64,000 nucleotides of DNA from Isoetes taiwanensis. Its lineage: Eukaryota; Streptophyta; Lycopodiopsida; Isoetales; Isoetaceae. The translations under genes were made by a program, and so were the position numbers. The stretch spans positions 2,164,171 to 2,228,170 of the forward strand of contig JAJEKV010000037.1 of NCBI GenBank assembly GCA_021234155.1. The letters are read 5' to 3'. The notes under the pieces were generated by a model, which saw nothing but the letters and a program-made list of their open reading frames with translations, searched no databases and was not told where the DNA came from. This document shows positions 1 to 64,000 of this stretch, piece by piece. Numbering within the stretch: position 1 is the stretch's first letter; each line of letters opens with the position of its first letter.

Positions 1-597
1 ATAAAAAATATCCACAATTTAAGTTGTTTTTGTCTTCGGTTCTCTTCTAGATCAATCTTATAATAAGAGGATTGAATCGTTTTGGCATTCTGCATTTTAT
101 AAATAATGAAGAATATAAATCCAGAAGTATTGCATGAATGCTCTTTGCAGGATATCTAATTTCCAAAGGATCATACTTTGAACCGAGCGAATAATCGTGT
201 TGCACAATATTACATGACGGACCATCTCCATGATGCATATCATAAATTTGTTCTTACCATATGGAAAGCTATAGGGTTAATGGGTTCATGTTTTATTCAT
301 ATGCATTTTGAATAACGATTTTGCATAGATATATTGGCAACTACAGAGGTTAGAATTCCCGATGCTCAAACAGTTCAAGTTTTGTATGTTCGGAACTTAG
401 ATTCTTTTGATTTAATGCAAAACATCTTTTGTAATGAGTCGTTATGGTCAATATTCTTCTATCGTGCAGGCACTGAACACAAGATGACAAAATGCAAAGT
501 TCGAATTCTGCCTGGTCTAGCATATATAGACGAGTGGGAAGAGAGCCGCCGCGTCTTGTAATACAAAAGTCAGTTCGTCTCGAAGACAAAGACTAAA
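1..597. other. No recognisable gene
   Basis: I see no family-level signal here. A 75-codon open frame at 334-561 (+) has no early ATG and no recognisable motif. A possible splice acceptor (ATCGTGCAG) lies near 470. The stretch is AT-rich and ends where the GTGACAAA repeat begins. Confidence 0.4.
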
Positions 598-925
598 CTC
601 AAGGATATGGAATCACTAGTAGATATAAGCTTGTTTGTCATTGTCACATTTTTTTTCACCCAAATTACACTCGTGACAAATGTGAAACCATTTGACACGC
701 GTCATAAATCATTAATTTTGCCACTTGTGACAAACTTACATTTGTCACGCATAACAAATTCTATATTTGTCACGCGTGAAAGACTTAAGTTTGCCATGTA
801 TGACACACTTAAAAATAATTCGAACATTTATTCAAGTTTGTTTGTCTCCAATTGGTTATTGGCACATGAAGAGATGAAGGTATTAAAGAAAATACAAAAT
901 ACAAAATACATGCATAGTATATAAA
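598..925 (+). repeat. GTGACAAA-motif dispersed repeat (copy 1)
   Basis: The copy is dense in GTGACAAA/TTTGTCAC motifs, several arranged as palindromes around CGCG. Its first 35 bp (598-632) recur in inverted orientation at 55462-55496. The later part, up to the CAATTGGTTATTGGCACATGA stretch near 850, recurs inverted at 46100-46300. The three copies define a dispersed family. The clustered short motifs resemble subterminal transposase-binding repeats of DNA transposons; that role is inferred. Confidence 0.6.
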
Positions 926-1758
926 GGGATGTTTATCATCCAGTATAGTATAGGTGTCATTATCTCCATCCCTGCGATCATGGCATTGGGACATGTTATC
1001 CCCCTCTACTCCATATTCTTGGAGAAATAACTAGCAGAACTGCAGGGTTGGGAAGAAGGCTAGGCAGCCGGTTCGCGTTGGTTTTTCTTCCGTGGAATTC
1101 GAAACGACTTCATTAGACTTCAATAACATGGTTGCCTGTGGCAACCTGATCAGAACTTTGAGGACCCTTGCGTGTGTTGATTAACTGAAATATAGCATCT
1201 GGATATGATTAACATGCAACTTATTTACATAGACTGAAGTAAAGCTCTAAATTATTGACCTTTTCATTGCGACAAGTTTTGAACCGACTACATTAGCAGC
1301 GTCTTGTTCGGCTGGAAGTCCGCCGTCATGATCGGCGACACGATCAGCATTTGCTTCGCGTCCTTGATTCGTGAGAGCATCACATACAACAGCTCACTAA
1401 GATGATGTATATTGGCTCTGAGAATGCAAAGTGGAAAGCTCCCATGAGCAATTTGGTAACACTAAAATGTATAATGAATAAACCTCCGGGAAGTAAAAGT
1501 ACGTTAGCTAAATCTGAATTATTCTTACTCCTTTATTATGGTGTGAGGAACCATCCACTCTGGTGCAAAAGGATGCAAAGGATAGAGGGACATGGAGCTT
1601 ATGATCTACATATATTGGCGTGGAAAGGCACTTAAAACACCTAAAACAAGGACAAATGCAAATCTGTCTATAAGAAGCACAATTTCATTATTTTTGTACA
1701 AAACCTGAATTTATGGACCATTTTTTGGAGACCTACTTCAATAACAATTTTTCCCACA
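926..1758. other. No recognisable gene
   Basis: Unique-looking sequence downstream of the DUF7869-type gene on the other strand. A 77-codon frame at 1402-1635 (+) has no motif. This may hold the 3' end and terminus of the element carrying the next gene, but I could not find a terminal repeat. Confidence 0.35.
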
Positions 1759-4700
1759 CTAACAAGCATCACCAGCGAGTGCTGCATATGCTTCAGCAAC
1801 GGGCACTGGAATCTTGATAGTGTTGGGGATCTTCTTCCTGTTCGATGGAGACCAAGCAAAGTCGATTGTCTCCAACTCAATGCGATCACTAGCAGTAGTT
1901 GGCCTCCATCTTTTCTTCCAACAGTTTACATAATTGGCCGGGTACACCTGGTTCCTTACGGGGACAGGCTCCCACCAAGTGACCTGTACTGTCTCAAAGT
2001 TCTCCTTCTTATCATCCATTTGGGGCTCCTCCGTGGCATACCCTACCCATGTGGGACACAACACGCCATCGGGGCGTGCCATAATGAACATACCTTTCTT
2101 CACGCCCTGAATGGATTGAATTCGGTATGGGTTTATCCTTCAATGGTCCCACGCATGGAGGAGCGATGCTTGCAATTGGTCTGCGATCGCAACCATTTCG
2201 AAGTGAACTCCTTCTTGCCCGGTGCATGGCCGAAGTCCTCATAACTCCCTTCCGTGCACGAAATCTTCCCTAGCTCCCGTAAAAGACCCATCCAATACTC
2301 AATGGTAGCCGTGGAATTGTGCGGAATAGTTGGTCGCTTCCGGGTGCCCTTCTTGCTTGTGGATATTGCAACCCAATGAAGGATGTGCTTGTGGATGCCG
2401 TTTAAATCGCCAAGGTCCTTAATCGTTGCCTTTGGTTTAAGCAGCTTTTGGGTGTTCCTACAGGCATCATGGGCTTCCCCGCCTTCCCCTTCCTTCCACA
2501 TTTTTATACCGCACAGTAGGCAGCCAATCCAAGAAGCAAGGACGGGTTTTGTAATACATGACAGCCACTCTCCATTCATTGCAAATTTGAATGTCGGGGG
2601 TGGTGTGGCCAAATAATCTATCATCGCCATCGGTATGTACCCTTCTATAAACCCCTTCCAATCTGCACTTTATCAACAACGTATGGTACAGTGCATTTTG
2701 ATTGCATGTGTGGAACTCATATAACAATTCGGGCATGGTCAAGACCTCGGCCTTCTTTAGAGTGGAGGAGAAGTTGCCAAACATAGCATCAATGTCTTCA
2801 TGTGTATGTCCAGCATCATGAAACCCAACTCTATCTCCTCGAACACACCAAGATATACTAGGTATGAAAGATACGAGAAAACATACCTGTTTTGTTTTGA
2901 CCAAGCATTGTCCATTGCAAAAGAACAATGTTCTGGGAGGGGCTTGAAAGAAGGTCCTTCTCGCGCGTGCAAGCTTGCAGGATGGATGTTGCTATTGGTG
3001 AGTGCCAATTTCGATTTGAGTGCCGCATTATTACGCAAGGAAGTCACCCAAGCTGGAGCTGATGTTTCCGGCATTGAAAGATGGCCTCCAGGATACTCAT
3101 GAACCATCTCAAGCCTTCTCAAGATGCTATTCAAAGAACCCACATGGAAGTTCGAGTCGTCTGGCCATAGATCCAAAGCAAAGTTTCCATAGCTTCCTCT
3201 CCCATGACCATGAGTAAGAGCACCCGGCCAATGATGTTTTCGGGCCATCCAGCCTCCAAAGTGACTTCACCGATTGCTTTTATTTTGGAATCATTGTCTT
3301 AGCCTGGTCCATCTTATCATGAATTATACAAACATAGTCTTTGGGATGCCTATGGGACAATAATCTCCACGACCAATACTGGGTACGACAAGAGGCTTGC
3401 TCCAACCTGTGTGCTCTTCTCTGGTCATGCAATATCCGTCTTTCCGCCTCATCCTTTGTCTTCAACAGTTTCGTGCGAATGACCTCGCATGTATCACATT
3501 TAGAGAACGGAATTTTTTTGGCGATCATCGACATCCATAAAGCTCCTTTTCCAAGTTCTATGAAATCACTACCGGCGAGACTTTCTTGCCCGCCGGTGCC
3601 ATAACTTCTACATTCACCTCTTCGAGGATGCTTGTTTTTGTAAACATTGCAGGCAACTTCCTAATGTTTTCCCGGATGCCATCTTCATTCCTCCGACTAC
3701 GGTGAGGCAAGGATTCGCAATTCTCCCTTACAAACAAGGAGAAAACAGCCTCGGATGCTAAGGTGGATGCACGAGGCTTCATATCATAGCCCGCGCCTCC
3801 GTGCTACGCTTTCACCGCGAGCACCCTCGATGTATTGTGCTTTCCATTTCAGATACCCTGACTTTGAGATTCCCAGGCCAAGGTACCAGGCTCTCTCACA
3901 TACTGGCCTCCCATGCAACACCAAACGTTCCACTCGACGGCCTTTCATGTTGTTCCCAAGCATGTCATACACAAATGTCACCCTGTCGCTAGACTTCATT
4001 GCATAGAACTCCTTGCGCATGTCGATGACCTGATTCTGTGAGAACTTTGCACAACATCTGTGTTTGCAACACAATGTCGCTCGATATTTCAAAACAGCCT
4101 CCCTAGAGCTAAGGCGTTCAATCTTCGGCTGTTTCAATACCCGCCTACGCTGTCGGGAGTGGAAAGTGTACTTGCGCCTCTCGAAATTTGGATGCTTCTC
4201 AATAACAGAGCTGCCTTGACTTGACGGAGTATCTGCTTGCTCGGTTGGCTTGGCAGACAAGATCTCAGACACCTTCACACCATCCACTGTAACATATTCA
4301 GTACTCCACCTTACAAGCATACCGCTTTGGTACCCAGAAACAAGCTTGACAACGGAAATTCACTTCAGCAGGAATTGGGTAACCTTCCACAATTGTCACT
4401 CCAATGCATTTCAATCCTAAGAACTGGTCGCATACTGCATCATCTGGGCCTGTAAAGGATATGAACCCCTTTCCCGCGGGAATGGAGTCGCAAGAGTGCC
4501 ATATTTCACAGTCCTTCTCCAGTAATGTGTATCTGTTCTGGGGGATAGGTTCCATAGTAGATTCCACTCTCTGTTTTTTGGAGGTGGACCCGACATCCTC
4601 TACATTGGATTCACGCACGTCTTCCTCTCTCCAAAGAATGAAGGATCCTTTGGCTTCTCCTATAGTTTCAGATCCGAGTGGGCCATGGAAGGGCGTGGCA

Positions 4701-4822
4701 CTCCTCAAAACCTCTTGAACACCCACACTTACAGCTCCAAATGATGGTTCTCGAAATGGCACCGCTCGAAGTCTCCAAAGAAATCCTTTGGCAATGGGAC
4801 GACCATCCTTGAAGATGTACAC
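1759..4822 (-). pseudogene. DUF7869-type transposase-like protein, frameshifted
   Basis: The minus strand reads as one long protein broken into about seven overlapping frames. N-terminal segments (4822-3784) hold a basic, cysteine-containing region (LCCKHRCCAKF). The core at about 2940-2760 has MDNAWSKQNRYVFSYL and, in the next frame, GHTHEDIDAMFGNFS. These match the conserved DN..(N/K)..R..(F/L).S.L and GHTHEDID signatures of DUF7869 proteins, which are widespread in repetitive plant and animal DNA and thought to be transposase-derived. A tryptophan-rich C-terminus (WWEPVPVRNQVYP, CWKKRW) ends at a TAG at 1759-1761. At least one frameshift (CG at 3591-3592) is repaired by one base, giving CTG on the minus strand. 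The gene runs head-to-head with the H3-tail-mimic gene at 6.4-11 kb. DUF7869 assignment is moderately sure; activity is unlikely as written. Confidence 0.65.
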
Positions 4823-4899
4823 TTCCCGCGAAGAGAGTTGTCAAAAATGGTGCCGCACTATTTAGAGAAGAAATGTATGTGCCTCCCGACATCGCCCGG

Positions 4900-5440
4900 G
4901 TCGAAATTGGGCGACGCCTGCATTGGTTTTCAAACATCGCTACCGGGGCTATTGGGAAAATAAAATGGCTTCAATTTACATGGCAAATGTACCAGCTTTG
5001 GATTCCAAAGACAACAGCAAAAGCACATCGGGCCACAAGAAATTGGGCGCCGTCCGCATTGGTTTTCAAACATCGCTTTGGGGCTATTGGGAAAAGTAAA
5101 CCGGGCGCCTCGCCAATTTACATGGCAAATGTACCAGCTTTGGATTCCAAAGACAACGGCAAAGCACATCGTCCGCAAGAAATTGGGCGCCGCCAATTTG
5201 TCCCACTTCCCCCGCACGCGGAGAATATATCATGTGTCACCCGAATTGGATGCCCCGCACGCGGTGGTGGTCGGCAAAGTGGGCGGCCGCTTGTTTGTAT
5301 TCCAAAAATGTGCCAGCCTTTGGATTCCAAAGACAATGGCCAAAGCACATCGTTACGCGAAAATTGGGCCGCCAATTTGTCCCATTTCCTGCACGTGAGA
5401 AGACATCATGGGTCACCCGAAATGGATGCCCTGTGGAAGG
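4900..5440. repeat. Degenerate tandem repeat, about 135-180 bp units
   Basis: About four units start near 4904, 5040, 5178 and 5356. Each opens with an AATTGGGC(GCC) half-palindrome. Units 1-2 share TTTTCAAACATCGCT and TTTACATGGCAAATGTACC. Units 1-3 share TTTGGATTCCAAAGACAA followed by AAGCACATCG. Units 3-4 share AATTTGTCCCA and a GTCACCCGAA.TGGATGCC block. The array lies between two divergent genes and reuses the palindrome seen further right. Confidence 0.8.
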
Positions 5441-6020
5441 AATACATGACCACACAATGTTCGGGTTGTCGCGCACAATTAGACCAGTTGTTTCTATAGG
5501 GCTACACAAAAATGGTTGGCTACACAAAACGGCTACTTGGCTCCCAAAGAGTCGACCTTCATTTGTATGAGAACTTGCATGGATCCCCGAAGATGTAATC
5601 ATAAAAGGATTGAATTGGCAGGCCATGCAGAGGCAGATTGTTTAAGGCAGACTCTTCAGTCTAACAGCTAGTAAGGATAGGACAGAAATTGAAATACAGG
5701 TGCTCATGTCAGTAAAAAACATCTTCCAAAAAATGTTTCATAAGTTGTGACTTGATTTAAAACTAGAGAAACAATGCCAAAATCACAGATCTACCATATT
5801 TAAGAAAAATTACCTTGGGAGTCACTTGCTCCATTTAAGTTCTCGGATATACTTGGGTAGGCGCTGAAGAGAGAAGGTTTCAAAAACAGAACGCAATAAA
5901 CATAAATGGGGGGAACTCGAGATCTGAATTTGAATTTATATGGAAATTCAAATTTGGAATTCAAATTCTCCCCCCCCATTTGCATGCATTTAATGTCGGG
6001 CAAACTTCATTGATGTTATT
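5441..6020. other. Spacer between divergent genes
   Basis: No gene recognised. At 5920-5965 and 6075-6100 there are repeated AATTTGAATT/AATTCAAATT blocks able to fold back on each other, with a short C-run at 5972-5979. Confidence 0.4.
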
Positions 6021-6024
6021 TGGG

Positions 6025-6060
6025 ACACGTGCGCGATGTCATTATATCTAGCGCACGTGT
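6025..6060. promoter_or_regulatory. Inverted repeat carrying two G-box (CACGTG) cores
   Basis: ACACGTGCGC at 6025-6034 is repeated as its exact reverse complement at 6051-6060 with a 16-bp spacer. CACGTG is the plant bZIP/bHLH G-box. It lies about 270 bp upstream of the TATA box of the H3-tail-mimic gene, so a promoter role is plausible but inferred. Confidence 0.4.
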
Positions 6061-6310
6061 GTATTTTCAAATACTTTGAAATTTCAAATTTGAATTGTGG
6101 ACCCCCGGCGGGACAACACCCCTTTATTACTTTCAAACACGGCTTGCCATGTGGCGCCCACGTATTGGTGGAGTCCGGATTGCCAGGTGGCGTCTATGAT
6201 TCCGCTCATTAATAACGGCGCCTGCCCATTATTTATGGACTACAACGGTCCATTATAAAGGGAATTTGACACTTGTCCTCATACGGTGCAACCTCGGTGC
6301 ATGCCTGCCT

Positions 6311-6317
6311 TATATAA
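6311..6317 (+). promoter_or_regulatory. TATA box of the H3-tail-mimic gene
   Basis: TATATAA occurs 124 bases before the candidate first ATG at 6441. Transcription would be expected to start around 6340, giving a 5' UTR of about 100 nt. Position and spacing fit a plant core promoter; no transcript evidence is available. Confidence 0.45.
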
Positions 6318-6440
6318 GTATAGTTTATTCTGAACAGACGCATTTTTAACAGTCTGAACTTCCGCTCGGGAAACAGGCGCTTCGTTGTCACCATATCTTA
6401 GGACAAGGCGCCCTTCCACATCTTCACGACACGCCTTCTG

Positions 6441-6471
6441 ATGGATAGTCGTCCTACGAAAGGAAGCAAAG
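6441..6471 (+). CDS. Candidate first coding exon (MDSRPTKGSK..)
   Basis: ATG at 6441 opens 10 codons plus one base and then meets a good donor (AAAG|GTAATG, intron from 6472). The acceptor GATGCAATGCAG ends at 7143. Joining the exons gives GGA-GCA-ATG-GCA, exactly in frame with the ATG at 7149. If this exon is used, the H3-like peptide sits at residue 14 onwards instead of at the protein N-terminus. If translation starts at 7149 this exon is 5' UTR. The sequence alone does not decide between them. Confidence 0.35.
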
Positions 6472-7143
6472 GTAATGCTTCCATCACTGCCGGGTTCCTG
6501 TCACTGTCGATGTATTCTTTAATAATACTTCCGAGGACACTGTTTTTATTTATTCTGTCCAAACACCTATTCTATCTTCCTCTTCATTCTGGGTCTGTCA
6601 TACAGTTACTTCCTTCTAATGAACTGTTCATACAGTAACTTTGTCTGTCATACAGTTACTTCCGTATAATGAACTGTTTTTCCTTCTAATCCCTCTCTAT
6701 TCTTTCCTTCTCATCCACCTACTCAACTATTTGAGCAGGTCGTGTGCCACCTCCATAGTCGTTGGTTTCAACATGTAATGTGCCTGATAGTCCATCCACC
6801 TAACCTAACAGGTGTTTTGGTAGTTAGCCGAAATCTCATCTCTCTTCCCGCTCTGCAAAACGGGCGCCCGCCCTATTTGACACAAATCTTAGCGGGTCAC
6901 GATCCTGTGAGGTTAGTGGCAAGGCATTTCATTGTGAAATTGGGCGGACGCCCAATTTCACAATGACATGCCTTTCCCCTGCCGGCCCCCTCAACCATTC
7001 CAATTGTATGCCCATGGGTTCTTGGACATCTTCCGCCCCCTTTTCAAATTGGGCGCCCGCCCAATTTACTATAAAACTGTGTCAAATTATACTTCATGGT
7101 ACTTTCAGTAAGCAGTACTTATTTCTTGTTTGATGCAATGCAG
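6472..7143 (+). other. Putative first intron with palindromes and a short duplication
   Basis: GT at 6472, AG at 7142-7143. It contains a direct repeat (CTGTCATACAGTTACTTCC near 6595 and 6647) and three copies of the AAATTGGGCG palindrome (6857-6878, 6930-6965, 7046-7067). No open frame of note. Intron status rests on splice-site sequence and preserved reading frame. Confidence 0.45.
6930..6965. repeat. Perfect 36-bp palindrome, 17-bp arms
   Basis: The left arm CATTGTGAAATTGGGCG (6930-6946) and right arm (6949-6965) are exact reverse complements around a 2-base centre (GA). It is the longest member of the palindrome family in this region and would form a stable hairpin in single-stranded DNA or RNA. 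Confidence 0.9.
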
Positions 7144-7148
7144 GAGCA

Positions 7149-8300
7149 ATGGCAAGAACAAAACAGACTGCTCGCATGCCCGGCTATGGTCCTGGGATAC
7201 CGCAGGCTATTGCTGCTGCGAAAGAGACAGAACAGGAATGTACATTCCAAGGGATTGAAGTAGTTCCAGAGGAAATCACTTCTGTTGCTGACCAATACAC
7301 GTGGTGCATTGAAATAGGAAACGTGAATCCTAAGTCGAGCACAAACCATCTCAAGGATTTATGTCTATACTTTGCCGTGCCAGGAACAAAAAAGACAAGC
7401 AATGCTGGGATAGCAATTGATATGCTGGTAAGCGCAGAAGTACCCGGCGAGTTAGAAGTTTACGTGGAGGACGTATTGGACAAGTGCTTCCGTGCATTCA
7501 GACTGCCACTTGCCAATTATGACCCCCAACTCATGTCAGCAAGCATTACCGAAAATCAAAACTCCTGCGCCGCAAAGGGTTGGCAGCTCGACTCATACGA
7601 GAGCTTGGAAAGATCTGGGATTAGGAAGCGTGGAGATGTTATAGACGGCTTCTACACAGTCAGGCAGTGGATTCTTGATCACAAGCAGACCAGGTCGAAG
7701 GGCTTGTATACAGAATATCATGGGAAGGCCCAGCCAAAAGTGTACGACACGGCCTGGTTGAGGTCTCGATATGGAGTTCCGAAAAGGGGAGAAGCAGAAA
7801 AAAGTGCAGAAAAGTCTAAGCACGTAGCAGTTGACAAGGTCACTGTTGCAAAGAAGAAGAGATCATCTTTGACATCAAACCCCAGCACGGAGACGCCAGT
7901 TGTGCTTCTTGGAGGTATGGAAAAAAGACCAAGACACTCTAATCCGAGCAATAGTGCAGGAGAATCTTCTGAACATTCTGCTGATCTTCGGTTGATCAAG
8001 AAAAAAAGAGCAGAAGAACAAGTAGGCACCTCCTCTAAGAAACCAAGACGTCCCACTCCGCCTCAGAGTCCATCTGGGACAAGCGAGGACAGTCAAACAC
8101 ATAGCGATAGTGAAGAAGGGGGATCATTGCCAATGGTACAATATACAAAATTTCTACCGGGAGTTAACACAGAAAGTAGGCGTGAATTATCTCGTGAGCC
8201 CATGTTGAGCATCAAGCATAGGGAGAGGATTTATCCACTTGGTGTTGGGTTCAAATTGACGCCGACATATTCAAGATGCATCAAGCCCCCGCAAACATGA
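7149..8300 (+). CDS. Protein with histone H3 tail mimic (ARTKQTARM) at its start
   Basis: An open frame of 383 codons. ATG at 7149 is followed by codons for ARTKQTAR, identical to histone H3 residues 1-8, then Met where H3 has Lys9, then PGYGPGIP, which is unrelated to H3. Cleavage of the initiator Met before Ala would leave the same N-terminus as H3. Residues about 25-195 look folded and match no family I recognise. Residues about 220-330 are basic and low-complexity with likely nuclear localisation signals (AKKKRSS, KKPRRP), then an acidic Ser-rich stretch. The frame ends at TGA 8298-8300, but coding-like sequence continues in other frames, so the true protein may be longer. The H3 match is seen directly; a role in chromatin is inferred. 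Lys-to-Met H3 peptides inhibit SET methyltransferases, which makes an anti-silencing role worth testing. Confidence 0.7.
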   Translation: MARTKQTARMPGYGPGIPQAIAAAKETEQECTFQGIEVVPEEITSVADQYTWCIEIGNVNPKSSTNHLKDLCLYFAVPGTKKTSNAGIAIDMLVSAEVPGELEVYVEDVLDKCFRAFRLPLANYDPQLMSASITENQNSCAAKGWQLDSYESLERSGIRKRGDVIDGFYTVRQWILDHKQTRSKGLYTEYHGKAQPKVYDTAWLRSRYGVPKRGEAEKSAEKSKHVAVDKVTVAKKKRSSLTSNPSTETPVVLLGGMEKRPRHSNPSNSAGESSEHSADLRLIKKKRAEEQVGTSSKKPRRPTPPQSPSGTSEDSQTHSDSEEGGSLPMVQYTKFLPGVNTESRRELSREPMLSIKHRERIYPLGVGFKLTPTYSRCIKPPQT

Positions 8301-8765
8301 CTTGCGTGGTCATCGCGTAACATGTGGATACCCTTTTACGAATCTTTCATAACTATGCATGCATCCACCATGTGCGATGTCGCTCCATTTGACCCGTCCG
8401 CATGTATGCTATTAAATGGAAGAGAGAAAGTGATTTGGACAACGCTGAATTCTGGATCGAATGGAAATCACACTACGACCGCTGCTCAAATCCTTGTGAA
8501 CTGTGCTTTGGAATGGCCCCCGAGAGGAAGCATTTGAAAGATTTGATTTTTTTCTTTTTATGCAAAGAGAAAGTGTCGGTAATCGGCTGGAAACCTAACT
8601 CCAACGGAATATGTTAAGGTCAGCCAGGAAACAAATGATATCATAGTGAAGACAATCCATGCAGCTGTCTTTTTCGAGGAGGTTCAGCAACTTCGCAATC
8701 AGTGGGAACTGTATGGCAAGCCGAAGAAAGGAAAGCGTGGTCAGTCAACCGAAGGGGCTTACTCG
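8301..8765 (+). pseudogene. Continuation exon of the H3-tail-mimic gene, frameshifted
   Basis: Coding-like sequence resumes at about 8402 (AIKWKRESDLDNAEFWIEW) and switches frame near 8577-8590 to TPTEYVKVSQETNDIIVK, then reaches a donor (TACTCG|GTAAGT) after 8765. Adding one base in each of the CGs at 8577-8578 and 8584-8585 joins the last two frames without a stop. A further single base near 8409-8415 joins to the upstream frame. No family recognised; a CxxC-like pair (CSNPCELC) is visible. Confidence 0.45.
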
Positions 8766-9003
8766 GTAAGTTATCTCCCCATTGAGCTGCTCCATGCAAT
8801 CCAAATCCGGCCCCCGCCTAATTTCAAAGAAAATCGGCGGGCCCCAATTTCACCCAGGCATTGTTCTTTGAATAGGGCGGGCGCCCAATTTCACTCCAAA
8901 TACGGCGCACGCCCAATTTCATACCCTTAATGATCGTCCATATTGTATTTTCGTCCAGATCTTTTGTCGTCTCAACTTATCTTACAGTATCTTTTCTTTG
9001 CAG
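8766..9003 (+). other. Intron, 238 bp, carrying palindromes
   Basis: Donor GTAAGT at 8766 and acceptor TTTTCTTTGCAG ending at 9003 join TCG to GAA in phase 0, so the reading continues AYS|EWLAIAK. The intron holds two clear and two degenerate copies of the AAATTGGGCG palindrome (about 8803-8825, 8831-8851, 8871-8891, 8898-8919). Confidence 0.65.
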
Positions 9004-10069
9004 GAATGGCTAGCTATAGCAAAACAGACCCTGAAGAATAAGAGCATGCGAGACTACGATTACTTCGTCTATCTCGACGAAGAAAGTTGGAATATGTGCA
9101 CTCGTGTGGCTCAACCGCTTTACGAGGACGAAGCCGAAAGGATGAGAATGGCTTATGTAATTGAAGTCAAAGATCGCCCGAGGATGTTCACAAACAATTC
9201 TTGTCGCCATCAAGTCTATGCATCCCATGGACTTGCAAAGATTAATGAGAGAGATCATGGCAGGCACCACGTTCATCAAGGCCACTAAGGCTTATAAAGG
9301 AAGACGTGTCATGAAGACAAGAGCGCAAGAACTAAGGAAAATTGGCATTGTTGAGCGTGCATTACTGAAATATCTAAGAGAGGTGAAGAAGTTAAAAGTC
9401 GAAAAATATGGATGAAGTCGATGGTTTCATCCCATATTCACGAGAGAACCTCATGCGTGATGTTTGCAAACAAAGGTCGATGATTGGACAGAGAGTCGGA
9501 AAGAAGCCGAGAAGGAAAATCTCCCCGAGACTCTAATTACAAAGGTCAACGAATACCTCCGGGACCAGTTGAAGAGGGTTCGGGCTTTCAAATGCCCGAT
9601 CGCCACCCACTAGGGATGTGTGTTAATGTCGGAATACGCCGGACGCCTAGTTGGATGTGACTTCGTGAACATTAAGAAATGGTCGGTAGAAGAGTATCAG
9701 AAATTCATGGATCAGATTAGTATCCTAACGACCAGCAGCTTATAATTTGATAAACGATATTCATCAGCCCGAGTATTTGAATGATTGCTTGGCAAAGAAT
9801 GAAAACAATAGATGGTGGTAGTCTCGTGTGGATTGGAGCCTACAGGGATCCAAAAGCAAAGTCGATCTAAAAGCAAAGTTCGTGGAGCTTCAGAGTGTAG
9901 TCCTTGTCATGTACGTGGGTTCGAGACCAAGCGGCAGCCCTGCACTTGATGACTTGAATCTATGCTTTTGCTGAGAGTGACCATCCACAAATACATTCAA
10001 ATTTCCCCGACCACCTTAAGGAGACGGAGGACATCGAGAAGAAGTTGCCAGACGAGGAGGCTCATGCAG
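9004..10069 (+). pseudogene. Later exon(s) of the same gene, frameshifted
   Basis: From 9004 the frame EWLAIAKQTLKNKSMRDYDY continues to VIEVKD at about 9172. Restoring one base at CG 9175-9176 and one at 9205-9206 joins it without a stop to the frame reading HPMDLQRLMREIMAG, ending in VEKYG near 9415. Past that, frames continue (ETLITKVNEYLRDQLKR; QPEYLNDCLAKNENNRWW; VDWSLQGSKSKVDLKAKF) with several breaks up to a likely donor (CATGCAG|GTATAT) after 10069. I do not recognise the family. Confidence 0.4.
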
Positions 10070-10145
10070 GTATATACTCTCAAATAGGGCGGTCGCCCAA
10101 TTTATGTTTCTTTTTTCGACATAGCTTCTCTTCAAATATTATTGG

Positions 10146-11012
10146 TTGTATCGTCCTTGGGGTGATAAGACCGCAGCTTGGTGGGTCCGACCTCTCGTTC
10201 CCAATCAACTACAAGCCAAGACCTGCACGTATTTGGTCCGCAAACTAATGATGGAGGGTTGCAGCGTTCTTGATTTCTTTTCTGGAGGTTCCTTCAGTCG
10301 TGCAGCGCTATGCGAAGGATACAAAGCAACTTCCTTCGAGGTGGACGAGAACCTGCAGCTGAAGCTAGTACAGATCTTCGATCAACTAGAAGTTATGTTG
10401 GACAAAAATAAATCGATGGCCCGGCGGAGACAGAAAATTGCAGAGGGCAAGAAGAAGAAATCAAGTTCCAAGCCTGTACAGTTAGACTTGAATCCCCTGT
10501 TAGCAAATCCATTCTCTCCTCAGACAGTTCAGGAATTGCAGTCCACTCTCCGCCTGAGTAAGGATTCCCTTTCAGATCAAATTAAGAAGGCTGCAGGAAT
10601 AGGAAGTAAGGATCTTTCCATGTTCCGAATGAAAAAGGATAGAATTAATATGCTGGCAGGTACCCAAGTTGTGAACACTCAGGATGTCGTTGAGGCTACC
10701 TCGAAATTCAATGACATAGTGGACAACGAGCGTGAGGAATCCTTCGTCAAGGACACACCTCAAAGTCAACAGGACGAGGAGCCAGATAAAGAGGAACATC
10801 AAGAGGAAGAACAAAGGGAGGTAGGCAATACAGATGTAGATAAGGAGACCGGTCAGGTAGACACAATCGAGGGAGGGACAGGTGAACAAGGTGCCACGCT
10901 GAGCAATGAAGAATTCATTAACAGGATGGAAGCTATAAAGCAAGCCGCCCAGCAACAACAGGATGAACGTACTGACGTCGGCAACACTGAAGAGAACCCC
11001 CCAGACCCGTGA
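10146..11012 (+). CDS. Terminal exon with methyltransferase-like motif and charged tail
   Basis: A 288-codon open frame with no early ATG, probably the last exon of the gene above. AKTCTYLVRKLMMEGC is followed by VLDFFSGGSFSRAAL and an acidic strand end (SFEVDEN). This resembles the C-terminal SAM-binding motif I of beta-class DNA N4/N6 methylases, where K..YL..L......G..VLD.F.G precedes AAL and E.D. A catalytic DPPY/W was not found upstream, so activity is doubtful. The rest (from about residue 95) is basic, then very acidic and Glu/Gln-rich, likely disordered. It ends at TGA 11010-11012. Methylase-like assignment is tentative; a chance match to a Rossmann-type motif is possible. Confidence 0.4.
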   Translation: MYRPWGDKTAAWWVRPLVPNQLQAKTCTYLVRKLMMEGCSVLDFFSGGSFSRAALCEGYKATSFEVDENLQLKLVQIFDQLEVMLDKNKSMARRRQKIAEGKKKKSSSKPVQLDLNPLLANPFSPQTVQELQSTLRLSKDSLSDQIKKAAGIGSKDLSMFRMKKDRINMLAGTQVVNTQDVVEATSKFNDIVDNEREESFVKDTPQSQQDEEPDKEEHQEEEQREVGNTDVDKETGQVDTIEGGTGEQGATLSNEEFINRMEAIKQAAQQQQDERTDVGNTEENPPDP

Positions 11013-11510
11013 AAAGAGCTTGGAGCTTATGAGAGTTGCCGAAATTGGGCGGGCGCCCAATTTCAGCAGTCCGATCCTTCGAATCACTATCCTATCCTGT
11101 AATTTTGTATGGAAGATGAAATTTATAATCTCGGATCTTGTAATCATTAAATTATGAAATACAAACTTTTCTTGTGATGCTCTTCATTCTATTGAAATTC
11201 ATTTGTTGTATTGTAATTGTTGTATTGAACGTCTGACAAAATTGGGCGGGCGCCCAATTTCTCTTCGCTATACATGTTCCCACTTAGAAATTGGGCGTGC
11301 GCCCAATTTTAACCCGGACGTGAAGTCAGGATGAAGTGCAGAAGAAGTGGAGGTGCAGACCAACGATTTTACAAACTATTCAGGTTCGAAACATGAAGTA
11401 AAATTTACTATGCTTATACATCCTTACATATTTCAGAATTGCTTGAAACATTATATCCTTATTGCAGGTACCCAAGTTTATCAGATGAGAAGAAGATGGC
11501 AAGTAATGAT

Positions 11511-11759
11511 CTAGGGGGACTCTTCCGAGTCATTCTCACCAGCCACCCCAGTGATCTTTTCTATCATGTACATTTGATGCTCTCTATTCCATATCAGATG
11601 GATGATAACATCGAAGGGATCAGGATAATGGCGAGGATTGAGACTCACAGTGGTCATCCAATCTTCCATGGCTATTTCTCGCTCGCGGCACTGCTTGAAG
11701 TTTTCGTGATTCATCTTGCACGTAATGGAATCACGTTCAGGACCAACGGGAGGCCACAT
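11511..11759 (-). CDS. Small ORF, paralogue of the ORF at 11962
   Basis: An 82-codon ORF starting MWPPVGPERDSITC and ending at TAG 11511-11513. Core features are a central Trp (MEDWM), a beta-strand-like FDVIIHLIW and then MIEKIT. The same order is found in the plus-strand ORF at 11962-12228, so the two are homologous. An upstream extension to about 11838 is open but lacks ATG. Function unknown; part of a longer spliced gene is possible. Confidence 0.4.
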   Translation of the reverse strand: MWPPVGPERDSITCKMNHENFKQCREREIAMEDWMTTVSLNPRHYPDPFDVIIHLIWNREHQMYMIEKITGVAGENDSEESP

Positions 11760-11961
11760 GGTTAGACAGGCCAAATTTGTTGGCCAACATTGGTTTGATA
11801 TATATTTATACCAACCAAAATTATTGTTGGTATTATACACAATAATTATTGGATATACTTACCAGTCGTATGTACGCCCAATAATGTTACTACAGTGCTT
11901 CATCAATAATTACTTGGCTATAAGTATTGCCGCATTCGATTGCATAGCACAGCCCTTTGCA

Positions 11962-12228
11962 ATGTCTCGCCGCCCTGCTAGAGTTCTTCAGAGGTCCCAA
12001 TTGCCTCCACCTCCAGAGCATTTGGACACCCTCACTTGCCTCATGACTTTCGACGACCTTCATGCATGCATTATCAAAGGGATCACCCTTGATACCTGGC
12101 TGCATGGTATAGCTACTGGTCGACCGAAAGACTCCCCCGGCGAGTACCATGTTACTATCCATATTGTTTGGGTTCCGGAGCGCGACGCTTATGAGATTGA
12201 CAAAATCACCAATAATTACAATCTATGA
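11962..12228 (+). CDS. Small ORF, paralogue of the ORF at 11511
   Basis: An 88-codon ORF from ATG 11962 (MSRRPARVLQRSQLPPPP) to TGA. It shares with the minus-strand neighbour the pattern PP..(E)..D.(I/L)TC.M....F..C..(R/K).I....W......, then (F/Y).V.IH(L/I)(I/V)W and (M/E)IEKIT or EIDKIT. The two are divergent with about 200 bp between their starts. Family unknown. Confidence 0.45.
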   Translation: MSRRPARVLQRSQLPPPPEHLDTLTCLMTFDDLHACIIKGITLDTWLHGIATGRPKDSPGEYHVTIHIVWVPERDAYEIDKITNNYNL

Positions 12229-12624
12229 GATGTATTTCATAAGTTCATAAGAATTTATATCCAAATGATCATTATAGGTAGCATCCACACTTGGTCGATA
12301 GTTTTCGAGTTGGATTAATTATATTGTGACATCCAGATTTGTATTTTCTCATAAGTCTAACTTGAAATTGGGCGCCCTATTTCCTTTGGAGGCTAGTATT
12401 AAACTTTGTTCAGACCCACAATGAGGGCAAATTGGGCGGGCGCCCAATTTGCACAAAACAAAATGGTGTCTAGGGATTGTGGCCTATGCTCCATCATAAA
12501 AATAGATAGAACCGGGTTCCATTCATTAAGAAATGCATTACATAGATGTCATACACATATTATAAAACGAAATAAAACAACATGCCTCGACATAGGTAGT
12601 TCGACAAAAATGTAATACAAAGTA

Positions 12625-13105
12625 GAAAATATCGGGGTGCCAAATTTTGGTCAATGGCTAGTTCGACTTGAATAAGATCACCCCGATCGAACTCATCAAT
12701 GTAATTTCGCTATACAGTCCAAATGCATTCATCCAATTCAAGGATCGAGTGAGGAGTGTTGACAATGAGCTTGGTTACCAAATCTTCACGCCTTTTCTCC
12801 TTTTTATAAAGCTTCTTAAATAATGGTCCAATGAGTTGTGCAGCCAAACATCCTCTAATTTGAGTAGCCTCTTCGTGGCCTCTCCCTCAGACAAGTCGTT
12901 TCAATGATATCAGGGAAGCTTCCAACTCCACCCTAGTGAGTTGATAATTGTTGTCCTTTAACAACTCATCCCCACGGAGGAGCTTCATGACCTGCCCACT
13001 GATTTCGTTTCTTCCATTCTGATTTATCTCATTCTGCACCTCAACCTGCAATTGATTCGCGTGGGCTAAGATCGCTCATCGATATGGGACTCGCATTTCG
13101 GTCAT
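12625..13105 (-). pseudogene. Decayed coding region, family unknown
   Basis: From an ATG at 13105 the minus strand keeps one frame for about 150 codons with only three in-frame stops and protein-like composition (HANQLQVEVQNEINQNG; TRVELEASLISLKRLV; KKLYKKEKRREDLVTKLIV). It is helical and charged and matches no domain I know. It may be another gene of the element on its left. Confidence 0.4.
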
Positions 13106-13796
13106 TGTGAATCCATACCGACGCCTTCTTTTCAACCATTCTCACTGCTTCGTTATGAATCTATGCTGCACAGATTTGCAAAACAAAGCCTCACTAGCAA
13201 CACCTCACACACAGGACGCGCTTTTCCTTGACCGCGAGTTGGGCGGGCTTGTCCTTGGCTTAATAGAAAAAGCTTCTGCCATATCACCTACCAGCACGTT
13301 CCCCGAAAAATTCCGTCCTTCTATTTAAAAAACCATCATATTTTAGAAATTTGACTCAATTTCGGAGACGTATGGACTCAGGGAAAGTCCATAAATAATG
13401 AAACAGTGCTTTAAGATGGATCAATTCCAAATTGCTCAATATATTTTTTGTACATTCTGGTTTTACACATATGATCAGTTCCGACAGTTTTGCCACATCA
13501 ATGTGCTCCTCTATGTTTTTGTCAAGGTTCTATTCAGCCAAGAATTCAAATGGGAACTGGCTCCAAATAATTGGACCAAATAATCCTAAATGTCAACCTT
13601 CTAAATATTAGGTTTTCTAGATTAAAACGTATGCTTCAAAACTTAAAGCACAATAAATTGTACAATGCTCACTAGATCTCGATGCATGGCTTTATCTTGC
13701 TGCATATTGCAAATGACGCAATAGCTTGCATATCTTAAAGAATATAGAAACTGCATAACTATCTTAGAATATCATTTTTAGTGTGTGCCAGTGACA
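13106..13796. other. No recognisable gene
   Basis: AT-rich sequence with only short frames without motifs. Confidence 0.4.
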
Positions 13797-13975
13797 TGTG
13801 TACAGTGTTACCGTACACGTACTTAACGTATGCAACGTACTATACCTCGTAAAGTACTTCAACACTTTTAATGTACGATTTTTTTTTTGTACGTTAAAAA
13901 GATAAAGGTATCATACCTATAAATGTACGTACAATATGTACATTACATAAAATACGTACTATACTTCTAATTTGT
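13797..13975. repeat. GTAC-rich MITE-like repeat (copy 1)
   Basis: Dense in TACGTAC, CGTACTATAC and TTAACGTA words, beginning near CAGTGTTACCGTAC at about 13815. Related copies are at 25705-25880, 41940-42116 and 45455-45640. The CAGTGTTG-like ends resemble hAT terminal repeats, suggesting a non-autonomous hAT family. Confidence 0.55.
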
Positions 13976-14635
13976 CTATTATTTTCATTATTTACATCAT
14001 TTTCGTAGTTTCTTTAAATTTTTGGGTTTTAGTGGCTGAACCAGCTTTCTCAGTAATTGTTTGGGCATTAACTATAATTAACTAGGACAATTTGTTCACA
14101 TCTGAATTGATTGCATGTTGGATTTTATGACCAGCTTTGTTTTCTGCTACATTATACTTGTCAATAAACACAAATAATCGGCCATCAGCCAGCAATAAGC
14201 ATTGGCATTAACTCTGTCAAGCTGAACAGTCACCACCTGCAAATATTACATATATAATGCCAAAGGTCTTGATGATATCAAAATCTCTAACTTCCGAATT
14301 ATCCAAAATTTAATGCCAAATTTTCCAAAACTTGATGGTCATAGTAGATCAAACACGCTACTGAATTTCTAAAACATCTCTGATTATATAATTGATCATA
14401 TATGGTAGCGAAACCAAATTGAAATCAACAGAGTACGGGACGGACAACCACATTTAACTCTTTTTTTTTTGTCTAACCTCCAATTTCTGTTGTTTTATCA
14501 CCTGGAACAAATTTACATAGGATAATCATGAAATCAGAATTTGTACTTTACACTCTAGAAGCTAAAATCGGAATTCATACTGTAACAAGCAACTATACCG
14601 ATATATACTTGAATAATAGGAGATATTTAAGCATT
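13976..14635. other. Intergenic or intronic AT-rich sequence
   Basis: No gene recognised. It directly follows, on the minus strand, the donor site of the exon at 14642-15107, so it may be intron. Confidence 0.35.
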
Positions 14636-14641
14636 ACTTAC

Positions 14642-15107
14642 CAAGGAAATCACTTTCATTGCTCTCGGCAGAACTCTCCTCCGAAGTAGAACTATCATTA
14701 TCATCTTCCATCTCTTCATCCTCCTCCTCCTCCTCCTCCTCCTCCGGCCCCTCGAGATCCTCTAAGTATTCCTCCTCCACATCCTCCTCATCTTCCAGAT
14801 CCTCCTCTTCCTCTACCGCTTCCATAGGCCTTCCTCTAGTTACCCTTCTAGTTGATGTTCCTTCCTCTATCGCCCTTCCTCGCCCCCTTCCCCTTCTACC
14901 TCTTCTCCTTTGTAATCCTCTGCGTGATCTTGCAGCAGCAGATGTACTTGCAGCTACTCTCCTACTCTTGCTCCTAGTTACCCGCTTCGTACTTGTGCTT
15001 TCTTCAAAAAATTTTCTAACCAATTCTCGTTCTCTTTCAGATAGCACTTCAGCAGGGGCCGAAGTAATGTTGGATGGGTCAGTCCTTGTCAAATCCAAGG
15101 GATTCAC
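14642..15107 (-). CDS. Internal exon of a basic/acidic low-complexity protein
   Basis: The minus strand shows an acceptor (TTGAATGCAG) just before 15107, an uninterrupted frame, and a donor (CCTTG|GTAAGT) at 14642/14641. The first third reads VNPLDLTRTDPSN and SERERELVRKFFEE. The middle is Arg-rich with RVTRSKSRR and RVTRGRP repeats. The end is Glu/Asp/Ser-rich. This organisation is common in nuclear proteins but is too low in complexity for a family call. LINE A inserted about 25-30 bp upstream of the exon, inside the preceding intron, so the host gene may still splice. The opposite-strand poly-Ser frame is a shadow. Confidence 0.45.
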
Positions 15108-15433
15108 CTGCATTCAAATTGTCAACTCCAAACTAAAGGAAGGAAGGAAGGAAGGAAGTTTATTTTAACGTCCACGGAGGCCAGAGGCCTATGAGATTCG
15201 GCATGTAAACGTGCAAAAAGCCAAAACCCCAACACCAAAACAAACAATGTAATCAGACAAAGGAACCCTACTACCGGGATGAAAAAACCCCACTTGGGAG
15301 GAAAACCCTAACAAGAGGCTCTCAAATACCATGCCCCGAAGAGCAAGTCCGACGGCCGAAAATGCGGGGATGTAAGCTCCCGGTCCGCTACCATAGGTGA
15401 TGCGAGTAATCGATGTAGCGGTGTGTCGAGCAT

Positions 15434-15937
15434 CTAAGATCGGTGTGCCTTTGCCGGACATGGGCATATCTTGGGCACGCGGAGGGCATGGTGCTCATCC
15501 TCTATCACGTGCATCTCACAACACCGACATATCCTCTCCTCCCAGGGATCCCGTGCCCGCCATTCACCCCCAAATGACTGTCTCAATTCCGAGGTAATGG
15601 GAACCCGGCCCATATGGCGGCAATAGCTCTCCGCTTTCTTCACAGAGATGTGTGCTTTCAAATGCCGATGGGGTCCATGCTCAAGGCTGGGATTAATCTG
15701 GCGTGATAGTGCTCTCGTCTTGGGCTTTGCAAGAGTAGAGGCATCCCACAGAGTGGCAGCATAGCCCGCATCCAATTGCCCATTCTCACAAGATCGACCG
15801 TGCCACCATCCGCTGGTAATCCATAGACCACCTCCTAAACCATCCCTTACAAAGGCTGCTCGTGCCATACCCTCTTCACCCGGGGCCCTCAAGTTAACAA
15901 CACGGCTTTGGGGGCAAGCGATGCTCATCCATCCCAT
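15434..15937 (-). pseudogene. LINE A C-terminal zinc-knuckle region
   Basis: Reads GRVPITSELRQSF, then ERICRCCEMHVIEDEHHAL. The final Cys of the C..C..H..C knuckle is lost in the current frame. Restoring one base in each CG at 15478-15479 and 15480-15481 gives HALLLCPRY and recovers it. Such knuckles are common at the C-terminus of LINE ORF2 proteins. Confidence 0.65.
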
Positions 15938-16409
15938 CCACCTTATGGAAGCAAGTAAGATGCCTTCGCGATAGCGGAATCGTCAGAAGGCCGAACCCCG
16001 CCTCATACAACAAAATCGATACACGGTGTCCTTCACTCCCAAGCTATAGGTCAAGAAAGCTTTCGCACCCTTTCCAACCTATCCCACGTATTTTTGCTAA
16101 CTGCTGGGCCCCAAACCTCCACCCCATATAGCAGCACCGGCTCAACCAAAGCTCTAAACAGGTGTGCTCTCCTCGCCCAGTCACAGAGATCTATCCGGCA
16201 ACACGCTGCTTTTGCCTTTCGCATATAAAGCCTTCCAAACCTTGACTGCTCTTCTCTCCACACACTCATCCCACAAAGATGTTAGTAGTGAAATCAATTC
16301 CCGGATACTTGAAGCTCGCACCATCTCCACTTCCCCGTCCCCTCGTAATAGAACTCCGGGATAGGGTGTTGCGAGGGACAGATCGCGAGAAGCTTAGTTT
16401 TGTGCAAGT

Positions 16410-16945
16410 TCATTTGTCATTCCCGCTGCCCCACGTAACCCCATCGAGGGCATCCAAATGCTGCTGCATACTGCTGGCCGTGTGAGCTAGCAAAGCTACA
16501 TCATCCGCATATAGTAACTGGCTCACAGAGGTCGCATCAGATAATTGCACCCCGGCTCCCCCATGGTGCTGCATCCACGTCTCCAAGCTATCAATATACA
16601 ACCCAAAAAGCGTTGGAGACAACGGGCAGCCCTGCTTAACTCCCATAGTGCTAGCTACCCGCCGATCCTCATAAGGCAGTGCAGCATAAATCCCATCATA
16701 AAGCCGGTGCACCACATTCTCGCAACTCCCCGTGGAACTCGCAATTCTTGCAACCTCTCGCCACAAAGTATGTCTCTCTCCGGGACGGTATCATATGCAG
16801 CCTTAAAATCTACAACGCAAAGAATACAAGTCCTGCTGCCATTCCGCTTGCCTCCATCAACACTCTCAAAGTGAAGATATGGTCGGTCGTGGAGTGAGTC
16901 GGGAAAAGCCCGCCTCGCCAATTGCCCGCCCCCCTCGGCCCCCAC
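16410..16945 (-). pseudogene. LINE A reverse transcriptase domain
   Basis: Two overlapping frames hold RT motifs in order: VVDFKAAYDTVP (motif A), GVKQGCPLSPTLFGLYIDSLE (motif B region, split here only for reading) and LLYADDVALLAHT (catalytic YADD, motif C). The frames join if one base is restored in the CG at 16781-16782. The catalytic residues are preserved, but other breaks upstream and downstream remain. Confidence 0.8.
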
Positions 16946-17991
16946 TTAGTAAGTTTCTTCTCCACCACCACGCCGCCGGAGCTTTGCAAACAAATGAGCT
17001 TACCATAATCATCCGTAATTCACGGCTCATCCGTATTACCCGGCTTTATGAACAGGAACAACCTTACTAACCATCCACTCACGGGAGCCCTCGCCGAGCC
17101 CGGTTAATGATCACCGCCGTGGGGGCCTACCACGGATGGGCCACCCCATTTCAACGGCTTCGGCCTGCAGCCCTCAGAAATCCTTTGCCTTGCCATTCGC
17201 CCGATGCACGAGACCTTGTTGAACATCCTCCCCGCGTGAGTGCGGCACCTCTCCTACCTGATCCGGGACCACGGCATTAGCTCTGGCGGGTCATATAACT
17301 CCCCTTGGCGGTGCATCCATTGCTCCACACTTACATTACCACCATCCGGCGCTTATATAACACCTTCGCCAAAAGCTTTTGGCTCGCCGCATGAGCATGT
17401 CAAACGAGCTCACGGGTTTCTCGCCATGTATCTCCCCTTCTTGGCTTTTAGGAAGAGCTTATAGTCTTGCGGGGCCTGTGGCGCAGCTGTGGATCTATGA
17501 CCAAAAGCGGGCTGGCTCTTTAGAGCCTTGCAATCAACATCAAACCACGGGTTCTCGGGAAAATGCGCGGTGTCCCTCCTTGGAGGGCCCTTCAACTGCA
17601 AAGGAAGCCTCGGCCGGTACCAAGCAGCGCCCTCACCGACCATGCACACTGCCTTGCGGTGTGTAGAAGCTATCAAACCCCCAGTAATTCACGCACCAAC
17701 ACAGATTCATCGCATCCACTCGCTTCGATGGCGTGGGATGTATGGTAACCCTCCACGCCCCTTTGCGGTGTCTCCGCTATTGAGTGCTCCCAATTCAGCG
17801 ACATAAAGCGGGTAGTGATCGACAAAGCCTCCTCATCCCCCATTAGCTTGTGCCAATGGAGAGGTGTGTAACCATGTCAAGTCTTTGCTCTGGGGCGAGA
17901 AGGTAATCCAACACACTAGCTCCCCCATCCTGCCTATCACTCCTGCAAGTAACACCCCCTGAGTGTGGCCATCGCTGCATACCATTACAAA

Positions 17992-18615
17992 TTACCATGT
18001 CAAAAACCTGGCAGAGCTGGACCAGCTGCCGCCAAATGGTCTAGCCACCATATCACCGGGAGTGCCGTGTATTCGAATAGCGGTGCTCTCAAAACAAAGC
18101 GGATCAGCATTATCGTCACCTTGGAAGGTCACCGACTGCAACTGCGCCGTACGAGCATTGAAATCTCCAAGCAAAAACACTTGTCCCTGCTGATTATAGC
18201 GGTCTATGTCATCATACAGTTCCCTATACGGCATCTGGACATCCGTGTCTGCATCATGTACCTGGTAGAACTTAGAGCCTGCATGGGGAATGTAGCAGCT
18301 AGCAAGAAACAATGGGACATGACCAGGCTCTAATACCATTACCCACATGTAGCGGTTAAACACATCAGACTTCTGAAGTGTGATCTTGCATGCTAAGGCA
18401 TCCCTAAAGTAGCAAGCCACTCCACCGTACCCGCGTCTGCCATGGCGCTCATTAGCAAGTGAGAAATGCTGATATCCTCGAATGTCTGGCAATCGATGCC
18501 CTTCATACTCCCATGTCTCCTGCAGGAAGACGATGTCCATGTCTGTCGCGATCCCATTCAAGCCACTGCCCTTCTGCCACGGGAAGCCCCTACAATTCCA
18601 GGAAACAATACGAAG
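17992..18615 (-). pseudogene. LINE A endonuclease domain
   Basis: Starts LRIVSWNCRGFPWQKG and continues with VFLQETWEYEG, then YGGVACYFRD and FLLGDFNA. The WNCRG, QE and GDFNAR motifs are those of APE-type LINE endonucleases that nick target DNA. The domain runs out of frame after 17992 and its SDH motif was not located. Confidence 0.75.
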
Positions 18616-18972
18616 ACACTTTCCCTATGCTGACTGCGGCTGTGGATCCATCTGAGTGCCTGAGGACGCTGCTGTAGTTGGAATAACTCGGGCAGCCTGC
18701 TCACGGGACCCTGATGGATGTGCTGCAGTTGTGGAAGGCCTCAATCCGCCCTCTCCCTGGCCTGCCTGGCCTGATGCCCCTGGACCGCTCTGCCCCTGCG
18801 ACGCAGCTGCTCGTGGGAGTGCTGCCTCCGCAACTGTCTGACGAGGAGGCACATATACCTTCATCATAAGATGAAAGGAATATGAAGAATATAATCAATA
18901 AAACTAAAGGACCTGTTTTGCTGATTTGCCCCTTGTTTCAAATTTGTGCATCAATCGCAGATTTTCTCTAAT

Positions 18973-18988
18973 GAAAACGAGACGCTCC
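18973..18988 (+). repeat. Left target-site duplication of LINE B
   Basis: GAAAACGAGACGCTCC, repeated exactly at 25575-25590 right after the poly-A of LINE B. Confidence 0.95.
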
Positions 18989-19080
18989 GGATTTTAGATT
19001 CTCTTTCTCGATACGCGGAGAAAAAATGAACGTTGGGCGCTACATTTGGCGCCTCGAACTCCGTGAGAGTACCAGACCCA

Positions 19081-19467
19081 ATGGATGAGGCCTTCTTGGA
19101 GGCTGTTCTCCAGGGTCTGGGCTTCCCGGAGATCCCTGATGGCTTTGATGTGACAGTGGCAGCATTAGATAGTATTATTATTCAATCGTACAAGTCTAGA
19201 ACGAGAGTAGGATTTAGCAGATCAGCTTTTAGCAGTCATTTTCTAAGTATTCTTTGCTTTGATAGGGTAGGTTCATTAAGAGTCTCGGCCCATAACTCTG
19301 GCTATCTAGCTTTAGGCAAATTTTCGAGAAATCTCTTTCAAATTTCGGTTCTGGAACGATTTGGGATCGAGCCTATTTTATATTGGACGGAGTTCTTCGA
19401 TCTCAGGCCGGCCTGGTTCTTTGCAGATTTAGAGATTCTTGTGTGGAGATTTGCTGGGGAAAATTAG
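19081..19467 (+). CDS. LINE B upstream ORF (ORF0-like)
   Basis: 128 codons from ATG 19081 (MDEAFLEAVLQGLGFPEIPD) to a TAG just before the ORF1 ATG. The N-terminal third looks protein-like; the rest is hydrophobic and Phe-rich. No match known. A shorter ORF also starts at 19026. It may be translated, may regulate ORF1, or may be chance. Confidence 0.3.
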   Translation: MDEAFLEAVLQGLGFPEIPDGFDVTVAALDSIIIQSYKSRTRVGFSRSAFSSHFLSILCFDRVGSLRVSAHNSGYLALGKFSRNLFQISVLERFGIEPILYWTEFFDLRPAWFFADLEILVWRFAGEN

Positions 19468-19469
19468 CC

Positions 19470-21433
19470 ATGGCTTATAGACAAGGGAAAAATGGTTCGG
19501 GACCTTCCAAAATCTCAGACAAGGAGAAGGCCCTCAGAATCATGGAGGATGATGAATGGACGAACATTTTCTGGCTCGAAGATAAGAAAGATAAGGTGTG
19601 GGAAAAGCTGAAAACCTTATACATAACTTTCACGCTTATCCAAGATCAGCAAAGAGCTGCTGCAGTATGCATGGACGTTCAGGAGGACGGAGTGCTTTGT
19701 GATACTTTGGGTAAAATGAGGACTTTAGAGAAGGATTATGCCTCTGGCAGAGCCAACGATCATGACTGGGCCTGGAATTTTCTGGAATTACTTCAAGAAA
19801 TGGACAGAAATCTGTGCAAGAGGATAACGGTGAAGCAAGGCCATTCTGAGTCGGACTGCTGTAGCCTAAAGAACAACATTTTTCAGAAATCTATGGATGA
19901 ACTTCTCAATTCTGCGAAAGCTTTGCTTATGGACTTGGAAAATCTTAAGTGGAACTCCAAGGCCTCAATTAAACTGATAAAAAGATGGGAAGAAGCCGAT
20001 GACTCAGTCATAGAAATGCATCGAAGGCAAGCCAAAAGTAGACTCCCATCGGGTGCAGACCTGTTACTAGAGGGCGTCTCTCAGGAGTATGGGATTCTCC
20101 AGACCTCACTCAAAAAAGATACTAGTGCATGCAAAATAAGGGACTCAAATGGCTACTTCAACCCCTTGGAAACGAACCAATGTGAATGTAAGAACTGCAC
20201 GAGTACAAACATATCCGGGTTCGGCAAAGCAAGCACTTTTGTAGGTGAGCAGAATGTCAGTAACCGGATCCCGATCCTGGGCAAAAGCGACAAAGCAAAA
20301 GGTCAACCTCTCCCTTCTTATAAAAACGCTTTGCTTAATGTGGTTTCTTGTGATAATCCCTCTGACATGCCTAAAGAAAATTTAGATTATATTGATCTGT
20401 CGGGTGTTCAAGATTCCACAGCGGTTAATTTATATACTGATAAAGGTCTGATCATCCACTTTCCTATCAATTGCCCATCCTTAAGGGAAGTCAAATTCTG
20501 GATTACTAAGGCGCAGAGAATTCCCATTCTATCTTTGCTCAAGATCGACGCCAGTACATTTCAAATCCTATGCAAAGATAATTTTAGTGTTTCCCACATT
20601 CTAAAAAAGAAACTGGGCAAAATTAGCAACTGTGACTTCTATATTATGAGATGGAGCCCATTTTTTACTCCGGGAAGTAATGATCACATATCTACTGCTA
20701 CTTGGATTACTTTCCCAATTTACCCCCTGCCCTGTGGACCCTTTCACATCTTAAGGCTATTGCAGGGAACCTTGGGGACATTATTTCTATTAATATTCCT
20801 CAAACTAACTTCCCTTCTGTCTGTATTTCTAAGAACATCAATTCTGGGTGGCTGAGGAATGTTAAAATCAAGATTTCAGAAGGCAGAACTATGGACTTAA
20901 ACATTGTTTATTCTAAGCTCCCTGTCCTCGAAACTCCTATCAAGAAGGTCCCTTTGGATAATAAAAGCCTCCCGAACCTTAACCCCCCTCTTGTTATCAG
21001 ACAAGAGTGGCGACCTAAAAAGAAATCCTTTGAGGACGAGGTTCAAAATGGCAGCAAGATTATTCCCCAGGCCAAGGCTGATGTTAAAAAGGACTTCATT
21101 CCCAATAACGATCTGAATGAACCTTACTTTGACAGTAATTGGAATTTTGTCTTCAAAAATATCAATATGGCAGTCAAATTGAATACTGGAATTGTAACTC
21201 TCTCTTTCCCCCTTAAAGAAGTTAATCCAGAGGCTGACACCGAGACAGAGGCTGACACCGAGAGTAACAGCTCTGACAATGATTTTCTTCATTCTTGTGA
21301 TGATGAAGGGTGGAAGCAGATAACCAAGAAAAGAGGCAGAGGACAGAAAAAAGCATATGTGGGACCCCTTAGAGTTAGTCCCAGGAACTCAGCCATTCAA
21401 TCTAGAATGGCCAAAGGCTTTTATAAATATTAA
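19470..21433 (+). CDS. LINE B ORF1 (nucleic-acid-binding protein), one frameshift
   Basis: The start at 19470 lies in a strong context (GCCATGG). The N-terminal 250 residues are helical and charged with a Cys cluster (CECKNC) near residue 237. A DUF4283-like domain (INCPSLREVKFWITKAQ; KLGKISNCDFYIMRW) is cut at about 20712. The frame then shifts by -1, from TATWITFP to NLPPALWTLSHL, and continues to TAA 21431-21433. Plant LINE ORF1 proteins with DUF4283 bind the element RNA. The break lies at TTTCCCA and is explained by loss of one C from a run. The C-terminus is rich in acidic residues, then Lys/Arg. Confidence 0.75.
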
Positions 21434-24400
21434 TGTTTAAATCCCTTAGAATTATCACTTGGAATCTCCAAGGTATAAATAACATTATTAAAAGGGAACG
21501 TTTAAAAGTCTGCCTATCCTTTCTCAACCCCGATATTCTATTCATCCAGGAGCACAAGATTCATGATCTTAACCATAATTTGATCATTTCCAGGGCTCTA
21601 CCTCCTAATTTCCATACTTGGTCTATTAGTGCTAACAACTCTTCTGCAGGCATAGCTATAGCTTGGAACCAGGGAATTGATCTGCATATTCATCATATGA
21701 TTAATGATAATAATGGTAGATGGCAGATTTTGGTCTGCAAGATTGGGTCAGGTAGTGTAGCCCTAGTTAATGTTTATTCTTATCATAATCCTACTGATAG
21801 AATTTTAGTCTGGAATAAGATTAACTCTAGCTTAGCAAGTTTAGATGTTGATGATCTGATTATTGGTGGTGATTTCAATATGGTTACTGACTGCTTCATG
21901 AAAAATAAAAATTTTAAACCCCTTCTTCCTCACGAAACGAATGCTTGGGTCAACCTTCTCTATAACCATAATCTTAAGCTAGCTAGGACCAAGCCCAATG
22001 CTTTTAGCTGGTCTGATCATAGGGCTGATCCCATTTGCTGTCTCCATGATAGATTCTATCTTAGTGAAAATTTTTGGACAATCAGCAGCAGGGTGGAGAA
22101 TTTAGCTGGCTACACTCTTTCTGATCACTTCCCTCAATTGATTATTTTAGGCGGTGCTGATCAGAATAAGAGAAAATCCTTTTTTAAGCTGAATGTCAGT
22201 CTTCTCGAGCATGATGACTTTATGAGCAAGCTCCAAGATATCTACAATTATCATCCTACTCCTGATACCAATTGGGGCTGGATGTGGTGGTGGATCAATC
22301 TAGCTAAGCATATAAAAAGCTGGCTGAAGGAGTGGGGTAAAGAGATTCATCATAACAAGCAAGCCAATCTTGCCAGTCTGAGACAAAGGCTTATCACTAC
22401 TCCAATTGATCAGCAGAATGATATTAAAATTCAGATAGAAAAAGAGGAGTTGAATACTGCCAAAGGCTGGAGAACTAAGGCAAAAATCAAGGAGCTCAAA
22501 GAGGATGAGAGATGTAACTCCAAATATTTTTTTGTCAAAACCAAAACTAGAATCAAAAGAAACCAGATCCATGAAATCAGAGTTGGGGACGATCTTATTT
22601 CTGAGGATATAGATCTTAAAAAAGCAGCTGTGGAGCATTTCACTAATATTATGGGTACTAATTCTGATTGTCCCGAAGAGATGATGGATACTTTTATCAA
22701 AATAGGGAACAAGGTAAATGATGATCAGAATGAGTTAATCTCCTCTCCTTTCTTAGAAATCGAGCTCAAGGAGGTAATAATGGGTGTGGACAAAGGTAAG
22801 ACCCCCGGCCCAGATGGTTTACCAGCCGAATTCTTTAAAAAAGCCTGGCCTATTCTTGGTGTGGGAATTACCAATTTAGCTAATGAATTCAGGGTCTGCA
22901 AGCGTTTGGACGCTCGCATTAACACCAGTCTTATTACCCTTATTCCCAAAGTTGACTCCCCTACCTCTTTTGCTGACTACAGACCTATTTCTTTGACTAA
23001 TGTTGTTTACAAGATAATTGCAGGGGCAATAGCTGCCAGACTCAAAAAGGTTTTGGACTCTGTTATCAGCAGCACCCAGTCAGCATACCTCAAAGACAGA
23101 TTCATTTTGGACAATGTGGTGACTGCTATCCTGGGTTTACAATGGGCTAAAGACTCCAATCAAGACATAGCTCTTCTGAAGCTTGACATCACTAAAGCTT
23201 TTGACACAGTCAGCTGGATGTTTCTCTATAAGTGCTGTAGAGCTCTTGGATTCAATGAGAATAGTATTGGTATGTTTAATGCCATTCTCAGCAATTCCAG
23301 ATCTGCAGTTCTCATTAATGGTGAGACTAGTCCTTTCTTCTCTATCCAAAGAGGAGTAAAACAAGGTTGTCCCCTAGCACCCTTCCTTTTCTTAATTGTT
23401 ATGGAAGCTTTGCATAGCAGATTGGAAGATGCCAAGTTTAATAACTTGATTAAAGGCCTTAAGCTCCCAGAGAATCCACAAGTAGATCAGATCCTAAATG
23501 GGCATTTTGCTGATGATACTTTTATTCTAACCTCCATGGATCAGGATTCCATCATAAATACCCAGAGCATTCTCCAGGATTTTGGTAATGTCTTAGGTTG
23601 TAAAATCAATCCTCTCAAATCTGCTATTCACTCTAGGGAGGTCGACAAAGGTACTCGGGCTGCTCAACTCTTTGGATGTAAGTATTTCTCCCCCTGCACC
23701 AAATCCAAGATTGTCGGGATCCCCTTTGCAATAAGGAGCAATGCCTCAGATTTATGGCTTGATATAGTCGAGAAGTTCTATAAAAAGGTTGATTCTCTTA
23801 ACTCTAAATATCTCTCTAAAAATGGGAGAGCTATTATTGCGAACTTCGTGATTTCCTCTTCTCAGGTTTATCAATCTTCAGTCATTTTGGCCCCCAAGAA
23901 GATCACTAACAGGCTCCAAAGTATTATTGGCAGGTTCATAGCTTGTGGTCAGAATAGAAGATGCTGGCACCCGATTTCAATGGAGGAATGCTGCAAATCA
24001 AAAAAGAATGGGGGCCTCGGCACCATCAACATCAGAAAGCAGGGTTTAGCTTTAGCTGCTAAATACTTCTACAAGGCTTGTTATGACAATATAAAGCATC
24101 CTATATCCATCCTTATCAGACATTATATCAGCAAGTGTCATCCGTATGGATGGAGAATCCTCAAGATGGAGTTACCTCACTCTATCTATTTCCCTTTCTC
24201 TATCCCTGCTTCTACTCCTGGTATTATCAAAAAATGGATCTATGCGTGGGAAGAAGTCAAACATATGTATAATTGGGAAAAGGGCCTCTCGATGGATCAG
24301 TCAATCTTCTGAAACCCTGCACTAATCCTGAGTTATGTCTGGCTTGTCACTTCCCTGAGCAAGCCAAGCTCTGGAAACAAAAGGGAATCACTCTCATCAG

Positions 24401-25073
24401 TCACCTTTTTGATGTCAATGGTATTATTCCCTTCCAGGCTTCAGTTCTCGTAGATGAAGATAATCAAACCAAGATGCTCTATGAAGCCATCACCAATATC
24501 ATATTACAAGGCAGATGGTCTCACTCTCCAGACTCATGGAAACACAATGGTAAAAGTGGTTACACAGTCAAACTGGCTTACAGATTCTTAATAAGTTATC
24601 AGGAGATCACAGTCCAGTTAAAGTGGGACGTCTCCCAGGAAACAGCAAGGAATAACCTGGTTTTTATGTGGAGCAGCCCTATCAACCCTAAGATCAAAGC
24701 TTTCATGTGGCAACTTTGGCATAAAGGCCTTGCTACCAACTGTAAGAGATTTCGTTTAGCTATGACTAACTCTGATCTATGTGACAGATGCTTGGCCAAC
24801 AAAGAAGATGAAGAACACCTTTTTAGAACCTGCATATGGTCGGAATGGGTCTTGGAGCTTGCATCAAATATAAATGGCCAAGACCTAGTTGCCCTGAGCC
24901 ACAGAGACTTCTTTATGCCTACTAATCCTTCTGATTGGAGAATTTACATTCTCCTATGGAGAATCTGGAAAGGAAGAAATAGCTTTATTTTTAATTGTGA
25001 AATTACCCCACCGGAGGGGATTATAAAACAGGTATTGTATGATATTAGCTGGATTATGGAGATTAATGGATGA
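21433..25073 (+). CDS. LINE B ORF2: endonuclease-reverse transcriptase, one frameshift
   Basis: The ATG overlaps the ORF1 stop (TAATG). Residues 1-240 are the APE-type endonuclease: TWNLQG (Asn11), FIQEHK (Glu40), GGDFN (145-149) and LSDHFPQ (230-232). The RT follows from about residue 455 (GKTPGPDGLPAEFF), with KLDITKAFDTVSW, GVKQGCPLAPFLF and catalytic FADDTF near residue 690; FADD is usual in plant L1. The frame stops at 24312, but the C-terminus continues in the -1 frame from about 24285 to 25073 with the zf-RVT knuckle (LCDRCLANKEDEEHLFRTC). All catalytic motifs are present. ORF2 would nick DNA and copy the RNA by target-primed reverse transcription. Confidence 0.9.
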
Positions 25074-25398
25074 TATGTTTGCTGTTGCAGATACCTTATT
25101 CATCTTGACCAGGAGGCTTGAATGGAAGAAGATCAAAGCTGAAATTAATTACGAATGGATTAAGTTTTTTGGACCGGCTGAAACTTCGGCACATCTGGAT
25201 GCCTTTTGTACCTGTGGCTGCTGTTGCGATCAGAACTATGATATCAGAAGAGAGCTCATCTGTTCTGCCAAGGATGCAAAAGGCAGATACAATATGGCCA
25301 TGGCTGGCTCATGCATGTGCATCTACTGTGTCTTTCATTCCATCTTCAAGGGAAAAGCCAGAAAATGCACAAATCAAAATCTCCTATCTATCCACTGA
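25066..25398 (+). CDS. LINE B third ORF, Cys-rich
   Basis: 110 codons from ATG 25066, overlapping the ORF2 end by 8 bases in another frame (the overlap reads ATGGATGA). It holds a dense Cys cluster (CTCGCCCD) and a second one (GSCMCIYCVFH) before a basic end (KGKARKC), which could bind metal. LINE C also has an ORF overlapping its ORF2 stop, though of different sequence. No known family. Confidence 0.45.
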   Translation: MDDMFAVADTLFILTRRLEWKKIKAEINYEWIKFFGPAETSAHLDAFCTCGCCCDQNYDIRRELICSAKDAKGRYNMAMAGSCMCIYCVFHSIFKGKARKCTNQNLLSIH

Positions 25399-25574
25399 GC
25401 GAAGACTCAAAATATAAGAATCTTTTTCATTGCTATAGCTTCTCCATATATTTTAATCTGTCATCCAGCATAAGATGATACTTTTTAAGGGTTAAACTTC
25501 CCTTGAAAAAAGTCCTCTGTACCTTTTACTATACTTTAAAATAATATATATAGCCTTCAATCAAAAAAAAAAAA

Positions 25575-25590
25575 GAAAACGAGACGCTCC
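25575..25590 (+). repeat. Right target-site duplication of LINE B
   Basis: An exact copy of 18973-18988, immediately after the A-tail. Confidence 0.95.
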
Positions 25591-25704
25591 AATTGAGCAG
25601 GTTTCAGCCAGTTTCGTTTCTTTGTATGCGCAAGAGCATGCGCACTCCAATTCCTTTCACATGCACCCGAAGAGCAATCCTGAAATGTTAAACTAAAGCA
25701 AGTA

Positions 25705-25880
25705 AAACACAGTGTTGTTTACGTACGCATATTTTACCTCTGGATACGTATAATACCTCCTGCATAGTACTATACGTACTATACCTTAAAGTTGCTTTGC
25801 CAAATTTCCAATCCTTTTGTTTAATACCGTACTTAACGTATTGGTCCGAAAAAATACGTACAATATGTATGTAACCCAAA
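25705..25880. repeat. GTAC-rich MITE-like repeat (copy 2)
   Basis: Opens with CAGTGTTGTTTACGTACG at about 25711 and contains ATAGTACTATACGTACTATACC and AATACGTACAATATGTATG-like words shared with the copy at 13.8 kb. A hAT-type MITE is the best guess. Confidence 0.55.
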
Positions 25881-26795
25881 AAAAAACCTCCAAATGCCTT
25901 AAATACAAAAAAGGGCCAAAATGACATTCGAAATTCGAAATTAGATTAAAAAAGGGGGGACAAAACCCTCGTAACAATTTTTCCTCTTTCTCTGTTTTGC
26001 CCTCTTTCATTTACCCTAAATGAATACAGGCGGCCGGAAATGCTCGAGACCATAATCTGATACTTGTAAGAGCTAGCATTTGGTTTTTATAGAGGAGTTC
26101 GGTTATGGGCATTCGGCTTTTATAACAAGAGGACTTCGATATTTATGACAAGAGCAAGAGGTCTGTAACAGGAGTTCGATTTTTAAGGAAGTGAAAGAAG
26201 AAGAGTTCGATTTATATAAGAAAAGGTCTGTAACACAAGGAGTTCAGGATTATATTCCCTTTTGTAAACAGCTTCAGTTTTTTTTTACTAATAGAATAAC
26301 TTCAGTTTTTTACTGATAGTTCCTAATTTGCTGCAGAAAAAAGGACGAGCTTTTATTATGTTTGCGCATGGTATACACATTCCAGCCACTAAACAAACTA
26401 GTACTTCAAAAAGCGGTAAAATTCTTTCTCTTTTAATCTATAAATCTAAGAAAACAGATTTGTAATGCAGCTTGTTTGTAATTCAGACACGGGTGCTTCC
26501 ATTAACTAGAGGTAATACGAATTTACTTAACAGTGAATCATCATGCTTTAATACTTCACGCATCAACAAAGGAGTTTTCTCACATTCAGCCTGCATTGTT
26601 AGAAATGTTAGTGAATTTAGTATACCGAGCAAATATAGTAGAAAATATAGGAAGAGCATTGACACAGGGCAAGCAGATAGGATACCTAAATGTGCAAAAT
26701 AGGAAGGCAAACATTGATGCCTTGATTGCCTTGTTTTTGAAGGACGAAAGCCAAAAAGTTTATTAATCAGAGAAAAAGTATAAAATTTACATGTC
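25881..26795. other. No recognisable gene; weak short repeats
   Basis: 26080-26260 holds four or five degenerate repeats around the words GAGTTCGATTT and AAGAGGTCTGTAACA. The rest shows only motif-free frames. Confidence 0.4.
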
Positions 26796-28592
26796 TCATC
26801 TAACTGTGTAAGCACACCAAGATGCCACAGGAGCACGAGCCTGGAGCACAATGTACTTACTCCAGAATAGGAGACTAATGATAAGAATGAATTCGAGATA
26901 TTGATCCGGATCACGATCCACCAGTTCCGAGTCAAGGGGAGAACACTCGTAAGCTGTCAATATCTTTTTCTGGGCCACTGTAATAACACTGTGTGCAGAT
27001 GAATAAATGCCCTGAAAGATGTGGTGTCTGCGACGCTCCCATATCGACCATAGGAGCCAACTGGAACCAAGGTGAAATGCCCTTTGTTTAGCTGAAGGCC
27101 ATCCATTGGGATAGGACGCCAAAAGTATGCATCGGCAATCCAAAGGTAATCGTTAAAACAAACCTTGTAGCCAGACCCGCGCCCGGTTGAACCTCGGGAC
27201 AATCAAAGAGACAATGCTCAAGAGTCTCAACGTCCGAGAGGCAGAGCGGGCATACCGCCAGATATCACGAGGATCATAGCGATGTCGAAAAGGCATTAAC
27301 CCGCAGCAGCACTGTGGATAACCCGCCACCACAAAGATCTAGACTTTAGGGTGGAGCAACCTATCCCAAAGCCATCGCCACGCATTTCACGACACAAAAG
27401 CCGGGTTGTGGAACATGTAGGTGTCACGCATCCGCAACCGGAGGGGTTGTGGTGCTAAAAGAAGGCGATATCTTGATCCGACAAATTGCTTGCCTTTGTG
27501 AATATTTTCATGACAAATCCCCATGGCACCCTTTCAGCAGCACCAACTTGCACTATGAGAGGCAAATTTTCTGCGACCTTCTCCCATAGAGATACATCCC
27601 AACGAGAGAGCAGGAACTTTGCCTCAAAATTCAAAGCCAAGACAAGGGGCGACCCTCCTCATACCATGCTTGAATAGAGACAACACCGCAAGAACCCATC
27701 GCCTCTCGTGGTCGGGGATGAACCGAGGTCTGCCAATGGAGGTCTTGAGGGGTCCGGAGGCAATGGTGCCCACCACCATGGAGTCTCAATAGGGTGTGGA
27801 TAGAGGGGCATGGCGGAAAAAGATGTCCGATTTGCCTCCCATGCTTTGCCAACAAGCCACGCAAAAAATGGAGAAGCGCTTGGAAAAGGCCAGCAGAGTC
27901 TCGAAATAAAGCCCAAGGTAGGACTGGTTTGGATGACCTTCTTGCCTAGAGGGATACTGATGACCAAGAGCTTGTCTAAGAAGGCGTGAACCGGAGAGTC
28001 ATCCCCACCATTCGAAGTCTCCAAATGAACTTTGAAATAAGCACTTTGCTCTCTGCAAAGAAGAAGTCCATCATACCTGCACCACCTGCCCATTTTGGAA
28101 GGATGCACTTCACCAAGCCACCTTAACCACAAAGACCTTCCTCCGTACCTGCCCCAAATAAAGTTCGAACTATTGCAATGAGCTCACGACTTTGATCCGT
28201 GGTGCTAGCGATGAAGGATGCCATATAAACATGGGTACTACTAAGGACCCACTTCCCAATCGTAATGCGACATTCAAGAGACAACTTAGCAAAGGACCAC
28301 CGAACAAGTGCTTCTCCAAACCCCTAATGATCTCCTCCCAAGCAGCTCCCATAGTAACATGGATGCCAACTGGAATCCCCAACAACTTGACGGCCTGTCC
28401 ATGCGCAAGTAATTTCCATGGGTAATCTTGAACACATGCTGGAGCCGGATTGTCCAATGTCCACAAAGCTGTACACTTCTACCACCCCACAAGAATACCG
28501 GAAGCCAGTGAAAAAGTGTCTAAAAGCATTTTGGCAGCAGCAAGATTCTCATCATTAGCGACTAGGAAGAGGAACGTGTCGTCTGCATTTTG
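26796..28592 (-). mobile_element. LINE D: 3' half of a decayed L1-type LINE
   Basis: The minus strand begins inside the RT with NFQNADDTFLFLVAND (YADD changed to NADD) and continues through KLLGIPVGIHVT, RDGFLRC-like frames and a zf-RVT knuckle (CPLCLSDVETLEHCLFDCP near 27230). The end (SSWLLWSIWERRRHHIF) is the conserved plant LINE C-terminus. The 5' half is missing because LINE C joins at about 28590. Several frameshifts. Confidence 0.7.
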
Positions 28593-30473
28593 AAAATTTC
28601 CAAATCTCTTTCCTCAAATGGAATCCCAGATTGGATACCACATCTCTTGACTCCTTGTGTATTGCTTCCACTACCCTCCATGGCCTGAATCCAATTTATT
28701 GGAATGAAGATTGTTTCAGGAAATTATTTAACTCTATTGGCACCTACATCTCCACTGAATATTCTCCTGATAGGCCTCCTAGAGCTTTCATCCAGCTTGA
28801 CTTCTCCAAAGACATCCCAACTGATATCCCTTTCCTTGATGCTTTTGGGCAAAAGTCAACATTATCACTAAGATGGTCAGGTTTGCCTTCATATTGTCGC
28901 TTATGCCGCAATGCATTTCTGGTATGAGAATTGTAGGGTAAATTCCAAGAAACAGATCGATGGGACAATTATGAACACAATTCTTTTAAAGGAATTAGAA
29001 AAGATGGCGTAGATATAGTTACGAGGAGCCAATAGCAAAAAACGCCAATCCTCAAGGTGTGATGGAAACAAATATGGAAACATTGCCGTGAAATGCTACA
29101 AAGGCCAACAATGAATTTGCTTGGAAAAGGGTCAATGGATCTCAAAAGAGAATCCAAAAAAACAGATTAGAGAAAGAAAATATTAAAAATAGCCAGGGTG
29201 TTGTATTCTCAGATCTGACCTTCAGCAAAAGCAGCTTAACAGGTACACAAAAAAAAGCTGTAGAAATTAAGGTCATACAAAAGTATGGGGATTACTCAGG
29301 TAAAGGAAAAGCTTCAATTGGTCAATCAATTAGTCAATCAAAGAAAGTCAACGTAAGACTTGCACTCTACTCTAGACAAAATTATTCAAGATGCTAAAGC
29401 TTTGAATAATTCTAGATTATCTACATCTTTGTTCCAAAAAAAGAATAGTAAGGGTGATTCATTAATTAGGGAAAGCCATATTACCAAGTCTTATCCATTG
29501 GACAACCAAATAATATTGGAAAAGCAGAGCTTTGAGAAGGTGATCTCTGATTCTCAAAAGGTAGAAAAGGTTACAGTGCAGAAATCTCCGAATCTTCCCA
29601 ATAAAAGTTCAGCACCTGAAATGGTCAATGACTCGGTCAAAAGTGGAAAACAGGATACACCAAATTGTCTTGACTTGGAAAATAAGGTCCTCTGCTCCAA
29701 TAAATTTCAGGTACTTGTAAACTTAAATACTAACCTTGATGATCAGATTTTGGATTCTGGAAATATGGTGACCCATCCTTCTGCATCAGATAATCCATAT
29801 GTTGATCCTCCTTCTCATCCTCCCTCTCATCCTTCATGCTCAAGTCCTAAGGTCCAACTTGAACCCCTAATTGACTTTGGAAACAGCCCCACTCATGTGA
29901 GTCAAAAATGTTGCTCCATCTCTTGGATATTGAGAAACAAATGGCGCTTCTTCAGAAGGATTGGTAAACATAAATTCAGGTCAAGGTGCCTCTCGAGATG
30001 AAAATACAAAAAGGTTAGAATTCTCTCCAGATTGCTCTGATGAAATATTGATGGTCCTAGATACTCCAGAACGAGAACATAATCAAATAGAATGTGAATC
30101 ACCTTCAAGTATTAGTCCAGAGATTTGCACCAATGGTCAGAATTCAACTATGGCAGCTCATCTTTCCAGGCAAGTACCCTTCCAAAATTCCTCTAAGATA
30201 AATTTATTTGATAATTCTATAAATAGAATGTTTGAGTTTATTCCAGGGGGGGCATCTGATAGTGAGGATGAGTTAGTTTTGGATAGTAACAAGGAAAATG
30301 TGGGAAAAAAAAAAAAAAAGTGGGGAGATGATGAGCTATTGAGAGATACCTTTTTGAAGCCAAAGGCTAAAGCTATGGTTAACTTAATGGACTCTAACAC
30401 TCCTGCCAACAACACCAGGAGTAAGAAATCTAAGCAAGGCAACAAAAAAGGGGGAAAAAAGAGAAACATTTGA
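28592..30473 (+). pseudogene. LINE C ORF1 (DUF4283-zinc-knuckle protein), broken
   Basis: 28592-28927 reads FLKWNPRLDTTSLDSL, LNPIYWNEDCFRKLF and GLPSYCRLC, the end of DUF4283 and the first half of a CCHC knuckle. It stops at 28926. After a scrambled stretch, 29360-30001 and 29961-30473 hold the long Ser/Lys-rich, likely disordered tail ending in KQGNKKGGKKRNI. Two frames overlap near 29.96-30.0 kb. ORF2 starts 32 bases after the stop. Confidence 0.65.
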
Positions 30474-30505
30474 TCCTTCCTATCTTGTTTCTTATTTCTT
30501 TCCTA

Positions 30506-33500
30506 ATGAAGATAGTTAGTTGGAATCTGAGAGGTATTAAGGGTCCTTTAAAAAGGAGGAGAGCTATCTCCCAATTGAGACAATATAATGCAGACATTAT
30601 CTTGCTGCAAGAGTTGAAGCTCCCTAAATTTGAGGCCTCCAATCTGGGAGATTGGATCTACCCAGGGTCTTCTTCAATTTGGATTGAAGCTAATGGTACT
30701 AGGGGGGGCTTGGCTATTATTTGGAAAAATCTGCAGCACATCTCTTACTGCAATAGTGTTTCAAAAATGTGGCAGGCTGTGACCTTTTCCTTGAATAATT
30801 CCACCATTGGAGTCATAAATGTTTATGCCTCTACTTGTCCTAAGGAGAGAGAGAAACTTTGGCCTACAATCAATTCTTGGATTTCAAACAACTCCAACAT
30901 TGATTGGATCCTTGCTGGTGATTTTAACAATACTCCTACTTGGGACATGAAGCTTGGGAATAAAATTAATATGTCTATATCTGAGAGAACCTGTTGGGAT
31001 AAACTTTTAGCTGATTCATCCATGATTCACATTCCATCCTCTACCTCCATTTATTCTTGGTCTAATAAGCAGAAAGGAAGGGACAGAGTTTACTGTGCTT
31101 TAGACAGATTTTATATCTCTAACCCTCACTCGGATCTCTGGGACAATTGTTATGTATCAAGTGATGATGGAACATCTATCTCGGACCACCAACCCCAATT
31201 TCTTTGTACCAAGCATCTGCTAAGTTCCCCAAGGGACATAAACATTCCTTTCAAACTCAACTGCTCTCTGCTCCACAATGTTTCTTTTCAGCAGGAGTTT
31301 GCTGATTTCTATTCTTCTATTGACTCAGTCTTTCCAAATTCTTCTATGAAGAACTTTTATCATAAAATCAAAAAGGCTAAAGACTGGATCAAATCCTGGG
31401 CCAAAGATAAGCATAAAGCAAAAATTCAGGAAAAAGAGAGACTTCTGAGCAAAATGAAAGAAATTAGATCCTTGCTTCAAATTGATCCATATAACCACAA
31501 TCTTCATGTTGGAGAAGAAATTGTTGAGAATCTGATTAAAAATATAGAAGAAAGGGATGCCAGGTTCTCTGCAATTAAATGCAAAATTAAATACAATAGT
31601 GAGATTGATCAGGGCTGCTCAAAATTTTTTCTTTAGAGAGTGGCTAAGTGCAGGCTCCTAAAAATTCCATCAATCGTATTAACAATTATGGTACTTCTCT
31701 CAGTTCTATTCCTGATATTAAAAATTTCTTCTTTGAGAACTACTCCTCTCTGTTCAAAAAAAGTGATCTTTCTGCTACTGAAGTTGTGGACAAAGATAAG
31801 TTCATTAGCAATCTAGACACAATCTTACCTTATCCAATTGATAATATGGATATTTCCCTTCATGCTACTCCCAATGAAGATGAGATATATAAAACCTTGC
31901 TGAGTTTTTCCAAAGATAAGTCCCCTGCCCCGATGGTTTTCCCCTTAATTTTATATACAATTTTGGGATATTATGAAAAAGAGATGTCATCAGTCTTGTG
32001 CATGGATTTTGGAATTCCAATCATCTTCATCCCTCAATTTCTGCTGGTTTTATAACTCTAGTGCCTAAGGTTGACAACCCGAGCTCTTTCTCCTAATGGA
32101 GACCAATTTCTCGACAAATTCATCTTACAAGCTATGTGCTAAAATTATTGCAAAGAGAATTCAATCTTATCTCCAAAAAATATCGATTGTCAATCAAACC
32201 GCCTTTCTCGCCTAATAGATTCATTACGGATAATTACATCGCTGCCATGGAAGGCTTACATTGGAAACGTAATTTCAAATCAATCTTGCATCCTGTTGAA
32301 GTTGGATTTTAAAAAGAGCATTTGATACAAATGAGTGGGACTTTATTGACCTTGCCTTAAAAAGATGGGCTTTCGTGCAAAGCTTATCTCTCTTATACAT
32401 GGATTAAATTCTATGTCTAATTCTCATTGTGTTGATAAATGGTTCTCCCTCAAATTTCTTCCCTTTAGCTAAAGGTGTGTCGACAGGGGTTGCCCCTAGC
32501 TCCCTATCTCTTTCTCATTGTTGCTGAAATGTCGACAAGGAGTGTGTTTCATTTGCAAAATTCGGAGTTTTAACTGGTCTGAAACTCCCAAATAATTTGA
32601 TTCCCTCACAATATCTCAATATGCGATGATACATTTGCTTTCCCGGACTCTAATACCGTAAATGTCAATACTTTCTTGGATCTTATCAAAGAGTTCTCAC
32701 CGCCTCGGGGTCCATCTTAATTTGGATAAAAGTAAGATTATTGGAGATATTATCCACCTTCAATATGTGGCATATCCTGTGCTCAATACCAATCAAGCCT
32801 CTAATCTCTTAGGCATGCCACTTTCTCTCAATCACAATTTAAAAGGGTCTGTGGGATCCAATTCTACAAAGGATAAAGAGAAAGTCAATAATTATAGAAA
32901 CTGTCTCTCTTTTGCAGGAAGGACAATTATTGCAAATTACATCCTAGCTTCTTCTCATGTCTATTTCTCCTCCGCCCTTGTTGCCCCTAAAGCAATTTAT
33001 TCTGAAGTTGGAGAAAGTAATCCAAATTTCATCCGAATGGGTCTCATCTCAGAACCTGAACTCAATCTCTAGACCTAAAATTTGGGAGGTCCGGGATGTA
33101 AAAATCTCCATTTACGTGCTTTTTCTCCGGGCAAAATATATATGGAGAACACTTATGGGGAATAATTCTCCTGCCTCCATTTTCATTGCTCATTGGCTGA
33201 ATATTTCCTATCCTTCCGTCATCCTTCTATTAAGCATTCACTCCCTGAATCTGCCTTTATTAATATTCATCCTGCTCCAAATACTTCTCCTTTGATGAGG
33301 AATATGATTATGGCCTGGAATAAAATCCACCCTGAGCTAAAGAGAGATGATCTCCAAGATGCTACTATGAACACTAGCCTATTTTGGTCACCTATTTTCT
33401 CTGATCCTCATTTAAAAGTTATGGCTATCAAGCATCCAAAAATTTATAACAGATGGGCCACTAAAGGGATCACTACTATCAAGGATCTTTATAGAAATAA

Positions 33501-34309
33501 TAATTCCTTTATTTCTTGGACTGCTTTAAAATCTGTGCTCAGAGGGACTTCCACTGATAAGAAAATGTATGTCTACTTTAAGACTATCCTAGCTACTTTC
33601 AATAATTTCAATGACTTCAATAGCTCGACTGGTTGCACTATAAATGGGATGTTAGTCTATAAGGTAAAGGAAATTTACTCTTTGATAAATGTTGCTGATG
33701 CTCCTCTAAAAGCTATGATGAAATGGTCTTTGGATCATCCCCATCCTTTCTCTTTTCAAAAATGTTTGGAACTCCTACTGCACTCCAAAAATCAGATTCT
33801 TTGTTTGGTTAATTGCACAAAAGAGCCTCACAAATTTGGTTTCTTTGTCTAGGAGAATTAATGTATCTACTGTCTGTCACTCTGGCTGTTTTCAGAACGA
33901 GACTTTAGAGCATATCTTTCTTTGTCCCAAACTTAGACCTTTCTGGATTTGGTTCATTGATAAAACTGGCCATTACCTTAAAAAAAGGAACTTTGATGAC
34001 ATTATTGACTTCGTGCAACAAGGTGATATCTTTGCTAATACTCTTGTCCATACTGCCTTATGGAACATTTGGAAGTCTAGAAATAGAATCCTTTATGCCT
34101 CTAAACCTCTTTCTACTTTCTGGATTAAAATGCATTTCCAGTTAGATATTGAAGCTATTGCCACATGTCACAAGAGGAAAGCTGGAGATAAATACAACAC
34201 TTGTTGGAATGTGATAGGGCTTTTCAGGGGCCACTTTGACTTATTTGTTTCCAACCTCAATGTTATTGATTCTAATGCTCCATACTCTGATTGTGACAGA
34301 TTATCTTAA
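30506..34309 (+). pseudogene. LINE C ORF2 (endonuclease-RT), broken in the RT
   Basis: The endonuclease (30506-31636) is intact: SWNLRG, LLQELK, AGDFNN and ISDHQPQF. A stop follows KFFL at 31636. The RT begins KDKSPAP(M) at about 31915. Adding one base at the CG at 31931-31932 restores PAPDGFPLNF. Further single-base repairs at CGs 32112, 32563, 32624, 32701 and 32706 extend the frame in steps through YADDTFAF to the open frame at 32662-33072. The C-terminus (33193-34309) includes FLCPKLRPFWIWF. Either decay is concentrated in 1 kb or that kilobase is badly sequenced. Confidence 0.75.
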
Positions 34310-34682
34310 GTTTCTTAAAGGAGAAGGATCCACAAAACTGAATACAGATATTGACAGCTATGAATTATCTCTGCACCAAAATCAGGGAGCTGGGAAAGAA
34401 CTAACACTGAAGCAGCTATGTGACATGACAGATGAATTTTTACAGGAGGTAGAGAGATCTAAGCAAAAGGAAGCAGTATGGGCAGCAATATACACCAGGG
34501 AACTCATGCAAATGCATATTCTGTTCCATTTTCTTGCTAATTCCCACTTTGCCATGACAGAAGAGCAGTTGAGTAGGTATAGAGAAATGTATTACAGTCA
34601 CAAGCTTCTGACAGATTTACATGGTACTTTACTGTTACTCATGGGGAAGGAAAGTCTGAATATGCTATTAGTACAGAACTAG
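34260..34682 (+). CDS. LINE C third ORF overlapping the ORF2 end
   Basis: 140 codons from ATG 34260 in a different frame, overlapping ORF2 by 50 bases. After a hydrophobic start (MLLILMLHTLIV) it is helical and charged (LTLKQLCDMTDEFLQEVERS; EEQLSRYREMYYSHKLL). It has no relation that I can see to the Cys-rich third ORF of LINE B. It stays open to 34682 although ORF2 is decayed, which hints at coding, but captured host sequence is an alternative. Confidence 0.4.
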   Translation: MLLILMLHTLIVTDYLKFLKGEGSTKLNTDIDSYELSLHQNQGAGKELTLKQLCDMTDEFLQEVERSKQKEAVWAAIYTRELMQMHILFHFLANSHFAMTEEQLSRYREMYYSHKLLTDLHGTLLLLMGKESLNMLLVQN

Positions 34683-34699
34683 TAACAGTGCCCAGCGTT

Positions 34700-35945
34700 G
34701 CTGGGCAGAAGTTTGTAACCTATAAATGATAATCCTGCAGATTCGCTTTGGAAACACGATGATTTGACTTTTTTCACACTTAATCTTAATGGATGATATC
34801 ATATTGGTCTTTCAAAGCAGTGTTATATGCAACTCCAACTCTTTAATGTCTTCTCACTGGCATGTTAGATCAATAAGCAATAAAACATAGCCAAGACATA
34901 AGGCAAAGCTATAAAAAATCTATGCGCGTAGAAATCTCTCTCTATGAGAAGTTGAACACTTTATTGTCCATAGAGAAGTTGAACACTTTATTGTCACATG
35001 AATTGAACTCGCAACTTTGGAAATAGTTCTCTGAGCTTTGCATAGACAATGGTTGCTTCATTGATCTTTTCCTAGACAATGGTACCACCACATCCTTGGA
35101 AAACACCCCTTTTTGAGGTTTAATTTCGTTACCACCAAATAACAACCAATAAGAACTTATATAATGTTTTACCTTAATGATAAGACCAGTGGAAAAAGAT
35201 AAGTAACGAAACACATGCAATAAAACTTATATAATGTCATCACTAATTAATAGCAATAGTTGAAAATTCAAGTTCATGTAGCAATAGTAGAAAATTCCAA
35301 ACACCTACCTCGAGTTCATGCATAAAGAAACATGGAGTTTTTCCCTTAGAATGGCAATGTTAGAGTGACGTTTCATCTAGCACCATCTTTGTATATGATC
35401 TCTTGTTCATTTTCTAAATATTCAACTGACAATTTACTTTATAAAAAGAAGAATATATTAAAGCATGTCTTGTATACCCGCATCATTTCCAAGGATTATC
35501 TTCCAAAGCCAGCTTTGAATACAGGTACGTAATTGTAGTCAAACAGCAATTGCAGTCAAACAACAACAGTTAACTAAAATTCACCATACAACAAAGGCAA
35601 AATTCAAGCTGTTATTTTATTTCCAAATGAACTTTGTATAGATAAGAATACATGTCCAACTTTGCATAGATAATAATACATCCTGCCATAGCCAGTTCCA
35701 GGGATTTTCGAGCTTCATAATGGATCTTTGTATTTTGGAAGTGCAGATCCAGTTTTTCGGAGGAGCTATAGTGCCCGTGGCGGATTACCTTTTGGAAAGT
35801 CGGTTTTGCCAAATCTTCTTTTTGAACTATGGCAGAAAAGAAAGTGCGCAAGCTCAACAGAGGTATGGCAAAAAAAGTGCGGCTCTTTAACTCGGTTTTG
35901 ATCCCTTCTGTGATTTTTCCAGTGATGGCGGAGCTGCTAAACCGG
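34700..35945. other. No recognisable gene
   Basis: Contains a 27-bp tandem duplication at about 34947-35000 (AGAAGTTGAACACTTTATTG twice) and otherwise unique AT-rich sequence. A hairpin TGCCCAGC-GTT-GCTGGGCA lies at 34689-34707, just after the LINE C third ORF. Confidence 0.4.
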
Positions 35946-35949
35946 CACC

Positions 35950-36520
35950 ATGGCAAAGCTTTGCATTCAGTTTTGAAATTGGAACTTGCAACATCGACTT
36001 GCATTGCATATACGAACTTTGTATGTTTCGTTGTCTCCCAGTTTGGCGTAGGAGCTGAAATCACGGTCCATTGAACTGGCAGCAACTGTTAAGATCCATG
36101 GGGCCACATTTACAACACTCCCAGCGGTTGGGCCAGCATTCCCAGCAGAATAAACAACCATTATTCCTTTTTCACTGCATGATAAGCACCTATTGCAATG
36201 CCATCTTTAAAGAGAGGTGGCAGTGGCACAGACCCCCCAAGAGAAAGAGTAAGAATGTCTACACCATCTTGAATGGCAACGTCCATTGCAGCAAGAATAC
36301 CTGCATCAAAGCACTCTCCCCATATTTTTGGCCAGCATACTTTGTATAAAGCTATTTTTGAAGAAGGTGCTCCACCAACTGCAGTTACGTTTGCAAATCC
36401 AAAAATATTTGCATTTGGTACAAACTGCCCCCCCTGCAGTGGACGAAGTATGTGTGCCATGACCATCTTTATCCCTTGGAAATTGGAACTCTCTTGTTGC
36501 AGTCTCGTTCAAGGAAAAAA
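35950..36520 (-). pseudogene. Subtilase (SBT-type serine protease) fragment
   Basis: The minus strand reads RDKDGHGTHTSSTAGG, the catalytic-His motif of subtilisin-like proteases, then KIALYKVCWPKIWGECFDAG, AIQDGVDILTLSLGGS and, in another frame, VVYSAGNAGPTAGSV and APWILTVAASSMDRDF. The order matches the middle of a plant subtilase. The Asp and Ser catalytic regions, signal peptide and PA domain are missing and there are at least two frameshifts, so this is a dead partial copy. Confidence 0.85.
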
Positions 36521-37729
36521 ATTCGTCAACAGAAACCCTTCCGACAAAAAAGAAGCACGGACCTGATGCATTCTACTGCCCTTTCATTTTCCTGAGCATT
36601 TGGAAGGACAGCCATAACTACTGGAGATTCCACTTGTGTACACATCATATTGAAAAGTTATACAATATATAGCAGAATATGTGTCTGCTGGCAGAACATT
36701 ACAGGCATTTTTAAACAGTGAGGAAGTTTTGCCAACGGAATTGAATCTGCAAGCACAAATCAGGCCTTACTCTTTCGCAATGCAAAATTCAAGGATCTTA
36801 TAATCAATACATTCAGGCCTTTGCCAAGTGTTCTGATGTCTTCCATTTTTGTATTATATTGCAGAATAGCATATATCCATGTGATATGCATCCACGTCAT
36901 ATGCAAAGACTTTTGGATGCTGTACGTGTTGGGTCTCTTAGAGTTGTTCTCTGTAGCTGCATTATAAGCTGCAAGTCACTATGCACTCAAATTCAGTCCG
37001 GAACTCCACCAATCAAGGGTGCCGTTCACAGTCAAAGACCTCCGCCCATTTTCTTCAAAAACTCAAAGAAAGGCATCCAACCAAGACATTGGAACAGAAT
37101 CCTACCCCGTCCTGCAAATCCCTAAAGCCTCAGAAACACGCCCACCAAACCATACCCAAATCACTTAACGCCGGCCCTGCGTAACCAAACCCAGAGAAAG
37201 ATTTCCTTTCAGAAAACTCACACATCTTAACAAAACCCACAAAATGAAACAGAATACGAAGCTCAAAACCTGGATTAGAAGCGCTTGTCAGAGGGCCAAA
37301 CGAACCGAGTAAGGAGCTGAAGCTGCCAAACAAAAGTCGGTTTACAATTAACCCGTCGGAGTAACACCTGTCTGGAGATCGAGCCTATTAGAGAGGTCCT
37401 TCTCCCCTCCTTTCTTTTCGGAGCAAAACCTGGAACAAAGGCTGCTTAGCTCTACTGAAGGACAAACTCTTCTGCTCCTTTTACTTTAATCGATCAATGT
37501 GGGCCGCCCAGACACAGAGCTCACAAAGCCCAGAAACCTACCACGGTTGTTATCCGCCATAGCCCAGAGATGCAAGCAGATGACACCGCCATAGCACACG
37601 ACAGTGCATAATAGGACTTCAACGCAACTATAATATCCGACCGTCCAATTGCTAAATCAAATCTCCACCGTCCAGATTAGGGCTGGGTCCAACACTTACA
37701 CAATAACATTATAATATAAGATGACTGTG
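36521..37729. other. No recognisable gene
   Basis: Only short motif-free frames. Upstream (minus-strand sense) parts of the subtilase were looked for and not found. Confidence 0.4.
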
Positions 37730-38224
37730 GCAGAAATACTTACTCTATGGGTTCGACAGCAGAATTCTATCAGCACTACAATGAGTGGTTTGACAACAAC
37801 CCTAACAGCCAAGACCAATCCTCTTTACTATTCTAAACCCTTCCCATGCCTGCCAATCATGTTCATGATCCCTATTTCCAGAATTCATTTTTGAAGATCA
37901 TGTTTGGTATTTTTGTTTACATTTACAGGAAATTTGAAGACTCTATTTTGAGGTGCTCAACACAGATAGCCGACTTCTTGCTGCTCTGAAATATTTAACT
38001 CTCTTTTGAGATTCTGCTGATACTTGATATTACTACTGTTGGTACCATTGATATTAGCTGGATTCTATCACTAATTGTTTTTGTTCTCTCTGATGCTCAA
38101 CTTTTGTGAGTATCAAATTTTCACCTTTGTCATGCTATCTTCAAGCTTGACAATTGGTTTGTATGGCTTTATCTAATTAATGAAAAAATCAACCCTTACT
38201 CTCAAAAAAAAAAAAAAAAAAAAA
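37730..38224 (+). mobile_element. LINE 3' end with poly-A (LINE F)
   Basis: A pyrimidine-rich 3' UTR ends with TTTGTATGGCTTTATCTAAT, TAATGAAAA and then about 20 A (38204-38223), the layout of plant L1 3' ends. The poly-A abuts the RT of LINE E, so this looks like a strongly 5'-truncated insertion there. The left boundary is approximate. Confidence 0.65.
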
Positions 38225-41041
38225 ATATTGATTGCAAACCTCTTGCGTGCCATCCTCCATTGCAAGACCATGGAGAAGTTCCTCTGTCGTTGCAATGGTG
38301 AATAACTGTGATAAAGCCTCTGCAACAATTGTGAAAAGCAATGGTGCTAAAGGGCATCCCTGGCGAATACCACGACCGAGTGAAAAGGCATGTGACGGCT
38401 CACCATGGAACAGGACAGTCGCCCGAGCAGAGATATGCAGCTTCATAATATCTGATGTGAATTGTTCCCCAAATTCCAGTCTTAGCATACAACGACGCAT
38501 GAATTCCCAGCTGACACTGTCATAAGCTTTTGCAAAATCAAGCTTAAGGTATACAACTGGAAGGTTTTGCCTACGTGCCCAATAAATTCCCTCGTAGCGG
38601 CAAAGAACATTATTCAAAATGCACTTTGTTTTGGAAGAAAACCCGACCGGGTTGTTGAGATGGACTCGCCAAGATGTCCTTTACCCGCTTCTGCAAAAGC
38701 CTTGGCGAAGATCTTATATACTGGATGACAATAAGGTGATGGGCCATCACCGAAATAGTCCGAGGATCCCCGACCTTGGGGATAAGTGAGATGGCACCCG
38801 TGTTTAGAATTCTATCCAAAGCAAAGGGGACCGCCGAAAGTCACGAAAGCATCATACACATCCGCTCCAGCCATTCCCAATACTCTGGAAGAACTCAATT
38901 GGCAAACCATCCAAACCCGGGCATTTGCCTCTTTTTCGCTCAAAGATCAAAGGCCGATTTTAAATCGTCACCGGCATAGTCGCCTCTATTGACTCAAGGC
39001 CACCACCGAGATGATGGGGAAATCCTAGATAAAACAAAGATCTTGCATTTCATTGAAAGGGAAGATGTTTCTCAAAGAAAAACATCCGAAGTGGTTATGC
39101 GATGTCTTTGCCGAGTTCGGGCCGGTTCTGTTAGCATCGAACCATTCGGCAAAAGCAATGAAGACATGGTTGATGTCATTCGGCGCCTCTTAGCTGCACA
39201 AAAAGAAGCCGCATAAACGTCTCCATCACGAAAACCACCGCAGACCGCCTTCATCTTTTTGCTTGCTGAATTTGCTCCTCCTCCAATGCTTGGATCTGTA
39301 CCAAAATATCATGATCATGAACACCGAAGACGCCCCCACAGCCGAGAATGGAGCAGTCCCGATACAAAGTGTCCAAGTAAAAGCACGACGCGCTGCCGCA
39401 GATCGTCGACCCCACTCTTTGGCAAAACCCCTTGACCGCCGCGAATTGCATCCACTATGCCGGTCCATACCGCCGTTGATTGAAGGCAGTTGTCCAAGCA
39501 TTCTTGCAACCTTCTTGAAAGTCAAGATCCTTTAAGAACTTCACGCTCGTTTAAAACACGCCCTTCCGTGCCGCCGCCAAGTAGGCTCGCCTGGAGATGA
39601 ATTGCGGATGGTGGTCTCAAACCGAAGTTATCTCTCGAGACGTAATCGAAAGAGACCTCGAAGTGCCGTAGTCAGACCGCATTCCAATAGGCTCTATCCA
39701 ACCGAGAGCTTGCGCGACCCCCACCAACTTGACCATTGCACCAAGTGAAGGCACCCTCACCATCAATCTCCGAGAGGTTGCGCCATGGAGTAGACGGCCA
39801 CCGGCCATGCTCAAATCCGCATTACACCACCGTAGAGGTCGCCCCCAACCGATCGTACTCCACTTCCACCATATTGAGATCCCCAACAAGAAGCCATGAA
39901 ATGTGGCCAAACAAACCGAGTATCTTCCTCGCAAAGAGGCCCACAAAGAAGCTCTCTGATGAGGTCTATTGTGGGCATAAACATTAATTAGACCATATTT
40001 AACCCCTTGCTCCCGCCATACAATTAGGGGCCCAACGACCAAAGCGATCAGCCCGAGTAAAGATGATCGGCAAGGAAGGAAGCCATGCTATCAATGACCC
40101 TTGCACCGTAATCATCATCTCACGCAATAAGGACATTAAACTCCGCGACCAATCATGTCTCCGCAAGCTTTGATACGCCTCCCTTACGACACTTATGCTC
40201 TTGAAGACATACAAACCGAGCATCCAATCTAGATAAGTAAAAGAAATCGACCGCTTGAGGGGAGAGGAGGCAACCCCCTGAACATTCCATGAGACTAACC
40301 GCATTGATCTTGTGATGGGGCTAATTCAGATGAGACCCCTGGTGTCTCAAGGGAACTTGAGGATGTTTCCTGGGCACCTGGCATGGCAGCAACCTCATCA
40401 ACCAAATCAGCCCACTGAAGTGGATCAAACCGACCACCATGGGATGCAATGGGAGGGGCAGTGCCACCTGAAGCAGGAACTGAGGGCCGGGACGCAGAGG
40501 AATTAGATCCCTTAGCAGACTTTCGTGGTTGACGAAGAGCCGGTGGATGTTTAGGTGGTGGGTGGATGCCACGCCGATCAATGTCCATATACTGCCCACG
40601 AGCCTCTTCAATTTGCTCTTGCGATTTCTGGATTTCAGCCAGTCTCAACATTTGGTGATCCAGAGACTGAGGTGGAGGAGCTGCAACTGGAAGAGCAGGG
40701 GGGGCAATCACAGGCACAGGGACTTGTGAGATATCCACTGAGGTGGGAGCTGATCTAGGAGCATGGATTGCTGGAGGAGCAGATGGAGAATCCTGTTGGT
40801 GAACCCTACGATATTGAGCAAAGAGAGGGGCTTCAGGAAACATGAGAGCTAGCTCAGGACCATTCAACAAGGACAGCTTAAATGGAAAGAACATGGGCCC
40901 GCTTTGGACAACAATTGTTTGAGGCAAATCATGATGAATGGGCCTCGCCACGCAAACCTTGGTGATGCCATTGGTTATGGAGTGTTGCAAATGGAGTCTC
41001 CTTGATTGCCTTGTTGACAAAGTATATTTATAAAGAAGCAT
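38225..41041 (-). mobile_element. LINE E: decayed L1-type LINE, 5' part to RT
   Basis: On the minus strand: a Pro-rich ORF1 end (41041-40295; APPALPVAAPPPQSLD), the endonuclease (MRLVSWNVQG at about 40300; later DHHPQFIS) and an RT piece at 38617-38225 (YLKLDFAKAYDSVSWEF, GRGIRQGCPLAPLLF). It stops where the poly-A of LINE F begins. A frameshift in the endonuclease is repaired by one base at CG 39930-39931, giving LLRKILGLFGH followed by WLLVGDLNMV. Many other breaks. Confidence 0.75.
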
Positions 41042-41616
41042 GCTTGGAAGGCAAATTTCTTCATGCTTACATTTTGAGAGCTAGATTTTGGCATGTTACC
41101 ATTATATTCAACCTGCTTGTTGACATGTATGGAAAATGCAAGTGTTTGGGGGAGGCATGCAAGGTGTTTGACAGAACTAGGGAGCGAAATGTGTTCTCCT
41201 GGACTACAGTTATGGCAGCATATGTCCAGAACAGACATAACATGGATGTACTTGGCATTTTTGAGCAAATGCAAGTGGAAGGAGTCGCAGTGGATAAAAT
41301 TCCTTTTATAATTGTGTTGAAAGCATGTTCTTCTGTTGCAGCTCTTGCAGAAGGTAAACTAATTCATGTCCAGATATTACGTCATAAGTTCGATGCTGAG
41401 ATAATTTTGGGAAATGCACTCATTTACCAGACAGCCCAAAACTGGTGCCTGCTTATCCAAAGATGTTTTATAGACCTCGAACTTGAATCTGATGTTGTGT
41501 TGGCGACTGCACTAATTAACATGCATTGTAAATCTAGGAACTTAGCTTTTGCGCACACAATATTCAATAAAATCTCTCATCCTATAGTCGTGACATGGAC
41601 TTCTATGATTTGCTGA
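40985..41616 (+). pseudogene. PPR protein fragment (P-L-S type)
   Basis: Open for about 200 codons without a proper start or end. It holds PPR repeats: LLVDMYGKCKCLGEACKVFD, RNVFSWTTVMAAYVQ, FIIVLKACSSVAALAEGKLIH and TALINMHCKSRNLAFAHTIF. These are organellar RNA-binding repeats of the class used in RNA editing factors. There is no E/DYW domain, and LINE E borders it on the left. One repeat is damaged near 41430 (ALIYQTAQNW). A retained fragment, not a working gene. Confidence 0.8.
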
Positions 41617-41939
41617 AAATAAGGTTCCAATAAGATTATGTACAGATGATAATTGAGCTGAAAATACAGTTCATACAGTCTGAGGATGAAGATGACGAGA
41701 AGGAGGGGGATGATGGACCTTGATTGATTCTCTTTTTCTTATTATTTTAAGCATATTTTGCTTAAGCTTTCAAACTTAAGTTTCATTATGAAGAATGCAA
41801 ATGTTAACTGTAGCTACTCTTAGGTAAACTTTTTGGGAAAACACTTATTTATGGAGACTATAGTATGATCTATTGGTTGAAGCTGAAAATCTATTGTAAT
41901 TGCAGCTATTTTAGAATTTAGAACTGTTTTTAAAAATTG
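41617..41939. other. No recognisable gene
   Basis: AT-rich, with a GA-rich run at 41680-41715. Confidence 0.4.
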
Positions 41940-42116
41940 GCATGAAGTACTTAACGTACTATACGTTAAGTACGTATTTTATGTATTTTATAAGTACTTA
42001 ACAAATACGAAAAACATATTTAAAGTACCTTTACTCTAGGAGGTATGCAACCCGTATTAGTACGTTAAATACGTACCATACCCGTATCGTACCTGATGTA
42101 CCTGACAACACTGGTA
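41940..42116. repeat. GTAC-rich MITE-like repeat (copy 3, inverted)
   Basis: GTACTTAACGTACTATACG-type words, ending in TGTACCTGACAACACTG at 42098-42114, the inverse of the CAGTGTTG start of copy 2. Just right of it, AAAGCCCTAGTTT(T)CAGCCCT is present twice (about 42170 and 42274). Confidence 0.55.
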
Positions 42117-42299
42117 AAACACTAACTAATGTTAAAGTAAAGTTTTCAGCCCTAGTAAAGGGCAGATCTTAAAAGCCCTAGTTTTCAGCCCTGCTCCAAA
42201 GTATGACAGAGGTAGAAAATCAGATCTAGTTAATGTATGTTGTAATGTAACAATAATATTTTTGGCAAATCTCAAAAGCCCTAGTTTCAGCCCTAACTA

Positions 42300-44187
42300 A
42301 CAAAATAATTAGAATACACACAACTAACACTAACCTGTGAGAGCACTCGAAGGGCCAACCTTTGCAACTCAGGTGTATGACCTCCAAAATGTTCCCACCA
42401 TGACACAGGCTTCGCTTGATAATTTTCAGTTTGTTGCCAAAGGAGACATAAACATGGATGAAGCATTGTTACGAAAAGCATCGAACTGCTCTAACAATAT
42501 GGCACTCTCGTCCACGTTGTACACCTTACTAATATATTGTATCATACCTTCCATTAGAGCAGGAGGAATGATGGAGCTTCCACGCCTCCACAAAGGATGC
42601 AAGAGATGGGCAACAATATGGATTGGTCGTTTAAACCATGTCCAACGTTTTTCAAACAAGGTCAACACTTGATCATACCTAGCAAAATAAAGCATACCAT
42701 ATTCGAAAGTTAGTCTAACATCATAGATCTCTCTACTAAAAAATAAAATCAGAAGTATTTACATTGAATACTTATTAAACTGAAATTTGCACTTACTTAT
42801 CACTGTTATCTAGATCAGAATTTTGTCCATCCTTCAACACCTTTTCACACCTGTCCATGAACTCGTACAATAGGCCAATGGTGCAACCCTCTATGTCAGT
42901 TAAGCGTAGTACGCGATAGAGTGGCTCCATTACTTGAACCACGAGGGCAAAGGCAGGAAATGTAGCAGGATCTAGAATGTATTTCTGAACTGTTTTTGCA
43001 TCAGCAGCTTTGCTATCACTCCAATTTTTTCAGAAGTCTGAAACTACTGTTTGTTGCAACCTACACTCTAGTTTTAGCAAACGCTGAATCACAATAAATA
43101 TGACACCAAATCGAGTCTTACTAGGCCTTAACATCGTTAGTTCAGGGCTGTAGTGCCTAAAGATGCTTTTAGCATTCTTCTTCTTCTTGAAAAAAAGTGT
43201 AATAGTATTGGCCTTGGCTGCTGCAGACTTCACCCAGTCAAGTTTTCCAATGTCTTCCACAAGAAGGTCAAGGCAATGAGATGCACAAGGCGTTCTTACT
43301 AAAGTGGGAAACTCTTCCTCAATCAAATTACCCATCGCCACACAAGTAGAAGCATTGTCAGTAACAATTTGTACTACATTTTCTTTGCCCACTTCAATGA
43401 CTGCCTCTTTCATCCTCTCTGCCAACCATGATGCATCAATTCTTAATCCAACCTTGCTGCAATCTATGGTTTTCAAGAACATCGTTGCACTAGAAGCAAG
43501 GATATTTATCAGCCCCCTACCGTTGACATCTACCCATCCGTCAGACATTAGTGTGCAACCATATTTAGGCCAAGTTGCTTTCACATGGTCACACTTGGAT
43601 TTCACATCCCCAAGTGTCTTTTTTAGTCTTGTGGTCCTCATTGCAGTGTAAGTAACACCGCTAGATGTCTCCTCTATCATCTTTGTCCAGCAAGGTAATT
43701 TAAGCAAATTGAATGAGAGGTTTGCCTCCACGAAACATCTCACCTCCATCTCCACTGCATGCTCCATTCTTTGAGTAGTTAAAACACTCCTCCCTTTGTT
43801 CAACTTTATTTGAGCTCTCTTAGGCACAGGGGGACGTTCAGAGGATGTGGAGGGTGAGGCAGGTGATTAGGAAAAATAGGTGATGATGGGTCTGTTCCAG
43901 GATCTTCCATTGCTAGATCAATATCAGAATCAAACATAGTAGAACTTGTATCACTTACTCCAGCTTCTGCCCTAGCTTCCATTCTCTCTTCCTCGGACGC
44001 TTGTGACATGCTGCCCGACCCTTTTCGCCAGTGCCACCTACATGTGCTACGATTCTTGTCTTTATCCCTTTGCCCTGTTTCCCACACATCTTACAATTCC
44101 ATGTCCTATTGTCATTGGTAATCTTCTTAATATTAGTGCACCACTTTTCCCACAATGGTGACTCCTTGGCGGGGCATCTTGTTTAAA
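42300..44187 (-). pseudogene. hAT-type transposase (BED finger, DUF659)
   Basis: On the minus strand: a BED-like finger (WNCKMCGKQGKGIKTRIVAH), an acidic linker in another frame, then a 265-codon open frame (43827-43030) with DUF659 features TLMSDGWVDVNGRGLINILA, VQIVTDNASTCVAMG and CASHCLDLLVEDIGK, where conserved Asp residues form part of the RNase-H-like catalytic core. Coding continues (ILDPATFPAFALVVQVMEP), then after a likely intron at about 42680-42800 reads KRWTWFKRPIHIVAHLLHP. The C-terminal hAT dimerisation domain was not clearly found. One or two frameshifts near 44.05 and 43.83 kb. hAT assignment is firm; activity is uncertain. Confidence 0.85.
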
Positions 44188-44689
44188 CCCTTAGAAACCT
44201 GATTTCTGAAAGGGTGTCTGCAAGAAAAATTCATAGCGAAATATTACAATTAAATATAAGAAACCTTCTTAAAGACAATGCATACATGCACGCAATTAAG
44301 ATAAAGCATACAGTATACTGCAGGCATGCAAAAACATCTTATGTAAACTTTTTGTTCATCCTCCGCATGCCTTAGCATGCTACCTGTTCTAGGCCTCTCT
44401 CTTTCTTCATGCTTTCTAGGCCTGCTATAGACATTACCTACTGATATTATTTGAAGAACAAATGGGAATAAAAAATTCAAGGGCGACAAATCACACCATT
44501 TCTGACGGCGGTGTAATGTGTTGTGCAACAAAGACAAAAAATAACAAATTAAATCCAGTATATTCAAGCCAAGAAATAATACAAGATATCTCATTCTCAA
44601 CCTCAATCAGCATACACTTCTTATAGATAAAAAAATTATTACAGAATGATTTGAAGCAGCAGACCAAAACTCTTGTTTTGAATATGATT

Positions 44690-45262
44690 GAACCGTGCAG
44701 CAAAAGATTGAAATCATAAGAAGTTTGGAACATAAACATGGAAACCAAAAAGCCAAATGCTTACCTGTTTTGTAGACGCTCTGAAGATTGTGATAGCCAT
44801 AGATACAAAATGACTTTTGTTTGATGTATTCCCTGGAGCCAAAACCGTTGTTATGATTGAACCATGCAGCAAAAGATTGAAGTCAAAACCGTTGTTATGA
44901 TTGAACCGTGCAGCAAAAGATTGAAATCATAAGAAGTCCGGAGCATAAACATGGAAACCAAAAACCCAAATGCTCACCTGTTTTGTAGACACTCTGAAGA
45001 TTGTGGTAGCCGTAGACACAAAATGATTTTTGTTTGATGTATTTTCTGAAGCCAAAATCATTGTTTATGATTGAACCATGCAGCAAAAGATTGAAGTCAA
45101 AACCGTTGTTATGATTGAACCGTGCAACAAAAATAAGAAGTCATAAGAACTCAGGAGCATAAATATGGAAGCCAGAAAGCCAAACGCTTACCTGTTTTGT
45201 AGATGCAATGAAGATTGTGGTAACGGTAGGCACGAAATGACTTTTCTTTGATGTATTCCCTG
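44690..45262 (-). repeat. Tandem repeat, about 214-bp unit, 2.7 copies, each with a splice donor
   Basis: Units start near 44693, 44907 and 45120. Each contains TTACCTGTTTTGTAGA (44762, CTCACC.. at 44976, 45189), which on the minus strand is TCTACAAAACAG|GTAAGC (GTGAGC in the second), a good donor. They lie 5' of the hAT gene and look like a duplicated non-coding first exon. Confidence 0.8.
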
Positions 45263-45454
45263 AAGAATATTCATAGAGCAAAATAGAATCAGCCATTGCA
45301 AATGCCGACCATCATGCTTGATGCTTGAATGAATCACAGGTCGTTTTACCTGAGTTGGATTAGTAGCTTAGAGATCGAAGATCAGCATTGCATAAGCGGC
45401 CGGCTTCGACCATGCGTTAGGGCGCCAAAAAAATGAATAAAATTATTATTTTAC

Positions 45455-45640
45455 AACTTATACATACGTACGTACTTAACAAATTGTATGTTACGGTACA
45501 TCTTCTAGAGTTAACGTACGCGTCCGTTAACTTATTAAAATTTGTCAAAAAAAAGTGCATGATATGGAAACGTACGTACGGTACGTACAAGTATGGTACC
45601 CTACGTATGGAAAAGGTAACGTACACGTACTTAACCTACA
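45455..45640. repeat. GTAC-rich MITE-like repeat (copy 4)
   Basis: ACGTACGTACTTAAC, GTTAACGTACGCGTCC and ACGTACGTACGGTACGTAC words, same family as the copies at 13.8, 25.7 and 41.9 kb. Confidence 0.5.
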
Positions 45641-46079
45641 ATAACAAACAATTTGGCATTTACGTTGTGAGCAATAATGCCATGTTTTTGGAGCCCATTA
45701 CTTATGTTAACTTAGGGCATGCTTGGAGAATGTTAACTCAGGCCATGCTTGGACTAAGTCTATTGTTGTGTTCTAAAGATTATGATGTTTTCATATTAGA
45801 ATTATATCGGTCTTCTATTCGGTTTCTAAAAGTAGCCAAATCTTGCCTTTTGCTCCAATTTATGGATAAATGCTTTCAAGATGTTGATGATACGACAATT
45901 GGTGTGTATTTCGAGCACGAAGCAGATGAGCAAATATATTGCAACTTAAGCATCTTTAGCCATTCCACTCATGCTACTTCTTAACCAAATATTCAATCAA
46001 TAGTTTCACTAGGCTTCACTTAGATTCAGCCCCCACAGGTACATAGGGCGCCGGCCAAATTCTTGTATATATATATTGA
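45641..46079. other. Weak ORF, no family
   Basis: The tail of an open frame that runs through the MITE to 45984 (DYDVFILELYRSSIRFL) has no motif. A diverged palindrome (AGGGCGCCGGCCAAATT) lies at 46045. Confidence 0.3.
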
Positions 46080-46344
46080 TTCTTATTTCTCTCTTCATCT
46101 CTTCATGTGCCAATCTTTAACCAATTGGGGACAAACAAACTTGAATAAATGTTCCTATTATTTTTAAGTGTGTCATACGTGGCAAACTTAAGTTTTTCAC
46201 GCGTGACAAATAAAGAATTTGGTGTGCATGACAAATGTAAGTTTGTCACAAGTGGCAAAATTAATATTTATCATGCGTGACAAATGGTTTCACATTTATC
46301 ACGAGTGATAGAAGCTATTTATCACGGAAAAAAGAATATAATAA
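46080..46344 (-). repeat. GTGACAAA-motif dispersed repeat (copy 2, inverted)
   Basis: Contains the reverse complement of the 598-925 repeat, from CTCTTCATGTGCCAAT through TCACGCGTGACAAA to CACGAGTGATAGAAGC. It abuts the left terminal repeat of the 9-kb transposon. Confidence 0.65.
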
Positions 46345-46368
46345 GGGTAAAAGAAAGCTAGGGTGTCT
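46345..46368 (+). repeat. Left terminal inverted repeat
   Basis: 24 bp, exact reverse complement of 55392-55415. Next to it, 46371-46416 can fold into a hairpin (TGCCCTTACATTAT / ATAATGTAGGGCA). Confidence 0.85.
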
Positions 46369-46675
46369 AAAAAAAATGCCCTTACATTATGTATAATGTA
46401 GGGCATGTAGGCACCCATTTTTGTTATTTTTTTGAATTTTAGTTAGTTGGGATATGTAATGATTAGGAGTAGCCACGTCGGCAATTCAAAATTATGAGTG
46501 GCAGTGGCAACCAGAACGGACCTTCATTGCAATTTTTCGGAGGGAGATTGCGAAGTGTTTCTTGTTGCCAAAAAAAATTTGCCGCCGTTCCAATTTTTTG
46601 TGTTTGTGAGTGATCAACGAAGTAATTCGACTGTAACTATTCTTCTTTCTCGAAATCCTTGCCCAAATCCAAGCA

Positions 46676-47216
46676 ATGGACGCCTTTGCCTCCCGGAAGT
46701 CACCCAGATTAAACAAAATTTTGAAAATAGCCGATTCTAGCAAGAAAGCCGAAAAAAACAAGAGGAAGGTTCAAACTTCTGAGGAACCAGGGCCAAAAAG
46801 AAGGCTTATTTGTGAAGAACCCGCTGTTGTGGAAGCAAAGCATGTAAGATGTGTCAATGCAGATGAAATTTTTCCAGATTTACAACAGATAATGGACGAG
46901 CAGTGGGGGCCCAAAGACATACGGGGGTTCAAAGAATCTAGCGTGAAGCCAGAGTCAAACATTATGAAATTGTTTTTGGTAAGCGGGAGGTCACAAATCG
47001 CCATGTACCTGAGTACTTTGCTCGTGCATTTGCCCTTCAATTGACAGGTAAAAAAGTAGATTGGGATACTTTTAAAGTTTTGGCCAAAGATTTGGCAAAG
47101 GGAGGAGCAAAAGAATCTGCTATTACAGAAGAAATTGGGACCTCTAAATCCACATCCAAGGTTCCTAAATTTCAGCAAGGATTTTACCCTAAGGAAGAGC
47201 TTGAATTTGCGTAAAC
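46676..47216 (+). pseudogene. Transposon-encoded basic protein, N-terminal exon
   Basis: Begins MDAFASRKSPRLNKILK with SKKAEKNKRKV and KRRLI basic clusters (likely nuclear localisation). A frame change near 46985 leads to LTGKKVDWDTFKVLAKDLAK and KSTSKVPKFQQGFYPKEE before a stop at 47214-47216. Unknown family; placed before the RING and Ulp1 remnants, it may be the N-terminus of the same protein. Confidence 0.45.
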
Positions 47217-47659
47217 TCAAGTTGCGGCAGTGTCATGGAGAGTTAATTAGCAAAGACATCCAAGGTTGAAGAACTGAAAATTCAGCGCACGTAATTACGT
47301 GACAATATAAATAAGATTTCGGGAAGAAAGGATGCACATGAAGAGGACCTAGCACGTATACAAGAAGACATCAATAGTGTTCTCGGCGACGCCAAGCGAG
47401 AATAAGAGAGACATCAAGACCTGTCGCAAACAGAGGTTGACCTTTGATGAGGGATAGAACCGGAAGGAAGAAATGTCAAGAGAATTCCAGGAGCCATTGG
47501 AGAAAGCCATTCGGGAGAAGGAGTTATGTGAAAAGAGGATTGCGAACTTGAGGAGGCTCACAAAGTTCGGTTTTGAATGCTGCGCAGGCGGCTTGATGAT
47601 ATGCATAAGTACATGACGCGTTCTCGCAAATGATTCTCCTTCAGCCCAAAACAAGCTTA

Positions 47660-47880
47660 GTGATCTCTCTCCCGTGAAGAAAAATTCATATCCGTGCATG
47701 GATGTGTGTTTTGTAGTAATGGCTTTGCTAATAATGAACCTATCCTAGTTGCTCCATGCGAGCATTCATTTCATATCTTCTCGTTTCTCATATTCTATTT
47801 CTCACTGGACTATCCCCCCAAGAGCATGCAAATGGGACGAAAACATTTCAAAGATCTTGGGTGTGTACACTGGAGGTAAG
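47660..47880 (+). pseudogene. RING-finger-like remnant
   Basis: MHGCVFCSNGFANNEPILV followed by APCEHSFH has the C..C...C.H..H spacing of the first half of a RING or related zinc finger. The second half is not evident. A donor-like GGAGGTAAGC lies at 47872-47881. Confidence 0.35.
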
Positions 47881-47933
47881 CAGTATTTCATGATTTATGT
47901 TCAATTTGCTGCACCCAGGATTACTGCAATGTA

Positions 47934-48340
47934 GAATCCATTTACATGTAGAATCCATTTACATGTAGATTGCTGCACTTAAGGTTTTGCTACAGCATGT
48001 AGGAGTGTACTGGTTATTTTATACTTATAGTTCCTTGGCTTGCATGTCATACATATATGTGTTTCTTACATACATGTTGTACATTCACAGTGTAGGGTCC
48101 TAAATGTAGAACTTAAATACATAAAATTAGGAGTTGTGTACTGAGTTTTGTGGCAGAACATTTAGAGGTATTTTATGTAATGTCTGATGTGTACATGTGC
48201 ATACATTGGAGCACATTCATGTACATTACATGTACATTCCATCTAGATAAATAGTCAAGTACATGTGTATGTACTCAAAGTACTTCAATGTAGATCGATT
48301 CTAGTAATATGTACTGACTATTGATATGTACGTAACGGTT
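47934..48340. repeat. Intron-like region rich in ATGTAC/GTACAT words
   Basis: Many copies of TACATGTA, TGTACAT and GTACATG. A matching density occurs at 53.85-54.4 kb on the other side of the same transposon. Possible internal binding sites. Confidence 0.45.
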
Positions 48341-48349
48341 AGAGACCGA

Positions 48350-49100
48350 TTAGTTTGAGACCCGATATCGGATCATTATGTGATTTATTTTCGAGCTTCA
48401 AAGTGCCAAAAAACTCATCGAAAGCGAAATTACACCACGATCAAATGCGCTCGTTTTCAAATTCAATTTGCATTGTGTCGAGAGGAAGCAATTTCTTATT
48501 CTTGGTTCGGTTTTCCGCAGTTTTGGAGGTTCCAAAGAAAATTGAGGTGCAAGATGTAGCCGAGGGAAAGAAAGCAAAGATTGAAGGAAAAAGCAAAATC
48601 ACTATTCCCCGCGGTGGTACAGGTTGAGGAGGTCGGCACTTCAGTCCGCATGGTGACATTCCGTGATTATGACGAGGAACTTCGAGAGATTGAGGGAGCG
48701 TGGCTAAGGCCACATCTTCAAAAGTAAAGGGCCGGCAGAAAAATGTGGCTCCAAAGAAGAAGTCCACGCCTAAAAAGCCACGTAAGAAGACAATTAAAGC
48801 AAAGAGAAACAGTAAGAAAGCATTTTATTTCAGTGTCAAAGAAATTGAGAAATCCATGACATCCTATGTTTACGTGTCCTAATGAAGAGGAATCTTCCGA
48901 GCATCAACATGTAGAGCGGGATACTTTTAAGTTTGTGTCAAATATTGCTTCCGACATAGCAAAGGACGCTGAATTTCATCACAAATGAGAAATCGAGAGA
49001 GGTTGAAGACGAGGTAATAAGAATCGAGTGAGGAAACCAAAAAGAAGGGAAGGAAATGGATACCGACTCAGAAAACAAAGATCGCTAGAAAGCGTAAGAA
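48350..49100 (+). pseudogene. Lys-rich linker region of the Ulp1 gene
   Basis: Several short frames, including KVKGRQKNVAPKKKSTPKKP and EGKKAKIEGKSK, suggest a disordered nuclear segment between the N-terminal exon and the protease. Frequent frame breaks. Confidence 0.35.
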
Positions 49101-49217
49101 TGATCTCTACGAGTAACTTGATCTACATATCTTACATTTTTTTTTTACATCTAGTATCCAAGTTAAAAACGTAAAATAATATGGATAGTAGTAGACGAAT
49201 GTAGATGATTTGTGTAA

Positions 49218-50335
49218 ATGTACTGGTCATTGAACCCGCATCGCAGTTCAATACAAAGCCCTTCCGATGCCTTGGCGAACCGAATGATGAAGCTCAAGAA
49301 GGCAAGGATTTTCCCAGGATCTTTGCCTGAAATGGAGTGTTATTTATTTGAACAAGATGTGCTGGACATGGATGTGGGAAAATTTTCCAACCGGCATGTG
49401 GATATGTATGCCAGGTACTGGACTTTGAACTTGTTCATTTGTATGTGTAAGTCAAGTCGATAATTTTATCCTTTTCAACTTGTTATAGGTATCTGCAGAC
49501 TCGTGTTCCGGATGATAAGAAGGCCGACGTCCCGGTTCTTCCCACCACCTACAGCTTCATGGAATTTGCGATGGGGCCAAGGCAAGCGAAAAAGATAAAT
49601 CTATGGCGACCTCCGAAATGGAAGAGATATTGTAAAGGTAGCTCTTACAGGGATAAATTGGCTGAAGTGCAGATGGATCATGATTCCAATGCTATGTAGA
49701 GTTACTGAACATCACACTTTGGCCATCTTCAACATGGCACTTACTAAGAGTAAGAACACCATCAACATTCAGATCTTCAATTCTGCCGAGGACATTGACG
49801 TTGACATGCTTGCACTTAAGAGGTATTTTGTATTTCACATCTCCTTTTATTAATATTGAGTAGATTGGATACCATGTTAGCAGCTTTTTTCATTCATTTG
49901 CTACAAAATAGATCTGGTCTTTTGCAGGCTCCACATCCTCACTATGGCACGCGGTTGTGTCGAGTGTCCCACTTTTTTGAAGCATGGACAAAATCCTTCA
50001 CCAGTTGTGAAGATTCATAAGTGTCCACAGCAGAAAGATGGGGATTCATGTGGCCTCTATGTTGCAAAATTATATGCAGAAGTTTGTAGACACAATCGCG
50101 TGTGGTAAAACTACCAATGTGAGTGTCTCACTTCTTTTATCTTGCAAACAAATGGTTTTTAATACTTATTATGTAAGTATTGTTGTCACATTTGCAGATT
50201 ACCCGAAACTGGTTCTTGCCAAAGTATGCGGAGGATCGTCGTGATGTTCTCACCCGAGCACTACTTCAGGAGTTAGACCACATTCACATCGCACCCGAAA
50301 CTATTAGACCACCTGGTACTAATAAATGTGGCTGA
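49218..50335 (+). pseudogene. Ulp1-like (C48) cysteine protease
   Basis: Exons read MMKLKKARIFPGSLPEMECY.., then RYLQTRVPDDKKADVP and FMEFAMG. After a shift, INWLKCRWIMIPMLC precedes EHHTLAIFNMAL (catalytic His region, where the family has HW.L) and KCPQQKDGDSCGLYV, the Gln..Asp-x-Cys-Gly motif that holds the oxyanion Gln and nucleophile Cys. These proteases cut SUMO-like modifiers and are often carried by plant MULE and CACTA elements. Introns lie at about 49412-49489 and 49823-49928. Restoring a base at each CG at 49607-49608 and 49614-49615 joins the two central frames. Confidence 0.75.
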
Positions 50336-50477
50336 GAAACAACCTATCCCTATTGTCAATGCTGAACACTATTTGATTATAAAATACACATTTTTTCATT
50401 GAATTTTAATGAATAAAATCTCTTTTTATTCAACTCCACCATACTTTATTGATAAATTGCATGTTCTTTCATATCAG

Positions 50478-50949
50478 GTGTACCGAAAAGGTTGATAGTG
50501 TTTGATATCAATAATGTTTTGGCAAAACAAATACATAGGACTTTGGTATCAGATGATCAGCTAGTTGGAAATTATGACATAATAGGCAAGAAAGTGTTGT
50601 TTTTAAGGCCCCACCTAGGCAATTCACGGAATTTGTATTTGAACACTTTGAAGTAGGAATATGGTCATCAATAGCTCCATGGAACCTTTCAAGAGTAGTG
50701 GATAAAATCTTCACAATGACGCAGATAAGGGACTTAAGGTTCACCTTTGATGGAAGCCATGTTTGGAGCTTTCCGGGATTAAAAAGATGTGAAGACAAAC
50801 CTTTGTATCTGAAGCCAATTGAGTTTATATCTGAGAAGTATCCGCACAGAATGACAAACAACACACTAATAGTAGACGACTCGAAAGTACAAGATGCTCT
50901 TCAATCCCAACGAAAATTGCATATGCCCACCTTCATGGCGGGAAAGTGA
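50478..50949 (+). pseudogene. FCP1-like (NLI-interacting factor) phosphatase domain
   Basis: PKRLIVFDINNVLAKQ and KKVLFLRPHL, then after a one-base shift near 50613, EFVFEHFEVGIWSS, NLSRVVDKIF, KPLYLKPIEFI and NNTLIVDDSKVQ. The order matches the HAD-type FCP1 phosphatase fold. The signature DxDxT/V is D-I-N-N-V, so the second catalytic Asp is Asn and activity is doubtful. It sits about 150 bp after the Ulp1 gene, perhaps as a C-terminal extension of it. Confidence 0.75.
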
Positions 50950-51407
50950 TGTTGAAGACACGGGTCTCTTGACACTTCGAAACCATGGCTAGAGGGTTTG
51001 TTGATAGCACCAGACCTGCAATAAAGATGTGAAAGTTGAATCCTTTTTAATCCAACCGATGTACTAACCACAAATTTGTTTGGAGGCAAATGCTTTCGAG
51101 AGGGCTACAAGGACGAGAGATGGCATGTCCAAAGCTATTGGCAAGTTGCAAGAAAGTAACATATTGAAACAACAGAATAGTATGTCGGGCTTCACATCGG
51201 TGTGACCAGATTTTGAATGTAAATTAATGTTAATATAAAACATGAACAACAGACTTGTATATATTGGCATCATATCTGATATGACCAGGTTGTATATCTT
51301 GTGATATGTAATACAAGAGTTTTTGTCTCCATACATGTTCCACTTTCTGCTTTGTTTCATGAATCAAAAGAAAAGCTATTGATATCCATTATAACAGAAC
51401 AAGTTCA

Positions 51408-51773
51408 CAGACTAGTTTAACTTCTTCATGCAACAATTGATGAACATTTTGTACTTTCTGATATACATTGTGCTTGGAAACAGAAGATATTGTGTGATAC
51501 TGAAATTTAAGTATCAAAATGCACTTCAGATTAAAAAATAAGTAAATAAGAAAAAACTTGCAGCAATCGACTAGTTTTCTCAACATAACACAGACTAGTT
51601 TAACTTCTTCATGCAATAATTGATAAACATTTTGTACTTTCTGATATACATTTTGCTTGGTCACAGAAGATATTATGTGATACTAAAATTGAAGTATCAA
51701 AATGCACTTCAGATTAAAAAATAAGTAAATAACAAAAAAACTTACAGCAATCGACTAGTTTTCTCAACATAAC
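51408..51773. repeat. Direct tandem duplication, 183-bp unit x2
   Basis: CAGACTAGTTTAACTTCTTC starts both copies (51408, 51591), with a few differences between them. Non-coding, between the convergent genes of the transposon. Confidence 0.85.
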
Positions 51774-51817
51774 AGAAGATGATGGCAAATATGAAAGTTC
51801 CTTTGTATAGAACTTAG

Positions 51818-54020
51818 TCATGTGCACTCAACAATCTCAGGTAGGCTTGATATAAGCATGTCATGCACCTCTCGTGTGATCATATATGCTGTACGTGCCC
51901 CCTTCAACTTATGCTTGACTGCTCGGCATCGTGAACTTTGCTCCAATTCTGATTCACCTGGTACCAATACTATTTTGTCATCCAACAACTTGTACTTGTG
52001 CTTTGTGCCTTGTAGCAGTTGATAGTAATGACCAGCTATAACCCTGTCACCAGCAAGCATTCTATTTCCATAGTCGTCAATCACATCTTCCTGAAGAATA
52101 TGCATCTCCTTCACGCATAGGAGGGCCAGTATAGAACATTTTCATGATTCCCCTGGAGCAGCAAAAGATGCAAATATGTCTCCAATTTGGAGTACATCGG
52201 ATAGTTCTTGCTCATCGGTGCATAAAACCAACTAGCTCTTCTTGTTCGCCGACACAGGCGAACTAGGCTCCAGTTGTCAAAAACCACGCACCACAATGCT
52301 CGAGATTCGATTCCACTGGAGCAGCAAAGATGCAAATATGTCTCCAATTTGGAGTACATCGGATAGTTCTTGCTCATCACCGCATAAAACCAACTAGCTC
52401 TTCTTGTTCGCCGACTTCGGCGGGCCTAACTAGGCTCCGGTTTGTGCGACTTCCACACCACAATGCTCGAGATTCTCACATTCTCCCCATCTGAAATTCA
52501 AGCAACCATTGCAAAAACATGACAGGGATCTATACATGACAAGTGTTGGGTCACCGGATTAATAGCGCATACACAATGTATAGCTAGAGTACCGTGCAAT
52601 GTCTCACAATCCAACGAGGGTCCCCGTTAATGTCTTACGCCATCATCTCCCATATGACTCTGGTCCATTTTGCACTTCTTTTGTCTCAAAAAAGTGCAAG
52701 CGAGTTGGCACCCAAAATCGAACACCGTTCTCTTTCCTTTGCTCGTCTGCTAGGAACCTTTTCTCCCAAAGCGACCGCCCATCATGTTCTCCTTTTCCAT
52801 GGCCTCGAGCCAAAATAATTCCACTTTGATCCTAATTTTATACCTGTTATAATATTGGGCCACATTCAAATAAAAGGCTCGAGAACACTTAAACCGAAAG
52901 CAAAGACACCCATCGACCACATGACATGGTATTTGATGTGGCCAAAACCTTTTGCATCATCCAAATATGGTGCTTCTTGAGTGCAAATTTGAACAAAGAA
53001 AGCATCATGCTTCATAACATCGGAAACATACAAATGAACAGTTTTTTCAGCTCGCCATTGACTTTCATCATGGTTATATGCACCGGAATAGTTATCCGGT
53101 CATTGTTCCAATGCTTTCGGACTGAACCTCCCTGAATGGTCGCAAAGTGTAGTTCTCTCCAAAGTCCATTATTGACAAAACAAATCATCCCTCAAATTTT
53201 GCACCGATTTCTGAATTGTTTGCTCACGCCAACTTGTTTGAAAAGTTGTGAATAGTGAACTTTGAAAGGTCTTTGAAACATCTTGTCAAGCAATGTACAC
53301 GGAGTCTCGCTTTTCGAAACAAGCTTCAACCTCCTTGAAGTGCCGACTTTGGAAGGTTAGTTCCGCGTGCTTGTAAACTTGCCATTCAATGTTCTCATTC
53401 TGCGACTCTTTCTCCTTAGGACAGATTTGAATATTTTCGCTACCACGTTCTCGGCACTCTCCCTTGACACAGTCCAAACTATGCCACTCTTAAGCCTTCC
53501 TTGTCACGCAATCCGTAGCTCTCCACATATCACCAACATTTTGAAATGTTTTAGAAGGAGCTTAGCGGGCGCCATTGTTCTCATCTGCTGCACAAACACC
53601 ACAAGAACATGTACAATTGGCATGAAATTTGCTCCTCGGGGCGCTAAAAGCTTTTCTCAGATAGATCAGCTTGTTCATGCTTCACGCAGCTAAAGATGTG
53701 TTCCTCTCTTTCAACCTTCTCACACACCACGTAGGCTTAAGCAGCTCGAACTTTCGATGTTAATCTTCACTTCGGGATGTTCATCTTTGAACATCTCATA
53801 CAATTCACTCTGCAAGGAAAAAAGCGGCATGTATAAGTAAGATATAAATTAGAACTACTTTACTTAATTCAAAGATGTTGCGAGACATTGCATTAGTTCT
53901 ATGGCACTTCGGATCATGATTTGATATACATTCAACTACTATACCACAACATAGTACATACCATGTAAATGATATGTATAAATGTATAAATAATGTACTC
54001 CAAAGAGTTCCGATGTACAT
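51818..54020 (-). pseudogene. Transposase of the 9-kb element, decayed
   Basis: In minus-strand order: SELYEMFKDEHPEVKINIES and KPTWCVRRLKERNT near 53.8-53.7 kb, CVKGECRERGSENIQICPKE at 53.47 kb, NYSGAYNHDESQWRAEK and HDAFFVQICTQEAP near 53.05-52.95 kb, and a C-terminal frame at 52114-51818 (LAGDRVIAGHYYQLLQG; VLVPGESELEQ). F.LL(R/K)P..C, a C..C..G..(N/L)..C block and an Asp-rich core are typical of large plant and animal DDE transposase-like proteins in repeats. Exact superfamily not assigned. Many frameshifts. Confidence 0.5.
52153..52480. repeat. Direct tandem duplication, about 163-bp unit x2
   Basis: CTGGAGCAGCAAA starts both copies (52153, 52316), with differences near GGCGAACTAGGCTCC. 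It falls inside the transposase region and probably disrupts it. Confidence 0.85.
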
Positions 54021-54899
54021 AAAAACTCAATATGTAACCAGTCCGCACGACAAAGTGTCATCAGATTACAGATGTATGTATTTCATACTTTTCTTATGGA
54101 AGAAAGTACATTTAAATACTTTTATGTATCACCCTATCTTTCAAAACTATCTTGAGATCAGGAAAGCTTAAAATGTACTATAATGTACTTGGGAACTACA
54201 AAAATCAAGACTATAATCACACAGCCTAACTTTCAACACATTTTCTGCCTTATGACACATTGGATGTAAGTGGAAGTACATCCAAGTACTTTTCCTATTA
54301 AACATAGCTCACTCAGTACCTCCAAGTGTAAAAATAGAATTACTGTAGTTGGATGTACTTCAATGTATATCATATACATCCCTTGCATGGAATGCAAATA
54401 GGATTACTAAACTTATCTAGGATGCACAGAAGCTAGCTTCTATCAAGCTTGCAAAAAAGAGGATTAAAAGACTTAAAACTGACCTGGGGCATGTCCAAAA
54501 ACTGGATTGGAAGTGTCCTTTTCTTCCCGACATCCCCACGTACTTTGGAGAAGTTTTGTGTGGGGTTAACCAAAACTCATTTACCAACCTGTTTGGTTGA
54601 TTCCCGGAAGCATGTGCCGCCTGGGTTGCCTTCCGCCAAGGTGCCCACATATTAGCACTGATAATGACATCCGCTTTCTTCTAATTGCAGCTTTTGTGAG
54701 GTTTCTTGCTTGCACTTGAAGAATTCGGAGGCTACTCCTTTTTTGCACGAGTTTTCCATTCTCACCAACAATCATTGATAACGAGGGAATGCTTAGGCGC
54801 TAATTTATCATTGCTATTTGCTTGTTTCACTTCCTGCCCAGAGACCTTCACGGATATTTTTTAGCATAGTATCCTTGATTGCTTATTGCTTGGATTTCC

Positions 54900-55260
54900 A
54901 ATGGCGGGTTCAAAAAGAAGTGTAGCCTTTCATCCCGAGCAGTTTTCATCGCTAAAGCTCTCCTTTGCCTGCGGGGCGTAAATCTTGAACCCGATCATAT
55001 ATAAATTTGTAAATTTCATCAATCTTACGCTTCATTTTCTTTGTCACATTCCCGATATTGCAATCTTCTTGCGCCATTTCTGTTCCTTCATTGTTCATCA
55101 TGGTTCTTGCGTGGTTTAGGGTTAGCTGGAGGAATTCTGGCAAGAAGGAGGGAAATCTGGAGGCTGAGGCGTTTTTAGCCGAAAAAGTGGGAAATTCTCC
55201 TAACGTTCAGGCGTTTCTTGGAGTGGTTAGAGCGGCGGGAATTGAAATCTGCTTCATGAT
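54900..55260 (-). pseudogene. N-terminal part of the minus-strand transposon gene
   Basis: The frame TMMNNEGTEMAQEDCNIG, then KKMKRKIDEIYKFIYDRVQD, helical and basic, then broken after DLRPAGKGEL. It lies just inside the right TIR and reads inward toward the transposase, so it is probably its first exon. No domain recognised. Confidence 0.4.
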
Positions 55261-55391
55261 TGCGTTTTAATTGACGTGGCAAGTAGTTCCGAAAAAAAAG
55301 ATTCCATAATATAGCTATTATGTACATACTGAAAAAATGGTTATGTATTTGAAATGTGATACATCTCTTACTCTACATTTGGCCAAATGTA

Positions 55392-55415
55392 AGACACCCT
55401 AGCTTTCTTTTACCC
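55392..55415 (-). repeat. Right terminal inverted repeat
   Basis: Exact reverse complement of 46345-46368. Just inside it, TACATTTGGCCAAATGTA (55374-55391) is a perfect palindrome. Confidence 0.85.
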
Positions 55416-55613
55416 ATAAAATAGTGTAATTTGCGTGACAAAAAACGTGACAATGATAAGTAAGCTTATATCTACTAGTGATTCCATATCCTTGAGCTTA
55501 GACGAACCATTTGTCACGAGTGATAGAAGCTATTTATCACGCAAAAAAGAATATAATAATACAAGTTTTTGTACTATGAATGGGTGCATCGCCCATGGTT
55601 TACGAAGATCTGG
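55416..55613. repeat. Partial GTGACAAA repeat plus TTTGTACTAT repeat
   Basis: 55462-55496 is the inverted copy of 598-632. 55514-55560 (CACGAGTGATAGAAGC..) is a direct copy of the sequence left of the left TIR. 55561-55613 starts ACAAGTTTTTGTACTATGAA and recurs at 62096-62142 and 62682-62730. It looks like two abutting repeat families next to the transposon. Confidence 0.6.
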
Positions 55614-55618
55614 AAGTA

Positions 55619-58180
55619 AAATTCAAGTTTAAACAAATCAATATCTAAACTTGAGTGTCAAGAATTAAGCTAGAAAAAATCAATATAGCAATGGAAATTG
55701 ATCGCCATATAATTCTATATAATTTCATAGTACTAACATATTATTGTCTACTAATTGTTTGACAATCTACAACGAATAATCATGGGGTCCTAAAGTTCTA
55801 TTTGTTCAAGTCGAATATCATAATCCACTAATATATTGTCATCACATAGTAAATTCGTTAGTGCCTTTAACGCATATCTTCTTTAAGATTTTACCTTCTG
55901 AATTATCTCAATTGTTCTATCACATAAATCGAGCTATGTACTTAAACCAAAGTTATAAAGTTTTAAATTACATCCCTTGCCTAATAGCCCTTCGTGGTCA
56001 ACACCTGGCCAAATTCTTAGTCAACTTCATCCTTTACGTCTTCTAACCTCTAAATCCAGCATATTACATGAATTTGGCATCCGTGAAGTCACAAAAGCCA
56101 AACCTATAGTCAAAGGTGCACCCAGAATGTCAGTCAAATATTGATCAAATGTATAGTATTTTTTTCTTGGTTTTCTCTTATGTGCTATTATCATGGTACA
56201 GCACAATTTGATAATTTCATAAGAATACTATCGATGTGACCATATGCTTCCTTGATTGTTGCGTTCAGGCTTTTAGAATCCACGTTTGTACGCATATGTG
56301 GATGGATCAAAGGTGTAGATTTTCTACGTCTTAATCATTCTGGATGTGTCTTAATCATAGAAAGTAACTGCAAAAGTATGCCACCTCCGTTTAGAAAGAT
56401 TAGATGTCCAAATACCTATGTTTCTTGACTCTGTAAATAACCATAGATAGGTTTATGGAATTCTTATCTTATCTTATCTTTTGAATTTAGAAATCCACAG
56501 AGTCAAATTTTGCAAGAAATGTACATGCTTTACGCTCAATCATGGTCCAAAGCATGGTTGCACCGAAACAAAGCAATGCAATGAAACGCAATGCCAAACG
56601 AAACAAAAAAATTTGGATTTTGTCATCCGAAAGAACTATTTTATTTTTTCCAAAAACGTAGGTCGCCCTTTTGCCATCGTTTGGTCTCTGGAACAAGACC
56701 CCATACTAGATAGGAGTGTCAACAACAAGATGACATGCCATTTAGTCTGTGCTTCATGCAGGAAGATGCCATGCCATTTAGTCCATTTCTTGGAGAAGCT
56801 GTTGTGCTCCAATGCTAACGAGCTCCATCTGTCTTAGTAAAAATTATAACGGTCTACTATGTAGTAGGTATGGTCTCTGGTATCTAGCATGTATACTACC
56901 ATAGGCACTTAGTGTGAAGTGACTGCTGATATACCATTTTCGCTTGCTGCGTACATCAGCTAGCTCAGCTCCTGCTTGTAAAGTGTTGTAGTTAATTATC
57001 ATTATGTTAGTGAATTTTTGTTTCAGAAGATGTTTCTATACTCATTTCATGGTTTGTTTCGTTCATTGCAGAAGCTTACCAACACGTTTTGGTGCAACCA
57101 TGGTCCAAAGCCACCTTCTCCAATGACATTATAAGATCTCCACTGACGGGATTAGTCCCCACTATACGAACATGATTCTGAGACAGGAATGTTCCAGCCG
57201 CAACTTCTTCGGCTCAAAAGAATATAAGTGCACGAGTTGGAGCCCCGGCTGGATTGCAATAACACAACCACATGGTGAGTCATGTGGTGAAGTTGTATAT
57301 GGTTTTGAGCACGGCTGACAGCAATCTTGATACAAAAAATGACACATAATGAGTAACTTTCTAAACTGACGACATATTTGAATCTAATTGATGCGACATC
57401 AAAATAAAATGAGGTGGAATTTGCTAATTCCTACATTTTCCTGGATTCCTCATTAATCTAAGCACAATCGAATATACGTACATTGGTAAGTTTCGATAAG
57501 ATTTCTAAGTTTATCAACATTTCGGTAAGACTACCCAATATTTTAGAGAGATTCTATAAGATTCACTAAGGTCTTTTAAGAATCTTGTAACGTTCCCCAA
57601 GATAATACGAGTATTTCTTAAGATTATATAAAGATTCACTGAAAAGCACACCCAATGCAGAATATATACAGACATTCCCTTAAGATCCTCCTAGAAAACA
57701 ATAATAAAATATGCCCTCCACGTTTCACGTTCCTAGCAACGTAGGACCTCAAGTTAAGGATTGCCGCCTTCTTTACTACCAACAACCAAGGGAGCAGATG
57801 GTCAAAGAAGTTATTGGCAATATCGCCCTCTCGGCTTTCCTCTCGACTCTGCTAATTTGTTGCCGCCTTAAGAAAGAGCCTTGGCTCGAACTTAGCAATG
57901 GTGTGAATTGGAAAAGGACGTAGAGCAAAAATAGTTGGAAGCAAGAAATCAAAGACAGACGACGTTCTAGACCATAAGTAATGTAAATTTGTTCTAAGGC
58001 ATTTTAATGGCTCAACTATGAGGCACAAAACTTGTCTGGCTAAAAGATTCATAGGGAAACACCTTTGATTGCAAATAAGACTACATCAGAGTTTGCATAT
58101 CGAAGATGTGTTGTGACATAGCATCTAACATAAAAACCTTTGCTTTTGCCTGGCCCCAATTAAGCGAACGAAATACTGGT
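55619..58180. other. No recognisable gene
   Basis: AT-rich. The frames at 56481-56837 and 57711-57923 have no motifs. 57480-57640 has many degenerate AAGATT/TTTCTAAG words but no clear period. Confidence 0.4.
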
Positions 58181-58188
58181 TATCTTGC

Positions 58189-58525
58189 AACCAATTATTT
58201 GATTATCTATTATTAGCACAACACACTTTCCCCCTAAATGTGTTACATGCGTCAACCTTGTTGAGGCAAACAACTTTAAACAAACGACCAAACACTTCTT
58301 CTAGAATGTCCAAAAATTGAAAGAAATACTACTAATATTGGTTATGTTGCATAAGCTCATAATGGAAGTCTTATGTCCTGTAACCAGTTATTTGATTATC
58401 TATTATTAGCACAACACACTTTCTCCCTAAATATGTGTTACATGCGTGAACCTTGTTGAGACAAACAACTTTAAACAAATGACCAAACATTTCTTCTGGA
58501 ATGTCCAAAGAATGGAAAGAAATTC
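58189..58525. repeat. Direct duplication, about 193-bp offset, 2 copies
   Basis: AACCA(A/G)TTATTTGATTATC starts both copies (58189, 58382). They share TATTAGCACAACACACTTTC and CAACTTTAAACAAA. A smaller 45-bp duplication (CAAATACA.ATTTGC) follows at 58597-58680. Confidence 0.85.
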
Positions 58526-58680
58526 TACTCTCTGCACATTCAATGCAGCCAAGAGCTTGAATAAAGTACGATTGAATAAAGTATGATCTGTGATCTCAAA
58601 TACAAATTTGCAACTTGTTTTCTGCATGTGTCTCTGATCAAATACAGATTTGCTACTTGTTTTCTGTATGTATCTCTGCC

Positions 58681-61640
58681 AGTATTGTAATAGCATTTGC
58701 TACAACCATTGGACTACTGTCAGAAATCCAATTCAGCATTAATGTCATATAATTTTGAAACACATATAGCTGTTGTTTTACGAACATATGGATCTTCATC
58801 TTGTTTTTACAGCAGTCAACCATGAGCAACTAAAAAAATAAACCAACACAAAAATTTGTCACACCGAATAATCTTCAACCATCTTCCAAGCCATCAACTC
58901 AGCAGAAACAAACCATCAAAGATTACAAAGATCCGACTAAAAATCTAAATCTTTGACAATCATTCAGCCGTTTGATGGCAGCAATCGTTCAGCCTTACAA
59001 TGAAATACCCACACATGCACATGTCATCATGCATGTACACACATGAAAAACAGTATAAGAATTTCGTATAAGACAAGAAATTTTCATTGACATTTCATAA
59101 AGCCAACAAGATAATGCCATTAATAGACCAATTTAAAACGAACAGCCTCCAACATTGACAAAGCAGCAGAAAAAAATTCCTCCTCTAATAGTCCCATGGA
59201 ATTTCCACATTGCCAAAGTTGTAATGAAAAAGATCAAACACTCAAAAAACGTTAGGAAATAAAAGAGCTAGTAATAAGTGAAGCTAACATTTTAAGACTT
59301 GTAGAAAATTTAAGCTCTATATTTTGATCTAAGGCATCCAGAGAAAAACATAAAATAATGAGCTATCTATGCTGCTCATATTGGATATATGTTTTATTGA
59401 GAACCTCTGTTACATAAATTATATTGAGGGCTCCTGCATCAAGCCCGAACACACTAATAACCAAAGGACATGTTATATTTAAGGCCAATATAGAGCATCA
59501 TCATTCCAGGACTGCTGATATTCCATGTATTAGAGTATGCCATGTAAGCAAAATCAGCTGAGGTGGCAGCATGCTGATGCAGCAGATTCATCCGTCTTAT
59601 AATAACATGGCCACAACTGTATGCACATATGTGATGTACTTGTTAAACCAACTTGTGTGGTAAAAGCATGTAAATACCTAGGATGAGATATAGCAATCTG
59701 ACAGCTACAACAATCAAACATAAACACTTTAAATATTGGCAAGGAGGTGACTAAGACTCAAAATCTCAATAGGCATTAGATTACAATGGCATTAATCTGG
59801 TTAGTGTTTCACAAACAGATCTCACCATCAGTTTGGTTCATTCCCTTTGAATCAGAACCATTCCACCAACTTAGCTTGTGCCTCAGTTGCTCCCTATGTT
59901 CCTATATGTTCTTCTGTAAGGAAAAAAGCAACATAATGTAGGGAAGTATTGGGCACTCCTTCTGGAGGAGATGTCTGTAAATGGAGCTCTGCACATAGAG
60001 TCAATAATACCACTCAGACTGCTTTATTCATGGATATAAAATACATAAGGATCCACTGGATGTTTGGAGTTCGTCAAGTCTGTTACAAACAATATAGCTG
60101 ACTAATATAGCTCATGATATAGCAATGAGCTGCGAAACATAGAAACTGTGATTTTTGAAGATGTTATAGATTGTTTTCAACTCTGATCCCACAATAACGC
60201 ACGATATTTTCAAGAGAATGCAATCGTTTGCATTTTAACATGAAGGTCGAAATAAGTTCAGGATAGATATGCAGATAAAGTACTGTGAATTTCTTAGTTT
60301 GAAATTGATAACTTAGGGCACCTATACAGGATAGACTACTTCCAAGCTTCTAATCTATTTGCTTTCTGCTCTAATGGTGATAAGATGAGAACATGCATAC
60401 CTCAACTAGGATATGAAGGTTTTACTTTGATATTATTCTGAACAGCCATGGATGTACCTTCGACTTGCCCAATGCAAATGAATCAGACTGCTAGCAAATG
60501 GAAGAAAGAATGAGAGTAAGTTTTTATCTAAAAGCTGAAGCCATAGTTAGACGCCGACCTAGCGTACCTTTACTGAACACGTTCATGCTGCTTCAGAGTA
60601 CCGTAGCCAAGCCAAGAGTTCCACATAAACAAAATATTTCCAATAAACTCCAGCCAAATGAAGGTTGTGAAAAGTTTTCTTCCAGAACCAATTTGAAACC
60701 ACATATTACAGTAGCTAGAGTCTTGCGTCATAAATTTTGTAATCGGTTCGGGATGATAGAGTTCCGCATGCCGATTAAGCACAGATTACTGAATAGGCCA
60801 GAAGGATAAAAAGAAATCTGGAGCTGCAGTTCGAGCTAAGTCCGTCGAGACAAAAAAAGGCCAGCATGTCTGGAGTTGAAGTCGGAACCCAGCACTGCAA
60901 AAAGTAAACCGCTTCATATTTAGTATCGCCATAGCCGACACAACACAGAGGAGATCAAATGAGAGAAAATAAAAAATAGAAGTAGGTTGTTACCAGATAG
61001 ATGAGAGCAGAGCTTCGAAAAGGCCTGAGTTCCGTATCGCTGCCAATATCAAGACATGGAAAAAATGCAGAAAACTGAAACTTATTATTATGATACTGAA
61101 CAGGGCATATTTCTGTTATTCCAACATAACCCGTGAATCTTTGCATCTATCCTTGCAAAGCCCTTCAATCATGAATGCTTTGGGCCATTTTCTCAGCAAC
61201 AGAGAAGGCCTGGCCATAACATCGACATCTGAAAAGCAACTGAATAAGATTATTGTAGGAATATATATTATGCCTATTTGCTGCGACCCATTCGAAAAAG
61301 AAATCTGAAATCTGCACACTTATGACGGATTAAGGCAAGTGAAGAGCGATGGAGTGAAATGCTAAAGAAATCAAACCTGCCGGAAGCCATAGCCAAGAAT
61401 CTAAGGAAGCATAAAGCCTGAGCGCCTAGAGCCTAACACGAGCATCTAGCGCCTGAGCTAACATCGCCATGGCGATGAGCGCCATGGCTCCGCCATCGCC
61501 ACTGCTCTGCCATCACAAAAAGAGAGGAACGCGCGTGAGGAATGTAGTGAACATTCTCCTATACGAAATCAAATAATGGTCCAAACAAAAAATCGATTCT
61601 TTTCCAACCTTTTTATCCTACTTTTTTTTTCTTTTTTCTA
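58681..61640. other. No recognisable gene
   Basis: Three kilobases of AT-rich sequence with short motif-free frames (longest 103 codons at 60498-60809). 61465-61515 is a GCCATGGCGATG-type low-complexity stretch. Confidence 0.4.
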
Positions 61641-61828
61641 AGGCCCCACGTTATAAAGGATTATTAATGTTGGTGCCACCTCTTAATGTGGCATTTATTG
61701 CAATAGCATTTAATGCAATAGTATCGATGGCTAGGATTGAATGTCTAAATCTAACGGTCTAAAATAAAAGCCTCAAATAAAGGGGCTTTTGATCTCGGCC
61801 ATCCATCCAGCACGTTCGACGGCCACGG

Positions 61829-62070
61829 TGGCGACACCAAAATCTCTATATACATTTGGTACACTTGGGTGGATTGAGGTGGCTCCACCAGGGCCGTCGG
61901 ATCTCAGATCTGGACGGTCCAGGCGGCGACACCTCGGGTTACAAACATTTGGTACACTTAATAAGGGGGTTGCTTGGGAATCACGACGTGGCTTCGTCTG
62001 GGCCGTAGATCTCACAATCTTGGACCGTCCAAACGGCGACACCTCGGGTTACAAACATTTGGTACACTTA
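61829..62070. repeat. Tandem repeat, about 95-110-bp unit
   Basis: GGCGACACC starts units at 61829, 61924 and 62034, each followed by ACATTTGGTACACTT within 40 bases. The second and third are identical over the first 37 bases. CGTCTGGGCCGTAGATCTCA and the similar CCAGGGCCGTCGGATCTCA lie between them. Confidence 0.85.
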
Positions 62071-62095
62071 TATAATTGTATATATACAAGTCTTT

Positions 62096-62730
62096 GTACT
62101 ATAAATGGGTCTATGAACTGTGGTTTATGAAATATGGGAACAAAATTCAAGATTAAGAATGGCAGGAATGGCAGCATGCATCCAGTCCAAACTCGTGAAG
62201 TTTTAAGCTAAACCCTTTGCCCGATGGCCATTCAATGCAGCTGATCATTGTCCATTAGAATGGAGACTTGCAATTAGATTTCATCTGATGACTCTACGAT
62301 AACGAAGCAAACTCTGCCCATTTTTTGTGAAGGGTGTCCCCACTTTTTTCAACGTGCAACGTGTCTTTGGCTCAGCGAAGTTAAATTGCATCTCCGTTAC
62401 CAATGCGCATAGATATTTGGTGAACAGTCTACATGCATCCATACACCTCATTGATAAACAAACTCTTTGATAAATATGTTGTTCCCTGCTTATCAACTTC
62501 ATTTATTTTTTTATTCTTGATGCGTATCCAATTTTATTGGAGGCAAATTCAAAAGTGGTATCAAATGTACAAACAAAAAGCCTGTCCTTGAGTCCTAGGT
62601 GAATTAGTTTGGGCTTTCTCAGGAACACTCGATGATAGACATTTTTGTATAGGTATACACTATTTGTAGTTGAAAGATGCATTTTTGTACGATAAAATAG
62701 GCCTATGAACTATAGTTTACGAACACCTGG
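62096..62730. repeat. Two copies of the TTTGTACTAT..CTATGAACT repeat
   Basis: At 62096-62142 and 62682-62730, sharing TTTTGTAC(T/G)AT and CTATGAACT(G/A)T(G/A)GTTTA. A third is at 55561-55613. Possibly a conserved end of a larger repeat. Between them the sequence has no gene. Confidence 0.55.
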
Positions 62731-63134
62731 GAAGCCCCAAAATATCATGTCTTGCAATTTTGGCAATGCTCTAATCCTTTGCTTTATGATTACTCTACCA
62801 CCGGGTCTTCTCAACCAATTCCCTTCGCCATTATGCTTTTAATACCTCAAACTCTGCCATATACCAACAATTCAATCCTCCCATCATCTACCATGTCGTG
62901 TTCATCTCAAGATGGTAGCCCCATTAGACATGCTCTTAATACACTCTTAGCCCCAATGAACTGTGGTCGTAACTATAACGCTTAACGAAATTCTTTGACG
63001 GGTAAGTTTCGACCTGCACGAAAGGCGTTACAATCTGGGCACTGTCTCGGAGAAAGTCTCGATGAAATACACATGCCATATTAGCACAAATGAAGCAACA
63101 AGTACAGTATTCATATGTTTATAAATTGAATTGG
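62731..63134. other. No recognisable gene
   Basis: A 77-codon frame at 62752-62985 (+) has no motif. Confidence 0.4.
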
Positions 63135-63190
63135 TTTTTAACGTCCACGGCGACCAAAAGTCTATCGGACATGTAAGAGCTTAACCAACA
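63135..63190 (-). mobile_element. 3'-end fragment of a LINE A-type element
   Basis: TTTTAACGTCCACGGCGACC and GGACATGTAAGAGCTT resemble the LINE A 3' end at 15160-15215 in the same orientation. Very short, so strongly truncated. Confidence 0.5.
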
Positions 63191-63198
63191 TCCGACAA

Positions 63199-63302
63199 TT
63201 AAAATTGCAAAGGAAAATGCCAATTAATACAATAGACATGAGCGGAGCCATTAAGCAAAAATTGCAAAGGAAGACATCAATTAATACAATAGCATGAGCT
63301 CT
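63199..63302. repeat. Direct duplication, about 50-bp unit
   Basis: AAAATTGCAAAGGAA.A..(C)CAATTAATACAATAG followed by CATGAGC occurs twice (63199, 63256). Confidence 0.8.
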
Positions 63303-63834
63303 GGCTTCAAAATGACTTTTGTTGATGAGTCAACGTAGGTGGATAGACACCTACGACAATCAACAATCTTATTTTTTAAAAGAGAAACTTGCACCATAAC
63401 AGCTAGACAAACTCGCATACTATCAAGAGAATCTAGACAAAATCATAAGCTGCTTCTATGCAACCCAAGGACAAATTAACCACATCAGCCAAAAGACACA
63501 ATCCACATATGTACATAATGTGCTAGAATCCTAAAATTGTATAGACATGTATAACGAATCCTAAGATTCGTTATTTTTCTTTCTTTATCAGTTTTTTCCT
63601 CAACTCTCAATTGTGACCATTGATGGGTAGCATATTCGTGGCATTCCAGATCCACGGCCACTAACATTTTGCCAAGAAAACCACATGCCATTTCCTATGG
63701 TACATTGAAAAATTTAAAACCATGGCCTCACAATCCATCAAGCTTGAGGCCAGAAACTGCCTGGCCTCCACTGAAACTGTGGCGATACAGATCTACGTCC
63801 AACCAAAGAACAAGAAAATTTGGATAAATTGCCA

Positions 63835-63896
63835 AGAACCTGGGCTGGAGGAATCGAACCTCCAGGCCATACCGGCCTCACCAAAATGCCTAAAGC
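63835..63896 (-). other. tRNA T-arm-like or SINE B-box-like element
   Basis: The minus strand reads GGAGG-TTCGATT-CCTCC followed by AGCCCAGG, a perfect T-stem/loop with a pol III B-box core (GGTTCGATTCC). I could not fold a matching acceptor stem, D-arm and anticodon arm, so a whole tRNA is not supported. A tRNA-derived SINE or tRNA fragment is more likely. Confidence 0.35.
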
Positions 63897-63911
63897 ACTT
63901 AGAAATATGGC

Positions 63912-64000
63912 TCACAATTCCTTCCCTGCTTCATGGGATAACATCTTCACAATTCCTTCCCTGCTCTCGGTATCACAATTCCTTCCCTGCTCTCGGTATC
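63912..64000. repeat. 26-bp tandem repeat at window end
   Basis: TCACAATTCCTTCCCTGC begins units at 63912 (diverged tail), 63947 and 63973. The array runs off the window. Confidence 0.85.

Follow-up and report, generated by a model that had tools for sequence, protein, structure and literature searches.

In Isoetes taiwanensis, a family of DNA transposons encodes a non-histone protein that opens, immediately after its initiator methionine, with residues 1-8 of histone H3 (ARTKQTAR). The copy from which this work proceeds lies in a stretch of 64,000 nucleotides (the window), and its element family is here called family A. What appears to be new is an exact N-terminal H3 mimic in transposable elements, present in many copies and under purifying selection, accompanied in the same genome by LTR retrotransposons that encode H3 variants. 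With somewhat better than even confidence we favour H3K4-type docking as the role of the window tail, which would sit at the N-terminus of a chromatin protein specific to the element.

The codons ATG GCA AGA ACA AAA CAG ACT GCT CGC ATG read M-ARTKQTAR-M (Table 1), which confirms the exact identity to H3 1-8 at a protein N-terminus reported in the preliminary description. Its statement that the remainder is unrelated to H3 also holds: Pfam recovers no family for the open reading frame, P0001, at E<=1; PDB sequences return nucleophosmin alone (E 0.92 and 7.4) and no H3; an H3-fold profile finds no match in the six frames of the window (open stretches of at least 25 codons); and a profile of H3 and retrotransposon H3 finds no H3 fold in the relatives L085 and L086. 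A profile search of PDB with the family-A protein gives one chance-level match (E 3.8), and AlphaFold2, run on P0001 as a single sequence without an alignment, yields a mean pLDDT of 37.7 and establishes no fold. The first open frames of L085 and L086 span 532 and 595 codons and run past the point that corresponds to 8300, and we therefore regard the window frame as interrupted there. Six codons upstream of the ATG, the window and the copies closest to it have an in-frame stop; in L085, a more distant copy, the frame is open upstream of the ATG.

Table 1. Features of the window element and of one retrotransposon; positions are those of the window unless a contig is named.
Feature	Position	Strand	Basis or remark
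Whole family-A DNA transposon, ~11.7 kb	1675-13411	.	homology limits against the copy on contig C1106
Target-site duplication TAAG	left 1671-1674, right 13412-13415	.	by eye
Left terminal inverted repeat AAGCACAATTTCATTATTT	1675-1693	+	17/19 match to 13393-13411 reversed
Right terminal inverted repeat AAGCACTGTTTCATTATTT	13393-13411	-	pairs with 1675-1693
Minus-strand ORFs, including DUF7869 (PF25273) ORF 2757-3248	1759-4320	-	Pfam
Weaker AATTGGGCGNGCGCCCAATT site	6858		3 mismatches
Family-A palindrome AATTGGGCGNGCGCCCAATT, 20 bp, site 1 of 9	6938-6957	.	<=2 mismatches
Other AATTGGGCGNGCGCCCAATT sites (starts)	7047, 8871, 8899, 10083, 11043, 11240, 11289, 12430		<=2 mismatches
H3-tail mimic M-ARTKQTAR-M	7149-7178	+	sequence reading and selection test
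Mimic-bearing ORF P0001	7149-8300	+	383 codons/aa; frame interrupted near its end
First coding exon, continuation; conserved ...FWIVNGNHTT... block in relatives	8208-8765	+	blastn, tblastn with L085/L086
Probable intron GTAAGT...TTTGCAG	8766-9003	+	splice-like ends by eye; homology dips, then resumes
Second coding stretch, interrupted in window copy	9004-10069	+	tblastn with L085/L086 ORFs
Methyltransferase-like stretch (NVLDFFSGGSFSRAALCEGYKA motif in L086) and acidic C-terminal part	10140-11012	+	weak assignment
Second conserved ORF, no family	11920-12228	+	68% identical to L085 counterpart
L083 element	C4:268823-284895 (with L153, L109)		Ty3-type LTR retrotransposon with H3 variant

Inverted repeats, 4-bp flanking duplications and a DUF7869 ORF identify the carrier as a TIR DNA transposon; P0001 is thus, as first described, the protein of a mobile region. 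The terminal repeats and target duplications were examined in two copies, that of the window and one on contig C1106. The alignment of the latter to the window, which has gaps, runs from 1672 to 13411 and begins no more than 3 bases from the inverted repeat; AAAA/AAAA flanks this copy. The DUF7869 match (Pfam E 1.6e-11; 44.6 bits against a cut-off of 26) is to what we take to be a transposase domain, and we infer that the minus-strand ORFs are a single interrupted gene of transposase type. This domain has at least 150 matches in the genome (the best 150 of 9907 candidates). Four other ORFs of the window element have no Pfam family above its cut-off, and the same holds for ORF 11725-12225.

The mimic-bearing gene itself appears to be multi-exon, as suggested by the splice-like ends and the course of homology across them (Table 1). 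Its downstream part is multi-copy, with at least 150 genomic matches to 10248-11009 (the best 150 of 1930 candidates). A PHROG DNA methyltransferase match (E 0.0038) was obtained on the L086 homologue only; the PHROG search of the window's own 10140-11012 stretch gave no methyltransferase match. We also considered, by eye, a ParB-like domain around the NGNHTT block and abandoned it, as Pfam, PHROGs, NCBIfam and PDB sequences offered no match. Elsewhere in the window, 31459-32326 and 34052-34188 resemble DNA within L014 and L086 and are other repeats.

Conservation of the tail was assessed among homologues chosen with the whole window protein, which has 109 matches in the genome (2098 candidates). 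Sixty of these were read as DNA, namely L001-L020 and the next 40 by E-value with a match start at residues 1-4; L010, L012, L013, L016, L018, L019 and L020 were dropped for an internal match start (L013 having a frameshifted N-terminus), leaving 53. The exact octamer is present in 34 of these, including 33 of the 47 that are stop-free over 50 codons and one of the six that carry a stop. By position, the H3 residue is retained 51 (A1), 50 (R2), 50 (T3), 51 (K4), 43 (Q5), 51 (T6), 49 (A7) and 45 (R8) times out of 53, position 5 being the loosest of the eight; the substitutes are Q twice and V once at position 2, R and A once each at position 4, and never K at position 8.

In the 37 copies that are stop-free over 150 codons, the tail columns (2-9) combine a pS of 0.688, near saturation, with a pN of 0.062, a ratio of 0.091, as against 0.458 for columns 11-40 and 0.365 for all later columns. 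Among 143 eight-codon windows, MARTKQTA, which includes the start methionine, and ARTKQTAR have the lowest ratios (0.061 and 0.091), though only narrowly ahead of the third, an internal NHLKDLCL (0.097). The tail is thus under purifying selection that acts on the protein and not on the DNA. The preliminary description took intact homologues without the tail to speak against it, and on this point the outcome is mixed. Nineteen of the 53 copies lack the exact octamer, some of them with long open frames: ARTKSTAR is common to three copies, one of which (L008) is open for 581 codons, L037 begins ARIKKTAR in a frame of 608 codons, and L036 reads ARTRQTAR. Against these deviants stands the tail's pN/pS, still the lowest of the first 150 codons.

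This pattern bears on two alternatives that grant the tail no H3-like function. In one, the octamer is kept for some other cause, as a basic nuclear signal, an N-terminal stability signal or an RNA- or DNA-level element. Three of its eight residues are indeed basic, but the near absence of K/R exchange argues against a generic basic signal, the pS of 0.69 excludes constraint at the DNA level, and identity to H3 recurs in two unrelated element classes; of all the explanations weighed here, we give this one the least credence. In the other, the end of the first exon of a host or retrotransposon H3 gene was passively captured, supplying a start codon and a tail without a role. Transposable elements do pick up gene pieces, the same tail abounds in the retrotransposons of this genome, and a possible 3' splice site, judged by eye, directly precedes the window ATG. 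Nevertheless, strong purifying selection in the face of near-saturated synonymous sites disfavours such a capture, as does the lack of clear likeness to retrotransposon N-termini past the tail, and we consider it quite improbable. A common origin of the family-A and retrotransposon N-termini past residue 8 was likewise set aside, with 4 of 60 column shuffles reaching the observed score.

The selected block ends at R8. At the next alignment column, column 10 (H3 residue 9), pN/pS rises to 0.56, and the 34 exact-tail copies have V in 21, M in 10, L in two, A in one and K in none, such that neither Met nor Ile is a conserved state in family A. The conserved unit is therefore H3 1-8 with its K4, and what the family shares is the loss of K9 rather than the gain of Met. 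The preliminary description had centred on a K9M change, by analogy with H3 K-to-M inhibitors; the window copy does share M at residue 9 with H3K9M-type mutants, but Met is not conserved, which makes inhibition of this kind unlikely, and we reject it on these counts. In this reading a tail without K9 would act as a decoy that occupies H3K9 methyltransferases, so that the element would carry less K9 methylation; Met in the window and in the 10 copies, and 80 genomic sites with M at residue 9, speak for it. It is nevertheless very unlikely to be correct, given that V, L or A stands there in the remaining copies and that conservation stops one residue short. The companion suggestion of a bait for H3K4 readers has fared better and suits the conserved part, H3 1-8 with K4, the docking itself being predicted.

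The same tail extends far beyond family A. In the 1.658-Gb assembly (1,658,258,908 bases in 1110 contigs), back-translated ATG-ARTKQTAR is matched exactly 1888 times (904 + 984) and its reversed control not once, which excludes chance and vindicates the initial judgement that a chance match was very unlikely. Extension by Met at residue 9 leaves 80 exact matches and extension by Lys 1051 (516 + 535), each with a control of 0. Many different synonymous codon strings occur among the matches listed. No match to ATG-ARTKQTAR was found in the viral_contigs collection. Ordinary H3 genes explain only about 15 of the 1888 tails, since a host H3 query gives 15 full-length matches at 99-100% identity, followed by 135 at 72-89%, many of these in frames of more than 400 codons (the best 150 of 9124 candidates).

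A census was taken of the first 50 among the matches listed, all on contigs C1-C125; twenty of the sites, chosen by motif and selected by hand for their varied codons, were read first, and the others followed. Of the 50, 38 are of retrotransposon type by eye, seven are decayed H3-derived repeats, two are host H3 genes, two belong to family A and one is unassigned, which places 40 of the 50 in mobile elements. Residue 9 is K in 30, V in nine, I in eight, and E, T and M in one each. As the census includes the seven decayed copies, we reject 1888 as a count of working proteins.

The 38 retrotransposon-type tails look like parts of Ty3-type LTR retrotransposons. Across L082, L083 and L084, a set pooled over three loci and not drawn from one element, Gag, Ty3_capsid, RVP_2, RVT_1 and Integrase_H2C2 score above their cut-offs and the integrase core rve falls below it (27.6 of 32.6 bits). 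The element at L083 is ~16 kb long, with LTRs of ~1.13 kb at 89.3% identity. A primer-binding site directly upstream of the retrotransposon ATG was considered and dropped, since the L083 LTR ends ~1.2 kb upstream. Whereas the window protein has the tail and no fold that we could find, the first ORF of these elements has both tail and histone fold (PF00125, at 6.8e-23 in L083), and the best PDB match of such an ORF is H3.3 (7.8e-22). An H3-fold match follows ~1 kb downstream of the tail in all 17 retrotransposon-type census sites checked, some of the matches being in pieces or weak (L148, 2.5e-9), and the 21 retrotransposon folds compared were 43.8-51.0% identical to host H3. In L083 and L087-L104, the first ORF consists of H3 tail 1-9, a long lysine/glutamate-rich linker and the H3 fold. 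A further long ORF lies between the H3 gene and gag in L081 (4784-6073, minus strand) and L084 (3889-5445, plus strand), for which Pfam has no family.

A search with the fold gives at least 150 matches (the best 150 of 8400 candidates, itself a rough count), and such H3s may run to thousands in this genome. Twenty copies were taken from the best 150, mostly for long open frames, so that the open-frame share is not that of a random sample: 18 of the 20 have a single frame, 386-415 codons long, that takes in both the tail region and the fold; in L105 and L106 the fetched frame lacked the tail. Among the 18, the exact ARTKQTAR is present in 14 and K9 in 17. The pN/pS is 0.068 in the tail and 0.336 in later columns, with the lowest windows (0.00-0.03) in the H3 fold. 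The retrotransposon ORF thus encodes an H3 variant that purifying selection maintains, and as a finding this may well outweigh the tail in the window. With both fold and tail, these proteins would most simply enter nucleosomes.

A second sequence signature of family A lies in its non-coding DNA. All nine window sites of the 20-bp palindrome AATTGGGCGNGCGCCCAATT (6938-12449) fall inside the element and outside its coding stretches, and 100 shuffles produced none. Counted without L031 and L053 (segments of L086 and L085, respectively), the 64 non-overlapping family-A loci, 140.1 kb in all, contain 151 sites spread over 33 of them, whereas the other 90 loci examined (134.6 kb) contain none. Across the window, L085 and L086, 40 of 40 sites are non-coding, where coding sequence makes up 0.49-0.55 of the stretches examined, with coding limits that were set by hand and can favour that result. 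In L086 it forms tandem arrays at 1443-1864 and 3649-4164, with a spacing of ~70-73 bp. The palindrome may be where the protein encoded by the element binds.

From these observations we infer the following for the docking tail. Initiator methionine is removed before alanine, as happens in H3; the family-A protein would thereby expose a free A1-R2-T3-K4 end as H3 does. This end might dock host readers, writers or erasers of the H3 N-terminus around K4, and the docking would either recruit such a factor to the element's protein or keep that protein on chromatin. As residue 9 is mostly hydrophobic and not Lys, the tail cannot carry the H3K9 mark. The remainder of the protein would be an element-specific chromatin factor, probably tied to the palindromes, and probably serving to counter silencing in the manner of VANC for VANDAL elements. 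A docking function is also favoured by a second, unrelated class of element, which retains these nine residues at the head of an H3 variant.

VANC is an element-encoded accessory protein whose gene lies beside that of the transposase and which, to our knowledge, lacks an H3 tail. The carriers differ, with DUF7869 in the window element and a Mutator transposase in VANDAL. According to the published account, VANC targets in Arabidopsis VANDAL elements are short motifs in introns and other non-coding DNA, some in tandem arrays; family A resembles them in that its non-coding DNA holds a motif specific to the element, arrayed in tandem in L086, but the VANC motif is YAGTATTAY and ours is a 20-bp palindrome (PMC5735166).

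Docking around K4 could also serve integration, steering insertion towards or away from H3K4-methylated genes. The occurrence of one tail in both a TIR DNA transposon and LTR retrotransposons would suit this proposal, but the mimic ORF is separate from the transposase-type ORF, and we consider an integration role distinctly unlikely. A wider conjecture, unlikely as well though a little less so, is that the element dresses itself as active chromatin: its protein would sit on the palindromes and present tails that can be read and methylated at K4 but cannot take the silencing mark at K9, the retrotransposon H3s would be nucleosome-competent, and two classes of transposable element would have come, perhaps independently, to use the H3-tail code.

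Histone mimicry is known from viruses and a few cellular proteins, as in influenza NS1 and in the SNAG domains that dock on LSD1, and the present tail extends that theme rather than founding a new category. In all these cases a short H3-like peptide binds, or in family A is predicted to bind, H3-tail proteins. NS1 and SNAG match H3 loosely or at few residues, SNAG likewise at the N-terminus, whereas the family-A tail is identical to H3 1-8 and belongs to the product of a transposable-element gene. Among the papers listed by full-text searches of a library that excluded subscription papers and preprints, we found neither a non-histone transposon protein with an H3 tail nor an LTR retrotransposon with an H3 variant. 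The word 'histone' is absent from the main text of the I. taiwanensis genome paper (PMC8566536). The nearest published case is a hAT DNA transposon of the fungus Pyrenophora tritici-repentis that carries H3-like 'H3L' genes in 26 very similar copies with tail insertions, for which the authors suggest possible drift (PMC3538342). As there described, H3L shares with our elements the many copies of H3-derived sequence on a transposon, and is neither canonical H3 nor CenH3; it is a whole H3-like protein, whereas family A has the tail alone on a non-histone protein, and the retrotransposon H3s, unlike H3L, mostly keep residues 1-9 (18 read) and are under purifying selection (PMC3538342). If the family-A tail does dock H3 readers, imitation of the histone itself would be the transposons' answer to chromatin silencing. 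Its deviations at residue 9 and position 5 amount to a natural mutagenesis of the H3 tail, and the system lends itself to tests with peptides.

Other sequences bearing H3-like tails were also met. The seven decayed census sites (L064, L118, L120, L127, L130, L134 and L141) make up family D. This repeat descends from an H3-type gene and has decayed behind the tail, where MARTKQTARIHP or a similar sequence is followed by stops. L131 (C86:3955-4454) reads MARTKQTAS, stops after 23 codons and fits none of the families seen; its downstream DNA (L152) has no H3-fold match. Among the matches listed for host H3, many are ~80% identical to it from about residue 25, several in frames of more than 400 codons (e.g., C1018:19366698 and C974:15275215), and these are nearer to host H3 than family B is.
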